Made by a program: the position numbers and the translations under genes. The notes beneath the pieces were generated by a model. That model saw only the letters and a program-made list of their open reading frames with translations. It ran no database searches and was not told the DNA's origin. Shown in pieces: positions 1-64,000 of a DNA stretch of 64,000 bases (position 1 is its first letter; every line of letters begins with the position of its first letter). The stretch is from Phreatobacter aquaticus (GTDB lineage Bacteria > Pseudomonadota > Alphaproteobacteria > Rhizobiales > Phreatobacteraceae): contig NZ_CP039865.1 of the NCBI RefSeq assembly GCF_005160265.1, forward strand, positions 2,380,828 through 2,444,827, in the 5' to 3' direction.

Positions 1-1413
1 GGGGTCGAGCACGGCCTTCAACGTCCGCATCAGGTCGAGTTCGACCGGGTCCTTCACGCCGGGCAGCAGCTCGCGCTTCATCCGGCCGATGCCATGCTCG
101 GCCGAGATCGAGCCGTGATACTTGCCGACAATGCCGTGGACCAGCGCCTGAACCTCGTCCCACCGCCCAAGGAAGGTCGCCTTGTCCATGTCGAGCGGCT
201 GGCTGAGATTGTAGTGGATGTTGCCGTCGCCGAGATGGCCGAACGGCACCACGCGGCAGCCGGGCATCAGCGCCTCGCAGGCGGCATTGGTTTCGGCGAT
301 GAAGGCCGGCACCGAGGCGACGGGCACGGACACGTCGTGCTTGATCGAGCCGCCCTCCTGCTTCTGCACCTCGCTCATGCCCTCGCGGATGCGCCAGAAC
401 GCATTGCGCTGGTCGATGCTGTCGGCAATCGCCGCGTCCTCGATCAGCCCATCCTCGAAGCCGCTGGAGAGGATCTCCTCGATCGTCTCGCGCAAGCCGC
501 CCGCGGCGGCCGATGACAGTTCCATCAGGCAGTACCAGGGCGAGGGTTGAGCCAGCGGATCGCGCACGCCGGGCATGTGCTTCAGCACGAACTCGAACAG
601 GTTGCGCGGCATCATCTCGAAGCCACTCACGGCCGGCCCCGCCTTCTCCTGGGCCCGCGTCAGCAACGCGAGCGATGCTTCCGGCGACGGTACGCCGACC
701 CAGGCCGCCTCGATCGAGCGGGGTGCGGGCGAAAGCTTCAGCACGGCGCCTGTGATGATGCCGAGGGTGCCCTCGGCACCGATGAACAGGTGCTTCAGGT
801 CGTAGCCCGTATTGTCCTTCTTGAGGGTCCGGAGCCCGTTCCAGATCCGGCCATCGGCCAGCACGACTTCCAGGCCGAGCACGAGGTCGCGGGCCAGGCC
901 ATAGGCGACGGCCTGGGTCCCGCCGGCATTGGTGGAGAGGTTGCCGCCGACCGTGCAGGAGCCCTTGGAGCCGATGTTGAGCGGATAGAGCCGGTTGACC
1001 TCGGCAGCAGCGTCCTGCGCCTGTTGCAGCGTGACGCCGGCATCGACCGTCATGATGTTGCCGGCCGGGTCGATCGCCCGGATACGGGTCATGCGGTTGA
1101 GTGATAGGATGATCTCGGCGCCGTCCTCATGGGGCAGGTGGCCGCCGACCAGGCCCGTGCCGCCGCCCTGGGGCACGATCTTGGTATCGGTCTCGGCGGC
1201 AAGCTTGACGATGGCCGCGACCTCTTCGGTGGATCCGGGGCGGAGCACCAGCGAGGTCCGCGTGACATAGAGGTCACGCCAATCCTTCAGATAGGGCTGC
1301 TGGTCGTCCGGATCGGTGATCGCATAGCGCTCGCCGACGATCGCCGAGAAGCGCTTGACGAGGTCCTGCGGCAGCGGCGGGGCAAGATGGTCGACGGGCT
1401 TTGGCAGAGGCAT
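1..1413 (-). CDS. FAD-binding oxidoreductase, GlcD/D-2-hydroxyacid dehydrogenase type (C-terminal end cut off)
   Basis: Flavoprotein of the FAD_binding_4 plus FAD-oxidase_C type, which oxidises D-2-hydroxy acids such as D-lactate, glycolate or D-2-hydroxyglutarate and passes electrons to the respiratory chain. The 471 visible codons show the FAD-binding signatures PQGGGTGLVGG and GGNLSTNAGG, then GYDLKHLFIGAEGTLG, and near the C-terminus GDGNIH and AEHGIGRMK, which carry the metal/substrate-binding His residues. The reading frame is still open at base 1 inside a typical terminal helix (MRTLKAVLDP), so probably only about a dozen residues are missing. The ATG at 1413 begins MPLPKPVD; a promoter and operator-like palindrome lie just upstream. 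The exact substrate cannot be read from the sequence. Confidence 0.88.
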   Translation of the reverse strand, partial: MPLPKPVDHLAPPLPQDLVKRFSAIVGERYAITDPDDQQPYLKDWRDLYVTRTSLVLRPGSTEEVAAIVKLAAETDTKIVPQGGGTGLVGGHLPHEDGAEIILSLNRMTRIRAIDPAGNIMTVDAGVTLQQAQDAAAEVNRLYPLNIGSKGSCTVGGNLSTNAGGTQAVAYGLARDLVLGLEVVLADGRIWNGLRTLKKDNTGYDLKHLFIGAEGTLGIITGAVLKLSPAPRSIEAAWVGVPSPEASLALLTRAQEKAGPAVSGFEMMPRNLFEFVLKHMPGVRDPLAQPSPWYCLMELSSAAAGGLRETIEEILSSGFEDGLIEDAAIADSIDQRNAFWRIREGMSEVQKQEGGSIKHDVSVPVASVPAFIAETNAACEALMPGCRVVPFGHLGDGNIHYNLSQPLDMDKATFLGRWDEVQALVHGIVGKYHGSISAEHGIGRMKRELLPGVKDPVELDLMRTLKAVLDP

Positions 1414-1450
1414 GGCGGACTTCGGCGTTTCGCTTCGGGGGTCTCGGTCC

Positions 1451-1480
1451 TTATTGGGCCGGGTGCGGGCGCGGGGTCAA
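1451..1480 (-). promoter_or_regulatory. Predicted promoter of the FAD oxidase
   Basis: On the minus strand a TTGACC hexamer (1480-1475) and a CAATAA hexamer (1456-1451) are separated by 18 bases, and the ATG follows about 37 bases later. The match to a sigma-70-type promoter is moderate, and no transcription start is known. Confidence 0.35.
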
Positions 1481-1493
1481 CCGGTCAGACCGG
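1481..1493. promoter_or_regulatory. Operator-like palindrome CCGGTC-A-GACCGG
   Basis: A perfect inverted repeat with six-base arms and a one-base centre directly abuts the predicted -35 hexamer of the FAD oxidase. The GGTC-N-GACC core resembles operators of FCD-type GntR regulators such as LldR and PdhR, which control lactate and 2-hydroxyacid oxidases. No such regulator gene lies immediately beside it in the window, so the link is an inference. Confidence 0.4.
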
Positions 1494-1775
1494 ATGTCTG
1501 GAGTGACGCCATGCGGCCTTTGTGCCGATTGGCTCTTCCGGTTCGGGCCCGCAAGGCCTATCTTGATGACGGAGCTGCGACGTTCGTCAGGGCACAAATT
1601 TCCTCGGGGCCTTATCGATCTCTAGGGAGCTGTCCCTGCCCTTGTCCGTGGACTTGGGCACACGGCGCCCACCTACTTAGGTAGGTTCCCGGGATCGCTT
1701 GTCCAACGACGAAGCGGCTCCACTTCTCGTCCCCTGCCTCTTGACGGCTGGCGCGTCCTGCGCCACGCCTCGGCC

Positions 1776-2705
1776 ATGGTCGATACGCCTTTCGCGGCCG
1801 CCCTTGCCGAGGTCGCAGGCCTTGTCGAGGCGGCCCTCCAGAACATTCTCGATGACGCGCCACTGCCCGGCGAAACGGCTCGGCCCGAGCGGCTGATCGG
1901 CGCCATGCGCCATGCCGTGCTGGCCGGCGGCAAGCGGCTGCGGCCGTTCCTGGTGGTCGAGACAGCGCGTCTGTTCGGCGTTCCGGATCAAAGTTCGATC
2001 CGCGCCGGAGCCGCCCTCGAACTGGTCCATTGCTACTCGCTGGTCCATGACGACCTGCCGGCCATGGATGACGACGATCTCAGGCGCGGCAGGCCGACTG
2101 TTCACAAGGCCTTTGACGACGCGAGCGCCATCCTCGCCGGTGATGCGCTTCTGACCCTGGCCTTCGACGTGATGGCGGATGAACGGGTGGATGCCGATGC
2201 CGCGGTGAGGATCCAGCTTGTCCAGGCGCTGGCACGGGCTTCGGGCCTGGGCGGCATGGCCGGTGGCCAGATGCTGGACCTAGCGGCGGAAGGCCGCTTT
2301 GGGGACGGCCGGCCCCAACTGCTGGACGATGCGGCGATCCGCCGGCTGCAGGCCATGAAGACTGGCGCGCTCATCCGCTTCGGTTGCGTGGCAGGCGCCA
2401 TTCTCGGCCGGGCCTCCGCTGCCGAACGGGCGGCGCTTGACGCCTATGGCGCGATCATCGGGCTCGCCTTCCAGATCGCCGACGATCTGATCGACCATGA
2501 GGGTGACGCGGCCAGCGCCGGCAAGGCGACTGGCAAGGATGCCGCGCGCGGCAAGGGCACGCTTGTCTCGCTCAACGGGGCAGCCTGGGCGCGCGAGGAA
2601 CTGGCCCGCCTTGTCGGCGAGGCGGAGACCAAGCTTGCTGCCTTTGGCCCAAGGGCTGACCGGCTGAAAGAGGCCGCCCGCTTCATAGCCATGCGCGATG
2701 TTTGA
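1776..2705 (+). CDS. ispA: Polyprenyl (farnesyl/geranylgeranyl) diphosphate synthase
   Basis: Class-I trans-prenyltransferase that condenses isopentenyl diphosphate with allylic diphosphates to make farnesyl- or geranylgeranyl diphosphate for quinone, hopanoid and undecaprenyl synthesis. The first Asp-rich motif DDLPAMDDDD starts near residue 92, the second, QIADDLIDHEGD, near residue 236, and the conserved GGKRLRP lies near the N-terminus. The 309-residue length fits IspA. The inserted two residues in the first motif (DDxxxxD) are typical of bacterial FPP synthases. The ribosome site before the ATG is weak. xseB and dxs, frequent neighbours elsewhere, are not seen here. Confidence 0.87.
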   Translation: MVDTPFAAALAEVAGLVEAALQNILDDAPLPGETARPERLIGAMRHAVLAGGKRLRPFLVVETARLFGVPDQSSIRAGAALELVHCYSLVHDDLPAMDDDDLRRGRPTVHKAFDDASAILAGDALLTLAFDVMADERVDADAAVRIQLVQALARASGLGGMAGGQMLDLAAEGRFGDGRPQLLDDAAIRRLQAMKTGALIRFGCVAGAILGRASAAERAALDAYGAIIGLAFQIADDLIDHEGDAASAGKATGKDAARGKGTLVSLNGAAWAREELARLVGEAETKLAAFGPRADRLKEAARFIAMRDV

Positions 2706-2779
2706 GCACTTCGCCTTGACTCATCACCTGCCGACGTCTCACGATTAGTGAAATCCCTAACGAGCATTGGACGGAGAGC

Positions 2780-4300
2780 ATGATGCGCTGGGTTGTCGGT
2801 TTGGTACTGGGCGCAACGCTTGCCTTCGGCATGACGGCGCCTGCGGAGGCGCAGCGCCGCGCCAACACGATCCGCTTCGCCTACGACCAGGTGCCCGAGA
2901 ACGTCGACCCCTATTTCAACAATGTCCGCATCGGCGTCATCATCGCCCACCACGTCTGGGATACGCTGATCTACCGCGATCCCAAGACCAACGAGTACAA
3001 GGGGCAGCTCGCCACCGCCTGGCGCTGGGTCGACGACAAGACGCTCGAGCTCGACCTGCGGCGCGGCGTGAAGTTCCACAACGGCGAAGAGTTCGATGCC
3101 GACGACGTCGTCTTCACGCTGAACTATGTGGCCAATCCGGCCAACCGCTCCACCACCCAGTCCAACGTCAACTGGATCGAGCGGGTGGAGAAGGTCGACC
3201 AGTTCAAGGTGCGCATCGTCACCCGCCGGCCGTTCCCAGCGGCCATCGAGTATCTGGCCGGGCCGCTGGTGATCCATCCGAACCAGTACTACGAGCAGGT
3301 CGGCCCCAAGGGCATGAACGAGAAGCCCGTCGGCACCGGTCCCTACCGCGTGGCGGAGCATCAGATCGGCCGTTCCATCACACTGCAGCGCAATCCCGAC
3401 TACTTCGGCGAGAGCCCGAAGCCCAAGCCGACCATCGAGCGCGTCGTCATTCGCTTCATTCCCGACCGCCAGACCCAGATCGCCGAGATGCTGTCCGGCG
3501 GCCTCGAGTTCGTGATGAACGTCGCCCCCGACCAGGCCGCTCAGATGCGCGCCGTGCCGACGCTGCAGGTCGTGTCGGGCGCCACCATGCGCATCGTCTT
3601 CCTGCAGATGGCGACCATGGACAATTCTCCCGCGGCCCCTCTGCGTGACCTGCGCGTCCGCCGCGCCATCGCCCATGCGATCGACCGCAAGACCATGGCA
3701 AGCCAGCTCGTCGGTCCCGGCTCCGAGGTGATCAACGCGATCTGCTATCCGAGCCAATTTGGCTGCGATTCCACTGGCGTGATGACCTACGACTACGATC
3801 CCGCCAAGGCGCGCCAGCTGCTGGCCGAGGCCGGGTTCCCGAACGGTTTCGATACGGAGATCCACGCCTATCGCGAGCGCAACCAGTCGGAAGCGATGAT
3901 CAACTACCTGCGCGCTGTCGGCATCCGCGCGACGCTGCGCTTCGGCCAATATGCCGCCATGCGCGAGCAGAGCCGCGCCTTCCGCGTGCCATTGGCGCAC
4001 CAGACCTGGGGCTCATTCTCGGTCAACGACGTCTCCGCTGCGACCCCGGTCTATTATGGCGGTCTCGACGACGATCTGACCCGCGATCCCAAGGTGGTGG
4101 AGCTCCTCAAGCGTGGTGATACGGTCACCGATCCGCAGGCCCGTCTGACCGCCTATCGTGCCGCCCATGCGATCATCGCGGAGCAGGCTTATTCGGTACC
4201 GCTCTACAACCTCGTCACCTTCTATGTGGCGGCGAAGGACCTCGACTTCGCGGCCTATCCCGACGAACTTCCGCGGTTCTGGGAAATGCGCTGGAAATGA
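2780..4300 (+). CDS. ABC transporter substrate-binding protein, family 5 (dipeptide/oligopeptide)
   Basis: Periplasmic binding protein of the SBP_bac_5 (DppA/OppA) family, 506 residues. A signal peptide ends near residue 24 (PAEA|Q). The family features are all visible: YDQVPENVDPYFNN at the mature N-terminus, LRRGVKFHNGEEFDADDVVFTL, a KPVGTGPYR loop and a YDPAKARQLLAEAG segment in the C-terminal lobe. It is the first gene of a five-gene importer followed by a peptidase and an amino acid oxidase, so di- or short peptides are the likely cargo; opines or other family-5 ligands are possible. The first of two adjacent ATGs follows a GGAG ribosome site. Confidence 0.9.
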   Translation: MMRWVVGLVLGATLAFGMTAPAEAQRRANTIRFAYDQVPENVDPYFNNVRIGVIIAHHVWDTLIYRDPKTNEYKGQLATAWRWVDDKTLELDLRRGVKFHNGEEFDADDVVFTLNYVANPANRSTTQSNVNWIERVEKVDQFKVRIVTRRPFPAAIEYLAGPLVIHPNQYYEQVGPKGMNEKPVGTGPYRVAEHQIGRSITLQRNPDYFGESPKPKPTIERVVIRFIPDRQTQIAEMLSGGLEFVMNVAPDQAAQMRAVPTLQVVSGATMRIVFLQMATMDNSPAAPLRDLRVRRAIAHAIDRKTMASQLVGPGSEVINAICYPSQFGCDSTGVMTYDYDPAKARQLLAEAGFPNGFDTEIHAYRERNQSEAMINYLRAVGIRATLRFGQYAAMREQSRAFRVPLAHQTWGSFSVNDVSAATPVYYGGLDDDLTRDPKVVELLKRGDTVTDPQARLTAYRAAHAIIAEQAYSVPLYNLVTFYVAAKDLDFAAYPDELPRFWEMRWK

Positions 4301-4360
4301 GCGAAGCTCCCGGCTGCGGCGCCCGCGCCGTGGTCGGAGTTCTAGAAGGCGCATGAACTG

Positions 4361-5278
4361 ATGCTGATCTACACCCTCAAGCGCCTCGGGCTCGCGGCGC
4401 TGGTCGCCTTCGCCGTATCCGCGCTGGCCTTCGTGTTGCTGCGTCTCTCCGGAGACGTGGCGATCGCGATTGCCGGCGAGGGCGCGCGCGCCGAGGACAT
4501 TGCCGCGATCCGCCAGCAATATGGGCTCGATCGCCCGCTGATCATGCAATATCTCGAATGGCTGGGGCGGACGCTGACCGGCGATCTCGGTCAGTCGCTC
4601 TACTTCAAGTCGCCGGTGATCGAGCTCATCCGTGAGAAGATCGCGACGACCCTAATCCTTGGCCTTGCCTCGATCGCCTTCGCGCTGATCGTCTCCGTGC
4701 CGCTCGGCGTCATGGCGGCGATCTGGCAGAACTCCTGGATCGACAGGCTGTGCCTGGCCATCGCCGTCGTCGGGCAGGCCCTGCCCAACTTCTTCTTCGC
4801 ACTTTGCCTCGTCATGGTGTTCTCCATCGGTCTGCGCTGGCTGCCGGTCTCCGGCACCGATGGCTGGGAGAACTTCATCATGCCGACTGTGGCGCTGGGC
4901 TATTACGTCACGCCGCCCTTCATGCGGCTGGTGCGCGCCGGCATGATCGATGTCCTCGCCTCCGACTATGTCCGCACCGCCCGGGCCAAGGGCCTGCCGC
5001 CGCGGACCGTGGTGGTGAAGCACGCGCTGCGCAACGCTCTGGTGCCGGTGGTGGCGCTCACCGCCGTCCAGCTCGGCTTTCTGCTGGGCGGTTCGGTGGT
5101 GATCGAGACGGTCTTCGCCCTCGATGGTCTCGGCTATCTCGCCTACCAGTCGATCGCGCAGAAGGATTTCCCGGTGATCCAGGCGGTTCTGATGCTGCTG
5201 TCGGTCGGCTATGTCGGCCTGACGCTCGCCGCCGACCTGATCAATGCCTGGCTTGATCCCAGGATCCGGGTGGCCTGA
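4361..5278 (+). CDS. ABC transporter permease, DppB type
   Basis: First inner-membrane permease of the importer, 305 residues with about six hydrophobic segments. It starts MLIYTLKRLGLAALVAF and carries the GDLGQSLYF stretch and the EAA-loop region (DYVRTARAKGLPPRTVVVKHALRNAL) that contacts the ATPases. It lies 60 bases after the binding protein; that gap holds only a small GC hairpin (about 4317-4330). The DppC-type gene begins one base after its stop codon, so the two are translationally close. Confidence 0.9.
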   Translation: MLIYTLKRLGLAALVAFAVSALAFVLLRLSGDVAIAIAGEGARAEDIAAIRQQYGLDRPLIMQYLEWLGRTLTGDLGQSLYFKSPVIELIREKIATTLILGLASIAFALIVSVPLGVMAAIWQNSWIDRLCLAIAVVGQALPNFFFALCLVMVFSIGLRWLPVSGTDGWENFIMPTVALGYYVTPPFMRLVRAGMIDVLASDYVRTARAKGLPPRTVVVKHALRNALVPVVALTAVQLGFLLGGSVVIETVFALDGLGYLAYQSIAQKDFPVIQAVLMLLSVGYVGLTLAADLINAWLDPRIRVA

Positions 5279-5279
5279 C

Positions 5280-6179
5280 ATGACCGATATCCCCAACCCC
5301 AATACCTTCGATGTCGCCGAGCCCTCGGCCGCAATTCGCCTGTGGCGTCGCGTGCGCGGGCACAAGGGCCTGATGTTCGGAACAACCCTGTTCCTGATCA
5401 TCGTGCTGATGGGTCTGACCGCGCCCTTCCTCGCCCCCTACGACCCCTATGACCAGGACCTGATGAACCGCCTCGTGCCACCGGTCTGGTACGAGAAGGG
5501 CTCCTGGGCCCATCCGTTCGGTACCGACAATCTCGGCCGCGACTATCTCTCCCGCACGCTCTACGGCGCGCAGATCTCGCTCTTGATCGGCATCGCCGTC
5601 ATGACGATCTCGGGCGTCATCGGCACGGCGCTCGGCCTGATGGCCGGCTATTTCGGCGGCCGGGTCGACATGGCCGTCACCTTCATCGTCACGACGCGGC
5701 TGGCGCTGCCAGTCGTGCTGGTGGCGCTCGCCGTGGTCGCGATGGTCGGCGGCACGCTGCTGATCGTCATCGCTGTTCTCGGTTTCCTCAAATGGGACCG
5801 CTTCGCCGTCGTCATGCGCTCGGCGACCCAGCAGGTTCGCTCGCTCGACTATGTCGCCGCCGCGGAGGCCGCCGGCGCCTCGACGCCGCGCATCATCTTC
5901 GGCGAAATCCTGCCCAATGTGGCCCCGCAGCTCATCGTCGTGGCAACCGTGGAGGCGGCGAGCGCCATCCTGCTGGAAGCAGCGCTTTCGTTCCTCGGCC
6001 TTGGCGTGCAGCCGCCCTTGCCCTCGTGGGGCCTGATGATCTCGGAGGCCAAGAACTTCATGTTCTTCTCGTTCTGGCTGATCGCCATTCCCGGCACCGC
6101 GCTGGCTCTGCTGGTTCTCGCCATCAACATGATGGGTGACGGCCTGCGCGACGTGACCGCGCCGGAGGGGCGCTCATGA
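5280..6179 (+). CDS. ABC transporter permease, DppC type
   Basis: Second permease of the importer, 299 residues. The N-terminal cytoplasmic segment is followed by the OppC_N-type helix and the sequence HPFGTDNLGRDYLSRTLYGAQ that marks DppC/OppC proteins, and the EAA loop AAEAAGASTPRIIFGEILPN is near residue 195. I chose the ATG at 5280 (MTDIPNPN) because it sits just after the stop of the previous gene; an ATG at 5244 is in frame but would overlap that gene by 35 bases. The stop overlaps the next start codon by four bases. Confidence 0.9.
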   Translation: MTDIPNPNTFDVAEPSAAIRLWRRVRGHKGLMFGTTLFLIIVLMGLTAPFLAPYDPYDQDLMNRLVPPVWYEKGSWAHPFGTDNLGRDYLSRTLYGAQISLLIGIAVMTISGVIGTALGLMAGYFGGRVDMAVTFIVTTRLALPVVLVALAVVAMVGGTLLIVIAVLGFLKWDRFAVVMRSATQQVRSLDYVAAAEAAGASTPRIIFGEILPNVAPQLIVVATVEAASAILLEAALSFLGLGVQPPLPSWGLMISEAKNFMFFSFWLIAIPGTALALLVLAINMMGDGLRDVTAPEGRS

Positions 6180-7141
6180 CCGCCGTCCTCGACGTTGCCG
6201 ATCTCAGGGTCGACCTGCCGGTGGCTGCCGGCACGCTCCATGCGGTGCGGGGCATCTCGTTTTCCATCGAGCGGGGCGAGACGCTCTGCCTGGTCGGCGA
6301 ATCCGGCTGCGGCAAGTCGATGACCGCCTTCTCGGTGATGGACCTTCTGCCGCCGCGCGCGATCCGCTCGGCAAGCCGCCTGTCACTCGCGGGCGAGGAT
6401 CTGGTCGCGGCAGGTCCTGCGCGCTGGAATGCGCTGCGCGGCGACCGGATGGCGATGATCTTCCAGGAGCCGATGACGGCGCTGAACCCCGCCTACACGA
6501 TCGGCGAGCAGCTCACCGAGCACTACCGCCTGCACAAGCGCTCGAGCGCCGAGGAGGCGCGCGAGCGCGCCATCTTCCTGCTCGACAAGGTCGGCATCGC
6601 CAATGCCGGTCAGCGCCTGGGGCAATATCCCCACCAGCTCTCGGGCGGTCTTCGCCAGCGCGTGATGATCGCCATGGCGCTGATGTGCGGCCCGGACCTG
6701 ATTGTCGCCGACGAGCCGACGACCGCCCTCGACGTGACCATACAGGCGCAGATCCTGCGGCTCCTGATGGACCTGCAGAAGGAGTTCGGGGTCGCGCTGC
6801 TGCTCATTACCCACGACCTCGGCGTGGTCGCGCGCATGGCCCACCGTGTCGCGGTCATGTATGCGGGCGAGATCGTCGAGACCGGCACCTCAGCCGAGGT
6901 CTTCGGGTCACCCAAGCACCCCTACACCCGCGGCCTGATGGACTGCATCCCGGTGCCGGGCCGGACCCTGCCGGGCGATCGCCTCGGCTCCATTCCCGGC
7001 GTGGTGCCGTCCCTCGTCGGCGACATCTCGGGCTGCGTCTTCCGCACCCGTTGCTCGCTTGCGGAAGCGGCCTGTGCTGGCGTGGTCCCCACCCACCGCC
7101 TTGGCGGCCACGCCTGGACCTGCATCAAGGAGGCCGCATGA
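6176..7141 (+). CDS. ABC transporter ATP-binding protein, DppD type
   Basis: One of the two ATPases that power peptide import, 321 residues. Walker A is GESGCGKS, the Q-loop [11 protein letters not shown], the signature LSGGLRQR, Walker [13 protein letters not shown] and the switch His lies in LLITHDLG. The C-terminal oligo_HPY extension has HPYTRGL and a Cys-containing segment ([15 protein letters not shown]) typical of DppD/OppD, where an iron-sulfur cluster has been reported in relatives. It starts in an ATGA overlap with the permease and overlaps the following ATPase by four bases. Confidence 0.92.
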
Positions 7142-8115
7142 GCGCGCTCCTGACCATTTCCGATGTCACGCGCTCGTTCGAGGTGAGCCAGGGCCTGTTT
7201 GCCCGCAAGAAGACGCTGCACGCGGTCAATGGCATCAACCTCACCGTCGAGAAGGGCGAGGTACTCGGCATCGTCGGTGAATCCGGCTGCGGGAAGTCGA
7301 CACTTGCCAAGATGATCCTGGGGCTCCTGCCGGCAACCTCCGGAACGATCGCGCTCGACGGCCAGGACATGCGCTCGCTGGATCGCAAGGCAGTCGCGCG
7401 GCGCATCCAGCCGGTGTTCCAGGATCCCTATTCTTCGCTCAACCCGCGCAAGACCATCGCCCAGATCGTCGCCTTTCCGCTGGCGGTTCACGGTCTCGGC
7501 TCGGGCGAGGAACAACGCAACCGCGCGCTCGCCGTACTCGACAAGGTCGGCCTGCCCAAGCGCTTCGCGGATCGCTATCCGAATCAGCTCTCCGGCGGCC
7601 AGCGCCAGCGTGTGGCCATTGCCCGCGCCCTCGTCATGGAGCCGGAACTGGTTGTCTGCGACGAACCGACATCGGCGCTCGACGTCTCGGTGCAATCGCA
7701 GATCCTGAACCTGCTGCTCGATCTCCGCCGCGATTTCGGCCTGACCTATGTGTTCATCTCGCACAATCTGGCAGTCGTCGAGCACATCGCGACGCGGGTT
7801 GCCGTGATGTATCTCGGACGGGTGGTGGAGCGCACAGAGACGGCGCGGCTGTTCCATGCGCCCAGGCACCCCTACACCAAGGCACTCCTTGCCTCCGTGC
7901 TGACCCCCGAGCCCGGTGGCGGTATCCCCGAGACCGGACTTGGTCTTGCCTTCCCGGACCCGCTCAATCCGCCGCCTGGCTGCCCGTTCCATCCGCGTTG
8001 CCCCAGCGCCTTCGACGCTTGCCGCACCGTGGTGCCGCGGCCGATCGAGGATGAGGCGGGCTATGTTGCATGCCACCTTCACGATCCGGACATGGCGAAG
8101 GCGCTCGCTGCCTGA
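7138..8115 (+). CDS. ABC transporter ATP-binding protein, DppF type
   Basis: Second ATPase of the importer, 325 residues. Walker [10 protein letters not shown], signature LSGGQRQR, Walker B LVVCDEPTSALD and the C-terminal HPYTKALL and CPFHPRCP segments are all present. The ATG at 7138 lies in an ATGA overlap and follows a strong AAGGAGG site inside the previous gene, so the much longer upstream open frame is not used. With DppD it completes the ATPase heterodimer. Confidence 0.92.
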   Translation: MSALLTISDVTRSFEVSQGLFARKKTLHAVNGINLTVEKGEVLGIVGESGCGKSTLAKMILGLLPATSGTIALDGQDMRSLDRKAVARRIQPVFQDPYSSLNPRKTIAQIVAFPLAVHGLGSGEEQRNRALAVLDKVGLPKRFADRYPNQLSGGQRQRVAIARALVMEPELVVCDEPTSALDVSVQSQILNLLLDLRRDFGLTYVFISHNLAVVEHIATRVAVMYLGRVVERTETARLFHAPRHPYTKALLASVLTPEPGGGIPETGLGLAFPDPLNPPPGCPFHPRCPSAFDACRTVVPRPIEDEAGYVACHLHDPDMAKALAA

Positions 8116-8154
8116 GCTAAGGTCCGCTCATCCGACATCGAGACCGAGCCTGAC

Positions 8155-9549
8155 ATGACACGCGCCGCCGCCATTTCCGCTGCCCACAAGACCTTCGACG
8201 ACGGCCGCCTGAAGGCGATCTTCGCCCGGCGCATCGCCATCCCGACCGAGAGCCAGAACCCGGACCGCGCAGCCGATCTGGCGCGCTATCTGACCGACGA
8301 GATGAAGCCGAGCCTTGAGGTGCTGGGCTTCACTTGCACGCTCCTGACCCATCCCAATGCCCGCGCGCCGTTCCTGCTCGCGGAGCGCATCGAGGACCCG
8401 GCCCTCGTCACTGTCCTTGGCTACGGCCATGGCGATGTCGTGCGCGGAATGGAAGGCCAGTGGCGCGATGGCCGCGATCCCTGGGTGCTCGATGACACGG
8501 GCTCGCGCTGGTATGGCCGCGGCGTCGTCGACAACAAGGGCCAGCACACGATCAACATCGAGGCGCTGCGCTGCGTGCTCGAAACGCGCGGCCGCCTCGG
8601 CTTCAACGTGCGCTATCTCATCGAAATGGGCGAGGAGGTCGGCTCCATCGGTCTTCATGATCTCGCCCGCGAGCATCGCGACCTGTTCCTGGCGGACATC
8701 CTGATCGGTTCCGATGGCCCGCGCCTGACCGCGGAGCGGCCGACCATGTGCCTTGGCTCGCGCGGCGCCTACCGCATCGATCTCGAGATCAAGGCGCGCG
8801 ACGGCGGCAACCATTCCGGCAACTGGGGCGGCCTCCTGTCGAATCCGGCGGCGCGGCTCTCCCACGCGATCTCGACCATCATCGGCCCGACAGGCCAGGT
8901 GCGTGTCCATGAACTGCTGCCGAAGGAACTGCCGGACTCGGTCAAGCGGGCGCTGGCCGACATTGAGCCCCAGAGCGGCCAGGGCGATCCGCAGATCGAG
9001 CCCTGGTGGGGCGAGCCCGGCTTCACCGAGGCCGAGAAGGTCTATGGCTGGAACACGTTCGAGGTGCTGGCGCTGGGATCGGGCGACATCGTCAACCCGC
9101 AGAATGCCGTGCCAGGCTCGGCCAAGGCCGTCTGCCAGATCCGCACCGTCGTCGGCTCGGATCCCGATGGCTTCATCCCGGCGATCAAGCGCCATCTCGT
9201 GCGCCAAGGCTTCCCCGATGTCGAGGTGACGAGCGGCCGCGACTCCGCCTTCAAGGCAACCCGCACAGATCCCGACCATCCCTGGGTGCAATGGGCGGCA
9301 GCCTCCATCCAGCAGACGACCGGCAAGAAGACGGCCGTCATCCCGAATGCCGGCGGCTCGCTGCCGAATGACGTATTCGCCGAGATCATCGGCATGCCGA
9401 CCATTTGGGTTCCGCATTCCTATCCCGGCTGCTCGCAACACGCCCCCAACGAGCACGTTCCCTCCGAGCTTCTGCGCGAGGCGATTGGTCTGATGGCAGG
9501 GCTCTACTGGGATCTCGGCGAAGGCGGCCACCCGAAGGTCGTGCGATGA
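8155..9549 (+). CDS. M20 family metallopeptidase (dipeptidase-like)
   Basis: Di-zinc cytosolic exopeptidase or amidohydrolase of the M20/PepV/ArgE group, 464 residues. The metal-binding elements are visible in order: GHGDVV, GRGVVDNKGQ with the bridging Asp, EMGEEVGS with the catalytic Glu pair, and a C-terminal PHSYPGCSQHAPNEH segment. The insertion domain (about residues 200-350) is of dimerisation type. Its place between the peptide importer and a D-amino acid oxidoreductase suggests it cleaves the imported peptide or N-acyl amino acid in the cytoplasm. Exact specificity is not readable. Confidence 0.85.
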   Translation: MTRAAAISAAHKTFDDGRLKAIFARRIAIPTESQNPDRAADLARYLTDEMKPSLEVLGFTCTLLTHPNARAPFLLAERIEDPALVTVLGYGHGDVVRGMEGQWRDGRDPWVLDDTGSRWYGRGVVDNKGQHTINIEALRCVLETRGRLGFNVRYLIEMGEEVGSIGLHDLAREHRDLFLADILIGSDGPRLTAERPTMCLGSRGAYRIDLEIKARDGGNHSGNWGGLLSNPAARLSHAISTIIGPTGQVRVHELLPKELPDSVKRALADIEPQSGQGDPQIEPWWGEPGFTEAEKVYGWNTFEVLALGSGDIVNPQNAVPGSAKAVCQIRTVVGSDPDGFIPAIKRHLVRQGFPDVEVTSGRDSAFKATRTDPDHPWVQWAAASIQQTTGKKTAVIPNAGGSLPNDVFAEIIGMPTIWVPHSYPGCSQHAPNEHVPSELLREAIGLMAGLYWDLGEGGHPKVVR

Positions 9550-10799
9550 GCGGCGCAGGACGCGTTGACGTCGCCATTGTCGGTGGCGGCATGGTCGGCA
9601 GCGCGAGCGCGCTTGCCTGTCTTGAGCGCGGGATGACGGTTGCGCTGATCGATCCAGGCGAAATTCGCGATGCGGCCAGCTACGGCAATGCCGGTGTCAT
9701 CTCGCGCGGCTCGCTGTTTCCGATGGCGATGCCGGGCCTTCTCTCGAAGCTGCCGCGATATGCCCTGAACCAGGATCCGGCTGTGCGGGTCGACTACGGC
9801 TCGCTCTTGTCGGTGATGCCATGGCTCATGGCGTTCGTGAGGCGGTGCAACGTCGCATCCGTGCGCGAGGTTGCCAAAGCCCTCGATCCCTTCTGCGCCG
9901 GTGCCTATGACGAGCACTGGCGGGTCGCCGGCGAGATCGGCGCACGCCACCTGATCGAGAAGCGCGGCTGGATCAAGCTCTACAGGACAGAGGAAGCGTT
10001 CGCCTCATCGGCCTTCGAACGCGAAATTCTCGCGCAGTACAATGTTGCAACCGAACTGATCGACGGAGCCGAGCTGCCCCAGTTCGAGCCGGCGTTGAAA
10101 CGGCGCTTTGCCAAGGGCCTCTGGTTCACGGAGACAGGGTCGGTCACCGATCCAGGCGGTCTTGTCCAGCTCTATGGCGAGGCCGCGCGGTTGCGCGGCG
10201 CCGATATCGTCAAGGCTCGGGCCTCCTCGATCGCGGAGACCGCCAACGGTGCTGCCGTCCGCCTGGAAGGCGGCAGAACGATCGAGGCCGGGACAGTTGT
10301 TTTGGCAGCCGGAGCCGCTGGCGGCGATCTCGCGCGGACCCTGGGCTACCGTTTCCCGTTCGCCGCCGAGCGTGGCTACCACCGGCACTTCGCCGATGCA
10401 GGCGAGTTCAAACTGTCCAGGCCGATCCACGATACCGGCGGCGCCTATGTCGTCTCTCCGATGCAGGCAGGGCTTCGCGTGCTGAGTGGCGTACAACTCG
10501 CTCGCCACGGTGTACCCCTGAACCCGGTCCAGCTCGTTCATGCCGAGGCCGAGGCGGGCGGAACAGTTGCGCTGGGGGCGTCGCTGGAACAGGAGCCATG
10601 GGGTGGTTCGCGGCCGTCGACACCGGACGGCCTGCCGATCATCGGGCGCGCGCCGCGCCATCCTCATGTGATCTTTGCCTTCGGCCACGGCCATATCGGC
10701 CTCGGCACGGGGCCGATCACCGGCAAGCTGGTGGCGGAACTGGCGACCGGTGCCAAGCCATCGGTCCCGTTGGAGCCATTTCGCGCGGAACGCTGGTGA
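9546..10799 (+). CDS. FAD-dependent oxidoreductase, DadA/DAO family
   Basis: Flavoprotein of 417 residues related to D-amino acid dehydrogenase DadA. The N-terminal dinucleotide fold is IVGGGMVGSASALACLERG, and near the C-terminus GHGHIGLGTGP is the second conserved FAD-contact segment; PDGLPIIGRAP is also typical. It would oxidatively deaminate a D-amino acid or an N-substituted amino acid released by the peptidase. The ATG at 9546 overlaps the peptidase stop by four bases, so it belongs to the same operon. This pairing suggests use of D-amino-acid-containing peptides, for example from peptidoglycan, but that is inference. Confidence 0.85.
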   Translation: MSGAGRVDVAIVGGGMVGSASALACLERGMTVALIDPGEIRDAASYGNAGVISRGSLFPMAMPGLLSKLPRYALNQDPAVRVDYGSLLSVMPWLMAFVRRCNVASVREVAKALDPFCAGAYDEHWRVAGEIGARHLIEKRGWIKLYRTEEAFASSAFEREILAQYNVATELIDGAELPQFEPALKRRFAKGLWFTETGSVTDPGGLVQLYGEAARLRGADIVKARASSIAETANGAAVRLEGGRTIEAGTVVLAAGAAGGDLARTLGYRFPFAAERGYHRHFADAGEFKLSRPIHDTGGAYVVSPMQAGLRVLSGVQLARHGVPLNPVQLVHAEAEAGGTVALGASLEQEPWGGSRPSTPDGLPIIGRAPRHPHVIFAFGHGHIGLGTGPITGKLVAELATGAKPSVPLEPFRAERW

Positions 10800-10890
10800 A
10801 ACCCGCCGGAACCGGTTGCCAGCTGCGGATGGCTGGCTAGACTGTGGCCACAATGGGGCAGATGGCCCCGCTTACAAAGGCGGATCGGAC

Positions 10891-11868
10891 ATGTTGAAGC
10901 GGATCGTAGCGGCCGTCGGACTGGTTGTTCTGGCGGCGACCGGCGCCTCGGCGCAGACCATCGAATGGCGTGGCGGATCGATCGGCGGCGGCTGGTACAC
11001 GATCGTCTCCGGAGCCGCCAAGCTGCTGGAGGACAAGGTGCCGGGCCTGACGGTGAAGGCCGTTCCGGGCGGCGGCGCCGCCAATCCGATCGCGGTACAG
11101 CAGGGCCAGGCTCAGCTCGCCATGTCGATCGATATCTTTGCTTCCATGGCCGCAGGCGCGACCGGCACGTATCAGGGCCGTCCTGTCTCCGACAAGCTGC
11201 GGATGATCGGGCAGTCCTTCGGCGACACCCCATTCCACTTCATCCGCGCGCCCGGCCAGACCATGGACATCGCCACGCTGTTCAAGGAAGGCCGCAACAT
11301 CCGCTTCGGTGGTGCCTCCAACGGCGCGACCGACGAGATCGCGCTGCGCTGGCTGCTCGCCCATTACGGCCAGACCTATGACAGCCTTCGTGCCCGCGGC
11401 TGGCGCTTCACCCTGGCCGCCTATGCCGACCTGGCTTCGGCCTATCGCGACAACCAGATCGACTATGCCTTCTTCGCGCTTGGCCTTCCCGGCTCGGCGG
11501 TCGTCGACATGGCGACCGGCCGTGACGGCGAGTTGCTCGACATTCCCCAGGACGTGCTGGACGGCTTCAAGCAGCGCCATGGAATGGGATCCGGCAGCAT
11601 TCCCGCCGCCACCTATCCGCGCTTCCAGGGCAGCCGCGGCGCCGTGAAGACCCTGGTGATGGCCACCACCCTGATCACCTCCGCCGATGTGCCGGACGAC
11701 GTCATCTACCGCGTCACCAAGGCCATCTGCGAGAACGTCGCGGAACTGCCGCGCATCCACAGTTCGCTCGCCGATTATCGCTGCGAGACGGCGGTGCGAG
11801 ATCGGCCGGTTCCGGTCCATCCGGGTGCGCTGCGCTACTATCGCGAACGCGGTTTCGCGCCGAACTAA
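10891..11868 (+). CDS. TAXI-family TRAP transporter substrate-binding protein
   Basis: Periplasmic binding protein of 325 residues. The signal peptide ends near residue 21 (GASA|Q), and the mature protein begins WRGGSIGGGWYTIVSGAAKLLE, the TAXI pattern; GGGAANPIAVQQGQAQLAMS continues it. Members often bind glutamate or dicarboxylates. It pairs with the fused permease downstream. A 91-base gap after the amino acid oxidoreductase suggests its own promoter or a loose operon link. The ATG at 10891 gives a complete signal peptide; upstream in-frame codons overlap the previous gene. Confidence 0.87.
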   Translation: MLKRIVAAVGLVVLAATGASAQTIEWRGGSIGGGWYTIVSGAAKLLEDKVPGLTVKAVPGGGAANPIAVQQGQAQLAMSIDIFASMAAGATGTYQGRPVSDKLRMIGQSFGDTPFHFIRAPGQTMDIATLFKEGRNIRFGGASNGATDEIALRWLLAHYGQTYDSLRARGWRFTLAAYADLASAYRDNQIDYAFFALGLPGSAVVDMATGRDGELLDIPQDVLDGFKQRHGMGSGSIPAATYPRFQGSRGAVKTLVMATTLITSADVPDDVIYRVTKAICENVAELPRIHSSLADYRCETAVRDRPVPVHPGALRYYRERGFAPN

Positions 11869-11889
11869 GCTCCGGACTGTAGTGTTCAA

Positions 11890-11913
11890 GGCTCGGGCGG
11901 AGGCGCCCGGGCC
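11890..11913 (+). terminator. Intercistronic terminator/attenuator in the TRAP operon
   Basis: A ten-base-pair stem (GGCTCGGGCG paired with CGCCCGGGCC, one G-U pair) closes a GAGG loop and is followed by GCTTTTCC. It lies between the binding-protein and permease genes, where partial termination would give more binding protein than permease. Confidence 0.6.
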
Positions 11914-11945
11914 GCTTTTCCTTTGGCGATAACCCGGGATCTTCC

Positions 11946-13868
11946 ATGCGCGACCTGAAGGGTCCTGTCTTCTGGCTGGCTGCGGCCCTTGCCGTCTCGG
12001 CGTCGCTGTTCCACCTCTGGACGGGCGGGTTCGGCTTCATGGAGCCGCGCGAGCAGCGCTCGGTCCATCTGCTTCTGCTCCTGCCGCTGGCCTTTCTGCT
12101 CTATCCCGCCACCGAGCACTCGCCGAAAGACCGCCCGAGCGTCATTGATGCCATACTTTGCGCGCTCGCCATCCTGCCCTGCCTCTATTCCCTGGGCTGC
12201 GCCAATGGTGGTCCCTATTGTGCGTCGATCATCAACCTGCGCTTCGAGACGGTTGATCCTGTTTTCCCGATCGAGTGGGTGCTGGGCACCATCGCCGTTG
12301 TGCTGGTTCTTGAAGCACTCCGCCGTGCGGTGACGCCGATCCTGGCTGGCCTTGTCGCACTTGGCATCATCTATCTCTTCGTGACCGAGTATATGCCGGG
12401 CATTCTGTTCTTTCGCGACATTCCCGCGACCCAGATTGTCGAGACGCTCTATCTGTTCAATTCGCTCGGCATTTTCGGGTCGATCACCGGCATCTCCGCG
12501 ACCATGGTCGCCATGTTCATCATCTTCGGCGCCTTCATCGAGGGATCGGGCGTCGGCCGCCTGTTCCACAATCTCGGCATGAAGGTCGCAGGGCGCCAGG
12601 CGGGCGGTCCCGCCAAGGTCGAGGTGGTGTCGTCAGCCCTGTTCGGCACGATTTCGGGCTCGTCAGTTGCCAATGTCTTTGCCACCGGCTCATTCACCAT
12701 CCCCGCGATGATCAAACTCGGCTACCGCAAGCAATTTGCTGCAGGCGTCGAGGCGGCATCATCCGTTGGCGGGCAGATCATGCCACCGGTGATGGGGGCA
12801 GGGGCCTTCATCATGGCCGAAATCACGAATATCCCCTACCAGACCATCGCAATCGGGGCGATCGCAGGGTCACTGCTCTACTTCTTCATGATCCTGATCA
12901 GCGTCCATTTTGAGGCCAAGCGGCTGCGGCTGGTCGGCTGCGATCCGTCGGAAATTCCCGACTGGAGCGAGGTGGTCAAGGACGCGCATCTGCTTCTGCC
13001 GGTTTTCGTCATGGTCGGCGCCATGGGATTCGGCTATTCGCCGGCCTTCTCGGCGTTCTGGGGCGTGGTCACCATGGTCCCGGCGTCGTGGCTTCGGCAC
13101 CATACCCGGCTCTATCCTGCCGATGTGCTGCGCATGCTGGCAGTGGGTGGCCGCAACATGGTCGTGGTGGCCCTAGCCTGTGCAGGTGCCGGCATGTTTG
13201 TCGCCTGCCTGACCGTCACCGGCATGGTGATCTCGTTCTCCACCATCGTCACCGGTCTTGCCGGCTCCAATCTCTATCTCGCCGGCATCCTGATCGCGAT
13301 CACGGTGCTGATCCTCGGCATGGGCGTTCCGACCACGGCGGCCTACATCATCGGCGCGGCGATCGGCGCGCCGATCCTGCAGAAGCTCGGGGTGCCGGAG
13401 CTCCCGGCCCATATGTTCGTCTTCTATTTCTCGATCCTTGCCGATGCCACGCCGCCAGTGTCGGTCGCATCCTATGCTGCGGCCTCGATCGCGCGATGTT
13501 CGCCAATGGCTGCCGGTGTCGTCGCGTTCCGGCTGGCGATCGCCGGTTTCGTGGTCGGGTTTTCCTATCTCCACTCATCAGCGCTGCTGCTGCAGGACAG
13601 CTGGTCGGAGATTATTGGCGAGTTTCTCGCCAATGCGGCGGGCCTCACGCTGCTGGCCGCGGGCTTTTTCGGGTTCTTCCGCGCGCCGCTGCCCATGGCG
13701 CTCCGCTTGCCGCTCATTCCCTTCGGCATCGCACTCGCCCTGGCTGACGCGGTGCCGGTCTGGTACCGGGTAGCAACGGCGCTGGCTGTCCTGCTTGTGA
13801 TGTATGTCGCGCAGAAGGCCGCAGCCGAACGCGAAGGACAAGCCGTGCTGGCTGAACGAACGTCCTGA
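11946..13868 (+). CDS. TRAP transporter fused permease (4TM plus 12TM)
   Basis: Inner-membrane protein of 640 residues in which the small DctQ-like and large DctM-like subunits are fused, the usual partner of TAXI binding proteins. The large-subunit domain has FGTISGSSVANVFATGSFTIP, GGQIMPPVMGAGAF, GMGVPTTAAY and SILADATPPVSVASYAAA, the last forming the sodium/substrate site region. Many hydrophobic segments cover its whole length. It probably imports a small carboxylate with sodium; the substrate is unknown. A strong bidirectional hairpin follows at 13883-13908. Confidence 0.9.
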   Translation: MRDLKGPVFWLAAALAVSASLFHLWTGGFGFMEPREQRSVHLLLLLPLAFLLYPATEHSPKDRPSVIDAILCALAILPCLYSLGCANGGPYCASIINLRFETVDPVFPIEWVLGTIAVVLVLEALRRAVTPILAGLVALGIIYLFVTEYMPGILFFRDIPATQIVETLYLFNSLGIFGSITGISATMVAMFIIFGAFIEGSGVGRLFHNLGMKVAGRQAGGPAKVEVVSSALFGTISGSSVANVFATGSFTIPAMIKLGYRKQFAAGVEAASSVGGQIMPPVMGAGAFIMAEITNIPYQTIAIGAIAGSLLYFFMILISVHFEAKRLRLVGCDPSEIPDWSEVVKDAHLLLPVFVMVGAMGFGYSPAFSAFWGVVTMVPASWLRHHTRLYPADVLRMLAVGGRNMVVVALACAGAGMFVACLTVTGMVISFSTIVTGLAGSNLYLAGILIAITVLILGMGVPTTAAYIIGAAIGAPILQKLGVPELPAHMFVFYFSILADATPPVSVASYAAASIARCSPMAAGVVAFRLAIAGFVVGFSYLHSSALLLQDSWSEIIGEFLANAAGLTLLAAGFFGFFRAPLPMALRLPLIPFGIALALADAVPVWYRVATALAVLLVMYVAQKAAAEREGQAVLAERTS

Positions 13869-13882
13869 CACCCCGACAGTAA

Positions 13883-13908
13883 AACGGCGGCCTTGATGGG
13901 CCGCCGTT
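13883..13908. terminator. Bidirectional terminator between convergent genes
   Basis: A perfect ten-base-pair stem (AACGGCGGCC with GGCCGCCGTT) and a six-base loop lie between the ends of the TRAP permease and the cytochrome c gene. The AAAA on one side gives a short U tract in the minus-strand direction. Confidence 0.65.
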
Positions 13909-13930
13909 CCAGCAGGAATGACAGGGGTCG

Positions 13931-14407
13931 TTACGGCTTCGGCTGTGTCGTTGTGTCAGCCGAAGGCGGCGTGGCAGCCGCAGGAGCCGCCGGGGTAGCC
14001 GCAGCCGCCGCGCGCGGGCTGCCGTCCGGGTTGAACAGCGCGAGATAGCCGATCAGGTTCTTGATCTGGTCGTCATTGCGCAGGCCAGCGAAGACCATGC
14101 GCGTGCCGGGCGTCACAGTGCGCGGATCCCGGATGTAGGCGGCGAAATTCTCTTCGCTCCAGACTTTCGCGGTGACTTCCGGTGTCTTGTAGGCCGGCGA
14201 GTAATTGTACCCGGCGACCGATCCGGCGGTACGCCCGAAAAGCCCATTCAACTGGGGGCCGACACCGTTGCGGGCCGTTGGCCCGACCTGGTGGCAGGCG
14301 CGGCATTGCGCAAACACCGCCTGGCCCGGGTGCGGGGGGGCATCCTGGGCGGAGGCAATGGACGCAGACAGCAGGAGACCGGCGGCAGAGGCGATGATGA
14401 TGCGCAT
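13931..14407 (-). CDS. Class I c-type cytochrome with Ala/Pro-rich tail
   Basis: Periplasmic monoheme cytochrome c of 158 residues. A signal peptide ends near residue 20 (IASA|Q), the heme site is CRACH at 35-39 and the axial Met is in GTRMVFAG (about residue 104), as in cytochrome c2/c550. The last roughly 30 residues are Ala/Pro/Thr-rich and low in complexity, a possible wall- or membrane-proximal linker. I chose the ATG at 14407 because GAGGAA lies five bases before it; a TTG twelve bases upstream is less likely. It probably shuttles electrons between respiratory complexes. It is convergent with the TRAP permease gene and lies downstream of typA on the same strand. Confidence 0.87.
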   Translation of the reverse strand: MRIIIASAAGLLLSASIASAQDAPPHPGQAVFAQCRACHQVGPTARNGVGPQLNGLFGRTAGSVAGYNYSPAYKTPEVTAKVWSEENFAAYIRDPRTVTPGTRMVFAGLRNDDQIKNLIGYLALFNPDGSPRAAAAATPAAPAAATPPSADTTTQPKP

Positions 14408-14506
14408 AGTGTTCCTCAACGGACTGATCTTGGAAGCGGGGAACGTGGTCAGGACATAGTGCCCCGACCGCGTCCGTTCAATCCGCCCAAGGTCTACTGC
14501 GGCAAA

Positions 14507-16330
<1,824 letters not shown>

Positions 16331-16980
16331 GGGAAGGGGCGTCCGGTCGCGGAAAGCGAAAAAGCGGACCCCCGAGATCGCGGGCCCGCATGCCTTGTTG
16401 CGGTGCACTTATAGGACGCGGGCCACCGGCGCAATCAAAACAGCACGAAGAGACGCGATTGTGCCGTGCAATCATTGCCCTCGCATTATGGGAGACCCTT
16501 GCAGAATGCGAGTCTCAATCCGCGAGAGAGTGGCTTGATTGCATCAACCGAGATCGAGAGGTTGTGGGCGTGGGGTCCGCAACCCACCACATTTAGCGAA
16601 TATGGCTCGGAGGTTGGCGTGGCATGCCGGGTGCACAACTGAATTCGAACCGGCATCTGGTATTGCGTCGCCGGCTCACTGGCTAGGATGGGAGGGGACC
16701 GCAATCTGCGACCCCTTGAAAGCGATCTCCTCCCCTCCATCCCACCAACATCCTCACACCGTCCATCATCGATCGGTCCGTTCCCGGAACGCGGCCATGC
16801 CGGGACGCGTGCATATGCCAGCCCCCGAACACAGTCGTTCCGCCAGCAACGTCTGAACCTGTCGGTACGTAAATTGCCGCTTGAGGCTGCCAGCGGAATT
16901 GTGCAAATGTTTCCCGATTAGAACGGCTAGAAACTAGCCGTCACGCGAGCGCGTCGGGCAAATCGACGAGGGAGGCTGCA
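16331..16980. other. Long non-coding region with several inverted repeats
   Basis: No convincing gene is seen in these 650 bases between divergent typA and the DPYD-repeat gene; the short open frames lack ribosome sites and protein-like composition. Three inverted repeats stand out: CTCGCATT/AATGCGAG (16480-16487 with 16505-16512), an imperfect GGATGGGAGGGGA/TCCCCTCCATCC pair (16686-16698 with 16731-16742), and a perfect hairpin just before the next gene (16923-16941). A small RNA or long leader is possible but unproven. Confidence 0.4.
16923..16941 (+). promoter_or_regulatory. Leader hairpin of the DPYD-repeat gene
   Basis: A perfect inverted repeat, ACGGCTAG-AAA-CTAGCCGT, ends about 40 bases before the GTG start codon. 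It could be an operator or a leader stem; no U tract follows, so it is not a classical terminator. Confidence 0.4.
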
Positions 16981-17331
16981 GTGACCGATTCCAATAAGAT
17001 CGACGCCGAAAAGGCAGACGACCTCGAGGCCCCGTCGAATCCGCTCGACCGCCGCTTGTTCATGTTCAAGACGCTGCTCGGTGCGGCTGCACTGACCGCT
17101 GCGACCGCCGTGACCACGTCGACACCGGCCGAGGCCCAGCGCCTGCGAGTGACCGACAGCGATCCCTACGATCGCGAGGGTCGTGGCCGTGGTCGATTCG
17201 TACGCCGGCGTGGCACTGACGCCGATCCCTATGATGCCGAGGGCAGGGGCCGGGTGCGGACCTATCGCCGCCGTGTGCGCGTGACGGACAATGATCCGCG
17301 CGATCCGCGCGGTGGTGGACGCGGCTGGTAG
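16981..17331 (+). CDS. Small exported DPYD-repeat protein
   Basis: A 116-residue protein of unknown function. A cytoplasmic-looking acidic N-terminus leads to a Tat-like DRRLFMFK (23-30) and a hydrophobic stretch ending PAEA|Q near residue 52. The mature part consists of three spaced copies of a TDxDPxD motif: TDSDPYD (58-64), TDADPYD (79-85) and TDNDPRD (102-108), the first two followed by xEGRGR, separated by Arg-rich linkers. The Asp spacing recalls acidic metal-binding loops. The start is GTG, preceded by GGGAGG. The oxygenase gene begins 14 bases downstream, so the two are probably co-transcribed. I do not recognise a characterised family. Confidence 0.72.
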   Translation: MTDSNKIDAEKADDLEAPSNPLDRRLFMFKTLLGAAALTAATAVTTSTPAEAQRLRVTDSDPYDREGRGRGRFVRRRGTDADPYDAEGRGRVRTYRRRVRVTDNDPRDPRGGGRGW

Positions 17332-17345
17332 AGCGGCCTGATATC

Positions 17346-18524
17346 ATGACCTTGGCCACCGCCGCCTTTGAGCTCGCGTTCGCCGGCTTGAAGGCCGAGG
17401 ACGGCCTTAAGCTGCGCGAAGCGGGCTCGATGCGCCATTTCAAGGCGCAGGACCGTTCCCGCTTCGGCAAGCTGCTGTCCATCCGCGATCTCGACGCGTT
17501 CCTGGCGACGGGCTCTGCACAGGTGCCCCGGGTGGCCATGGCGGATTCAGGGCGGAATGGCTCTGCCGCCGTGCCGGAGGAAGATTTCACCTTTGGCGAC
17601 GGAAAGGTTGACCCCTCCAAACTCTTTCCACTCTTCGATGCCGGTGCGACGCTTGTCGTCTCGCAGTTCCATGAACTGCACCCGCCGCTGGCCGACTTCT
17701 GCCGTGGGCTGGAGAAGGTCTTCCAGCACGGTGTCCAGGCCAATATCTATCTGACACCGCCCGGTGCCCAGGGATTTCGCACCCATTTCGACACGCATGA
17801 TGTGTTGGTGCTGCAGGTGTCGGGCAAGAAGCAATGGCGCGTCTGGAGCGACACGGCCCAGCCTCACGCGACGCGCCGGACACCCTGGGATGGCGCTATC
17901 TACAAGCCCGACCAGTCGAAAGCGAACGACCTCCTGCTGGAGGCCGGGGATGTTCTCTATGTGCCGCGCGGCGTGCTTCACGATGCATCGGTGCAGCCGG
18001 GTGGCGAACCGTCCCTGCACATCACTGTCGGTTTTCTGGACCAGACCTGGGCCGATGCGCTGAAGGCGGCCATCGACCAACTCGAGCAGACTGAGCCGAA
18101 GCTCCGCGAGGCTTTCCCGATGTGGCGCCTGGGTGACGAGGCGAGCCGTCCGGCGCTGGTCAAGGCTGCGGCCGAGCGGGCCGCCATCATCGGTAGCCAA
18201 TCGGGCGTCGACCTCGCGGCCATGCATTTTCTGCAGGCGCTTGCTCAGGATCGCATGCCGATGTCGGGCAGGACGCTGGTAGCGCCGGCGCTGGGTGCGG
18301 ATGACCGGCTCGTTCTGGCGGACGCCGTCCATCATTACGTCGTTCCGGTCGGGGATGGCGCGGAACTGCGTTGGTCCGGTGCGCCTGTGCCTTTGACCAT
18401 GGTCGAACTGGGCTGGCTGGAAAAGCTGTCGCAAGGCGTCTCGCCAACGGCGCTTGGCGGCGGTGAGGCCGCACTGGCATTCTGCCGACGGCTGTTTGCT
18501 GTAGGCCTGCTGGTCCGTATCTGA
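17346..18524 (+). CDS. JmjC/Cupin_4-type 2-oxoglutarate and Fe(II)-dependent oxygenase
   Basis: A 392-residue cupin protein resembling ribosomal-oxygenase (YcfD/RoxA) and FIH-type hydroxylases, which hydroxylate amino acid side chains in proteins. The iron triad is visible: His147 and Asp149 in FRTHFDTHD, and His212 in VPRGVLHDA. The double-stranded beta-helix continues with LVLQVSGKKQWRVW and PSLHITVGF, and the C-terminal 150 residues are a helical/winged region as in YcfD-like proteins. It directly follows the DPYD-repeat gene, which makes that exported protein a possible substrate. A housekeeping ribosomal substrate is the alternative. Confidence 0.8.
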   Translation: MTLATAAFELAFAGLKAEDGLKLREAGSMRHFKAQDRSRFGKLLSIRDLDAFLATGSAQVPRVAMADSGRNGSAAVPEEDFTFGDGKVDPSKLFPLFDAGATLVVSQFHELHPPLADFCRGLEKVFQHGVQANIYLTPPGAQGFRTHFDTHDVLVLQVSGKKQWRVWSDTAQPHATRRTPWDGAIYKPDQSKANDLLLEAGDVLYVPRGVLHDASVQPGGEPSLHITVGFLDQTWADALKAAIDQLEQTEPKLREAFPMWRLGDEASRPALVKAAAERAAIIGSQSGVDLAAMHFLQALAQDRMPMSGRTLVAPALGADDRLVLADAVHHYVVPVGDGAELRWSGAPVPLTMVELGWLEKLSQGVSPTALGGGEAALAFCRRLFAVGLLVRI

Positions 18525-18578
18525 TCGCCACGCCCCAACCGTTTGTTAACCCTGCGGTGCGATGGTGCCGCTAGGTAA

Positions 18579-19223
18579 GTGGCAGGCGTACCAGCGGTGG
18601 CGACCTCATCACGGCAACGATTGATCATGGTCGCGCATCCGCTCGCCTTTCAGCGGCGGCTGATCCGGTCGGCGCTGTCCGGCCTTGGGCGATTCCACGA
18701 ATCCCGCACTGGCTTTGATGTCATCGAAGCGGCGGAGCGTCTTCGCCCCGACCTCATTGTGATGAACCGCAAGCTTCATGGGCTGGACGCTCTGGAATCG
18801 ACCAAGCTCCTGAGAAGTTCGGCCAGCGAACTGCGCTTTGTGTCGATCATCATGCTAAGCGGCGACACCACGCAGGCCATGCTGAAGGCGGCCCTCGCCG
18901 CTGGCGTCAACGACATTGTCGCCAAGCCGTTCAGCCTGGCGATCATGCGGCGGCGCTCGGAAATCCTTCTGCAGGAGCCACTGCCATTCCTGAGGACGCG
19001 GACCTTCTTCGGCCCCGTCCCGCGCTCTGAGCGCATTGCCGCCGATGTCATCCAGAAAGCCAGCGCATTGCGCACGACGTCGCTGACATGTGCAATCCGC
19101 ATGCAGCCGGTTGACCAGGAGCGCTGTCCGCTGACGCGCAACTGCGTCTGCCGGCGCTATGTCAAAGGTCAAGCGCCACCGCCGGTTCACACCGGCAGCG
19201 GCTTTGAAGTGGTCGAACTCTAG
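18579..19223 (+). CDS. Receiver-like protein lacking the phospho-acceptor Asp, with Cys-rich tail
   Basis: The first 125 or so residues have the shape of a response-regulator receiver domain: PDLIVMN in place of the usual LLD, an IIMLSGD strand with the switch Ser, and AKPF with the conserved Lys. The acidic pair at the end of the first strand is replaced (MVAHP) and the phospho-acceptor position is Asn, so phosphorylation is unlikely. RTRTFFGP resembles the FGPDRR linker seen in alphaproteobacterial regulators. The tail contains four Cys (TCAI, RCPL, NCVC), possibly binding metal. The start is uncertain: GTG at 18579, GTG at 18597 or ATG at 18627 are all possible. Confidence 0.68.
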   Translation: MAGVPAVATSSRQRLIMVAHPLAFQRRLIRSALSGLGRFHESRTGFDVIEAAERLRPDLIVMNRKLHGLDALESTKLLRSSASELRFVSIIMLSGDTTQAMLKAALAAGVNDIVAKPFSLAIMRRRSEILLQEPLPFLRTRTFFGPVPRSERIAADVIQKASALRTTSLTCAIRMQPVDQERCPLTRNCVCRRYVKGQAPPPVHTGSGFEVVEL

Positions 19224-19242
19224 CCGCGCGTGCGGGAAGGCT

Positions 19243-20226
19243 TCAATCGACGCGCGCGCCGGAAGCCTTCACGACCTCCGCCCACCTTGGCAGTTCACGC
19301 TCGACACGGGCCCGCAGGACATCGGGGCCCTTCATTGTTGAGACGGCCCCCATCTGTTCGAAACGGGCCCGGAATGCTGGATCCTCGCCAATCTTGATCA
19401 GCTCCGCCGTCAGACGCTTGGCAATTGCCTCCGGAATGCCCTTCGGCGCCAGCATCCCAGACCAGGAGGTGACATCGAAATCGGGGATGCCGCTCTCCAT
19501 CATTGTCGCGACATCAGACAGGCCTGGCCAGCGCTTGGCGGTCGACACGGCGATCGGACGAATCTGATTGCCCTGGATCTGGCCGAGGATGGTCGGCAAG
19601 TTGTCGAACATGAAGTCGATGCGTCCGGCGATCAGATCCTGCACCGCCACGGCGCCAGTCCGATAAGGCACGTGGAGCAGCTCAAGGCCGGTGCGGCGGG
19701 CGAAATATTCCGTACCCAGATGGCCTGTCGTTCCGATGCCGGGGGTGCCATACGACACCTTGCCGGCGCCGCGCTGCTTGGCCCACGCGATGAACTCCTG
19801 GATGTTCTTCGCCGGGTTCTGCGGATTGACAACGAAGACGTTCGGAATCTCGTAGATGTCGGCGAGATAGGTGAAGTCAGTCTGCGGATTGAATGGCAGC
19901 GTGCGGTAGAGCGCAACATGGGCCGAAAGCGGCCCGATCGTCGAAACACCGAATGTATAGCCATCGGGCTGCGACCGGGCGATCGCATTGACACCGACAT
20001 TGCCGGCTGCGCCCGGGCGGTTCTCAACGATGACCGACTGCCCGAGAGCCGCGCCCAACCGCTCTGCGATCACCCTTGCCAGAACATCAGTCGAGCCGCC
20101 TGGAGGAAAAGGCACGATCATGGTCAGGGGGCGATTGGGGAAGCCGTCCTGGGCCGAAGCCGAGCGAAATGCGGGCGCGGCGAGGCCAGCCCCAAGGGCT
20201 GCAAGGGTGGTCCGGCGCGTGATCAT
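19243..20226 (-). CDS. Bug-family (TctC-like) tripartite tricarboxylate transporter binding protein
   Basis: Periplasmic binding protein of 327 residues. A Tat-like TRRTTLAAL signal ends near residue 25 (ASA|Q). Typical Bug sequence follows: PLTMIVPFPPGGSTDVLARVIAERL, VENRPGAAGNVG, VPYRTGAVAVQDLIAGRIDFMFD. The start at 20226 follows GGAGG with good spacing; the MEDIRM extension is less likely. No TctA or TctB membrane genes are nearby, as is common for orphan Bug proteins, which may bind carboxylates, nicotinate or amino acids for a shared permease. Confidence 0.87.
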   Translation of the reverse strand: MITRRTTLAALGAGLAAPAFRSASAQDGFPNRPLTMIVPFPPGGSTDVLARVIAERLGAALGQSVIVENRPGAAGNVGVNAIARSQPDGYTFGVSTIGPLSAHVALYRTLPFNPQTDFTYLADIYEIPNVFVVNPQNPAKNIQEFIAWAKQRGAGKVSYGTPGIGTTGHLGTEYFARRTGLELLHVPYRTGAVAVQDLIAGRIDFMFDNLPTILGQIQGNQIRPIAVSTAKRWPGLSDVATMMESGIPDFDVTSWSGMLAPKGIPEAIAKRLTAELIKIGEDPAFRARFEQMGAVSTMKGPDVLRARVERELPRWAEVVKASGARVD

Positions 20227-20505
20227 GCGAATGTCCTCCATCTCGGCCTCATCATACGGCCTTCACCTCAGAATGACCGAGCAGGCCGTGGCCTTGCAAG
20301 CACGCTCTCTGTCGCAATGACGATGGCGCCAGCGCGTGGCCACAGAAGTCTGACCGCGCCTTTTGAGATGCGTGGCTGACAGGCGTGCCGCCAAATGTGG
20401 GGCCCGAGGGAACGATCATTTGCCGGCGTCGTTTTCAAGAGGCGGGATAGTCATCGTCACTCAAGGCGGCGGCGGTATCCGACTCTTGAAACGAGGAGAC
20501 CCCAC

Positions 20506-20774
20506 ATGTTCAACAGACGAAGCTTCTTCACGACGCTTTTTGCCGGTGCAGCGATCGCCGGATTGGCTGTCTCGCAGCGCGCTGACGCCAGCGAACTGCT
20601 GGAAATGCAGGGCACGCAGAGCCCCCTGCGCCTTCGCCGATTTCGCCCGGTCTTGGCAATGGTGGCATGACCCGCAGCGGCGCAACCCAGCGCGGTGAGG
20701 CACGTCGCGGCCGCTGGTATCGCCGCAATCGCCGGATGCATCGCCGTCGGTGGATGCGCCGCAACGCCATGTGA
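20506..20774 (+). pseudogene. Small Tat-exported Arg-rich protein gene, apparently frameshifted
   Basis: The ATG at 20506 (after ACGAGGAGA) opens a 54-codon frame with a Tat-like MFNRRSFFTTLFAGAAIAG leader and a cleavage site near ADAS, ending at 20670. The -1 frame is open from about 20586 to 20774 and encodes a basic tail (RGRWYRRNRRMHRRR, then WMRRNAM) of the kind found on small exported Hyphomicrobiales proteins. A shift at the five-C run at 20622-20626 joins the two into a protein of about 90 residues that stops 30 bases before a strong terminator. Mutation, base-call error or real frameshifting cannot be told apart here. Confidence 0.6.
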
Positions 20775-20803
20775 TAGCCGCCGTTCGACCGGCTGCTGTC
20801 CCG

Positions 20804-20830
20804 ACGGCCCGCCATCTGGCGGGCCGTTTT
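20804..20830 (+). terminator. Rho-independent terminator
   Basis: A perfect ten-base-pair stem (ACGGCCCGCC with GGCGGGCCGT) with an ATCT loop is followed by TTTCGTTT. It ends the Arg-rich small gene and lies before the convergent tamB stop at 20859. Confidence 0.75.
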
Positions 20831-20858
20831 CGTTTCCGCTCCCGATCACGTCGGTCTG

Positions 20859-23800
20859 CTAGTATTCGAGTTCCGTTCCAACGCCCACGGACGCCCGCCC
20901 GTCGGCACCGATTTCCGTCTGGATCCGCAGCCGCCGCGTCAGGTCGATATCGACGCCGACAGCGCTGTTCTCCGGTTTGCTGCCCGCCCTCACACCCAGG
21001 CGTATCCGGTCGTTGATCGCGCGCGACACCCCGACGGCCGGGCCACTTGTTCCCGTTGTCACGTCGAGGTTGTCGACGCCCAAGGCCCGTCGCGCGCGCT
21101 CGAAAGCATCTGAACCGCTACCGCTGCCCGACAATTGCACCACGGCTTGGGCCAACTGAAGAGCTTGAAACGGCGACAGGCCGCCTGCGGCGCGCTGAAA
21201 CAGCAGGCGCGACAAGACCTCGTCCTGTGGCAGGCTCGGCGTCGAGGACAACACGAACTCCGGCTCGTTCGCCCGCCCACGGATACCGATCGTCGCGACA
21301 ATGTCGGTTGCCCGCGTCTCCGCGACGAAATCGAGATCGGGAACGAGATCGCCACCACCGAACGTGACGCGGCCGCGGGTGAAATCGAGCCGTTGGGTCA
21401 AGAGCGACAGGCGTCCACGCCGAAGCTCGAAAGCGCCATTGGCCCTGAGATCGTTGGTTGTTCCCGAAAGGCGCACCTGCCCACCAAGCTCGGCATCAAT
21501 GCCACGCCCACGAACGAAGACGCGGGACGGAGCATCGATCGCAAGATCGACCGTGGCATTGAAGACCGCCGCCCGCCGTTGTGCCGTAGCGCGCTGGCGG
21601 GCAATCTGGGCAAGCCTCGCGCGCGTCTGGGGCGGCGGCGCCACGTGCCGTGCATCGCGGAAGGGCTCTGTATTGCTCGGAAGCCGGTCAGGGACGCGCA
21701 CCTCCAGCGTCTGCACATCAATCCGGCCACTGATGCGTGGCTGGGTTGCCAGGGGGCCGGTGACTGTCATGTCCAGACTGGCGTTCATCGTCACGACATC
21801 GCTGGAGACAAGTTCCGCATTGCGCGCCGCGATCCGCAGATTGGCTGGAAAGCCACGTTGGGCATCGGCATCCACCTGGCCGGTCACCGTAAGCGTGCCG
21901 CCGTTCTTGGCCCGTGCAGTCAGCCGCTCGATCACGAGTGACGTACCCCGCCCGATGACGCGACCCTCTATCCCGGTCAGGCTCACGCCCTGAAGCGGGT
22001 CGGAGAACGAGCCGCCGGTCAATGTGGCGCTGCCCTGCACCTCAGGGTTCGACCGCGACCCGCGCAGCGCTCCATCGATCGCCACGCGCCCGGCGACGCG
22101 ACGCCCGCTTCCTGCCAGTGACGCATTGAGGAGACCAGCATCAAGGGTCCCACGGCCCCGCAGATCAAGCGCGTCCGCTGGGCCTATCGGGACCGATCCG
22201 CTGACGTCAAACGCAATGGTGCGGCCGCCAGCTATCCGGGCGTTGACGCTTGCCCGCTCGCCCTGGGCTTCGCCTCGCGCCGTGATGTCGAGTGCCGGAA
22301 TGCCAGCCTCTCGTGTCTGCGGCAGGCTGAAGCCACGCAGGCTTGCCTCATAGGGGCCGCGAGGCGCTGAGGCGGGGCCGCTGAGAGTCGCTCGGGCATC
22401 GAGCGTGCCACGGAGCCCGGTTCCGGGCGCGACGATATCGATTGCGGCGAGAGGGACCGCTCGAGCTGCAACGGAGATATCGAGATTGCTGCCGATCCGG
22501 CCGCTCACGTCGACGGCGCCGCCAAGGACCGCAAGCGACAGCTTGTCCGTCCTGACCGACCCATCGGAGAAAAGCAGGCTCGCTGGGGCCGTCAGCGTGA
22601 TGCGTCCGCCCTGTCTCGTCGCAGCGAACGACGCGAGGTCGAGCCGAAGCGTTTCGCCTGGCACCAGCCTGCCGGTGCTGGCGACCTGGAACCCACGCGC
22701 CTCGGCGCTCAATGTCAGGTCGCTTCCGGCTGGCGTCCCGACCGCTTTCAGTGCGATGCGCTGGATCGTCTCGCCGCCAGCGACGAGCCGGTCGATGGAC
22801 ACATCGCCATTGACCACCGGACGGCCGAACAGATCCTCGCCGGTCAGGTTGGCGCGGATCGCGTTGAGCGACAGGCCGCCGGCAATGATGCGCCCGCCCA
22901 CGGCCTGAAGCGCGGCGCGCTGCCGACCGTCCTGCGCATTGGCATCGATCGTTGCCTGAAGGCTACCGCGCAACTGTGTCAGGACGAGAGGCGAGAGATC
23001 GTTGAGGTCGCTGGCCGATAGGGTGATGCGTCCGGTTGCCAGCCGGTTCGGCGATATCTCGCCCTGTCCCTGTGCGGAGGCAGTACCGAGGCGGGCCTCC
23101 AGTCGCGAGAGGGTCCACGTGCCCGCCGCATCCTTCGCTGCCTGGACATGCGCCGAGAGCGGCTTGCCATCGACCAGGCCTCCGATATTCAGCGTGACCG
23201 TGGGTGTCGAGGCAGTCTGGCGGGCCGCGAGTGTCAGCCGCAGATCCCGCACCGGCCGATCAAGCGCCCGGACGTCTCGTGCATCCAGGAGCAGTGACAC
23301 GTCGGGATCGTCGACCTTGCCGGCGAGATGTGCGCTGGCCTCCGCCGCACCGGCGAGCCTTGGGTCAACCTGCTTGAGCTCCGGCAGGCCGAGGCTTGCC
23401 CGCAGATCGAAAGTTCCGTTGGCCATGCCGCCATTGAGGGTCGATGCGACATGCTGGCCTCGCAGGGTCAGGCTTTCGAACCGCAGACTGTCCGGACCTC
23501 GTCGGATGGTGCCGGCGATCGTCGCCTGACGGCCCATCAAACGGTCGGCGATGGGGTCACCAAGGGTCAGATTGGTCGCGCGGCCATCGACATTCGCGGC
23601 GAGGGACGTCGCAGGGTTTCCAGACAGCGCCGCAGTGACCACCGCCTCACCGGACAAGGTCCGGCCAGCGAGCCGCGATATCGCGCGGAGCCGCGTGATC
23701 TCGACGCGTGCGCGACCCTCCAGGACTTTTGCTCCGGCGCGGCCGGCATAGGCCAGTCTGAGATTGGGCGTTGTTGCAGACAGCTCAGAGATGTCAGCAA

Positions 23801-25151
23801 CGGAATCGCCATCGATCATGGCGCGGAAATTGACCGCGACTCGGTCGCCCAGCGCTTCGGAGAACCCCCGATCGGCGAGCGCAAGTCCCTCGGCGCGCCC
23901 TTCAAGCGCAAGGCCGTAGCGCTGGCGGGCATCCTCGGGCGCGGGCTCCGCCGACAATGTTGCGGTCAGCGAGCCGAGCGTGATCTGGCTATTTGCTAGG
24001 TCACGAAGCGTCAAGCGGCCAGCGATGCGCGGCCTCGCCACCGGTCCCTTGGCGCTCGCGTCGAAAACCAGTTGTCCGAGCGAACCGTCGCCCCGGCGCG
24101 TTTGCTGGCCATTGTTCGGCAAGGCCCGGGCGGAAGCCGTCACGTCGAGGATCTGGTTCGCGTCGAGCTTGCCGGCGATTGTCAGTTCGGCAAGGTCCGA
24201 GGCCAATCTCAGGTTTTCGATGCCATAGGCGCCGCTATCCTCGAACACGACATCGCTGGTGAGGGCGGTCGTCCCGGCGAACACTGTACCTACCGCCGGC
24301 GGAAGCAGGTTCTCGATATGCGCGGTCAGTCGCAGACCAAGACGGCGCAGCGCACCGGTGCGGAAAAGCCGTGCTTCGCCGATGGCATCGGTACCGGCGC
24401 CAGCTGCAAAGGCGATACGGGCGCGCCAATCATCAAGCCGCCCGGCTCCTGTCAGATCGAGCTTGACCGGTGGCAGCCCGGGCAGGTTGGCGAGACGGGC
24501 CGCAACGCCGCCTGCCGGTTCATCGTGCAGCAGGGTCAAGTCCAGCTGTTCGGTCGCGGGTGCAAAGGCAAGCTTCAGCGTCGTCGTGCCCGGCGCATCC
24601 AGCCTGCGAATATCGAGGCTGGTGTTCAGCCCCTCTGCGGGCGGGCCAAGCGTCGCATTGCCCGTGGCTGAGAAGCGCGCAGCAAGCCCGATAACCGGCT
24701 CGCCCAGAACAAGCTCTGCGACGGAGAGCCTGCCGATTTCGACCTTGAGCGGCAGCTCCGGGAGGATCGGGTCGGTGCTATTGGCTGGGACCGCAGCCGG
24801 ATCGCGCGCCGGCCTACGCGAGAATTCGATCCTGCCGATCTCGAGATTCTGGATTTCCAGCCGCCGCGACAGCAGTGCGACCCGGCGCCAGACGAGCCTG
24901 ATCGTATCGATCTTCAGATAGACGCCATCGGCATCCGCCACCGATACATCCCGGATCATCGCATCCGACGACAGCGGTCCTTCCACGGATCCGACGGTCA
25001 CCCGCGATGTCGGGGTCGACAGGACGCGCGAGATGAAGCTTGCCAGCACGCCCTGGTCTTCCTGCGCGCGGGGCGTCGACGCCTGGATCATCAGGCCGAA
25101 GCCGATGATCAGGACGAGGGGCAGGAAATGGCGGAGCCTGATGTTGCGCAT
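20859..25151 (-). CDS. tamB: Translocation and assembly module inner-membrane protein TamB
   Basis: Very large (1430-residue) AsmA/TamB-superfamily protein bridging inner and outer membranes for outer-membrane assembly and phospholipid transport. A single N-terminal signal anchor (FLPLVLIIGFGLMIQAS) precedes repeated beta-rich segments of the translocated-tube type, and the C-terminal DUF490 region (about residues 1080-1430) has RGRLSLLTQRLDFTRGRVTF and ends EIGADGRASVGVGTELEY with a terminal aromatic. It lies two bases after tamA in the same direction, the standard tamAB order. Length is usual for alphaproteobacteria. Confidence 0.9.
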   Translation of the reverse strand: MRNIRLRHFLPLVLIIGFGLMIQASTPRAQEDQGVLASFISRVLSTPTSRVTVGSVEGPLSSDAMIRDVSVADADGVYLKIDTIRLVWRRVALLSRRLEIQNLEIGRIEFSRRPARDPAAVPANSTDPILPELPLKVEIGRLSVAELVLGEPVIGLAARFSATGNATLGPPAEGLNTSLDIRRLDAPGTTTLKLAFAPATEQLDLTLLHDEPAGGVAARLANLPGLPPVKLDLTGAGRLDDWRARIAFAAGAGTDAIGEARLFRTGALRRLGLRLTAHIENLLPPAVGTVFAGTTALTSDVVFEDSGAYGIENLRLASDLAELTIAGKLDANQILDVTASARALPNNGQQTRRGDGSLGQLVFDASAKGPVARPRIAGRLTLRDLANSQITLGSLTATLSAEPAPEDARQRYGLALEGRAEGLALADRGFSEALGDRVAVNFRAMIDGDSVADISELSATTPNLRLAYAGRAGAKVLEGRARVEITRLRAISRLAGRTLSGEAVVTAALSGNPATSLAANVDGRATNLTLGDPIADRLMGRQATIAGTIRRGPDSLRFESLTLRGQHVASTLNGGMANGTFDLRASLGLPELKQVDPRLAGAAEASAHLAGKVDDPDVSLLLDARDVRALDRPVRDLRLTLAARQTASTPTVTLNIGGLVDGKPLSAHVQAAKDAAGTWTLSRLEARLGTASAQGQGEISPNRLATGRITLSASDLNDLSPLVLTQLRGSLQATIDANAQDGRQRAALQAVGGRIIAGGLSLNAIRANLTGEDLFGRPVVNGDVSIDRLVAGGETIQRIALKAVGTPAGSDLTLSAEARGFQVASTGRLVPGETLRLDLASFAATRQGGRITLTAPASLLFSDGSVRTDKLSLAVLGGAVDVSGRIGSNLDISVAARAVPLAAIDIVAPGTGLRGTLDARATLSGPASAPRGPYEASLRGFSLPQTREAGIPALDITARGEAQGERASVNARIAGGRTIAFDVSGSVPIGPADALDLRGRGTLDAGLLNASLAGSGRRVAGRVAIDGALRGSRSNPEVQGSATLTGGSFSDPLQGVSLTGIEGRVIGRGTSLVIERLTARAKNGGTLTVTGQVDADAQRGFPANLRIAARNAELVSSDVVTMNASLDMTVTGPLATQPRISGRIDVQTLEVRVPDRLPSNTEPFRDARHVAPPPQTRARLAQIARQRATAQRRAAVFNATVDLAIDAPSRVFVRGRGIDAELGGQVRLSGTTNDLRANGAFELRRGRLSLLTQRLDFTRGRVTFGGGDLVPDLDFVAETRATDIVATIGIRGRANEPEFVLSSTPSLPQDEVLSRLLFQRAAGGLSPFQALQLAQAVVQLSGSGSGSDAFERARRALGVDNLDVTTGTSGPAVGVSRAINDRIRLGVRAGSKPENSAVGVDIDLTRRLRIQTEIGADGRASVGVGTELEY

Positions 25152-25153
25152 GG

Positions 25154-27124
25154 TCAGAACGCCTGTCCGATGCCGACATAGATGGCGTAGGGCCGTTCCC
25201 CGGGGCGTCTGCCTAGCGGCACGGCAACGTCGAAGCGGATCGGGCCGATGGCGGTATAATAGCGCAAGCCCAGACCGGCGGCGTAGCGCAGAGGCGCGGA
25301 ACCGTCCGGGTAGGATGACGCATAGGCCTGACCGACATCGAAGAACGGCACAAGGCCAATCGTCTCGCTCACCTTGATGCGCGCTTCCACGGAGGCCTCA
25401 AGGAGGCTTTTGCCGCCGATCACATTGCCGAAGATGTCGCGCGGGCCGAGGCTCTTGTAGTCATAGCCGCGCACCGAGCCGCCCCCGCCGGAATAGAACC
25501 GTCGGGCCGCCGGTATATCCAGCAGCGTACCCCCGACGATCGACCCGAGGCCGATCCTGCCGGCGAGAATGTAACGCGCCTCGTCGTCGATCGCATAATA
25601 GGCCGAGGCCTGAGCCTTGCCGACGGCGAAGACATCAGGCGCGTCGCCAAAGCCGTGATAGGGCGTGATCGACGCGGTAACGCGAACGCCACGCGTTGGA
25701 TCCAGTGCCCGGTCGGTCGTGTCGTAGGTTACCGACACCGGAACGCCGATCAGCCCGTAATCGACGCGCCGCAAGGGATCGACCGAGCGGCCGATTTCAC
25801 CCTCAAGCCCGATCTGCATCGAGAAGGCATCTGTGAACCGATGGCGGATCGCCGTGGTGACGTTGATCAGCTGGCTCGTGTAGAAATTGGTCAGCTCGCG
25901 CTGGATATAGGCGTCGAACAGGAAGTCGTTGCGGGTGCCCCAGAGCGCCGGTTTGAGGAACGACATCGACAGGCGACCGCCGATGTCGTCGACGTTTAAG
26001 CCGCGCCGGCTGCTGCCGCCCGGCCAGTTCTGGTTGCCGGTGAAATAGAACAGGTCAGCGTCGAACCTGAGCCGCTCCGCCCCGCCGAACAGGTTCCTGT
26101 GCGCCCAATAGGCTTTGAGCGCCGGGCCGTCGACAGTGGAATATCGGACCGACCCGCCGACCACGCGCGGCAGCCGTTCGGTGATCTCGACGTCCAACGG
26201 CAGATTGCCCTCGGCATCAAGTGCCGTGGCCTCCCGTACACGCACCCCGCCGATGGCCTCGATCCGCAGGATCGACTTGCGGATGTCGTTCACCGCGCGG
26301 CGGGAATAAGGATCGCCCGGTTGCGCGTAAATGAAGGACCGCACGACGGCGGGGTCGACAGTCTGCGCGCCTTTGACCGCTGTCCGGCCGAGGCCGGCTC
26401 TGGCTCGCGGATCGACGAGCAGCACGAGATCGACCGTTTGTGTGCGATGGTCGATGATCGGAACCCGTCGAGAGACCTTTACGAAAGGGTGGCCACGGTC
26501 GCGAAAATGGTCTGAAAGCTCAGCCGCCGCATTGAGGACGCTCGACGTCCGCGCGGGTTCTCCGGCCTTCACCGGGACGACGCGCTGTGGGAGGATGTCG
26601 CCACTGAACGGCGCCTGCCCGTGCTCCTCCAGCACCTGGACAGATCCGAAGCGATAGAGTGGTCCCGGCTCTACGACAATTGCGACGGGCACCAGGGCCC
26701 GTCCACGCAACTGATCCAGCGCTGCGCGTGCGGAAGCCGACAGGGTCCGCTCAAGCATGACCGATTGCCCGCCGATCGTGATCGAAGCGCGCGCTGCATA
26801 ATAGCCGGAGCCCCAGAGCGCATCGACAATGCGAGGGAGGTCGGCCTCGGCGCGCCGGACCAGTTCGTCACCGGATTGGGGGGGCTCGAGACGCAGCCGA
26901 TAGAGGGTCGAGACATCGCGGATCGCGCCCAAGGCCTGATCGTCGCCGCCAAGCCCGGTGATGTCCAGCTGATAGGCGACTGTCTGGGCCGACACCGAGG
27001 GCTTGTCGGAGCCGAACAGACCAAAGAAATTCTGGGCAAGCGCCTCCGGCGCAGTACCTGCCATCAGGGAGGCTGCAAGCAGAACAAGGCCAGCGCGGGA
27101 TCGTCCCTTCCCGATAGGCAGCAT
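25154..27124 (-). CDS. tamA: Outer-membrane assembly protein TamA (Omp85 family)
   Basis: Outer-membrane beta-barrel of 656 residues. The signal peptide ends near residue 30 (EALA|Q), POTRA domains cover about residues 45-320, and the barrel follows. The Omp85 lid-lock motif region appears as FYSGGGGSVRGYDYKSLGP, and the protein ends GIGQAF with a C-terminal Phe suited to BAM-dependent insertion. It is the first gene of tamAB and works with TamB to insert a subset of outer-membrane proteins. Confidence 0.92.
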   Translation of the reverse strand: MLPIGKGRSRAGLVLLAASLMAGTAPEALAQNFFGLFGSDKPSVSAQTVAYQLDITGLGGDDQALGAIRDVSTLYRLRLEPPQSGDELVRRAEADLPRIVDALWGSGYYAARASITIGGQSVMLERTLSASARAALDQLRGRALVPVAIVVEPGPLYRFGSVQVLEEHGQAPFSGDILPQRVVPVKAGEPARTSSVLNAAAELSDHFRDRGHPFVKVSRRVPIIDHRTQTVDLVLLVDPRARAGLGRTAVKGAQTVDPAVVRSFIYAQPGDPYSRRAVNDIRKSILRIEAIGGVRVREATALDAEGNLPLDVEITERLPRVVGGSVRYSTVDGPALKAYWAHRNLFGGAERLRFDADLFYFTGNQNWPGGSSRRGLNVDDIGGRLSMSFLKPALWGTRNDFLFDAYIQRELTNFYTSQLINVTTAIRHRFTDAFSMQIGLEGEIGRSVDPLRRVDYGLIGVPVSVTYDTTDRALDPTRGVRVTASITPYHGFGDAPDVFAVGKAQASAYYAIDDEARYILAGRIGLGSIVGGTLLDIPAARRFYSGGGGSVRGYDYKSLGPRDIFGNVIGGKSLLEASVEARIKVSETIGLVPFFDVGQAYASSYPDGSAPLRYAAGLGLRYYTAIGPIRFDVAVPLGRRPGERPYAIYVGIGQAF

Positions 27125-27264
27125 TCCTGACCTTTCAACTCAAACGCACCAGGGCAGGCGAGGACCGTGCTGCCCAGGCGCCAACACCTCCCCCAACAAC
27201 GCAGTCTAGGTGAAAGTGGTTGCGATGTCGCTACCGTGAGGACGGGGCTGAACGTCACAACGCA

Positions 27265-27292
27265 AAACCCCGGCTCTGGTGAGCCGGGGTTT
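27265..27292 (-). terminator. Terminator of small exported protein copy 1
   Basis: An eleven-base-pair stem (AAACCCCGGCT with AGCCGGGGTTT) with a six-base loop is followed, read on the minus strand, by TTGCG after the T-rich end of the stem. It lies downstream of the copy 1 gene and could also act on the plus strand. Confidence 0.65.
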
Positions 27293-27322
27293 CGGAAGTC
27301 TGGGGAAGTGGGCTTTCAGCGA

Positions 27323-27586
27323 TCAGTTGCAGACGCGGACCGTGCGGCGCTCCATGCCGTAGGGGGTGTCGACCCACTGGCGGGTGAGGAAGCATTCGCG
27401 GGCCGGCGCGGCATAGGCGTTGGCGGCGATGGCGGCAGCGGCGCCACCGACGATCAGGCCGGCAGCCAGGCCACCGAAGCCGATGCCACGGTGACGGAAG
27501 CCGTGGGCTTCGGCGGAGGGGGCGGTTGCGGCCATCAGGGAGGCGGCGGCGACGGCGGCGAGAGCGAGGGTCTTGAAGCGGGTCAT
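27323..27586 (-). CDS. Small exported Gly/Ala-rich protein with Cys pair, copy 1
   Basis: An 87-residue exported protein of unknown function. The signal peptide ends near residue 27 (SAEA|H). The mature part has a Gly/Ala stretch (GGLAAGLIVGGAAAAIA) that could be a glycine-zipper-like membrane helix, then a short domain with two Cys (65 and 86) likely to form a disulfide around RQWVDTPYG. The real start is the ATG at 27586 after AAGGAG; the upstream in-frame extension carries no signal. It is identical in protein sequence to the adjacent copy. Similar small proteins are common and uncharacterised in Hyphomicrobiales. Confidence 0.75.
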   Translation of the reverse strand: MTRFKTLALAAVAAASLMAATAPSAEAHGFRHRGIGFGGLAAGLIVGGAAAAIAANAYAAPARECFLTRQWVDTPYGMERRTVRVCN

Positions 27587-27723
27587 GGCGGGTCTCCTTG
27601 GAGGTTCGGGTGGGGCTTGATCGCCCCGGTCCTCCATGGGTCGCGGCGCGCCGGAAAAAGGTTCGAGGCCGGACCGAAAAATGTTCGAAATATGTTGGGC
27701 CGTTGAGCCGGACCCCAAACGCA

Positions 27724-27751
27724 AAACCCCGGCTCTGGGGAGCCGGGGTTT
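27724..27751 (-). terminator. Terminator of small exported protein copy 2
   Basis: The same eleven-base-pair stem as at 27265-27292, with a CTGGGG loop, sits between the two gene copies. It would separate their transcripts, so each copy may be transcribed on its own or by read-through. Confidence 0.65.
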
Positions 27752-27781
27752 CGGGAGACTGGGGAAGTGGGCTGTCAGCGA

Positions 27782-28045
27782 TCAGTTGCAGACGCGGACC
27801 GTGCGGCGCTCCATGCCGTAGGGGGTATCGACCCACTGGCGGGTGAGGAAGCATTCGCGGGCCGGAGCGGCATAGGCGTTGGCGGCGATGGCGGCAGCGG
27901 CGCCACCGACGATCAGGCCGGCGGCGAGGCCACCGAAGCCGATCCCACGGTGACGGAAGCCGTGGGCTTCGGCGGAAGGAGCGGTGGCAGCCATCAGGGA
28001 GGCGGCGGCGACGGCGGCGAGGGCGAGGGTCTTGAAGCGGGTCAT
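27782..28045 (-). CDS. Small exported Gly/Ala-rich protein with Cys pair, copy 2
   Basis: This gene encodes the same 87 residues as copy 1: signal peptide to about residue 27, a Gly/Ala hydrophobic stretch, and Cys65/Cys86. The ATG at 28045 follows AAGGAG. The leader on both copies contains a GGGGC-GATCAA-GCCCC hairpin 5' of the ribosome site. Silent differences between the copies show they are not an assembly echo of exactly the same bases. The function is unknown. Confidence 0.75.
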   Translation of the reverse strand: MTRFKTLALAAVAAASLMAATAPSAEAHGFRHRGIGFGGLAAGLIVGGAAAAIAANAYAAPARECFLTRQWVDTPYGMERRTVRVCN

Positions 28046-28150
28046 GGCAGGTCTCCTTGGAGGTTCGGGTGGGGCTTGATCGCCCCGGTCCTCCATGGGT
28101 CGCGGCTTCAGGCCAGAAGGTTCATCGCTCCGCCGAAAAAATCGCGCGCG

Positions 28151-28600
28151 TCAGGCATTGGCTTCAGGAGGCAGGAAATTCACCTCATGCCGGGCGGAAA
28201 TGGCCACCACCTCCGCCGGATCGGCGACATTGTGCAGGTTGTTGAACAATTCCTCGAGCATCCGGGCGGGCGACACCCAGAACAGTGCGCGGGCCGGCTT
28301 GTCGGACTTGTTGAAATAGCCGTGCGGAATGCCACGGGGCAGTCGAACGAGATCGCCCGCCTTCGCCTTGACCCACTGGCCGTCGAGTTTCAGGTCGAGC
28401 ACTCCCTCCTGGACCAGGATGAACTCGTCCTGCGTCGGATGGATGTGGACGGGCACGAACTGGCCCGGCTCGCTGTTGGTCTCGAAGGCGAAGGTCGCCT
28501 CGCAGACCGCCTTCGGGAAATAGACCTGGCCGAGGATGTTCCACGTCTTCCCGGCATAGCCGCTGCCGCCAGCAGTGATACCCTTTTCCAGTGTCGTCAT
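28151..28600 (-). CDS. Cupin-domain protein
   Basis: Single-domain cupin of 149 residues. Cupin motif 1 is visible as PVHIHPTQDEFILVQEG, with the metal-binding His-X-His and Glu, and motif 2 as LVRLPRGIPHGYFN with the third His. Such proteins are often small dioxygenases, isomerases or sensor proteins; nothing here fixes the substrate. The ATG at 28600 follows CAGGAG. It is divergent from the M29 aminopeptidase, with about 200 bases of control region between them. Confidence 0.8.
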   Translation of the reverse strand: MTTLEKGITAGGSGYAGKTWNILGQVYFPKAVCEATFAFETNSEPGQFVPVHIHPTQDEFILVQEGVLDLKLDGQWVKAKAGDLVRLPRGIPHGYFNKSDKPARALFWVSPARMLEELFNNLHNVADPAEVVAISARHEVNFLPPEANA

Positions 28601-28799
28601 GGCCTGCTCCTGAGCCTGTGGTCGTCTGGTTGGCAGCGTGCAGGAACAGCGGCGGGGGTTCAATGCCAAAGGCCGCACGCCTGCACACCGGCTCGACAAC
28701 CTGACGCCGCCAGGCGCCTGCGGTCCTCTCTGAGGGGCGGACAGAATCCGGGGATCGCGCTATGACGGCACACCGAACTCCTTCAGCCGGTGTCCCATC

Positions 28800-30050
28800 A
28801 TGTCATCCGCCTCTGCCTCGTCTCCCATCGATCCCGTCAAGCTCGACCGCCTCGCCGAGGTCGCGGTCAAGATCGGGCTCGGCCTCCAGCCCGGCCAGGA
28901 CCTGTTCCTGACCGCGCCCGTCGCGGCACTGCCCCTGGTCCGCCGGATCGCCGAACATGCCTACAAGGCTGGCGCGGGTCTGGTCACGCCGCTTCTGTCG
29001 GATGATCAAGTGACGCTCGCCCGCTACCGCTTTGGCGCGGATGCCAGCTTCGACCGGGCTGCAGGCTGGCTCTATGACGGCCTCGGCAAGGCCTTCGATG
29101 CCAATACGGCGCGGCTTGCCATTGTCGGCGACAATCCGATGCTGCTTGCCGCCGAGGATCCGGCGAAGGTTGCCCGAGCCAGCAAGGCCAATTCCCTTGC
29201 CTATCGCCCGGCGCTCGAGAAGATCACCAATTTCGCGGTCAACTGGAACATCGTCGCCTATCCTGGTCCTGCTTGGGCTGCCCAGGTCTTTCCGGGCGAA
29301 GCTGAGGATGTCGCAGTCACAAAGCTCGCCGAGGCGATCTTCAGCGCCTCGCGCGTTGATACCGACGATGCTGTCGCCGCCTGGGCCGCTCACAATGCCG
29401 GTCTCAAGCGGCGCACCGCCTGGCTCAATGATCTGCGGTTTGCCTCGCTGCATTTCACTGGGCCAGGGACGGATCTCCTCGTTGGCCTCGCCGACGGCCA
29501 CGAATGGCAGGGCGGCGCCTCCAAGGCCCGCAACGGCATCATCTGCAATCCCAACATCCCGACGGAAGAGGTGTTCACCACCCCCCATGCCCGCCGAGTC
29601 GAGGGCTATGTGTCGAGCACCAAGCCCCTGTCCTATCAGGGCTCGCTGATCGACGAGATCCGGGTGCGCTTCGAGGGCGGTCGGATTGTCGACGCCAAGG
29701 CGAGCAAGGGCGAAACGGTGCTCGGCAAGGTGCTGGACACCGACGAGGGCGCGCGCCGCCTCGGCGAGGTGGCGCTCGTGCCGCATTCTTCCCCGATCTC
29801 GAAAAGCGGCTTGCTGTTCTTCAACACGCTGTTCGACGAGAACGCGGCCTGCCACATCGCGCTGGGCCAGTGCTATTCGAAGTGCTTCCTTGATGGCGCC
29901 TCGCTCAGCCCCGACCAGATCGCCGCCCAGGGCGGCAATACCAGCCTCATCCATATCGACTGGATGATTGGCTCGGGCGACATCGACATTGACGGCATCG
30001 CAGCCGACGGAACGCGCGTTCCGGTCTTCCGCAAGGGTGAGTGGGTCTGA
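28800..30050 (+). CDS. M29 family aminopeptidase
   Basis: Cytosolic metallo-aminopeptidase of the thermophilic (AmpS/PepS) family, 416 residues. The expected metal ligands are visible: the Glu of NIPTEEVFTTP, the Glu of LGEVALVPH, and the His and Asp of SLIHIDWMIGS near the C-terminus; the N-terminal domain has the usual GLGLQPGQDLFL opening. It trims N-terminal residues from peptides in general protein turnover. It is monocistronic, followed by a GC-rich hairpin shared with convergent ilvD. Confidence 0.9.
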   Translation: MSSASASSPIDPVKLDRLAEVAVKIGLGLQPGQDLFLTAPVAALPLVRRIAEHAYKAGAGLVTPLLSDDQVTLARYRFGADASFDRAAGWLYDGLGKAFDANTARLAIVGDNPMLLAAEDPAKVARASKANSLAYRPALEKITNFAVNWNIVAYPGPAWAAQVFPGEAEDVAVTKLAEAIFSASRVDTDDAVAAWAAHNAGLKRRTAWLNDLRFASLHFTGPGTDLLVGLADGHEWQGGASKARNGIICNPNIPTEEVFTTPHARRVEGYVSSTKPLSYQGSLIDEIRVRFEGGRIVDAKASKGETVLGKVLDTDEGARRLGEVALVPHSSPISKSGLLFFNTLFDENAACHIALGQCYSKCFLDGASLSPDQIAAQGGNTSLIHIDWMIGSGDIDIDGIAADGTRVPVFRKGEWV

Positions 30051-30062
30051 CGCGCAGGGATC

Positions 30063-30083
30063 GGGCCGGCCAGATGCCGGCCC
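30063..30083. terminator. Hairpin between convergent genes
   Basis: An eight-base-pair stem (GGGCCGGC with GCCGGCCC) and a CAGAT loop lie between the ends of the aminopeptidase and ilvD. No U tract follows on either strand, so termination strength is doubtful. Confidence 0.4.
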
Positions 30084-30094
30084 TGTCCCTTAGA

Positions 30095-31936
30095 TCAATC
30101 GACCACCCGCACGGCGCCCTTGGCGGCGCTCGTGGTGAGAGCCGCATAGGCCTTGAGCGCGGTGGTCACCTTGCGCTTGCGCGGTGCCGCCGGCTTCCAG
30201 GCATCCTTGCCCTTCGCCTCCATCGCGGCCCGGCGGCGGGTGAGTTCCTCGTCCGATATGCGCACCCCAATCGTGCGGTTGGGGATATCGATGTCGATGA
30301 TATCGCCTTCTTCGACCAGGCCAATTGCGCCGCCCTCGGCCGCTTCCGGCGAGGCATGGCCGATGGACAGACCTGACGTCCCACCTGAGAACCGACCGTC
30401 GGTGATCAGGGCGCAGGCCTTTCCAAGGCCCTTCGACTTCAGATAGCTCGTCGGATAGAGCATTTCCTGCATGCCGGGGCCACCGCGCGGTCCCTCATAG
30501 CGGATCACCACCACGTCGCCGGCTTTGATCTTGTTGGTCAGGATCGCGTCGACGGACGCGTCCTGGCTCTCGAACACCCGGGCGGGGCCTGAAAACTTCA
30601 GGATCGACGCATCGACACCGGCCGTCTTCACGATGCAGCCGTCGAGCGCGATATTGCCGGAGAGCACGGCAAGGCCGCCGTCCTTCGAATAGGCATGCTC
30701 GGCTTTGCGGATCACGCCCTTCTCGCGGTCGAGATCGAGCTGTTCGAAGCGCCGGTTCTGGCTGAAGGCGACCTGCGTCGGCACGCCGCCGGGGGCCGCG
30801 CTGAAGAATGTACGGACGCTCTCGCTGTCGGTCACCGCGACGTCCCAACGCCCGATGGCTGCGGCCATGCTTTCACTGTGAACTGTCGGCAGGTCGGTGT
30901 GGATCAGCCCGGCGCGCGCGAGTTCACCAAGGATCGCCATGATGCCGCCGGCGCGGTGCACGTCTTCCATGTGCACATTGGCAACCGAGGGAGCGACCTT
31001 GCAGAGAACCGGAACCCGGCGCGACAGACGGTCGATGTCCTCCATCGTGAAGTCGATCTCGCCCTCATAGGCTGCAGCCAGAAGGTGCAGGACGGTATTG
31101 GTCGAGCCGCCCATGGCGATGTCGAGGGTCATGGCATTCTCGAAGGCCTTGAACGAGGCGATCGAGCGCGGCAGCACCGAGAAGTCGTCCTGCTCGTAGT
31201 GGCGGCGGGCAAGATCGACGATCAGGTGGCCGGCCTCGACGAACAGGCGCTTGCGGTCGGCGTGGGTTGCTAGGACAGAGCCATTGCCGGGCAGGGCAAG
31301 ACCCAGGGCCTCGGTGAGGCAGTTCATCGAATTGGCGGTGAACATGCCCGAGCAGGAGCCGCAGGTCGGGCAGGCCGAGCGTTCGATGACGTCCACGACC
31401 GCATCGGAAATGCGGTCGTCCGCCGCGGCAACCATGGCATCGACGAGGTCGACCTTCTTCAGCACGCCCTCGGCAATGAACTTGCCGGCTTCCATCGGCC
31501 CGCCAGACACGAAGACCGTCGGGATGTTGAGCCGCAGCGATGCCATCAGCATGCCGGGCGTGATCTTGTCGCAGTTCGAGATACACACCATCGCGTCCGC
31601 GCAATGCGCGTTGACCATGTACTCGACGCTGTCGGCGATGATCTCGCGCGACGGCAGCGAATAGAGCATGCCGTCATGGCCCATGGCGATGCCGTCATCG
31701 ACCGCGATCGTGTTGAATTCCTTGGCGACACCGCCCGCCTTCTCGATCTCCGCCGCCACCAGCTGGCCAAGGTCCTTCAGGTGCACGTGGCCAGGAACGA
31801 ACTGGGTGAACGAGTTGACCACTGCGATGATCGGCTTGCCGAAATCGCCGTCCTTCATGCCGGTTGCGCGCCACAGGCCGCGGGCGCCGGCCATGTTGCG
31901 GCCATGGGTGGTCGTGCGGGAGCGATAGACTGGCAT
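30095..31936 (-). CDS. ilvD: Dihydroxy-acid dehydratase
   Basis: Iron-sulfur dehydratase that converts 2,3-dihydroxy-3-methyl acids to 2-oxo acids in valine, leucine and isoleucine synthesis. At 613 residues from the ATG at 31936 ([20 protein letters not shown]) it matches the family length; the longer frame upstream is not needed. Cluster Cys residues appear in [11 protein letters not shown] and [17 protein letters not shown], and the C-terminal [19 protein letters not shown] holds the active-site Ser. It is a single gene here, not in an ilv operon. Confidence 0.95.
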
Positions 31937-32077
31937 GGACGGATCTCGTCTTCTGGCGTTTTGCTTGGTGGCGTTTCGGGCCGTGCGCGGCGGGCACACT
32001 CTTAGCGTGCCATGCCAGGGCCCGCCAGCCGAAGCGGCGGACCCGTGGCCATGAATTCGCGCAGGGCTCCGCTTGCC

Positions 32078-35000
32078 TCAGTGATCCGAACTGGGGCCCG
32101 GGGGCGCCGGCTCCACCTTGTTCTCTGGTCCGTCGTTCTTCTTGCCGCCGCCGAAAAGTCTCGACACGACGACGAAGAAGATCGGGACGAAGAACACGGC
32201 AAGGACAGTCGCCGAGATCATGCCGCCCAGCACGCCGGTGCCGATGGCCTTCTGGCTGCCCGCGGACGCACCGGTTGCGATCGCCAGCGGCAGCACGCCG
32301 AGAGCAAAGGCCATCGACGTCATGATGATCGGTCGGAACCGGAGATGCGAGGCCTCGATGGTCGCCTCGATCAGACCCTTGCCCTCCGCGCGCAGATCCT
32401 TGGCGAACTCGATGATGAGAATGGCATTCTTGGCCGAAAGCCCGATGATCGCGATCAGACCGACCTTGAAATAGACGTCGTTCGGCATGTCACGCAGGGT
32501 GACAGCCAAAACCGACCCGATGATGCCGAGCGGCACCACCATGATCACCGAGATCGGGATCGACCAGCTTTCATAGAGCGCCGCAAGGCACAGGAACACC
32601 AGTATGCAGGAGATCGCGAGCAGGAGCGGTGCCTGCGATCCCGACTGGATTTCCTGCAGCGACTGCCCGGTCCACTCGTAGCCGAATCCCGGCGGCAGTT
32701 CGGCTGCCAGTCGCTGCATCTCGTTGATCGCATCGCCCGACGAATAGCCCGGGGCGGAGGCGCCGCTGATGCGGATCGAGGGATAGCCGTTGTAGCCGAT
32801 GATCTGCGAGGGTCCGCGCTGCCACTCGATCCGCGAGAAGGCCGACAGCGGCACCATGCCGCCATTGGCATTGCGCACGTTGAGATTGAGCATCTCGGCG
32901 GTCTGCATGCGATTTTCGGCGGTGGCCTGGACCAGCACGCGCTGCAGGCGGCCGGCATTCGGGAAGTCGTTGATATAGGCGGAGCCGAGATTGGTTGTGA
33001 TCGTCGAGTTGATGTCGGCGAAGGTGACCCCGAACGTGTTGGCCTTCTCGCGGTCGATGATCAGGCTGACCTGTGCGGCATCCGGCAGGCCTTCGACGAA
33101 GACCTGTGTCAGGATGCGGCTGCGCATGGCACCGGCGAGCAACTGGTCGCGCGCGGCGGCAAGCTGCTGCTGCGTCTGGCCGGCGCGAGCCTGCAGCCGG
33201 AAAGAGAAACCATTGGAATTGCCCAGGCCCTGGATCGGCGGCGGCGACAGGCCGAAGACGATGGCATCACGCACCTGGCTGAGCGCAATCGTGCCGCGCA
33301 GAGCGATGGCAGAGGCCACGTCGCGCGGACCGCGTACACTCCAGTCCTTCAGGGTGACGAAAGCCAGCGCCGCGTTCTGGCCGAGGCCGAAGAAGCTGAA
33401 CCCCTTGACGGTGACGATGCGGTCGACCGCCGGTTCCGAGGCGAACTGCTTCTCCGCCCTCTCGATAGCCACCATCGTACGATTGACGGTTGCGTCCGAC
33501 GGGGCCTGGAAATTGACGATGACATAGCCCTGGTCCTCGTTCGGCAGGAACGACGTGGGCAGGCGCAGATAGAGATAGCCCATGCCCGCGAGGAGGATCA
33601 GATAGATCACCATGTAGCGTCCGCCGCGCCGGACCAGATGGCCGACGACGCTGCTGTAGCCACGCGAGGTCTTGTTGAAGCCCCGGTTGAACCAGCCGAA
33701 GAAGCCGCGTTTCTCGTGGTGGTGGCCGGCTTCGACCGGCTTCAGGAAGGTGGCGGCAAGGGCGGGCGTCAGGCTCAACGCCAGGAAGGCGGAGAACAGG
33801 ATCGACACCACCATGGTGAGGCTGAACTGTTTGTAGATGACACCGACGGCGCCAGGGAAGAAGGCGAGCGGGATGAACACTGACACCAGCACCACCGAGA
33901 TGCCGATGACGGCGCTGGTGATCTGGCCCATGGCCTTGCGGGTGGCCTCGCGCGGTGGCAGGCCCTCTTCGGACATGATCCGTTCGACGTTCTCCACCAC
34001 GACGATCGCGTCATCGACGAGGATGCCGATGGCCAGAACCATGGCGAACATGGTGAGCACGTTGATGGAGAAGCCCGTCACATACATGACGGCGCAGGTG
34101 CCGAGCAGCGCCACCGGCACGACGATGGCCGGGATCAGCGTGTAGCGCAGGTTCTGCAGGAACAGGAACATCACCAGGAAGACCAGCACCATGGCTTCCG
34201 CCAGCGTGTGCAGAACCTTCTCGATCGACACCTTCACGAACGGCGATGTGTCGTAGGGCACGGCATGTTCGACACCCGGGGGGAAGAAGCGGGCGAGTTC
34301 GGCCATGCGCGCCTTCACCGCCTCGGAGGTCGCCATGGCATTGCCGGTGGGCGCCAGCTGGACGCCGATGGCTGCCGCGGGCTTGCCGTTGAGACGCGCC
34401 GAAGTCGCATAGGACTGGCCGCCGACCTCGATGCGCGCGACGTCGCGCAACCGCACGAGCGAGCCGTCGCGGTTGGCGCGCAGCACGATCGATCCGAACT
34501 CGTCCGGGGACGACAATTGGCCCTTGACCATGACCGTCGCCGTGACCTGCTGGTTCACCGGGTTGGGCAAGGCGCCGATGCTGCCGGCGGCAACCTGGGC
34601 ATTCTGGGCGGTCACTGCGGTGACGATGTCGGATGCGGTCAGGTTGAGGCCGACCATGCGGTCGGGATCCATCCAGATGCGCATCGAGCGCTCGGTTGCG
34701 AAGAGCTGGGCGCGCCCGACGCCGGGGACGCGGCGGATCTCGCCGAGCAGGTTCCGGCTCATGTAGTCGCCGAGGCCGATATCATCCATCGACCCGTCGG
34801 TGGAGGTGAGGGTCACAACCATGAGGAAGTTGGAGCGAGCCTGGTCGACCTGCACGCCCTGCTGGCTCACAGAGCGCGGCAGGCGGGGTTCGACGCGGCG
34901 CACGCGGTTCTGGACCTCGACGGCCGCTGCGGCGCCATTGGTCCCGGGCTTGAAAGTGACGGTGATGCTGATGGAGCCGGTCGTGTCGGCGACCGACTCG

Positions 35001-35233
35001 AAATAGAGCAGTCCCTCGATGCCGTTCAGCTCTTCCTCGATCGGTCGCGTCACGGCCTGGTAGGCGTCCTCGGGCGAGGCGCCCGGATAGGCCGTGTTGA
35101 CGGTGATCTGCGGCGGCGCGACGTCCGGATATTGCGCGATCGGCAATTGCGGTATCGCGATGATGCCGGCGAGCATGATCAGGATCGAGACGACCCAGGC
35201 GAAGATCGGCCGGTCGATGAAAAACTGGGGCAT
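32078..35233 (-). CDS. RND multidrug efflux pump, inner-membrane transporter (AcrB/MexB type)
   Basis: Proton-driven trimeric efflux transporter of the HAE1 group, 1051 residues, the family norm. It starts MPQFFIDRPIFAWVVSILIM; the proton-relay Asp pair is in GILVDDAIVVVENVERIM, and the relay Lys is in IGLSAKNAILIIEFAKD. The two large periplasmic loops follow TM1 and TM7. It lies 11 bases downstream of the adaptor gene. No outer-membrane channel gene is adjacent, so a TolC-like protein encoded elsewhere is needed. No TetR repressor is next to it. Confidence 0.93.
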   Translation of the reverse strand: MPQFFIDRPIFAWVVSILIMLAGIIAIPQLPIAQYPDVAPPQITVNTAYPGASPEDAYQAVTRPIEEELNGIEGLLYFESVADTTGSISITVTFKPGTNGAAAAVEVQNRVRRVEPRLPRSVSQQGVQVDQARSNFLMVVTLTSTDGSMDDIGLGDYMSRNLLGEIRRVPGVGRAQLFATERSMRIWMDPDRMVGLNLTASDIVTAVTAQNAQVAAGSIGALPNPVNQQVTATVMVKGQLSSPDEFGSIVLRANRDGSLVRLRDVARIEVGGQSYATSARLNGKPAAAIGVQLAPTGNAMATSEAVKARMAELARFFPPGVEHAVPYDTSPFVKVSIEKVLHTLAEAMVLVFLVMFLFLQNLRYTLIPAIVVPVALLGTCAVMYVTGFSINVLTMFAMVLAIGILVDDAIVVVENVERIMSEEGLPPREATRKAMGQITSAVIGISVVLVSVFIPLAFFPGAVGVIYKQFSLTMVVSILFSAFLALSLTPALAATFLKPVEAGHHHEKRGFFGWFNRGFNKTSRGYSSVVGHLVRRGGRYMVIYLILLAGMGYLYLRLPTSFLPNEDQGYVIVNFQAPSDATVNRTMVAIERAEKQFASEPAVDRIVTVKGFSFFGLGQNAALAFVTLKDWSVRGPRDVASAIALRGTIALSQVRDAIVFGLSPPPIQGLGNSNGFSFRLQARAGQTQQQLAAARDQLLAGAMRSRILTQVFVEGLPDAAQVSLIIDREKANTFGVTFADINSTITTNLGSAYINDFPNAGRLQRVLVQATAENRMQTAEMLNLNVRNANGGMVPLSAFSRIEWQRGPSQIIGYNGYPSIRISGASAPGYSSGDAINEMQRLAAELPPGFGYEWTGQSLQEIQSGSQAPLLLAISCILVFLCLAALYESWSIPISVIMVVPLGIIGSVLAVTLRDMPNDVYFKVGLIAIIGLSAKNAILIIEFAKDLRAEGKGLIEATIEASHLRFRPIIMTSMAFALGVLPLAIATGASAGSQKAIGTGVLGGMISATVLAVFFVPIFFVVVSRLFGGGKKNDGPENKVEPAPPGPSSDH

Positions 35234-35244
35234 GGAAGCGGTCC

Positions 35245-36426
35245 TTACCGGCCGGAACCGCTGGGCGCAGCGGCCGTGGGGCCGCTCGGGGTCCACGGCT
35301 GGGCGGTGACCTTGCCGCCAGGTCGAAGCCGCTGGAAGCCTTCGACCACCACTCGGTCACCGGCGGCGAGCCCGTCATCGATGACGGCGCGGGTGCCGAC
35401 GACCCGGCTGGTGCGCACGACTCTCAGTTCCACCGTGTCGTCTGTCTTCACGATGTAGAGCTGTGCCCGCCCTGCGGTATCCCGCTGGATGGCCTGCTGC
35501 GGGACGGCGATCGCATTTTGCTGAACGCCCTGCTCGATCAGAACGCGCACATACATGCCGGGCAGCAGGTCGCCATTGGGATTGGGAAATTCGCCACGCA
35601 GCGTCACCTGGCCGGTACCGGCATCGACGGTCGCCTCCGAGAAGAGAAGCCGACCCGGATGCGGATAAGCGCTGCCATCATCCATGAACAGCCTGACGCG
35701 GGCCTCATCCGTCGGATTGCCGGCCGAAAGAGCCCCGGCCTGAACTGCACGCCGCAGGCGGATAAGGTCGGTCGCCGACTGGGTGAAGTCGGCATAGACG
35801 GGATCGAGCTGCTGGATCGTGGCAAGCGCTTCCGAACCGTTGGCGGCGACCAGTGCCCCTTCGGTGATCAGAGCGCGGCCGATCCGCCCACTGATGGGTG
35901 CCGTGATGTCGGCATATTGCAGATTGAGCTGAGCGGAGGCGAGGCCAGCCTTGGCGCTGGCGACATCGGCATCGGCCTGCGCCAACGCGGCAACTGCGCT
36001 ATCGAGCTGCTGCGGGCTCGCAACGTTGCGCACGCGCAGCTGTTCGGTGCGCTCGTTCTGCTGTTGGGCCAAAAGGCGCGTGGCCTCGGCGCGCTGCAGG
36101 GTTGCTTGCGAGCGCTGAACTTCGACGCGGAACGGCTCCGGGTCGATTCGATAGAGCACGTCACCAGCCTTCACCAGGCTCCCCTGCTGAAACACCCGTG
36201 CCACGATGATCCCGGAGACGCGCGGCCGCACCTGGGCGATCCGCGTCGGCGCGATGCGTCCGGGCAGTTCGTTGGTGATCGGAATGGCTTCCAGCTGAAC
36301 GGTCACGATGCCGACGGGCGGCGGCGGCGGACCCTGCTGGGCAGACGCCGCGTCCAAACCGAGTGCGATCGTCATGGCGGACAGAAGCAGCGCTGCGCTG
36401 AAGCGCGATCGGGGGGAAAATGTCAC
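35245..36426 (-). CDS. RND efflux periplasmic adaptor (AcrA/MexA type)
   Basis: Membrane-fusion protein of 393 residues linking the pump to the outer-membrane channel. A signal region (SAALLLSAMTIALGLDAASA|Q) is followed by the beta-barrel/lipoyl halves (PGRIAPTRIAQVRPRVSGII, YRIDPEPFR), a coiled-coil hairpin near residues 95-165 and a C-terminal barrel. I prefer the GTG at 36426 because GAGG lies just before it; an in-frame ATG at 36471 is also possible. There is no lipobox Cys, unlike AcrA. The C-terminus is Pro/Gly/Ser-rich. Confidence 0.88.
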   Translation of the reverse strand: MTFSPRSRFSAALLLSAMTIALGLDAASAQQGPPPPPVGIVTVQLEAIPITNELPGRIAPTRIAQVRPRVSGIIVARVFQQGSLVKAGDVLYRIDPEPFRVEVQRSQATLQRAEATRLLAQQQNERTEQLRVRNVASPQQLDSAVAALAQADADVASAKAGLASAQLNLQYADITAPISGRIGRALITEGALVAANGSEALATIQQLDPVYADFTQSATDLIRLRRAVQAGALSAGNPTDEARVRLFMDDGSAYPHPGRLLFSEATVDAGTGQVTLRGEFPNPNGDLLPGMYVRVLIEQGVQQNAIAVPQQAIQRDTAGRAQLYIVKTDDTVELRVVRTSRVVGTRAVIDDGLAAGDRVVVEGFQRLRPGGKVTAQPWTPSGPTAAAPSGSGR

Positions 36427-36662
36427 GAAAGCCTCATGTGGCAGTTTGGGATGGGCAGAATCGGCAAGCATCCACCCCGATACACATCTGCAAATGTATA
36501 TGGCGGATCGCCGAGACGCCTCAACTGAATTGCGCGAAGTGAACCATCAAATCATTGCGATGCACCATCAGCGGAATTCATGCAGCGGGGCAGGATTGTC
36601 GCGAGCACGACCATCCGTCCCTTGATTGGATTTTCGGCAATCTGGCAGGCTTCGCCAAGCGC

Positions 36663-38105
36663 TCACAAGCTGTTTCCAATCCTATGGACGGCGACGCGTT
36701 GAACCGTCGAACGCAAGGTGCGAGACAGAAAGTCCAGGAAGCGCTGATCGCTGGCATGGGCAACGTTGATCCGGATAGCCGGGTTGCGGTCGCTGTCCCG
36801 CTCTGGCGAGAAGACCTGACCTGGCGCCAGGAAGATGCTCTCGGCTGCCGCTTGCCGGCAGAGCGCGATCTCATCCGTGCCTTCCGGCAGCCGAGCCCAG
36901 AGATAGAAGCCGCCATCCGGGCGCTGGATGCTGAGACCCAGGCCTGCCAGATCGCCGAGCGCTGCTTCGGTCGCGCTCTCGATGCGCGCCCGCAGCCGGC
37001 GCAGATGGCGGAGATAGTGCCCTCCGGCGATCAGGTCGAAGACGAAGCGCTCGACATATTGGGAGGTTGCGGCAACCGACAGCATCTTGATGTCCGTCAG
37101 GGTACCGGCGAGCGCGGGTGAGGCCGCGAGATAGCCAACTCGCAGCGAAGCCGACAGAGTCTTCGAGAAGGTGCCGACATAGATCACGCGATCCAACTGA
37201 TCGAGAGCGGCAAGACGCGGAGCATTGGCCGGCAGGATATCTGCGAACGGATCGTCCTCGACGATCAGGAAGCCGTGGCGATGGGCAGCCTGCAGCACCC
37301 CATAGGCGGCTGCAGGCGACAGGCCTCCGCCAGTCGGGTTGTGGGCCAGCGATTGGGTGAAGAACACCTTGGGACGTTCCTGCGTGAGCTTCGCCTGGAG
37401 GTCCTGTAGGCAAGGGCCATCCATGCCTCGCTTGATCCCGACAACCCTGGCCTTCGCGAGCTTCAGCTTGCCGAAGAGGGGGTAATATCCGGGGTCATCG
37501 ACGAACACGGTATCGCCGGGTTCGATCAACTGGCGCACGATCAGGTCCAGTGCGTGGTTGGCCCCGAGTGTCAGCAGAATCTGCTCCGGCGCGGCCTTGA
37601 TCGACCTGTGGCCGAGCGATACGGCGATGCGTTCGCGCAGCGGGCGGTAGCCCCATGAACTGCCATAGCCGTGCTCGACCGTTTCGCCGCGATGCCATTT
37701 CCGGCCGCCGAAATGCGCACCGAGCTCGGAGTTTTCCATCCAGCTCGGCGGTGGCCGGCCGTCACCGGGGCGAACTTCGTAGTGCTGCTCGAACTGCTCG
37801 CGCAGAAGCGAGACCAGATCGAGCGCCTCGGCCACATTGGCACGGGGAGCCAGGCTCGGAGGCCGCGCATCGATGGCGACGAAATAGCCGGAACCCGCAC
37901 GTGCCACGAGATGGCCGGAGGCGACCAGCCTGTCATAGGCTTCTGCCATCGTGTTCTTGGAGACGCCCTGGTCAGCCGCGGCTCGCCGCACCGAAGCCAC
38001 CCGCTCGCCGGGCTTCAGCGCGCCGTTGTCGATCAAGGCCGCGATATCACCGACGATCCTGTCGGTTCGCGTCGCCCGGCGCTGGAAATCCCGGTCATCC
38101 ACCAC
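36663..38105 (-). CDS. MocR/GabR-type PLP-dependent GntR regulator
   Basis: Transcription regulator with an N-terminal GntR winged helix (about the first 75 residues, SVRRAAADQGVSKNTMAEAYDRLVASGHL) fused to a type-I aminotransferase-like domain. The PLP Lys is in VGTFSKTLSASLRVGYL and the conserved NPTGGGLSP, EDDPFADI and YPLFGKLK segments are present. The start is unclear: GTG at 38105 gives 480 residues, while a TTG at 38153 would add 16. It is divergent from the Bug/HMG-CoA reductase genes, which it probably controls, with PLP or an aldehyde/amine adduct as signal. Confidence 0.87.
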   Translation of the reverse strand: MVDDRDFQRRATRTDRIVGDIAALIDNGALKPGERVASVRRAAADQGVSKNTMAEAYDRLVASGHLVARAGSGYFVAIDARPPSLAPRANVAEALDLVSLLREQFEQHYEVRPGDGRPPPSWMENSELGAHFGGRKWHRGETVEHGYGSSWGYRPLRERIAVSLGHRSIKAAPEQILLTLGANHALDLIVRQLIEPGDTVFVDDPGYYPLFGKLKLAKARVVGIKRGMDGPCLQDLQAKLTQERPKVFFTQSLAHNPTGGGLSPAAAYGVLQAAHRHGFLIVEDDPFADILPANAPRLAALDQLDRVIYVGTFSKTLSASLRVGYLAASPALAGTLTDIKMLSVAATSQYVERFVFDLIAGGHYLRHLRRLRARIESATEAALGDLAGLGLSIQRPDGGFYLWARLPEGTDEIALCRQAAAESIFLAPGQVFSPERDSDRNPAIRINVAHASDQRFLDFLSRTLRSTVQRVAVHRIGNSL

Positions 38106-38152
38106 GGCTGTCCCATCCGATTTGCCTGCACAGATGCCGTTGAAATTCGACA

Positions 38153-38204
38153 AACTGTCCCTTGTCGGATCGTTGTTTACTGGGACAATTCAGTCAACTG
38201 TGCC
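38153..38204. promoter_or_regulatory. Candidate MocR operator region
   Basis: Direct half-sites AACTGTCCC (38153-38161) and AACTGTGCC (38196-38204) are 43 bases apart, with an inverted TGGGACA (38181-38187) between them. Spaced direct repeats are typical of MocR-family operators. On the plus strand TTGTCG-N16-GACAAT (38162-38189) could be the promoter of the Bug gene, and on the minus strand TTGACT (38197-38192) a -35 for the regulator. Confidence 0.4.
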
Positions 38205-38346
38205 AGTTCCAAAAGGGCCAGAAATCCAGGTCGAGGAAACCCGGACACGCAAGCATCCGCAGTCGGTCATCAACCTCCTCATGCCGAGAAGGCCCGGGTG
38301 ATCCGCTTCGCTGTCCGCAACAGAGACGCTCTGAGGAGGAGACACC

Positions 38347-39378
38347 ATGTCTGAGATCACCGGCAAGCCCGCGGGCACACCGCATGCGCTGCTCGACCGT
38401 CGCGCCTTTGTTGGCGCCGCGCTCTCCGCACCTCTGGCGCTGCCGGCGTCAGAAGCCTTGGCGCAGGCGGCATCAACCGACTGGCCGGCACGCGCCGTTA
38501 CCATCGTGGAAGGCTACCCGCCGGGCGGCCTCACGGATGTCACGAGCCGGATTGTCGCCGAGCATATGGCCCGGACCCTCAATGCATCGGTCGTCGTCGA
38601 AAACCGGCCGGGCGCTGCGACCTCGGTGGCTGCGACCGGCGTCGCACGGGCCCAGCCCGATGGCTACACGCTGCTGATGGGCACGACGACGCTGGCGATC
38701 AACCGGACGCTCCAGCCCAATCTGACGCCCCGCGAGCCGGACAAGGAACTGGCGCCGATCGGCATGGTGTTCCGCACCGCCTTCATCCTGCATGTCCATC
38801 CCTCGCTGCCGGTAAAGACGGTTGGCGAACTGGTGGCGCACTGCAAGGCCAATCCCGGCAAGATCGCCTTCGGATCGCCTGGCACTGGCTCGGTCAGCCA
38901 TCTCTGCCTCGAAATCTTCAAGGCCCAGGCCGGTATCGACATCCTGCACGTCCCCTATCGCGGCGGCGGTGGCGCGGCCCTTGATCTGCAGGCAGGTCGC
39001 ATTCACGCGGTGTTCCAGGGCGTGCAGGAGGCCATGGCCTTCATCCAGGCCGGCAACACCCGTGGCCTCGGCGTCTCCGTAAAGAGCGGCGTACCGCTGT
39101 TCCCCGATCTGCCGCCGATCGCGAACACGGTTCCGGGCTTCGGCGAGGTGACCTTCTGGCAGGGTCTGTTCGCACCGGCAGCAACCCCGCCTGCCATCAT
39201 TGCCAAGGTGGGCGATGCGCTCAGCAAGGCGACCGAGGATCCGGCCTTGCGCGCCAGGCTCGCCGCCCAGGGGATCGACGTGCTGACCGGCGATGCCGCG
39301 GCTCTCCGCGCGATGCTGGCCAGCGAGACCCAGCGCTGGGGCGACGTCATTCGCACCGCCAACATCAAGCTGGAGTGA
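38347..39378 (+). CDS. Bug-family (TctC-like) substrate-binding protein
   Basis: Periplasmic binding protein of 343 residues. A Tat-like DRRAFVGAAL signal ends near residue 39 (EALA|Q). Bug motifs are clear: VEGYPPGGLTDVTSRIVAEHMA, VVENRPGAATSVAATGVA, VPYRGGGGAALDLQAG. The ATG at 38347 follows GAGGAGG. It heads a three-gene run with HMG-CoA reductase and an arylmalonate decarboxylase-like gene, so mevalonate, 3-hydroxy-3-methylglutarate or a malonate-like acid is a plausible ligand. No TctAB genes are adjacent. Confidence 0.85.
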   Translation: MSEITGKPAGTPHALLDRRAFVGAALSAPLALPASEALAQAASTDWPARAVTIVEGYPPGGLTDVTSRIVAEHMARTLNASVVVENRPGAATSVAATGVARAQPDGYTLLMGTTTLAINRTLQPNLTPREPDKELAPIGMVFRTAFILHVHPSLPVKTVGELVAHCKANPGKIAFGSPGTGSVSHLCLEIFKAQAGIDILHVPYRGGGGAALDLQAGRIHAVFQGVQEAMAFIQAGNTRGLGVSVKSGVPLFPDLPPIANTVPGFGEVTFWQGLFAPAATPPAIIAKVGDALSKATEDPALRARLAAQGIDVLTGDAAALRAMLASETQRWGDVIRTANIKLE

Positions 39379-39423
39379 GGACGAAGCAGCGTCCTTCCCC
39401 TTCCGTCCGATCGAGAGCCTGAC

Positions 39424-40710
39424 ATGTCGAAGTCCCCCCAGCCCGCCGCGAACTCCCGCATTCCAGGCTTTCACAGAATGACAACCGATGAGCGGAGGGC
39501 GGCTGTGGCCGCCTTCTGCGGGCTCGACGAGGAATCGGTGGCGCAGCTTGCCATGCCCGGCAACCTCGATGCCCATATCGCCGATCACATGATCGAAAAC
39601 GTCGTCGGTACGATCGCGATCCCGATCGGTGTCGCGACCAATATGAAGGTCGATGGCCAGGATGTGCTGGTGCCGATGGCGACCGAGGAATCCTCGGTGG
39701 TCGCGGCTGTCTGCAATGCCGCCAAGCAGTGTTACGACGCTGGCGGCTTCACGACGTCGATCTCTGGTACGCTGATGATCGCGCAGATCCAGCTGCTTGG
39801 CGTCAGCGACCCTCAGAGCGCCCGCATCCGAATTCTGGAACGGCGCGACGAGATCGCCGCAGCCTGCAATGCCTGCGATCCGCTGCTGGTGAAGCTCGGC
39901 GGCGGCTTCCGTGATCTCGAGGTGCGCGTCGTGCCGACCCGTGGCGGCGAAATCGTCGTCACCCATCTCATCGTGGATACCCGCGATGCGATGGGCGCCA
40001 ATGCTGTGAACACGATGGCAGAGGCGCTGGCGCCCTCCATCGAGGCCTGGACCGGCGGCCGCGTGCTGCTGCGCATCCTGTCCAATCTTGCCGATCGCCG
40101 TCTGGCCCGCGCCCGTGCCGTCTGGCCGGCGGATGCCATCGGAGGGCCCGCCGTTCGCGATGCGATGATCGCCGCCTATCAGTTCGCCGAAGCCGATCCC
40201 TATCGCGCGGCCACCCACAACAAGGGCATCATGAACGGCGTCTCGGCCGTCGTACTGGCGACCGGCAACGACACCCGCGCGGTCGAGGCGGGCGCCCATG
40301 CCTTTGCTGCACGGACCGGTCGCTACAAGAGCCTGACCAATTGGGAAGTGACGGCGGACGGCAGCCTGGCGGGCACGCTCGAAATGCCGCTGGCTGTCGG
40401 CCTCGTTGGCGGTGCGACCAAGGTCCACCCCACAGCGCGAGCCTGCATCAAGCTGCTCGGCGTCACGACCGCAGAGCAACTGGCACGAATCATTGCCGCC
40501 GTTGGCCTGGCGCAGAATTTCGCCGCCATGCGGGTGCTTGCAACCGAAGGTGTGCAGAAGGGCCACATGTCGCTGCATGCCAAGAACATTGCGATCGTGG
40601 TTGGTGCCGTTGGCGACGAGATCGAGACCCTGGCTGCCATCCTGATTGGCCGCCGCCAGGTCCGGCAGGATGTCGCCGAGGCGGAACTGGCCAAGCTCCG
40701 GCAGGGGTGA
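39424..40710 (+). CDS. mvaA: Hydroxymethylglutaryl-CoA reductase, class II (degradative type)
   Basis: NAD(P)-dependent enzyme linking mevalonate and HMG-CoA, 428 residues. It matches the Pseudomonas mevalonii degradative enzyme motif by motif: MIENVVGTIAIP, the catalytic Glu in TEESS (about residue 89), DAMGANAVNTMAEA, Lys in ATHNKGIMNG, Asp in GNDTRAVEAG, and His in GHMSLHAKN near residue 380. Most alphaproteobacteria use the non-mevalonate isoprenoid route, so a catabolic role, oxidising mevalonate to HMG-CoA, is most likely. It lies 45 bases after a binding-protein gene. No HMG-CoA lyase is seen nearby. Confidence 0.9.
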   Translation: MSKSPQPAANSRIPGFHRMTTDERRAAVAAFCGLDEESVAQLAMPGNLDAHIADHMIENVVGTIAIPIGVATNMKVDGQDVLVPMATEESSVVAAVCNAAKQCYDAGGFTTSISGTLMIAQIQLLGVSDPQSARIRILERRDEIAAACNACDPLLVKLGGGFRDLEVRVVPTRGGEIVVTHLIVDTRDAMGANAVNTMAEALAPSIEAWTGGRVLLRILSNLADRRLARARAVWPADAIGGPAVRDAMIAAYQFAEADPYRAATHNKGIMNGVSAVVLATGNDTRAVEAGAHAFAARTGRYKSLTNWEVTADGSLAGTLEMPLAVGLVGGATKVHPTARACIKLLGVTTAEQLARIIAAVGLAQNFAAMRVLATEGVQKGHMSLHAKNIAIVVGAVGDEIETLAAILIGRRQVRQDVAEAELAKLRQG

Positions 40711-40768
40711 TCGGCGGTCACCTTGCATCGTCCGACAGCAGGCCTTGTCCGGGCGAGGGCAAGAGGGC

Positions 40769-41590
40769 ATGACTTCTCGCCAGCAAACGGCGAGGCGACC
40801 CGAGATGCAGGCGGACAATTGGGGCGTTGTAGCCCGTATCGGCATCTTCATCGTCGCGACTGAGGTCGTGCCCGAGGCCGAATGGTGGGCCATGGCTCCG
40901 CAGGGCGTATCGGTTCATGCCGCTCGGGTATCCGCTTCCGCGCCCTGGGCCACCTGGCGCGATGACCGAAGCGGGGTCGATCTCGCACCCGACATGGTGC
41001 GGGGTTGCAGTGCGTTCCAGCAGGTTCGCCCGTCCGTGGCGGTTTTGGCCCATTCATCGAGCAGCTTTGTCGGCGGCCCAGGGTGGGACGATGCCGTGAT
41101 CGCCGAGATGGTTGCGCGCCTGTCACCCCAGACAACGGCCACGACCAACGGCCTTGATCTGCGTCTGGCGCTAGCCCGGTTGGGCCTCGCCCGTCCATTC
41201 CTTGTCATGCCGGCCTGGATGACCGACCGGCTCGTCGAGAGCGCCGTCGCCTATTTTGCGGCCTTTGGTTTGTCGATCGCCTCGGCCTGGCGCCACCAGC
41301 CGGCAAGCCAATGGCAGGGCATTGCGCCGCAGGATCTCTACGGTCGCGGCATGGCGATCGACCAGGAGACGGACAGCCTGCTTGATCAGGTCTGCCGGCA
41401 TTGCCCACCAGAGGCAGACAGCGTTCTACTGGCCGGCACGGGCCTGCGCTGTGCAGGGATCATTGATGCCATCGAAGCGCGGCTGAAGCGCCCTGTCGTG
41501 ACCGCCAATCAGGCAAGCCTCTGGCGGGCGCTTGAGGTCTCAGGGTGCCGGAGGCCGATCGAAGGCTACGGCACCCTCCTGAGGGCGTAG
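40769..41590 (+). CDS. Arylmalonate decarboxylase/maleate isomerase-like protein (Asp/Glu racemase superfamily)
   Basis: A 273-residue protein of the MaiA/AMDase group. The N-terminal half has RIGIFIVATEVVPEAEWW and the HSSSSFVGG loop where racemases and maleate isomerase have their first Cys; here it is replaced by Ser. The second catalytic Cys is kept in LAGTGLRCAGIIDAIE, as in arylmalonate decarboxylase, which also has a single Cys. It may decarboxylate or isomerise a small dicarboxylate. The ATG at 40769 or at 40805 (MQADNWG, with GAGG nearby) may be the start. It is the third gene of the HMG-CoA reductase cassette. Confidence 0.65.
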   Translation: MTSRQQTARRPEMQADNWGVVARIGIFIVATEVVPEAEWWAMAPQGVSVHAARVSASAPWATWRDDRSGVDLAPDMVRGCSAFQQVRPSVAVLAHSSSSFVGGPGWDDAVIAEMVARLSPQTTATTNGLDLRLALARLGLARPFLVMPAWMTDRLVESAVAYFAAFGLSIASAWRHQPASQWQGIAPQDLYGRGMAIDQETDSLLDQVCRHCPPEADSVLLAGTGLRCAGIIDAIEARLKRPVVTANQASLWRALEVSGCRRPIEGYGTLLRA

Positions 41591-41627
41591 AGGCAACCGG
41601 CGGGAGCGGAGGCTTTTGCCGGGAGAG

Positions 41628-42401
41628 CTAGCGCGCCTTTGCATTCGATTCCGAGACGCTCTGCTTGGAATCCGCTTGGCCCTTGACCCAGTATCCGCTC
41701 GCCTTGAGCCAGGCCAGGGGATGCTGAATCTCCTCGACAACATGCTGCCGCAGCGCCGCGGCGACCTTGGCCTCGGCTGCGATCCAGATAAGACCATCGC
41801 CCGGCGGCATTGGCTGGTTGCGCAAGGCCGCAAGGAGCGGTTCCGGGTCGGCGGATTGTTCGGCGGCCCGATGAATCCAAATGCCCCGGTGGTCAGCCTT
41901 CGTTTCGAAACGTTGCTGCTCGGTGGCCGCGGTGACGGCCACGATTGACGTGACCTTGGTCCCCGCCGCCATGCTCTCGATCCAGCGGCCGATTGCTGGC
42001 AAGGCCGTTTCATCGCCGATCAACAACCACCAATCGAAGTCGTTGGGGAACAGAACAGAGCCTCGGGGACCGGCGATCTCTGCTTCATCGCCGGGCTTTG
42101 CCTGCATCGCCCATTGGGTCACCGGGCCGGCCTCGTGGAGCGCGAAGTCGATGGTCAACTCGCCGGTCGCCGCATCGAACCGGCGCGGCGTGTAGTCGCG
42201 CCGTTCCACAGGCTCGGATCCTGGCACAATGACCTTGATGTGATCATCGGCGGCGAGGCTGGTGAAGCCTGCCAGGGCCGGGCCTGCCAATGTCAGCCGG
42301 AGCATCCTGGGCGTAACGAATTCAGTCCGGCGGACGACGACCCGTCGCAGATGGAGGTCGTGCCGGACTCGGGTAATCGGGTGTTTCTCTGACTCTTCCA
42401 T
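41628..42401 (-). CDS. Siderophore-interacting protein (FAD-binding ferric reductase)
   Basis: Cytosolic flavoprotein of 257 residues of the SIP/ViuB family, which reduces ferric siderophores to release iron. The FAD-binding barrel has the RDYTPRRFD motif and DFALHEAGPVTQWAM, and the NAD(P)-binding half has LLIGDETALPAIGRWIE and the terminal GYWVKG. The ATG at 42401 follows a strong AGGAGG; a long upstream in-frame extension lacks homology-like features. It is divergent from the TonB receptor, sharing an AT-rich control region, so both are probably iron-regulated. Confidence 0.88.
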   Translation of the reverse strand: MEESEKHPITRVRHDLHLRRVVVRRTEFVTPRMLRLTLAGPALAGFTSLAADDHIKVIVPGSEPVERRDYTPRRFDAATGELTIDFALHEAGPVTQWAMQAKPGDEAEIAGPRGSVLFPNDFDWWLLIGDETALPAIGRWIESMAAGTKVTSIVAVTAATEQQRFETKADHRGIWIHRAAEQSADPEPLLAALRNQPMPPGDGLIWIAAEAKVAAALRQHVVEEIQHPLAWLKASGYWVKGQADSKQSVSESNAKAR

Positions 42402-42708
42402 GGTTCCTCCTGAGGAGACGTCACCAGCCTGTTGGACGCGCGGAGCACCAAAGCGCAGCAGGCTATGATCGTGAGCGCGCCGGACAAGTGTCGAGCCTGG
42501 CTGCGATCCCGATCGAACTTGCCATGTTGCAGGCCGGCGCATTGCGCTGTTGATGCCTGCAGGAATTCTGTGAGTCAATTTGTTGACAAAAAAAATCAAG
42601 ATATATAGGCATGCTCCAAGCGACGCCTCGTGAGGGGAGGCGACGCTCCAGCCAGCTCGCCGCAAGCCAGCCAGCCATCATCTTGGTCAGGCAAAGGGTT
42701 TGGGGCAC
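42402..42708. other. Divergent iron-locus control region
   Basis: These 307 bases separate the siderophore-interacting protein from the TonB receptor. The centre (42570-42612) is AT-rich against the GC-rich surroundings and holds the promoter and palindrome listed separately. No further gene is apparent. Confidence 0.5.
42574..42609 (+). promoter_or_regulatory. Predicted promoter with overlapping palindrome upstream of the TonB receptor
   Basis: TTGACA (42583-42588) and TATAGG (42604-42609) could form a promoter with a 15-base spacer. GTCAA-TTTG-TTGAC (42574-42587) is a perfect inverted repeat overlapping the -35, as expected for a repressor site. It does not match a consensus iron-regulator box that I can name with confidence. 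Confidence 0.4.
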
Positions 42709-44946
42709 ATGGCTCTTTCACGAGAATTGGCGCTTAGGGCGTCTATGTCCGCATGCGCGCTCGCTGCATCGATCTGCGCGGCCACGGCACAGTCGGTTGG
42801 TGGTGACGAAATCACGGTCACTGCCACCCGCGAGGAGCGCCAGCGACTGGACGTTCCGGCAACCATCGACGTCATATCCCGCCAGCAGATGGATGAACGC
42901 CAGGTCCGCGACATCCAGGATGTCGTGCGTTACACGCCGGGCGTTTCAGTGGAGCGAGTCACCTCCGGCACCGATCCTTGGAAGAACCTCGGTGGCTTCA
43001 CGGTTCGCGGCATGTCCGGCAACCGTGTTGCCATCACGGTGGACGGCGCCCGCACCATTGAGCGGATCACCGACGGCACGCGCGACCTGATCGACCTTCC
43101 CTACATGAAGTCGATCGAGATCATGCGTGGCCCGGCTTCGGTGCTCTGGGGCGCCGATGCGCTCGGCGGTCTCGTCGCCTTCCGCACCCTTGATCCGCAG
43201 GATCTCATTCGGGGCAACCCGCGGGGCTGGGGCGCACGACTGCAAACGAGCTTCGACAGTTTCACCCGCTCCATCGTCAAGACGGCAATGGCCGGCGTGA
43301 CGCTCTCGCCCAATATCGAGGCGATCTTTTCGTTGAGCCACGGCACCGCGCTGCAGCCGACTTATTCGACGGCCCGCGCAGATGGCGGCAGCTGGGGCTG
43401 CCCGGCCACCCGCGCAATTGCCTGCAACATCACCGACCCATTCCGGGCCCAGAACTGGAACGGCTTCGGCAAGGTGATCTGGCGCCCCGCGGACGACCAC
43501 GAGTTTCGTCTGACCTATGAGCGCTACAGCAAGGCAACGATCACCACGCAGCTCTATGATTTTGGCGTGATCTCGTCCAACTGGCAGAACGGAAATTATC
43601 CGCGCTTGCAGGAGCTGGAGCGGCAGCGGGCCACATTGTCCCATGCCTGGACGCCGGCCTGGGGCTGGATCGATGCGGTCCGTTGGAATCTGACCTATTC
43701 GCCGCAGCGCCGCGACCTCGACAGCACGCGCTGGCAGACGGGCACGGGCGCCAATGCCGGGCAGACGCGCACGGTTCACGACATCCTGAACTATTCCGAG
43801 AAGTTCTATCAGAGCGACATCCAGTTCACGTCGCACTTCAATCTCGGACCCTCGCTCCACACCCTGACCTACGGCTTCCAGGGTGATATCGCCAAGACCG
43901 ACTATTACCGCGAGAGCGTGACCACCAACCTGACAACCGGCGCTTCCACCACGACAATCGCCGGCGGCTTCAACTTCGCCAATGCGACGACAGTGCGGGC
44001 CGATGGCTATCTGCAGGACGAGATCAAGCTGATCGATGGCCGCTGGACGATCACGCCCGGTGGGCGCCTCGCCACCTATCGCATCACGCCACGTATTGGC
44101 GCGGGCTATGTGGTCGACCCCGCGGCGCCGCCGCGCGAACTCACCTCCACGCGGTTCATTCCGCAGGTCGGGACCATCTTCAAACTGACCGACGTCTATT
44201 CCGTCTATGCCCGCTATGCCGAGGGCTTCAAGATGCCGACGGCCCAGCAACTCTACATGTCGCTGCCCGGTACGTCCTTCAATCTTGTGCCCAACCCGAA
44301 CCTGAACCCGGAGAGTTCGCGCACTTGGGAGGCCGGATTCCGGGGGCGTTATGAGCGCGGCTGGTTCTCGCTTGGCGTCTTCCACTCCACCTACAAAGAC
44401 TTCATCGCAACCCTTCAGCAGGTGGCCGGGACGAACGACTACACGTCGCTCAATCTCGCCTCTGTCGTACTCTGGGGGGTTGAGGGTTCCGCCGAATATC
44501 GGGTGACCGACGACCTGATCCTCAATGCCGGCTTCTCCTATCAGTTCGGCAATCAGCGAGCGACGCCGACCTCCGCCGTCACGGCCTTCGATGCTGCCAG
44601 CCCATTCAATGGAACGCTCGGACTGCGCTGGTTCAAGCGGGAATGGAATCTCGATGGCGAAGTGGTCGGGCGCTTTTCGGCGCCGGTCACGCGCGTGAGC
44701 TCCGCGACCTATTACAAGCCCGGCGGCTGGTTCGTGCTCGACACCTTCGTCAACTGGAAGCCCCAGTCGAACGTGACCCTCCGCGCCGGTGTGCAGAACA
44801 TCTTCGATACGCGCTATTTCCAGAATCTCGGAACGGGCACGACCTACCCGATCACGCCGACCACATCACAGGCGCAATCGAACCCGCTGGAACTGCAAGT
44901 TGCGCCGGGCCGCACACTCAAGCTCTCCGCAACCGCTGACTTCTGA
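42709..44946 (+). CDS. TonB-dependent heme/hemoglobin-type outer-membrane receptor
   Basis: Outer-membrane gated barrel of 745 residues. The signal peptide ends near residue 27 (ATA|Q), ITVTATREERQRLDVPATI is the TonB-box/plug start, and the plug continues FTVRGMSGNRVAITVDGAR and IEIMRGPASVLWGADALGG. The C-terminus is a beta-barrel ending LKLSATADF with terminal Phe. The plug style (DLPYMKSIEI) is that of the heme/hemoglobin receptor family. I chose the ATG at 42709; a TTG nine bases earlier is possible. An HmuS-like gene follows, supporting heme as cargo, but another iron chelate cannot be excluded. Confidence 0.88.
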   Translation: MALSRELALRASMSACALAASICAATAQSVGGDEITVTATREERQRLDVPATIDVISRQQMDERQVRDIQDVVRYTPGVSVERVTSGTDPWKNLGGFTVRGMSGNRVAITVDGARTIERITDGTRDLIDLPYMKSIEIMRGPASVLWGADALGGLVAFRTLDPQDLIRGNPRGWGARLQTSFDSFTRSIVKTAMAGVTLSPNIEAIFSLSHGTALQPTYSTARADGGSWGCPATRAIACNITDPFRAQNWNGFGKVIWRPADDHEFRLTYERYSKATITTQLYDFGVISSNWQNGNYPRLQELERQRATLSHAWTPAWGWIDAVRWNLTYSPQRRDLDSTRWQTGTGANAGQTRTVHDILNYSEKFYQSDIQFTSHFNLGPSLHTLTYGFQGDIAKTDYYRESVTTNLTTGASTTTIAGGFNFANATTVRADGYLQDEIKLIDGRWTITPGGRLATYRITPRIGAGYVVDPAAPPRELTSTRFIPQVGTIFKLTDVYSVYARYAEGFKMPTAQQLYMSLPGTSFNLVPNPNLNPESSRTWEAGFRGRYERGWFSLGVFHSTYKDFIATLQQVAGTNDYTSLNLASVVLWGVEGSAEYRVTDDLILNAGFSYQFGNQRATPTSAVTAFDAASPFNGTLGLRWFKREWNLDGEVVGRFSAPVTRVSSATYYKPGGWFVLDTFVNWKPQSNVTLRAGVQNIFDTRYFQNLGTGTTYPITPTTSQAQSNPLELQVAPGRTLKLSATADF

Positions 44947-44962
44947 CACCCCAGCCGCCGGC

Positions 44963-44980
44963 CCGCCCGTGCCCGGGCGG
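44963..44980 (+). terminator. Intercistronic hairpin
   Basis: A seven-base-pair GC stem (CCGCCCG with CGGGCGG) and a TGCC loop lie in the 114-base gap between the receptor and the HmuS-like gene. There is no U tract, so it may slow or protect the transcript rather than end it. Confidence 0.3.
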
Positions 44981-45060
44981 CCGTGCAGCATGGCGGCCTG
45001 GCCTCTCCTCCCAGAGTGCCGGCCGCCCACCCGCCTCCAATCCAACCTAGCGAGCATGCC

Positions 45061-45786
45061 ATGACCACCGATACGCGTCCCATTCGAGAGGCTCTGACCT
45101 GCGGCGTTGCCGCAGCTCTTGCCTGCACACGCGGCATGGGCCGCGTCATGCTCTCGGTCTCCGACAAGGGGACAACCCACGAGCGAATTGGTGTCGTCGA
45201 CCGCGTTGTCGCGGATACGACTTCAGTCACGCTCTCAGGCTCGGCGCACGATGCCCGGATCGACCTGTCCATCGTGACCGCCGTCGTCGTCGACCGATCC
45301 GGCAAGATGAGGGACAAGGCCATGCCGCGCCTGGAATTCCAGGACTCGGCCGGCACCGCCTTGTTCAGTGTGATCGGCCTCGAAGGGATCGAGCCATTCG
45401 ATCAGGCTTTGGCCGGGGTCGAGCCTGGAACGACTTTGCCCGAGAAGCTGAAGCCAGTGCCCTCCGGCGGTGGCCAAGCCGCCGACGTTGATCCAGAGGA
45501 TGTGGGTGCTCGCCCCCTCCATGCGGCAAGAGAGAACGGCGACACTGTCAGCATCATCTATCGCGGCAATGGGTTGGAGCAGCGCTGGAGCGGCACGATT
45601 GCCGAGATCAAACCGATGATGGGCTTCTTCAACATCATCCAGACCGACTTTCACCTGCACTTGAAGGCTGGCGCTGTCAGCAGGTGGCGGCAGGAGCCGA
45701 CCGATGTCGGCGTCGAACTCCATGCACAGGATGGCGAGGGGCGAGATATCGGCCTGGTGCTCCGCGGGCCGGCCAACCTGTCGTGA
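45061..45786 (+). CDS. HmuS/ChuX-like heme-handling protein
   Basis: A 241-residue protein resembling HmuS/HemS/ChuX heme-trafficking or degrading proteins. Two similar halves can be seen: one with VTAVVVDRSGKMRDKAMPRLEFQD and LFSVIGLEGIEPFDQAL, and one with FFNIIQTDFHLHLKAGAVSRW followed by a GVELHAQDGEGRDIG strand, which parallels the FNLHL...W pattern of HmuS. It is shorter than classical HmuS (about 350 residues). It sits between the receptor and an ABC protein, whose GTG start overlaps its stop codon. Assignment rests on pattern memory and is moderate. Confidence 0.62.
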   Translation: MTTDTRPIREALTCGVAAALACTRGMGRVMLSVSDKGTTHERIGVVDRVVADTTSVTLSGSAHDARIDLSIVTAVVVDRSGKMRDKAMPRLEFQDSAGTALFSVIGLEGIEPFDQALAGVEPGTTLPEKLKPVPSGGGQAADVDPEDVGARPLHAARENGDTVSIIYRGNGLEQRWSGTIAEIKPMMGFFNIIQTDFHLHLKAGAVSRWRQEPTDVGVELHAQDGEGRDIGLVLRGPANLS

Positions 45787-47456
45787 GGATCGTTCTGAGC
45801 CAGATCTGGCGTCTCGCGGTTATCTGCGCGTGGCAGCCGGGAGGGCGGTTCGGCATCGCCCTCTTCGCGGTCGTCTTCGCTTTGGGGCTTGTCAGCGTCC
45901 AGATCACGGTGCGGCTGATCCGCTGGACCAATGATTTCTACAACGCGCTCCAACGCGTCGACGTGGCGGAGGCAATCAACCAGATTGGCGTCTTCTTCCT
46001 GCTGGTGGCGATCAGTGCAGCGCTTCATCTGGCGTCGGCTTACCTGCGCAAGATGTTGCAGATCCGCTGGCGGAAAGTGCTGACCGACGTGATGCTGGGC
46101 CACTGGCTCGCCGGCAAGGCGTACTGGCACATGCGTGACCGGACCGAGCACGGGCTGGACAATCCAGACCAGCGGATTGCCGATGACTGCCGGATCTTCG
46201 TCTATCGGCTGACCACCGAAGCGCTCGAACTGATCACCAATATCGTCGCACTCGTCACCTATTTCGCCATCCTGTGGAACCTCTCGACATTCCCGCTCAG
46301 CTTCCAACTGTTCGGGGTGGATATCTCGATTGCCCGCTACATGGTGTGGGCGGCGCCGATCTATGTGGCGATCTCCAGCGGTGTCACCCATTGGCTCGGC
46401 GCTCCCCTGGTGCCGTTGAATGTCCAGCAGCAGAAGACCGAAGCCGATTTTCGCTTTGCCCTGTCGCGGTTTCGAGGTGCGGGCGAGCAGGTCGCGCTCA
46501 TCGGCGGCGAGGCCGCGGAACGGCGTCTATTCCAGCAACGCTTCGAGGCGATCATTCTGAACTGGCGACAATTGATGAACCGCGAGTTCATCCTCGGCTG
46601 TTTCACCCGGCCCTACATGCAGACCGTGTTGCGCATTCCGCTGTTCCTGGCGCTGCCGGCCTTTCTCGCCGGGCGGCTGACATTTGGTGGTCTGATGCAG
46701 ATCGGATCGGCGTTCCAGAACGTGGTGACGACGCTCTCCTGGTTCATCTTTTCCTACCGCGATCTCGCTGAGCTGGCATCGGCCGCCAAGCGCCTCGACA
46801 ATTTCCGCGAGGCGGCCGTCACAGCCTCCATGACCGAGAGCGGCACAACCCGGGGGAAGGGGGCCTCCCTTCGTCTCGGGAACGTTGAACTCCACCAGCC
46901 AGACGGTCGGTCGATCCTGCGGATCGATGGCATCGATGTGGCACCTGGCGAAACAGTCTGGCTTCGCGGTCGCTCGGGGCTTGGCAAGACAACGCTGGCC
47001 CGCACGGTCGCAGGCATCTGGCCCCACGGCACAGGCCGGATCGACTACCCGCCAGGGCACCTCGTCGTCCTGCCCCAGCAGGCTTACCTGCCGATCGGTT
47101 CGGTCGCGGATGCCGCTGTCTATCCGGCCGATGCCGCCAACCTTGATCACGGAGATATCGCTGCCGCATTGACGCTGGTTGGGCTCACGCGGCTTGCCGC
47201 GGCGGCCAGTCTCGACGCGGACGTCTCAACACTCGGCCTGTCCGGCGGAGAACGGCAGCGGCTGGTGCTGGCGCGGCTCCTGATTGACCGTCCCGATCAT
47301 GTCTTGCTGGACGAGGCGACCAGCGCATTGGACGAGGAGGCCGAGGCGGCCGTCCTGTCCGCGCTTCGCCGTGAGCTTCCCGATGCGACCTTCGTCATTA
47401 TCGCGCATCGCGAGCCGAAGGGGCTTGGGTCGGTTCGAACCATCACGCTCGAGTGA
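45783..47456 (+). CDS. ABC transporter, membrane and ATPase domains fused (YddA/Rv1819c/SbmA-like)
   Basis: A 557-residue half transporter with an N-terminal membrane domain of the ABC_membrane_2/SbmA-BacA type (the RWTNDFYNALQRVD motif near residue 45, then about six hydrophobic segments) and a C-terminal ATPase: Walker A GRSGLGKTT, signature LSGGERQR, Walker B HVLLDEATSALDEE. Relatives include Rv1819c, an exporter-fold importer of hydrophilic compounds, and BacA-related proteins. The start is GTG overlapping the previous stop (GTGA). In this iron locus it may replace HmuTUV as the inner-membrane step. Confidence 0.83.
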   Translation: MRIVLSQIWRLAVICAWQPGGRFGIALFAVVFALGLVSVQITVRLIRWTNDFYNALQRVDVAEAINQIGVFFLLVAISAALHLASAYLRKMLQIRWRKVLTDVMLGHWLAGKAYWHMRDRTEHGLDNPDQRIADDCRIFVYRLTTEALELITNIVALVTYFAILWNLSTFPLSFQLFGVDISIARYMVWAAPIYVAISSGVTHWLGAPLVPLNVQQQKTEADFRFALSRFRGAGEQVALIGGEAAERRLFQQRFEAIILNWRQLMNREFILGCFTRPYMQTVLRIPLFLALPAFLAGRLTFGGLMQIGSAFQNVVTTLSWFIFSYRDLAELASAAKRLDNFREAAVTASMTESGTTRGKGASLRLGNVELHQPDGRSILRIDGIDVAPGETVWLRGRSGLGKTTLARTVAGIWPHGTGRIDYPPGHLVVLPQQAYLPIGSVADAAVYPADAANLDHGDIAAALTLVGLTRLAAAASLDADVSTLGLSGGERQRLVLARLLIDRPDHVLLDEATSALDEEAEAAVLSALRRELPDATFVIIAHREPKGLGSVRTITLE

Positions 47457-47475
47457 GGCGGCGACCGGCAAAGCC

Positions 47476-48144
47476 TCAGTAAAGTCTTGTCCGGTAGCCC
47501 TCTTCCATCGCCTTCTCCGCGACATCGACCTCGATCGCGGCTGTCTGCTCCGCGATGATCCGGCCGAGTGTCGGGAAGCTGTGGCGCTCGATCTGGGTTG
47601 CCGGGTCCCAGAGCTTCGATCGCATCAGCGCCTTGCCACAATGGAAATAGGCCTCCTCGACACGGACCTTGAGCCCGATCGTCGGCACGATGTCCTGCAC
47701 GGCGAGAGGCGCGAGCAAGGCGGGGTCCTGCGTGATCTCGGCCTTGCCATTGATCCGCAGCGTCTCGTTGACCCCCGGGACGAAGAAGATCAGGCCGATA
47801 CCGGGCGAAGCCAGGACATTGGCGAAGCTGTCGACGCGATTGTTGCCGCGACGGTCCGGAATGAGCAGGCTGGTATCGTCGAGAACGGCGACGAAGCCTG
47901 GCCCGTCGCCGCGCGGGCTCGCATCCGCATTGCCCTGTCCATCGCTTGAGGCGAGGACCAGGAATGGTGAGAGCGCAATGAAGTCACGGCAGAACTTGTC
48001 GAGCCGCGTGAGGACCTTCTTCTCCGCAAGCGGACTGACCTGCCCGAAATGGGTCCGCAGGTCTCCCTGGGATGTCACAAGCGGCTTGTTCTCGTCCCTC
48101 TGACGCCTCATCGCGCGCCGGTCTTCAAATGTGCTGTCGCTCAT
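47476..48144 (-). CDS. Pyridoxamine 5'-phosphate oxidase-family flavoprotein
   Basis: Split-barrel FMN-binding protein of 222 residues, of the MSMEG_1061-like group: FLVLASSDGQGNADASPRGD is the core strand pair, and LLIPDRRGNNRVDSFANVLASPGIGLIFFVPG the FMN-contact region. Such proteins may be oxidases, reductases or heme-oxygenase-like (HugZ/HutZ share the fold). It is convergent with the ABC gene, with a gap of 19 bases, so membership in the iron locus is uncertain. Confidence 0.75.
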   Translation of the reverse strand: MSDSTFEDRRAMRRQRDENKPLVTSQGDLRTHFGQVSPLAEKKVLTRLDKFCRDFIALSPFLVLASSDGQGNADASPRGDGPGFVAVLDDTSLLIPDRRGNNRVDSFANVLASPGIGLIFFVPGVNETLRINGKAEITQDPALLAPLAVQDIVPTIGLKVRVEEAYFHCGKALMRSKLWDPATQIERHSFPTLGRIIAEQTAAIEVDVAEKAMEEGYRTRLY

Positions 48145-48269
48145 GTCGCAGGTTCCACCTCGGAAGGGCTGTCGAAGAGACGGTGTTCAGGAATCGCATT
48201 GGGCAAGCCGGGTCTACCGGCTTTGACCAGGCAGGAGAAGGCGATACCCGTCAGGTCAGCCTCGACGTT

Positions 48270-49043
48270 TCAGTGGCCTGCTCTGCGCCAGGTAAGGAGG
48301 CGGTGCTCGACAAAGGAAATCGCCGCGGCCGCGACATAGCCAACGATACCGAGCAGGATCACGCCAGCGAACAGGTCCGGCGCGCGGAACATGCGGGCGG
48401 AAATCAGGATCCATTGCCCAAGACCGCTGAGGCCAGCGACGATCTCGCAGACCACGGACAGGATCAGAGCAACGGTCAGGCTCACCCGCATGCCGCTGAG
48501 AATGTCCGGCATGGCGGAGGGCAGGGAGATCTTCGCGATGGTCTCAAGGCGCGACAGATTGAGCGCCCTAGCCACTTCGAGCAACCGGGGCTCTACGCTG
48601 GCAAAACCCTGGATCGTCGCCAGCAGCATGGGCCAGAGCGTGCCGAAAGCGATGACGAAAATCGCCATGCCCTCGCTGAGCCCATAGAGCGCAATGGCGA
48701 CCGGGATGATCGCGGAGACTGGCAGCGGTCGCAGGAATTCCAGCGACGGCGCGACATAGATCCGCGCGCGGCGCGATGAGCCGATGAGCGAACCGAGCAC
48801 GATGGCGGCGATGCAGGCCACCAGCCAGCCCAAGGCCATGTGCTGCAGTGTGCCGAGAAGCTTGGCCCCAAGGTCGCGGGAGGCGAAGCCGTTGATCAGG
48901 GCCGCCCATGCGCGGTCCGGTCCAGGCAGGAAGATCGGTGAGATCAGCCGCGCGTTGGCGACCATCTGCCAGAGCCAGATGAGGCCGGCGGCAAATGCGA
49001 AGCTGGCACACCGCCAGGCGAGGCGTCGCATGTCGATCATCAT
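48270..49043 (-). CDS. ABC transporter permease, NitT/TauT type (2)
   Basis: Inner-membrane permease of 257 residues with about six hydrophobic segments and the EAA-like loop EVARALNLSRLETIAKISLPSAMP. It is the last gene of the transporter operon and starts in an ATGA overlap with the preceding permease. Two ATGs are adjacent (49043 and 49040); I take the first. With its partner it would form a heterodimeric channel, unlike the homodimers common in this family. Confidence 0.87.
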   Translation of the reverse strand: MMIDMRRLAWRCASFAFAAGLIWLWQMVANARLISPIFLPGPDRAWAALINGFASRDLGAKLLGTLQHMALGWLVACIAAIVLGSLIGSSRRARIYVAPSLEFLRPLPVSAIIPVAIALYGLSEGMAIFVIAFGTLWPMLLATIQGFASVEPRLLEVARALNLSRLETIAKISLPSAMPDILSGMRVSLTVALILSVVCEIVAGLSGLGQWILISARMFRAPDLFAGVILLGIVGYVAAAAISFVEHRLLTWRRAGH

Positions 49044-49804
49044 CGGTCGCCCTCGGCAAGAGCCGCGCGCCCGAAGAGGTGGCGTTGGGCAAACAGCAGG
49101 ACCGCGTTCCAGAGGAAGCCGACAAGCCCGATCCACACGAGATAGGCCAGCATCAGGTCGGGCCGAAGCGCTTGCTGCGCCGTCATCATCGCGTGCCCGA
49201 GACCCTGAGGATTCATGGTGATCTCGGCGGTCACTGCAACAATCAGGGCGGCGCTGGCTGCAAGCCGGAAACCAACAAATATTCCCGGCAGGGCGGCAGG
49301 AAGGACAATCTTGGTCACGCGTGCGATGGGCGAAAGCCGCAGCGCCCTTGCGACCTCCATCAGCCGGGGTTCGACGCCTCGCACCGCCGCCCTCGTCATG
49401 ATCAGGGTGGCGAACATGCAGGTCTTGGCGACGATGCTGATCTCCAGGAGATAGCCGAAGCCGAACACCATCAGTGCGATCGGTAGCAGGGCGACGGAGG
49501 GGATCGGCCGAATGGATTCGATCGGCACTTCGAGCAGATGGTCGATCGGCGGCAGCAGGCCGATGAGGATGCCGATGGCGAGCCCGATGGCGGCGCCAAG
49601 CATCAGGCCTGCAAGGGCCCCGATCAGGGTATCTCCCGTGGCGAGAAGGATCGAACCGTCGCCGAGGGCAGCCGCGAGCGCGATCACCACCTCCGACGGT
49701 GGTGCGAGAGCATCGCTCTTGATCGGCGAAATCCGCAGCCACGCCTCAAGAGCCAGAACGGCAGCGGCCGGCAGAACGAGGCCCCTCAGGCGGTCTCCGT
49801 TCAT
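49040..49804 (-). CDS. ABC transporter permease, NitT/TauT type (1)
   Basis: First permease, 254 residues, with about six hydrophobic segments and the loop EVARALRLSPIARVTKIVLPAALPGI. It starts in an ATGA overlap with the ATPase gene and ends overlapping the second permease. The two permeases share the family fold but are clearly different in sequence. Confidence 0.87.
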   Translation of the reverse strand: MNGDRLRGLVLPAAAVLALEAWLRISPIKSDALAPPSEVVIALAAALGDGSILLATGDTLIGALAGLMLGAAIGLAIGILIGLLPPIDHLLEVPIESIRPIPSVALLPIALMVFGFGYLLEISIVAKTCMFATLIMTRAAVRGVEPRLMEVARALRLSPIARVTKIVLPAALPGIFVGFRLAASAALIVAVTAEITMNPQGLGHAMMTAQQALRPDLMLAYLVWIGLVGFLWNAVLLFAQRHLFGRAALAEGDR

Positions 49805-50610
49805 GCTGCGCCGCCTTCGGACGCCTTGATGAAGTCAAACAGGATGCGCCTGAGCCGCAGGAATTCCGGCTCCTCCCGGGTGGTCAACTGGTTGCGTGGT
49901 CGCGGCAGATCGACCTTCAGCTCGATGCCGATGCGGCCGGGATGGGGCAGGAGGCCGATCACCCGGTCGCCGAGATAGATCGCTTCTTCGAGATCGTGCG
50001 TCACGAAGATCACCGTTGCGCCCGTATCGGCGGCCAGCATCAGGACCTCGTCCTGGAGCGACTGGCGCGTCATCGCGTCGAGCGCTCCGAATGGCTCGTC
50101 CATCAGCAGGGCCTGGGGATTTTGGGCAAGGCACCGCGCGATCTGCAGCCGTTGCTGCATGCCGCCCGACATTTCCGCGGGGTACTTGTCTCCATGGTCG
50201 CCGAGGCCGACCTTGGCGAGGCCTTCCCGGATCAGGCGGGGGCGGTCCGACTTCGGCACTTTGGCAGCTTCAAGCGCGAGCGAAATATTGGCGCTCGCCG
50301 TACGCCATGGCAGCAGGGCCTTGCCATAGTCCTGGAAGATGATCGCGATGTCCTGGCGCGGCGTCCTCATCGTCTTGCCGTCGAAACGCACATCGCCGCC
50401 CGATGGCTGGTAGAGCCCGGCAGCAAGCCTGAGTGCTGTCGTCTTCCCGCAACCGGATGCGCCGACGATGCAGACGAACTCGCCACGGCGAACGTCGAGA
50501 CTGAGGCCGTCGATGATCAGCTTGCCGCCAAGCGACAATGAGACCTGCTCGAACCTGTAGAGGGGCGTACCGTCGGGGTGGGGTTCGGCCATGGCGGGAG
50601 CAGGTTTCAT
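49801..50610 (-). CDS. ABC transporter ATP-binding protein, NitT/TauT type
   Basis: ATPase of 269 residues. Walker A is GASGCGKTT, the Q-loop IIFQDYGKALLPW, the signature MSGGMQQR, Walker B ALLMDEPFGALD and the switch His in VFVTHDLEEA, all as in TauB/SsuB/NrtD. The ATG at 50610 overlaps the stop of the GntR gene (ATGA); a further ATG at 50592 is possible. It powers uptake of the ligand bound by the protein encoded at 51305. Confidence 0.9.
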   Translation of the reverse strand: MKPAPAMAEPHPDGTPLYRFEQVSLSLGGKLIIDGLSLDVRRGEFVCIVGASGCGKTTALRLAAGLYQPSGGDVRFDGKTMRTPRQDIAIIFQDYGKALLPWRTASANISLALEAAKVPKSDRPRLIREGLAKVGLGDHGDKYPAEMSGGMQQRLQIARCLAQNPQALLMDEPFGALDAMTRQSLQDEVLMLAADTGATVIFVTHDLEEAIYLGDRVIGLLPHPGRIGIELKVDLPRPRNQLTTREEPEFLRLRRILFDFIKASEGGAA

Positions 50611-51296
50611 GTCTCTGGATAAACGTAGTTGAGGGTCGACCTCAGGTGGGACGACAGTTCCTCGCGGGCGACGGTGAAATCGCGCGACAGCACTCTGTCG
50701 GCCATGCGTGCATGCGATGCGATGAAGCGCTGCGGATCGGAGAAGCCGCGCATCATGACGCGACGGTAGCGATAGGCCTGGTCGTAAAGGTTCGAAGCCG
50801 CATCGAGCAGTCGCGGCGATCCGCATGCGCTGATCAGTGCGTGGTGGAAGTCCTTATGAAGCGCATCGAACTCCTCCGTGCCCTCGCCAAACGCCTTGCC
50901 ATGGCGCTCCACATAGCGCTTGAGCCGATGGAGGCTGGACAGGATTGTTGCCTCCCAGGCGTCTGCCCCCCGTTCTATTGAGAGCCGGATGGCCTCTGAC
51001 TCGATCAGCAGCCGGATGGTGGTGATATCGTTCAGGTCGTCCTTGCTGACCGCTGGCACGCGAAATCCGCGCTGACCTATCGCGATGATGAGGCCAAGCG
51101 ACACCAGCCGCGACAGAGCTTCCCTCAAGGGGGTCGCGCCAATCTCGTAGCGCGCGACCAGTTCCGCGATCCGAAGCTTTGCTCCCGGTGGAAGAGTCCC
51201 GCCGAGAATGTCACGTTGCACAAGCGCGATGGCGCGGTCGGTCAGCGTATCCGGAGGCACGGCGGAGGTGTCTGCAACAAGGGCCGTGCGTGCCAT
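50607..51296 (-). CDS. GntR-family regulator with FCD domain
   Basis: A 229-residue FadR-type repressor. The winged helix is near residues 15-80 (LRIAELVARYEIGATPLREALSRLVSLGLI) and the all-helical FCD effector domain follows, with metal-binding candidates such as the His in DFHHALISACGS and SHARMADRVL. It is embedded between the binding-protein and ATPase genes, eight bases after the former and overlapping the latter, so it is probably autoregulated with its transporter. The ATG at 51296 follows AGGA. Confidence 0.88.
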   Translation of the reverse strand: MARTALVADTSAVPPDTLTDRAIALVQRDILGGTLPPGAKLRIAELVARYEIGATPLREALSRLVSLGLIIAIGQRGFRVPAVSKDDLNDITTIRLLIESEAIRLSIERGADAWEATILSSLHRLKRYVERHGKAFGEGTEEFDALHKDFHHALISACGSPRLLDAASNLYDQAYRYRRVMMRGFSDPQRFIASHARMADRVLSRDFTVAREELSSHLRSTLNYVYPET

Positions 51297-51304
51297 GGGC
51301 TGTC

Positions 51305-52252
51305 CTATGGAAGGATGAACGAGTTCACATCGGGAGTCCCTTGCAGCAGTTTCTGCTGGGTCATGACCTCGACCCACCAGCGCAGGTTGTCACCGGTGAG
51401 GGAAGGGTTGGCGCGTGAGCGCGGGACCGAGCGCACAAGCGCCATTTGCTGCCGGGTGAACTTTGCGATCGATTCCGATGCCTTGTCGTCATCGGTGTTG
51501 ACGATCTCGGCGGCCTCGCGGATCGCTGCCCGGAATCCGGCAACGGCTTGCGGGTTCTGGGCGGCCCAGCTGCGTGCGGCGGCATAGAAGATGATCGGAT
51601 CGGTGCGCGCGAGTTCGGCGACATAGCGGGCGCCGATCGTGCCGACGCGGGCCTCCAGCATGCGGGCAACGGTCGGCTCGCCGGCGAGGACCACATCGAC
51701 CGCCTGTGAGCGGATCACATCGCTCATGGTCGGGAAGCTGACCTCGACGAAATTGACCTTCGAAGGGTCAACCCCGTTGTCCATCAGCCACTTCACGAAC
51801 AGCACGTGGAGATAGGCACCGAAGCCGGGAGCGCCGACCTTCCTGCCGATGAAGTCGGCGGGCTTTGTCAGTGTCAGCCCATTGCGCACGAAGGCCGCAA
51901 CGAGCGGGTTGGTCGCAGGCGACATCACCGATGCTCCCGCCACACCAACGATCGGCAGGCCGCCATCGGCCGCCTGCAGGAAGACGCTCGATGTCGGGCC
52001 GCCGATCTGGATGGAATTCGACAGCAGGGCCGCCGGGATGTTTGAATTGATGCCGATCAGCACCATTTCCGCTTCGATCCCATGCTTGCGGAAGATGCCC
52101 TGGTCGATCGCGACCATGGCTGACGCGCAGTCTGTCGTCGCGGTGCAGCCGATCTTGATGCGGTGCTGCGCGCTGGCGCTGCCTGCCATGAATACACTGG
52201 TGCCGATCACTGCCGCGACTAGCGCAGCCAGGCCTTTTGCCATCCAAGCCAT
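51305..52252 (-). CDS. ABC transporter substrate-binding protein, NitT/TauT/SsuA-like
   Basis: Periplasmic binding protein of 315 residues with a signal peptide ending near residue 28 (SASA|Q). Family features include KIGCTATTDCASAMVAIDQGIFRKHG, SNSIQIGGPTSSVFLQA and DFIGRKVGAPGFGAYLHVLF. Relatives bind sulfonates, nitrate, aromatic acids or pyrimidine precursors. The ATG at 52252 follows GGGAGAG. It heads the operon and is divergent from the FAH-family hydrolase, so the ligand may be a precursor of the hydrolase substrate. Confidence 0.87.
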   Translation of the reverse strand: MAWMAKGLAALVAAVIGTSVFMAGSASAQHRIKIGCTATTDCASAMVAIDQGIFRKHGIEAEMVLIGINSNIPAALLSNSIQIGGPTSSVFLQAADGGLPIVGVAGASVMSPATNPLVAAFVRNGLTLTKPADFIGRKVGAPGFGAYLHVLFVKWLMDNGVDPSKVNFVEVSFPTMSDVIRSQAVDVVLAGEPTVARMLEARVGTIGARYVAELARTDPIIFYAAARSWAAQNPQAVAGFRAAIREAAEIVNTDDDKASESIAKFTRQQMALVRSVPRSRANPSLTGDNLRWWVEVMTQQKLLQGTPDVNSFILP

Positions 52253-52287
52253 GGAAATCTCTCCCTGTGTGCGAGCCAAGGCGCTGC

Positions 52288-52321
52288 TTGACTCGTCCTT
52301 CTTTATCGATATTTCATGCAT
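52288..52321. promoter_or_regulatory. AT-rich divergent promoter region with palindromes
   Basis: Between the binding-protein and FAH genes, TTGACT (52288-52293) with TATTTC (52310-52315) could be a weak plus-strand promoter. TATCGATA (52304-52311) and ATGCAT (52316-52321) are perfect short palindromes in an AT-rich patch, suitable for the GntR regulator of this cluster. Confidence 0.35.
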
Positions 52322-52349
52322 ATATATTTTTTCAAAGCAAGGGCAGACG

Positions 52350-53336
52350 ATGAAACTCGCAACCTTTCGGCATCAGGGGACAGAGCGCATCGGCATTGTG
52401 CACTCCAACGATTCCGGCCTTTTCGACCTCGCGCTTGCGGCTAAGCGCGGCGGCCAGGATGCCGGTGCCTTCGGTTCCATGCTCGATCTGATCGATGCGG
52501 GTGACCGTGGCCTCGACGCGACCCGGACGATCTTTCAGTCCCGCGTCAACGAGGCGGACCTGACGCACAAGGTCTCGGATGTCGAACTGTTGGCGCCGCT
52601 GCCGGTGCCCCGCCAGATGCGGGACGCGATGTCGTTTCCGATCCACATCCTCCAGGGACCGAGGGGCGGCGCCAAGATGGCGGCCCGTGCCAAGGGCGAC
52701 ATGGCGGAATTGGCGCGTCTCGAAGCCGAGCCGCTCGGCGAACTGCCCGAGGTCTATCGGCAGGTGCCGATCTATTACATCACCAATCGGTTCACCGTCG
52801 GCGCGCCCGGCTCGACGGTCAAATGGCCGAAATACAGCAAGGTGATGGACTACGAGCTGGAACTGGCCTGCATCACCAAGGGCCGGGGCGCCAACATCTC
52901 GGCTGCCAAGGCCAAGGATCACATTTTCGGCTTCACGATCTTCAACGACTTCTCGGCCCGCGACGCCCAGCGGATCGAGATGGCCGGCCGCCTCGGGCCC
53001 GCCAAGGGCAAGAGCTTCGACAATGGCAATGTGCTCGGCCCCTGGATCGTCACTCCCGACGAGATCGTCGATCCCTACAATCTGCGCATGCAGGCCCGCG
53101 TCAACGGCGAGACGCGTTGCGATTCCACCAGCTCCGGCATGCTCTATTCGTTCGAGGAGATCATCGCCCACATGTCGCAGGACGAGACGATTATGCCGGG
53201 CGAATTTATCGGCTCGGGAACGGTCGGCAACGGCTGCGGGCTGGAGATTGGTGTGTTCCTCAAAAGCGGCGACCGCATCGAGCTCGAAATCGAGAAGATC
53301 GGCATTCTCGCCAACACGGTGGTGAGCCAAGCCTGA
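52350..53336 (+). CDS. Fumarylacetoacetate hydrolase-family protein
   Basis: Metal-dependent C-C bond hydrolase or decarboxylase of 328 residues. The FAH fold is shown by VMDYELELACITKGRG, IFGFTIFNDFSARDAQ, KSFDNGNVLGPWIVTPDEI and the C-terminal GEFIGSGTVGNGCGLEIG and GDRIELEIEKIG, which carry metal-binding Glu/Asp residues. Members cleave acylpyruvates, 2,4-diketo acids or catechol-derived products. The N-terminal 80 residues form the usual small domain. The gene is divergent from the NitT-type transporter and lies 50 bases before the cyclase-family gene, likely one transcription unit. Confidence 0.87.
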   Translation: MKLATFRHQGTERIGIVHSNDSGLFDLALAAKRGGQDAGAFGSMLDLIDAGDRGLDATRTIFQSRVNEADLTHKVSDVELLAPLPVPRQMRDAMSFPIHILQGPRGGAKMAARAKGDMAELARLEAEPLGELPEVYRQVPIYYITNRFTVGAPGSTVKWPKYSKVMDYELELACITKGRGANISAAKAKDHIFGFTIFNDFSARDAQRIEMAGRLGPAKGKSFDNGNVLGPWIVTPDEIVDPYNLRMQARVNGETRCDSTSSGMLYSFEEIIAHMSQDETIMPGEFIGSGTVGNGCGLEIGVFLKSGDRIELEIEKIGILANTVVSQA

Positions 53337-53386
53337 CAGGTTCGGCGGCTCCGCCGGTCAATCAAGAAAACACGAGGAAACATCCC

Positions 53387-54160
53387 ATGGCGCGCAAGCT
53401 GATCGACATTTCGGTACCCCTGCAGAACGATGTCCCCGCCGATCCCCCGGGCGGGCATCCGACCATCGAATATGTCGACCACCAGGCCGGCATGAAGCGG
53501 ATGCTGCCGCATTTTCCCGGTCTGAAGCCGGAGGATCTGCCGGACGGCCAGGCCTGGGCGGTCGAGCGCGTGACGCTCTCGACCCACAACGGCACCCATC
53601 TCGACGCGCCCTGGCACTTCCATCCCACCATGAACCGCGGAGAGCGGTCCTGGACCATCGACGAGGTTCCGCTGGAATGGTGCCTGCAGCCGGGCGTCAA
53701 GCTCGACTTCCGCCATTTCCCCGACGGTTACGTCGCAACCGCCGCCGATGTCGAAGCCGAGCTGAAGCGCATCGGCCACACGCTGCAGCCGCTTAACATC
53801 GTTGTCGTCAACACCAGCGCGGGCCTCAAATATGGCCAGCAGGACTATGTCACCTCGGGCTGCGGCATGGGCCACGAGGCAACCATGTATCTCCTGGAGC
53901 GCGGCGTCCGCGTCACCGGCATCGACGGCTGGAGCTGGGACGCGCCGTTCGTCCACACGGCCAAGAAGTACGCCGAGACCGGCGACGCGAGCCTCATCTG
54001 GGAGGGCCACAAGGCCGGCCGTCACATCGGCTATTCGCACATCGAGAAGCTGTACAATCTGGAGCTCTTGCCCTCCACCGGCTTCACGGTCTCCTGCTTC
54101 CCGGTGAAGATCGAGCGCGCCTCGGCAGGCTGGACCCGCGCCATCGCCATCATCGACTGA
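53387..54160 (+). CDS. Cyclase-family hydrolase (kynurenine formamidase-like)
   Basis: A 257-residue metal-dependent hydrolase. The family signature HNGTHLDAPWHF provides the metal-binding His and Asp residues, and GCGMGHEATMYLLERGVRVTGIDGWSWDAPF follows. Relatives open amides, lactones or cyclic compounds such as N-formylkynurenine and isatin. With the FAH hydrolase next door it may open a ring before C-C cleavage. The ATG at 53387 is 50 bases after the FAH stop and follows GAGGAAA. The IclR gene is convergent 12 bases downstream. Confidence 0.85.
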   Translation: MARKLIDISVPLQNDVPADPPGGHPTIEYVDHQAGMKRMLPHFPGLKPEDLPDGQAWAVERVTLSTHNGTHLDAPWHFHPTMNRGERSWTIDEVPLEWCLQPGVKLDFRHFPDGYVATAADVEAELKRIGHTLQPLNIVVVNTSAGLKYGQQDYVTSGCGMGHEATMYLLERGVRVTGIDGWSWDAPFVHTAKKYAETGDASLIWEGHKAGRHIGYSHIEKLYNLELLPSTGFTVSCFPVKIERASAGWTRAIAIID

Positions 54161-54172
54161 GCAGAACGCCGT

Positions 54173-54979
54173 TCAGTCGGTCCGCCGCGCGCGCCTGGGG
54201 CGGGCGGAGCGCCCGGCCGCTCCGCTGCCAGCCGGCATGTGACGGCTGATTTCGGTGTCGATCTGGCCGGCAATCGCAATGATTTCGGCGCGCAACACCG
54301 TCTCGCCGATCTCGGCGACCCGCCTTTCGGGCACGGCGAAGACGATGCTGCCAAGGATGCGCCGGTCCGGATCGAAGACCGGCGCACCGATCCCGACCAG
54401 TCCCTCCACCACTTCGCCGCGGGTGACGCAGCTGCCGTCCTTGCGGATCCGCGCCATGGCCTGGCGGAAAGCCTCCCAATCGTCGCCAAGGCCGGCCGCG
54501 CGGATCTCGTCAGCGTGCCAGAGCATCATGTTGCGCAGCTGATAGGCCGTCAGATGGGCGAGGATCAGCTTGGCCATGGCGCCGCGGAACATCGGCATCG
54601 TGCGGCCGCGCTCGTAGGCCGGCCGGACGCTGCGATCGGGCCAGACGATCTCCGCGCACATGACCTTGTCGCCATAGTAGCTGCACAGCAGCATGTTGAG
54701 CCCGAGCCGGGCGCTCACCGCCTCCATGATCGGCCGCGCGCTGGTCGAAAGCGGGTCGGTTCGCCGAACGAGACGGTCGAGCTCGATGATCTTCGACCCC
54801 AGCACGAAACTGCCGCCGGTGGCCGGCGCGATCAGTCCCGAGGCCGAGAGCGCCTGGAGATATCTGTAGACAGTTGCCCGCGAGGCGCCGGTTGCCGCGA
54901 CCGCGTCATCCAGCTCGAAACTCGACCTATCGTCCTCGAAAAGCTCGAGAATCTTGAGCATCTTGGCGAGGCTGGTCAT
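54173..54979 (-). CDS. IclR-family transcriptional regulator
   Basis: A 268-residue regulator with an N-terminal winged helix (about 1-65, DDAVAATGASRATVYRYLQAL) and a C-terminal IclR effector domain (about 75-250; NMLLCSYYGDKVMCAEIVW, GIGAPVFDPDRRILGSIVFAVPE). The extreme C-terminus is a basic tail (RSARPRRARRTD), longer than usual. It is divergent from the binding-protein gene at 55226 and probably controls the dehydrogenase cluster, with a catabolic intermediate as effector. Confidence 0.88.
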   Translation of the reverse strand: MTSLAKMLKILELFEDDRSSFELDDAVAATGASRATVYRYLQALSASGLIAPATGGSFVLGSKIIELDRLVRRTDPLSTSARPIMEAVSARLGLNMLLCSYYGDKVMCAEIVWPDRSVRPAYERGRTMPMFRGAMAKLILAHLTAYQLRNMMLWHADEIRAAGLGDDWEAFRQAMARIRKDGSCVTRGEVVEGLVGIGAPVFDPDRRILGSIVFAVPERRVAEIGETVLRAEIIAIAGQIDTEISRHMPAGSGAAGRSARPRRARRTD

Positions 54980-55073
54980 GGGCTTTCGGCTGGAGGCGTC
55001 GTGGAACAGGAGCGAGGCCTCTCTCTGTGGCAGAAAGCCGCCTGGAAGTCATGTTATGATTTTTCTTGCATTG

Positions 55074-55085
55074 TGAGAATTCTCA
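55074..55085. promoter_or_regulatory. Perfect palindrome TGAGAATTCTCA, candidate IclR operator
   Basis: This 12-base perfect palindrome lies in an AT-rich patch midway between the divergent IclR gene (start 54979) and the binding-protein gene (start 55226). Position and symmetry fit an operator controlling both directions. Confidence 0.5.
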
Positions 55086-55225
55086 ATCATCCTGAGCAAA
55101 ATTTCGACTGATGCCTGACGAGGGTGGTGCCGGGACACGTCCCCGACCCCGACCCGAGCAAGGTGCGGCCGAGCCCGGTGCCGATGTCCTCGAGCGCCGG
55201 GAAAAAACCCCAGGGAGAGAAGCTG

Positions 55226-56431
55226 ATGTCATCGGTCACGAGAAGGGTCTTCACTGCAGGCGCCGCCATGGCGATGACGGCCGGCCGCGCCGCCGCCGCC
55301 GAGAAAGTCAAATTCGGTGTGCTGGCTGACATGGCCGGGCCGTTCGCCGACATTTCCGGCAAGGGCTCCGTCGAGGCGGCCCGGCTCGCCATCGAGGATT
55401 TCGGCGGCGCCGTGCTCGGCTCGCCGATCGAGGTTGTCTTCGCCGATCATCAGCACAAGCCGGATATCGGGCTCAATCTGGCACGCCAGTGGTACGATCT
55501 CGATGGCGTGGACGTCATCCTCGACGTGCCCAATTCCGCGATCGCTCTCGCCGTCAACAATCTGACCAAGGAAAAGAAGAAGCTCGCCATCTACGCCAAT
55601 GCGGCAACCGATCGCCTCACAGAGGATTCGTGCAGCCCCTACGGTCTGCACTGGACGTTCGATACCTATTCGCAGACCCGCGGCGCCACCGGCGCCCTGA
55701 TCGGCCAGGGCTATGACTCATGGTTCCTGCTGGTCGCCGACTACGCCTATGGCCACAGCATGGAGCAGGCCATGCGCGAAGCGGTGATTGCCAATGGCGG
55801 CAAGATCGCCGGCAGCGTGCGTCATCCCCTCCAGACGCTCGATTTCTCGTCCTACCTGCTGCAGGCGCAAGGCTCCGGCGCCAAGATCGTCGCGCTCGCC
55901 TCGGGCGGCGACATCACCGTCAATCTGATCAAGCAGGGCCGCGAGTTTGGCCTGCACCAGACCGGTCAGAAGCTGGCGAGCCTGCTGACCTTCATCACCG
56001 ATGTGCACTCGCTCGGCCTCGCCACGATGCAGGGCCTGCAATTCGTCGTGCCCTTCTATTGGGACATGGACGAGAAGACGCGCGCCTTCGCCACGCGCTT
56101 CCACGCCCGGCTCGGCAAGATGCCATCCGAATCCCAGGCCGGCGTCTATTCCGGCGTGCTCCACTATCTCAAGGCGGTCCAGGCGCTGGGCACCAAGGAT
56201 ACCGACAAGGTGGTGGCAAAGATGCGCGCCACGCCGGTGGAGGACATGTTCTCGCGCAACGGCAAGCTGATGCCGAACGGCCGCATGATCCACGACATGT
56301 ATCTGGTTGAGGTGAAGAGCCCGGGCGAGTCGAAGAAGCCTTGGGACTATTACAAGATGATCACCACAATCCCGGCCGAAAAGGCCTTCCGGCCCCTGGC
56401 CGAAAGCGTCTGTCCGCTGGCCAAGACATGA
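55226..56431 (+). CDS. Branched-chain amino acid-type ABC binding protein (Peripla_BP_6)
   Basis: Periplasmic binding protein of 401 residues. The Tat-like signal SVTRRVFTAGAAMAM ends near residue 24. The LivJ-like fold is seen in VKFGVLADMAGPFADISGKGSVEAARLAIEDF split over the first domain, ADHQHKPDIGLNLARQWYD, and WFLLVADYAYGHSMEQAM in the second. Such proteins in catabolic clusters often bind aromatic or alicyclic acids. LivHMGF partners are not in the window. The ATG at 55226 follows GGGAGAG; an upstream in-frame extension is Pro-rich and not a signal. The first dehydrogenase starts within its stop codon. Confidence 0.87.
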   Translation: MSSVTRRVFTAGAAMAMTAGRAAAAEKVKFGVLADMAGPFADISGKGSVEAARLAIEDFGGAVLGSPIEVVFADHQHKPDIGLNLARQWYDLDGVDVILDVPNSAIALAVNNLTKEKKKLAIYANAATDRLTEDSCSPYGLHWTFDTYSQTRGATGALIGQGYDSWFLLVADYAYGHSMEQAMREAVIANGGKIAGSVRHPLQTLDFSSYLLQAQGSGAKIVALASGGDITVNLIKQGREFGLHQTGQKLASLLTFITDVHSLGLATMQGLQFVVPFYWDMDEKTRAFATRFHARLGKMPSESQAGVYSGVLHYLKAVQALGTKDTDKVVAKMRATPVEDMFSRNGKLMPNGRMIHDMYLVEVKSPGESKKPWDYYKMITTIPAEKAFRPLAESVCPLAKT

Positions 56432-57168
56432 CGCTGCTGAAGGGGTGCCGGGCGATCGTCACCGGCGGCGGCCATCCCGCCGGGATCGGCCAGGCAACCG
56501 CCCGGCTGTTCGTTGACCAGGGCGCCGAGGTCGTGGTGTTCGATCGTGCCTTTCCGATCGGCACGCTCGGCCCCGGCCAGACCGCCCGCGTGCTCGATGT
56601 CAGCGACGCCGCCGCCTGCAGGCTGGCGGTCGACGAGGCCGCGCGCACGCTCGGTGGCATCGACATCGTCGTCAACAATGCGGGCATCGTCGCCCCCACC
56701 CGCATTCCCGACATGACGGCGGAGGACTTCGCGCGGATGCTGGAGGTGAACGTCGTGGGGACCTTCAATGTGACCCAGGCGGCCCTGCCGCATCTGAAGC
56801 AAAGCCGCTCCGGGCCGGCGATCGTCAATCTTGGATCGATCGCCGCCCAGCGCGGCGGCGGCCTGCTCGGCGGGTCGCATTATGCGGCGTCCAAGGGTGG
56901 TGTGATCAGCTTCACCAAGGCGACCGCGCGCGAATGCGGGCCGTTCGGCATCCGCGCCAATGCGGTGGCGCCTGGCATCATCGATACCGGCATGACCGAG
57001 GGCAAATATGACGACGACCGCCGTCGCGCCATCAGCGAGACGATCCCGCTCGGCCGGTTCGGCACGGCCGAGGACGTGGCGCGCGTGATCCTGTTCCTGG
57101 CGAGTCCGCTCGCCGGCTACCTCACCGGCACGGTCATCGACGTCAACGGCGGTTACCACATCCACTGA
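56428..57168 (+). CDS. Short-chain dehydrogenase/reductase 1
   Basis: Classical SDR of 246 residues. The nucleotide motif is TGGGHPAGIG, with two extra residues compared with TGxxxGIG, NNAGI follows, and the catalytic Tyr-X3-Lys is in SHYAASKGG. It would oxidise or reduce an alcohol/ketone on the cluster substrate with NAD(P). The ATG overlaps the stop of the binding-protein gene (ATGA), showing one operon. It is distinct in sequence from the four other dehydrogenases that follow. Confidence 0.87.
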   Translation: MTLLKGCRAIVTGGGHPAGIGQATARLFVDQGAEVVVFDRAFPIGTLGPGQTARVLDVSDAAACRLAVDEAARTLGGIDIVVNNAGIVAPTRIPDMTAEDFARMLEVNVVGTFNVTQAALPHLKQSRSGPAIVNLGSIAAQRGGGLLGGSHYAASKGGVISFTKATARECGPFGIRANAVAPGIIDTGMTEGKYDDDRRRAISETIPLGRFGTAEDVARVILFLASPLAGYLTGTVIDVNGGYHIH

Positions 57169-57242
57169 CGGTCCTGCGCAAGGCAGCCGCGCAGGGTGGC
57201 AACGGCGATTGACACATGTTCGCGCGCAATCAATTATCTCGC

Positions 57243-57256
57243 ATAATAAGAATTAT
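57243..57256 (+). promoter_or_regulatory. AT-rich inverted repeat before dehydrogenase 2
   Basis: ATAAT-AAGA-ATTAT lies 16 bases before the GTG start in an AT-rich patch. It may be part of a promoter or operator that starts a second transcript inside the cluster. Confidence 0.3.
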
Positions 57257-57271
57257 ACTCGAGGAAACACC

Positions 57272-58030
57272 GTGGCGGCTTCTGCAGCAGCGCTCTCGTC
57301 GCGCCCCTATGACCTCACCGGCAAGCGGATCCTGCTGACCGGGGCTGCCGGCGGCATCGGCCGGGCGACCGCGTCGCTGCTCGCCGACCTTGGCGCCGAA
57401 CTCGTGCTGACCGACCGCGTTGCCGCGCCGGACCTGCTCGCCGGTCTTGCTGGCAATGGGCGCAGCCATCGGTTCATCGCCTGCGACGTGACCTTGCCCT
57501 CACAGATCGCTTCGCTCTGCGCTGATGCAGGCGCGATCGACGCCCTCGTTCTGAATGCCGGCATCTTCCCGACCAGCCAGTGGACCGATGACGCCTGGGA
57601 CGACGATTTCGAGGCCGCCATGACGATCAATGTCCGGGCGCCCGCCCATTTCGCCCGGGCGCTGCTACCGGCGATGAAGGCGCGTGGCTCGGGCCGCATC
57701 GTGCTGCTGGGTTCGGTCGCCGCCCATACCGGCGGTACCTATGCACATTCGCCGCTGCACTACGCGGCTTCGAAGGGCGCGGTGCACACGATGGTGCGCT
57801 GGATGGCCCGCCGCGCCGCGCCGGAAGTGCTGGTCAACGGCATCGCGCCGGGCTCGACCGATACCGCCATGGTCGCGACCGCCGATCCCTCCGCGCTGAA
57901 AGCGATGCCGGTTCCCCGCTTCGGCCGCCCCGAAGAGATTGCCTGGCCGATCGCCTTCCTCTGCTCGCCCGGCGCGAGCTTCATCTGCGGCACCACCATC
58001 GACGTCAATGGCGGCGCCTACATGCGCTGA
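57272..58030 (+). CDS. Short-chain dehydrogenase/reductase 2
   Basis: Classical SDR of 252 residues with TGAAGGIG, LNAGI in place of NNAG, and LHYAASKGA carrying Tyr and Lys. It starts with GTG at 57272, after GAGGAAACACC. The 103-base gap before it is AT-rich with an ATAAT-AAGA-ATTAT inverted repeat (57243-57256), so it may have its own promoter. The change from NNAG to LNAG may affect cofactor contacts but the core triad is kept. Confidence 0.86.
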   Translation: MAASAAALSSRPYDLTGKRILLTGAAGGIGRATASLLADLGAELVLTDRVAAPDLLAGLAGNGRSHRFIACDVTLPSQIASLCADAGAIDALVLNAGIFPTSQWTDDAWDDDFEAAMTINVRAPAHFARALLPAMKARGSGRIVLLGSVAAHTGGTYAHSPLHYAASKGAVHTMVRWMARRAAPEVLVNGIAPGSTDTAMVATADPSALKAMPVPRFGRPEEIAWPIAFLCSPGASFICGTTIDVNGGAYMR

Positions 58031-58055
58031 CCGGCGCCGGGGACTGGGGAACGAC

Positions 58056-58811
58056 ATGGCCAGACTGAAGGACAAGATTGCCCTCATCACCGGTGCCGGC
58101 AGCGGCATCGGCCGCGCGTCGGCGGACCTGTTCGCCCGCGAGGGCGCAAGCGTGGTGATCGCCGAATTCGACCCCAGGACCGGCGCGGACGCCGCTGCGG
58201 CGATCAATGCGGCCGGCGGCAGGGCACTGTTCGTGCAGACTGATGTGACCGACGAGGCGAGCGTCAGCGCGGCTGTCGCCACCACCGTCGCCCATTTCGG
58301 CGGTCTCCACATCCTCTACAACAATGCCGGTGGCTCGACGCTGCAGGACGGTCCGCTGACCGAGGCGCCGATCGACGAATTCTGGCGCGCGATCAAGCTC
58401 GATCTGCTCGGCACCTGGCTGATGAGCCGACACGCCATTCCGGAGATCGTCCGCTCCGGCGGCGGTTCCGTGATCAATGCCTCCTCCATCGTCGCCCTGA
58501 TGGGCTGGCCCGGCAAGGATGCCTACACGGCGTCGAAGGGCGCTATCTCCGCGCTCACCCGCTCGATGGCGGTGGAATTCGCGGCCGACAAGGTCAGGGT
58601 CAATGCGGTCGCGCCCTGCGTCACCCGCACGGCGCGCGTGATGGCCCAGTTCGCCGAGAACGAGACCACCCGGACAATCGCCGAGCGTCATCTGGTCGGC
58701 CTCGCCGAGCCCGACGATGTCGCGCAGGCCGCCCTGTTCCTCGCCTCCGACGAATCCGCCCGCACGACCGGCCATATCCTGGCGGTCGATAGCGGCCTGA
58801 CCATCTCCTGA
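58056..58811 (+). CDS. Short-chain dehydrogenase/reductase 3
   Basis: Classical SDR of 251 residues: TGAGSGIG, NNAGG, the catalytic Ser in NASSIVALMG and DAYTASKGA with Tyr and Lys. IAEFDP at the end of the second strand, with the acidic residue, suggests NAD rather than NADP. It lies 25 bases after dehydrogenase 2 and 20 bases before dehydrogenase 4, in the same direction. Confidence 0.88.
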   Translation: MARLKDKIALITGAGSGIGRASADLFAREGASVVIAEFDPRTGADAAAAINAAGGRALFVQTDVTDEASVSAAVATTVAHFGGLHILYNNAGGSTLQDGPLTEAPIDEFWRAIKLDLLGTWLMSRHAIPEIVRSGGGSVINASSIVALMGWPGKDAYTASKGAISALTRSMAVEFAADKVRVNAVAPCVTRTARVMAQFAENETTRTIAERHLVGLAEPDDVAQAALFLASDESARTTGHILAVDSGLTIS

Positions 58812-58831
58812 CAGCGCCGGGACCAGAGCCG

Positions 58832-59614
58832 ATGAGCACCGCCAGAACCCACGCCGATACCTTCTCGCTCGCCGGCCGCGTCGCGCTGGTCACCGGCTCC
58901 GCCCGCGGCATCGGCTGGGGCATAGCCTGCGGCCTGGCGGAAGCGGGTGCCCATGTCGTGCTGAACGATCTCGATCCGGCGGCGCTCGAGCCAAAGCTTG
59001 CGGAACTGAAGGCCGCGGGCCTCAAGGGCTCGGCCTGCGCCTTCGACGTGACCGACGAGCAGGCGGTGGCCGCCGGCATCAATGCCATCGCCGCCGATCA
59101 GGGCCGGCTCGACATCCTCATCAACAATGCCGGCATCCAGCGGCGCAAGCGCTTCGTCGATTTTAGCTATGACGAGTGGCGCGCGGTCATCGACACCCAT
59201 CTCCACGGCGCCTTCCTGTGCACCCGCGCGGCGATCCCGCACATGGAGAAGGGCGGCTATGGCCGGGTCATCATGCTCGGCTCCATCGCCGTGCAGTCGC
59301 CCAAGGCACAGATCTCAGCCTATGCCGCCGCCAAGGGCGGTGTCACCTCGATGGTGAGGGCGCTGGCGATCGAGCTCGGCCCGCTTGGCATCACCTGCAA
59401 CGCCATTGCGCCTGGCTATACCGCCACCGAGTTCACCAAGGTACTGCACACCGATCCGGTGTTCACCGCCAAGTTGATGGAGCGGGTGCCGAACGGCCGC
59501 TGGGGCCAGCCCGACGACATCGCGCCGGCCGCCGTCTATCTCGCCTCTCCCGGTGCAGCCTTCGTCAACGGAACCGTCCTCACCGTCGATGGCGGCTATC
59601 TCGCCTTCGGCTGA
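58832..59614 (+). CDS. Short-chain dehydrogenase/reductase 4 (gluconate 5-dehydrogenase-like)
   Basis: Classical SDR of 260 residues: TGSARGIG, NNAGIQRRKRF and SAYAAAKGG. The NAGIQRR segment and the N-terminal FSLAGRVALVTGSARGIG are characteristic of the gluconate 5-dehydrogenase/2-deoxy-gluconate dehydrogenase branch. LNDLDP after strand two suggests NAD. The substrate in this cluster is unknown. Confidence 0.87.
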   Translation: MSTARTHADTFSLAGRVALVTGSARGIGWGIACGLAEAGAHVVLNDLDPAALEPKLAELKAAGLKGSACAFDVTDEQAVAAGINAIAADQGRLDILINNAGIQRRKRFVDFSYDEWRAVIDTHLHGAFLCTRAAIPHMEKGGYGRVIMLGSIAVQSPKAQISAYAAAKGGVTSMVRALAIELGPLGITCNAIAPGYTATEFTKVLHTDPVFTAKLMERVPNGRWGQPDDIAPAAVYLASPGAAFVNGTVLTVDGGYLAFG

Positions 59615-59631
59615 TCCAGAAAGAGCGCCCC

Positions 59632-60393
59632 ATGCTGCCCACGACCCCAAGTTTCCGCCTCGACGGCAGGCTGGCGCTGGTGACCGGAGCCGGCCGAGGC
59701 ATTGGTGTCGCTCTGGCGGCTGCCCTCGCCCAGGCGGGCGCCATGGTGACGCTCGCCGCGCGGACCGGCTCCGAGATCGAGGCGGCCGCGGACGAGATCC
59801 GCAAGGCGGGCGGCAAGGCCGATACGCTGGTGATCGACGTCACCGACACCGCCGCCTTCCGGGCCGCGATGGATGCGCGGGCGGCCTTCGACATCTTCGT
59901 CAACAATGCCGGCACCAACCGGCCGAGCCCGTTCCTGGAGGTCACCGAGCCCGATTTCGACGCGGTGATCGATCTCAATGTGCGTGCCGCCTTCTTCGCG
60001 GCCCAGGCGGTGGCCCGCCGCATGGCGACGGCCGGCGTGAAGGGCTCGATCATCAACATCTCGTCGCAGGCCGGCCATATCGCGCTCGCGGCCCGCTCGA
60101 CCTATTCGACCAGCAAGTTCGCCGTCGAAGGCATGACCAAATCGATGGCCACCGATCTCGCCGGCCTCGGCATCCGGGTCAACAGCCTGTGCCCGACCTT
60201 CATCGAGACGGCGATGACCCGGCCGGCGCTGAGCGATCCGGCGTTCCGCGCCTTCGTCACCACCAAGATCAAGCTCGGTCGCGTCGGTGCGGTCGAGGAC
60301 CTGATGGGCGCTGTCGTGTTCCTGGCCTCCGACGCATCCGCGCTGATGACCGGCTCGGCGCTGATCGTCGATGGCGGCTGGACCACCGGCTGA
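59632..60393 (+). CDS. Short-chain dehydrogenase/reductase 5
   Basis: Classical SDR of 253 residues: TGAGRGIG, NNAGTNRPSPF, a Ser in NISSQAGH and STYSTSKFA with Tyr and Lys. LAARTGSEIE after strand two, with Arg, suggests NADP. The ATG at 59632 is 17 bases after dehydrogenase 4. Having NAD- and NADP-type members in the same run suggests successive or stereochemically distinct steps. Confidence 0.87.
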   Translation: MLPTTPSFRLDGRLALVTGAGRGIGVALAAALAQAGAMVTLAARTGSEIEAAADEIRKAGGKADTLVIDVTDTAAFRAAMDARAAFDIFVNNAGTNRPSPFLEVTEPDFDAVIDLNVRAAFFAAQAVARRMATAGVKGSIINISSQAGHIALAARSTYSTSKFAVEGMTKSMATDLAGLGIRVNSLCPTFIETAMTRPALSDPAFRAFVTTKIKLGRVGAVEDLMGAVVFLASDASALMTGSALIVDGGWTTG

Positions 60394-60418
60394 CCCCATT
60401 TCCCGAAGGACCCACGCC

Positions 60419-60715
60419 ATGTTCCACCACATCGTCCTGATGAGCTTCACGCCCGGAACCGGGCCGGACTTCTTCGCCAAGGCGCAGCATTACGTCGAAC
60501 GGGTGAAGGCCGAATGCGCCGATGTCATCGGCTATTTCCTGGCGGACAACATCGCCGCGCGCAGCGACGGCCTGACCCACGGCATCGTCGGCGTGTTCAC
60601 CTCATCGGCCGCCCACGATGCCTACCAGGTCTCGCCCGTCCATCAGGAGATGAAGGCCTTCATGGCGACGCGGATGGACCGCATCGTCGTCCTCGATACC
60701 GATCAGGGAGCCTGA
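60419..60715 (+). CDS. Dabb-family stress-responsive alpha/beta barrel protein
   Basis: Small dimeric ferredoxin-like protein of 98 residues. It starts MFHHIVLMSFTPGTG and has the conserved ending VHQEMKAFMATRMDRIVVLD typical of the Dabb family. Members act as small cyclases or hydrolases in aromatic and polyketide metabolism or have unknown roles. It lies between dehydrogenase 5 and the acyl-CoA synthetase, with gaps of 25 and 3 bases, so it is part of the operon. Confidence 0.82.
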   Translation: MFHHIVLMSFTPGTGPDFFAKAQHYVERVKAECADVIGYFLADNIAARSDGLTHGIVGVFTSSAAHDAYQVSPVHQEMKAFMATRMDRIVVLDTDQGA

Positions 60716-60718
60716 GCG

Positions 60719-62629
60719 ATGACAGCCCCACCCTTCCAGCTGCAGCGCTTCATGGATCGCCACGGTTTCGCATCCTATGAGGACCTGATCGCGCGCGCGG
60801 ACCGCGATCCCGAATGGTTCTGGCCGGCCGTCATGGATTTCCACGGCCTGACCTTCTTCAAGCCGTTCGACAAGGTGCTCGACACCTCCAAGGGCGTGCA
60901 ATGGCCGGAATGGTGCATCGGCGGCACCACCAACATCGCTTACAACTGCATGGAGCGGACGCTCGCCCGCGGCCATGGCGGCAAGGCCGCGATCTTCTGG
61001 GAAGGCGAGGACGGCGAGAACAGGGTCTGGTCCTATTCGGAGCTTGCAGCCGAGGCGGAGCGCGCCGCAGCGGGCCTGAAGCGGCTCGGTCTCGGCAAGG
61101 GCGACGTGGTCGGCATCTACATGCCGTTCCTGCCGGAGACGATCGCGGCCTTCCTCGCCATCACCCGGATCGGCGCCATCGCGCTGCCGATGTTCTCGGG
61201 CTTCGGGCCGCAGGCGGTGATCGAGCGGCTCGCCGATGCCGAGGCGAAGGCCGTGGTGACCGTCGATGTCACCTACCGGCGCGGCAATCCGATCGCCATG
61301 GCCGACATCATCGACCAGGTCCGGCCGGACCTGCCGGCGCTGGCCCATGTGGTGGTCGTCGCGCGCCATGCCGACCGTCCCCAGGGCAATAACCGGCTCT
61401 GGTGGCATGACCTCACCAAGGGCGAGGCCTCGTGCCCGGCCGAGCCGATGCCGGCCGATGCCCCCTGCATGATCGTCTACACCTCCGGCACGACGGGCAA
61501 GCCGAAGGGCACGGTGCACAGCCATTGCGGCTTCATGACCAAGGTGGCGCTCGATTTCGGCATCATCCTCGACCTGACGCCCGAGGATCGCCTGCTCTGG
61601 ATGAGCGACATGGGCTGGCTGACCGGCCCGATCCTTGCCGTCGCCGTGCCGCTGATCGGCGCCAGCATGGTGCTGGCCGAGGGCACGCCGGACTTCCCCG
61701 ACCAAGGCCGGCTCTGGCGCCTCGCCCAGGACCACGACGTCACCTTCCTCGGCGTCGCGCCCACCATGGTGCGCAACTTCATCCAGCAGCCGCCGGAGGT
61801 CATCGCCAGCTTCGACTTCCCGAAGCTCAGGATCACCGCATCGACCGGCGAACCCTGGACGCCCGAGGCCTGGACCTGGTTCCTGAAGCATGTGTGCAAG
61901 GGCCGCGCACCGATCCTCAACTATTCCGGTGGCACCGAGATCGGCGGCGGCATCGTCTCCGGCACCATGCTGCATCAGAACCTGCCGCCTGGCGCCTTCG
62001 CAGGTCCGATCCCGGGCATGGGGGCCGCCGTCGTCGACGATGCGGGCAAGCCGCTGCCGCGCGGCCAGGTCGGCGAACTCGCACTGACAATCCCCTCGAT
62101 CGGCCTGACGCGCGGCCTCTGGCGCTCGCCGGAGCGCTTCATCGAGGCCTATTGGGCCAAGGTGCCGGACATGTGGATCCACGGCGACTTTGCCTCCGTC
62201 GACCTCGACGGCAACTGGTTCGTCCATGGCCGGTCCGACGACACGATCAAGATTGCCGGCAAGCGCACCGGCCCCTCGGAGGTCGAGGCGCTGCTGCTCG
62301 GCACCGGCAAGGTCGGCGAGGCCGCGGTGATCGGCATTCCCGACCCACTCAAGGGCTCGGCGGTGATCTGCGTCTGCGTGCCCGCGCGCGGCGTTACCGG
62401 GACACCGGAACTCGCCGACGAACTGAAAAAGGCCGTGGTGGCCGGTCTTGGCGCCTCGTTCCGGCCGAAGGCGGTAACCTTCGTCGACGCGATCCCCAAG
62501 ACACGCAGCATGAAGATCATGCGGCGCGTCGTGCGCTCGATCTGGCTCGGCGAGCCGGTCGGCGACCTGTCGGGCCTGGTCAATCCGGAGGCGGTGGACG
62601 GGCTGAAGGCGGTGGTGGCGAAGGCGTGA
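60719..62629 (+). CDS. AMP-forming acyl-CoA synthetase (acetyl/acetoacetyl-CoA synthetase-like)
   Basis: Adenylate-forming enzyme of 636 residues that activates a carboxylic acid to its CoA thioester. The ATP loop is VYTSGTTGKPKGTVHSH, WMSDMGWLTGP and NYSGGTEIGGG follow, and the adenylation Asp is in MWIHGDFASVD; the catalytic Lys is in KTRSMKIMRR near the C-terminus. The N-terminal domain and length resemble acetyl-CoA synthetases. It would feed the product of the dehydrogenase steps into CoA metabolism, or start the pathway. It is the last gene before the large palindromic repeats. Confidence 0.88.
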   Translation: MTAPPFQLQRFMDRHGFASYEDLIARADRDPEWFWPAVMDFHGLTFFKPFDKVLDTSKGVQWPEWCIGGTTNIAYNCMERTLARGHGGKAAIFWEGEDGENRVWSYSELAAEAERAAAGLKRLGLGKGDVVGIYMPFLPETIAAFLAITRIGAIALPMFSGFGPQAVIERLADAEAKAVVTVDVTYRRGNPIAMADIIDQVRPDLPALAHVVVVARHADRPQGNNRLWWHDLTKGEASCPAEPMPADAPCMIVYTSGTTGKPKGTVHSHCGFMTKVALDFGIILDLTPEDRLLWMSDMGWLTGPILAVAVPLIGASMVLAEGTPDFPDQGRLWRLAQDHDVTFLGVAPTMVRNFIQQPPEVIASFDFPKLRITASTGEPWTPEAWTWFLKHVCKGRAPILNYSGGTEIGGGIVSGTMLHQNLPPGAFAGPIPGMGAAVVDDAGKPLPRGQVGELALTIPSIGLTRGLWRSPERFIEAYWAKVPDMWIHGDFASVDLDGNWFVHGRSDDTIKIAGKRTGPSEVEALLLGTGKVGEAAVIGIPDPLKGSAVICVCVPARGVTGTPELADELKKAVVAGLGASFRPKAVTFVDAIPKTRSMKIMRRVVRSIWLGEPVGDLSGLVNPEAVDGLKAVVAKA

Positions 62630-62692
62630 GCCTTTTGGAGGCCGGGTCTGTTACCGGCAGCCACAAGCGCATGACGTCGGAACTCTCTCGAC

Positions 62693-62848
62693 GTCATCCC
62701 CGGCGACCGAGGCGAAGCCGAGGGAGGGAAGGGGATCCAGGGGCCACGAGGGTCACACTCGCGCTCACAGGCGAGCGCTTGCTGTGAGACCAGGACGAAC
62801 AGCTCCTGGACCCCCTTTCCCTCGCCCTTCGGGCTCGCCGGGGGTGAC
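62693..62848. repeat. Large imperfect palindrome (about 156 bases)
   Basis: The left arm (62693-62741, beginning GTCATCCCCGGCGA) pairs with the right arm (62805-62848, ending TCGCCGGGGGTGAC) over about 40 bases with a few insertions. Inside, CTCACAG (62764-62770) pairs with CTGTGAG (62782-62788). The element could fold into one long hairpin and may also end both convergent transcripts. Its make-up is like mobile intergenic palindromes of Hyphomicrobiales. Confidence 0.7.
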
Positions 62849-62910
62849 GGATGCGCGGCTTGGCTGGTGGCACGGCCCGAACACTCAGAACCTCAGGCTC
62901 ACTCTCACCA

Positions 62911-63005
62911 CGTCATGCCCGCCCCTGAGGCGGGCATCCATGTCTTCGATCCGTCGCCCAGACGAACCCAAGGCGTGGATGGCCGGGACAAGCCCGGCCA
63001 TGACG
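62911..63005. repeat. Bipartite palindromic element with GGCCGGG/CCCGGCC
   Basis: Two perfect hairpins, ATGCCCGCC-CCTGA-GGCGGGCAT (62915-62937) and ATGGCCGGG-ACAAG-CCCGGCCAT (62979-63001), are framed by CGTCATG and CATGACG at the outer ends, so the whole 95 bases can also fold as one cruciform. This is the form of a dispersed intergenic repeat common in Hyphomicrobiales genomes. Confidence 0.7.
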
Positions 63006-63057
63006 CATGGAAAGGCCTGGAAGGAGGAAGAAGCGGCAGGCTCGCACCTGCCTGTCC

Positions 63058-64000
63058 TCACCCGCCTGCCCAGCCGGTCCGCCGCGCGGCCTCGTCCAGC
63101 ATGGGAAAGGCGCGCGATGCTGACGGCTCCCTGAGCCCCGGATCGATCGGCACCGGCAGGGCGGCCATCGCGCCGCCCACGCCCGAGACCTCACGCGCGA
63201 ACAGGCCGCGCCCGACGAAGGCACGATCGTTGGCCGCTTCCTCCAGCGTCGCGACCACCGAGACGCAGACATCGGCATCTCCGAACGCCTCCTGCCATGC
63301 GGCAGCGCTGCGTCCGGCGATCAGGCCTGCAACCTTGGCGCGGGTCGCCTGCGGATCGGGACGGTCGTCGCGGTCTTCCGGGCCAAGTCCGATCCTGTCG
63401 CAGAACACCTGCCAGAACCGCTCCTCCAGCGGCGCTGCCGCGAGGAACCGGTCATCGGCGGTGCGATAGATCTGATAGCGGGGCGAGCCTCCGGTGATCA
63501 GCTCGCCGCCAGGCCTTGGCCAGGCGCCGGCATGGCCTGCAGCCAGTCCCCAATAGGCGAAGGTGAAGAGATTGTCGGCCATGGCGACATCGATCGAGCA
63601 ACCCCGGCCGCTTAGCGCCCGCTGCTGCAGCGCCAGCAGGATGTTCAGCACCGCCGGATAGGCGCCCCCGCCGATATCGGCGGCCAGAACCTGCGGCAGG
63701 ACCGGCGCGCCATCGGTGCCGCGCGTCAGGCCGAGCAGGCCGGCCTCGGCGAGATAGTTGAGATCGTGACCGGCCTTGGCGACCCGCTCACCCGACTGGC
63801 CGTAGCCGGAGATGGAACAATAGATCAGCCGCGGATTGTCCGTGGCGAGTGTTTCGTAACCGAGCCCCAGCCGCGCCATCACGCCCGGCCGGAACTGCTC
63901 GATCAGCACATCGGCCTCGGCGGCGAGCGCCTTGATGTGGGCGAGGTCGCCGGCATCCTTCAGATCCGCGACCAGGCTCGCCTTGCCGCGGTTGAGCAGG
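63058..64000 (-). CDS. CaiB/BaiF-family CoA-transferase (N-terminal part cut off)
   Basis: Class III CoA-transferase moving CoA between carboxylic acids. The visible 314 codons start in NRGKASLVADLKDAGD, a conserved N-terminal region, so perhaps 50 residues lie beyond the right edge. ADVLIEQFRPGVMARLGLGYETL, YCSISGYGQSG and AGHDLNYLAEAGLLGL are typical. The Asp in AGHDLNY is the expected catalytic nucleophile. It is convergent with the acyl-CoA synthetase and may serve the same pathway or belong to a neighbouring one. Confidence 0.88.
   Translation of the reverse strand, partial: LLNRGKASLVADLKDAGDLAHIKALAAEADVLIEQFRPGVMARLGLGYETLATDNPRLIYCSISGYGQSGERVAKAGHDLNYLAEAGLLGLTRGTDGAPVLPQVLAADIGGGAYPAVLNILLALQQRALSGRGCSIDVAMADNLFTFAYWGLAAGHAGAWPRPGGELITGGSPRYQIYRTADDRFLAAAPLEERFWQVFCDRIGLGPEDRDDRPDPQATRAKVAGLIAGRSAAAWQEAFGDADVCVSVVATLEEAANDRAFVGRGLFAREVSGVGGAMAALPVPIDPGLREPSASRAFPMLDEAARRTGWAGG

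Follow-up and report, generated by a model that had tools for sequence, protein, structure and literature searches.

What does a JmjC-type oxygenase do beside a gene for a small, apparently exported repeat protein? The question is raised by a locus of Phreatobacter aquaticus lying in a 64,000-nucleotide stretch of contig NZ_CP039865.1, which is called the window here. The open reading frames agree with the original prediction of a 116-residue protein with three TDxDPxD motifs, whose stop codon lies 14 bases ahead of the oxygenase start (Table 1). The further proposal, that the oxygenase modifies Asp, Arg or Tyr residues of this protein before export by the Tat pathway, is weighed below.

The repeat protein and the oxygenase

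Table 1. Features of the locus, in window coordinates.
Feature	Position	Strand	Basis
Probable ribosome-binding site GGGAGG of the repeat-protein gene, 5 bases before GTG	16970..16975	+	Sequence; inferred
Exported repeat-protein gene, 116 aa, GTG start	16981..17331	+	ORF and homologues
N-region and Tat-type signal; RR (residues 24-25) at 17050-17055; AEA-Q cleavage-like site after residue 52	16981..17136	+	Sequence
Repeat 1, TDSDPYDREGRGRG	17152..17193	+	Sequence and genus alignment
Repeat 2, TDADPYDAEGRGR	17215..17253	+	Sequence and genus alignment
Repeat 3, TDNDPRDPRGGGRG	17284..17325	+	Sequence and genus alignment
JmjC_2 (PF08007) Fe(II)/2OG-type oxygenase gene, 392 aa	17346..18524	+	Pfam, predicted fold
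H147-x-D149 of iron site	17784..17792	+	Kept in 86/86 repeat-associated oxygenases >250 aa
H212 of iron site	17979..17981	+	Kept in 86/86 repeat-associated oxygenases >250 aa
C-terminal winged-helix-like domain: strands from residue 322, helices 352-385	18309..18521	+	Secondary structure of model

The repeat protein, without a Pfam or NCBIfam match at E <= 1, consists of a charged N-region, a twin arginine, a hydrophobic stretch and the sequence AEA-Q, followed by RLRVTDSDPYDREGRGRGRFVRRRGTDADPYDAEGRGRVRTYRRRVRVTDNDPRDPRGGGRGW. Its Tat-type signal is predicted, having been called by eye, and an RRLF-x-FKT segment is invariant across an alignment of 11 copies from the genus (10 genomes, of which the window genome contributes two). 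The three motifs read TDSDPYD (residues 58-64), TDADPYD (79-85) and TDNDPRD (102-108); all nine of their Asp residues are invariant in the 11 aligned copies, and the Pro of the first motif is replaced by Thr in one. The Tyr place is taken by Y, R, N or H within the genus and, as judged by eye, mostly by S, N, R or G elsewhere.

The repeats follow a general consensus, [TS]D-x-D...D-x-x-G-x-G-R(G), which was surveyed in 631 units from 127 proteins using [TSN]D and GxGR as anchors. Asp occupies position +3 in 626 units and the place three before Gly in 626, figures inflated by selection because the proteins had been picked by a pattern with those Asp residues in at least two units. In 558 of the units (DPxD type) the inner stretch is 7 residues long; in 66 (DxGxxxD type) it is 10. 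Most of the proteins (118 of 127) carry 3-7 units, and with a looser pattern the count rises as high as 14. RR followed by an uncharged stretch was recognised in 94 of the 127 on a rough test, many of those failing it being cut frames or having a charged residue after RR (LGRRLLVLR), and 41 have a lipobox-like site. An acidic TLxDDxI-like motif, a candidate recognition element, precedes RR in 14 of 151 frames and is confined to one part of the family.

The repeat chain is predicted to be disordered, with a mean pLDDT of 50 in a model built from seven aligned sequences only. Measured against the window copy, the fraction of nonsynonymous sites that differ within the genus is 0.03-0.11 for the mature repeat part (9 comparisons), 0.23-0.36 for the N-region and its signal, and 0.21-0.25 for the oxygenase (8 comparisons); synonymous differences are similar across the compared parts (0.50-0.65). 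Having the lowest nonsynonymous difference, the mature repeats are thus the most constrained of the three parts, though predicted to be disordered.

The oxygenase scores 94.7 bits against the PF08007 JmjC_2 profile (cut-off 22) and retains the intact His-Asp-His site (H147, D149, H212) anticipated for it; K162, N133 and Y135 are likewise kept in all 86 repeat-associated oxygenases longer than 250 residues. Its AlphaFold model (pLDDT 93, pTM 0.90) has the JmjC, helical and C-terminal winged-helix architecture of ribosomal oxygenases, with borders set by eye. The nearest solved sequence is NO66 (E 4e-22), followed by MINA53, YxbC and YcfD, and NO66 is also the top structural match in the PDB, with a TM-score by query of up to 0.76 over 445 alignment columns including gaps; the corresponding values reach 0.73 for MINA53, 0.60 for R. 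marinus YcfD, 0.56 for E. coli YcfD and 0.37 for FIH. The label 'FIH/YcfD-type' first given to the enzyme is therefore imprecise, NO66 being nearest by both sequence and structure. Judging from the model, the C-terminal winged-helix-like domain is a possible leader-binding part; a Pfam search of six oxygenase C-terminal parts gave no match to a known RRE family and one weak match to DUF3072.

Elsewhere in the window, at 20506-20774, a small Tat-type ORF (MFNRRSFFTTLFAGAAIAGLAV...) ends at 20670, and an Arg-rich ORF (MTRSGATQRGEARRGRWYRRNRR...) in another frame overlaps it. By eye, both may belong to a single small exported protein, rich in Arg, whose reading frame changes.

Distribution of the pair

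The window genome (4.97 Mb, one contig) has a single JmjC_2 gene. It also carries, absent from the earlier account, a second repeat gene (L002, at G000:C1:599161-599460) that is 77% identical to the first over residues 17-116, with no oxygenase within the 3.3 kb examined; a TctC-type-looking gene follows it. Both genes of the pair occur in 10 of 12 Phreatobacter genomes, adjacent in all 10, and neither occurs in the other two (G002, 100% complete; G009, 85%). One of the ten oxygenase genes, in G010 (C5:21416-22585; L010, L035), is interrupted by an in-frame TAG after residue 166, its repeat gene being open. Weak matches to the repeat protein in five genomes outside the genus (E 1e-4 to 0.01), a second weak match in G005 and one in the window genome contain no repeat unit in any frame, and a scan of genome contigs with the single repeat protein gave no match.

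In a wider search, a profile built from seven oxygenases matched at least 593 stretches of genome contigs, at least 542 of them confirmed, from which the best 80 were kept: six from the window's genus, two from Hyphomonadaceae, and the remainder mostly from Acetobacteraceae of the Roseomonas group or related records. Using a pattern that demands at least two units, repeat frames were found upstream on the same strand at 74 of these best 80 loci, 113 frames in all, with none on the opposite strand or downstream; the nearest frame lies within 200 nt at 73 of the 74 (1066 nt at L075), and 29 of the best 80 loci have two or more. At locus L111 a degraded repeat copy stands upstream of the oxygenase (89 aa). 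At five loci (L043, L044, L063, L065, L082) no repeat gene adjoins the oxygenase, and all five genomes encode repeat proteins elsewhere, in stretches that have no sequence in common with the oxygenase loci and contain no oxygenase motif. In other families of the order, an oxygenase relative was found in 4 of 49 genomes: inspection by eye revealed two repeat proteins on the opposite strand at L015, an atypical DPYD-rich Tat-type protein at L016, and no repeat protein beside the L017 and L018 oxygenases.

A wider conserved operon was sought and rejected, since across 30 loci only the oxygenase (30) and the repeat gene (15, a BLAST count whose filter masks repeats) are widely shared. TctC-type genes recur in 8 and SapC in 5, and the remaining genes common to 4-6 of the 30 resemble opposite-strand frames or local synteny. 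At 23 of the best 80 loci (e.g. L059:5025-5351) the upstream DNA carries a SapC-family gene (PF07277) on the opposite strand. All 23 are Roseomonas-group, Acetobacteraceae or Rhodospirillales records, and no such gene occurs in the 79 stretches of the class sample described below. Four Neoroseomonas loci (L054, L058, L068, L078) have three tandem repeat genes ahead of one oxygenase, with lipobox, VQYRTG and GRGRPRTG subtypes. Searches of mobile elements with the oxygenase returned 139 plasmid records, every one below 60% identity, and two weak records of one cyanophage; the repeat protein of G297 had no plasmid match by BLAST with simple repeats masked.

In 385 Alphaproteobacteria genomes chosen without regard to repeats, PF08007 gave 80 matches in 68 genomes, and adjacent repeat frames were present in 11 of the 79 stretches other than the window's, 9 of the 79 ending at a contig edge. 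A 12-row repeat profile run on the same genomes matched 11: the window's and the ten with adjacent repeats. Placed on the tree described below, matches outside its rows being assigned by best BLAST score, the oxygenase clade occurs in 12 of the 385 genomes; repeats adjoin 11 of 12 clade matches vs 0 of 67 outside the clade, and repeat proteins occur in 11 of 12 clade genomes vs 0 of 373 others (Fisher 2e-20, counting relatives as independent). The exception is G261, where a clade oxygenase was found and a repeat protein was not, in an assembly that is 92% complete and divided into 320 contigs.

In a sample of 398 Pseudomonadota genomes the repeat profile matched seven, all Alphaproteobacteria. 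Three were new, each with a divergently oriented oxygenase beside one repeat locus (by eye) and further repeat loci lacking an oxygenase in the stretch examined. Gene order varies, the repeats being downstream in L155 and L161 and divergent in three genomes and L015. Repeat genes also stand away from the clade oxygenase in five genomes (G000, G063, G207, G290, G297), so that a single enzyme may act in trans on several substrates. In G063, contigs other than that of the oxygenase (C29, C43, C44) encode repeat proteins whose open frames span 303-386 residues.

The tree, a quick maximum-likelihood reconstruction with SH-aLRT support only, comprised 83 rows representing 165 sequences less locus L111; the repeat-linked label of L015 and L016 was given by eye, and the oxygenases of the three new genomes were left out. 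All 23 repeat-associated oxygenases fall within one set of 25 rows (SH-aLRT 97), whose only members without adjacent repeats are L063 and L150. E. coli RoxA sits apart with 8 other rows (SH-aLRT 100), and on this separation RoxA/YcfD orthology of the oxygenase was rejected; the tight clustering with ribosomal YcfD/RoxA enzymes that would have spoken against the original prediction is not seen. Next to the repeat-linked rows, the tree as drawn places a set of 41 JmjC_2 proteins (e.g. L017, L182, L196) that lack such repeats and may have other dedicated proteins as substrates.

A proposed route to a modified exported protein

The one constant companion of the oxygenase clade is a Gly-rich repeat protein with three conserved Asp residues per repeat, and, as in RiPP-type loci, a small leader/core-like precursor gene stands beside the gene of a dedicated enzyme. 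The conserved neighbourhood, which had been set in advance as the test and is seen in the genus, among the best relatives and among the clade matches alike, together with the separation from RoxA/YcfD, makes action of the oxygenase on the repeat protein the best reading. The genes, their link to one clade, the co-occurrence across genomes, the predicted fold, the intact active-site residues and the constraint on the repeats within the genus are computed results.

From here we infer that the repeats are the substrate, that they are hydroxylated, that Asp is the site and that modification precedes export. At a probability of roughly 0.75, we favour a two-part system in which a cytoplasmic JmjC_2 oxygenase hydroxylates a dedicated repeat precursor with a Tat signal, most likely on Asp, before export. 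The precursor, composed of a Tat-type signal and tandem repeats, would be recognised by the Fe(II)/2-oxoglutarate-dependent enzyme in the cytoplasm, where we place the reaction because Fe(II) and 2OG are there. A side chain in the repeats would be hydroxylated, most likely at C-3 of a conserved Asp; the modified, disordered chain would then be exported through Tat, after which the signal would be removed, or a lipid would anchor the chain in those relatives that have a lipobox-like site. Action in trans must be assumed, since the second copy in the window genome and many other repeat genes stand apart from an oxygenase.

The original prediction had named three residues as targets, of which Asp is a good candidate, Arg is possible, and Tyr is disfavoured because its place in the motif varies. 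Within the hydroxylation reading, we regard Asp as the preferred site at about even odds. NO66, MINA53 and RoxA place the hydroxyl on the side-chain C-3, according to the available text of PMC9994133. A counter-point is that NO66 and MINA53 target His, a residue outside the repeat consensus; as a target here His was rejected, there being none in the window repeats and any His in only 22 of 126 repeat proteins with a unit. Neither Tyr nor Pro can be a universal target, as the Tyr place varies and Pro follows DxD in 544 of the 631 units.

Modification of the same protein at Arg or Thr/Ser, or by another oxidation such as desaturation or cross-linking, seems rather unlikely to us. It would account for the Thr/Ser before the first Asp and the GxGR Arg, which, being anchors, went uncounted in the 631-unit survey and are constant or nearly so in 12 aligned triple repeats, and precedents exist in the hydroxylation of L16 Arg81 by RoxA (PMC9994133, in part) and of Orn in biphenomycin-type precursors by BipG, BpmG and PbsQ (PMC12707348, PMC12257519, in part). 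For Arg, the pocket argues otherwise: N133 and Y135 resemble NO66 and MINA53, unlike E. coli RoxA, which has L111 and I113 there, and the RoxA set has other residues at these places. Y135 aligns with a Tyr of NO66 that we take to be Tyr328. NO66 Tyr328 and MINA53 Tyr167 contact the substrate side chain, and Arg-substituted peptides are neither substrates nor inhibitors of these two enzymes, as reported in the available part of PMC9994133.

That the oxygenase instead targets a ribosomal or other cellular protein, the repeat protein being merely co-expressed, is improbable: most of its nearest solved relatives are ribosomal oxygenases, but its clade lies apart from RoxA, repeat proteins track that clade across the class sample, and they are present in all five genomes where the two genes lie apart. 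A non-catalytic role as chaperone or proofreading partner for Tat export would suit a dedicated partner and a cargo predicted to be disordered, yet is made very improbable by the universal retention of His-Asp-His and K162 in the repeat-associated enzymes.

If the repeats are indeed hydroxylated, the modified product might, speculatively, bind metal or form a surface polymer. Beta-hydroxy-Asp is a metal ligand, and the guess of metal binding derives from this. We tentatively suggest, as somewhat less than an even chance, that hydroxylation of many Asp residues yields a multivalent metal-binding or structural surface polymer, by a logic like that of collagen and EGF-domain hydroxylation before secretion.

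Relation to known systems

The pairing of oxygenase and repeat protein was not described in the literature searched, which left subscription journals mostly outside, and an exported, single-enzyme, tandem-repeat RiPP-like system of this kind looks undescribed. If the favoured reading is true, a dedicated exported substrate is added to a family, JmjC_2, associated chiefly with ribosomal proteins; a reason for using Tat over Sec is suggested, modification coming first and export after; and the locus supplies an enzyme and its substrate in compact form, with a simple code of repeats by which hydroxyls could be placed at many sites.

To our knowledge, NO66 (RIOX1) and MINA53 (RIOX2) have no exported repeat partner. 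They resemble the oxygenase in full-length fold (the TM-scores given above), in a sequence match over the JmjC part and in the Tyr at the Tyr328/Tyr167 place (read from the NO66 alignment), and differ in being only 22-23% and 19-20% identical to it, respectively, in structural alignments, and in being human enzymes with ribosomal His targets (PMC9994133, available text). RoxA/YcfD, the L16 arginine 3-hydroxylase, shares the fold family (TM-score 0.50-0.60 for the E. coli and R. marinus enzymes), but has its own well-supported tree set, the L111/I113 pocket in place of N133/Y135, and a ribosomal substrate.

Closer in arrangement are systems with genetically encoded precursors. BipG, BpmG and PbsQ are JmjC or cupin-like hydroxylases acting on such a precursor, though as one step among several enzymes and on an FHAFRF-type antibiotic precursor, and the available portions of their descriptions mention neither a Tat signal nor tandem repeats (PMC12257519, PMC12707348). 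RRE-like folds fused to PF08007 are reported from fish and algae, with the closest bacterial homologues in RiPP-like contexts; the repeat protein, the clade and its substrate are not described in the accessible part of that source (PMC12710340). Bufferins, which are processed by MNIO enzymes, differ in enzyme family, in their conserved Cys and in using Sec rather than Tat, and share with the system proposed here the principle that a dedicated iron oxidase alters an exported precursor; lipoprotein signals are present in about 16% of Buf2 (PMC12452194, available text).
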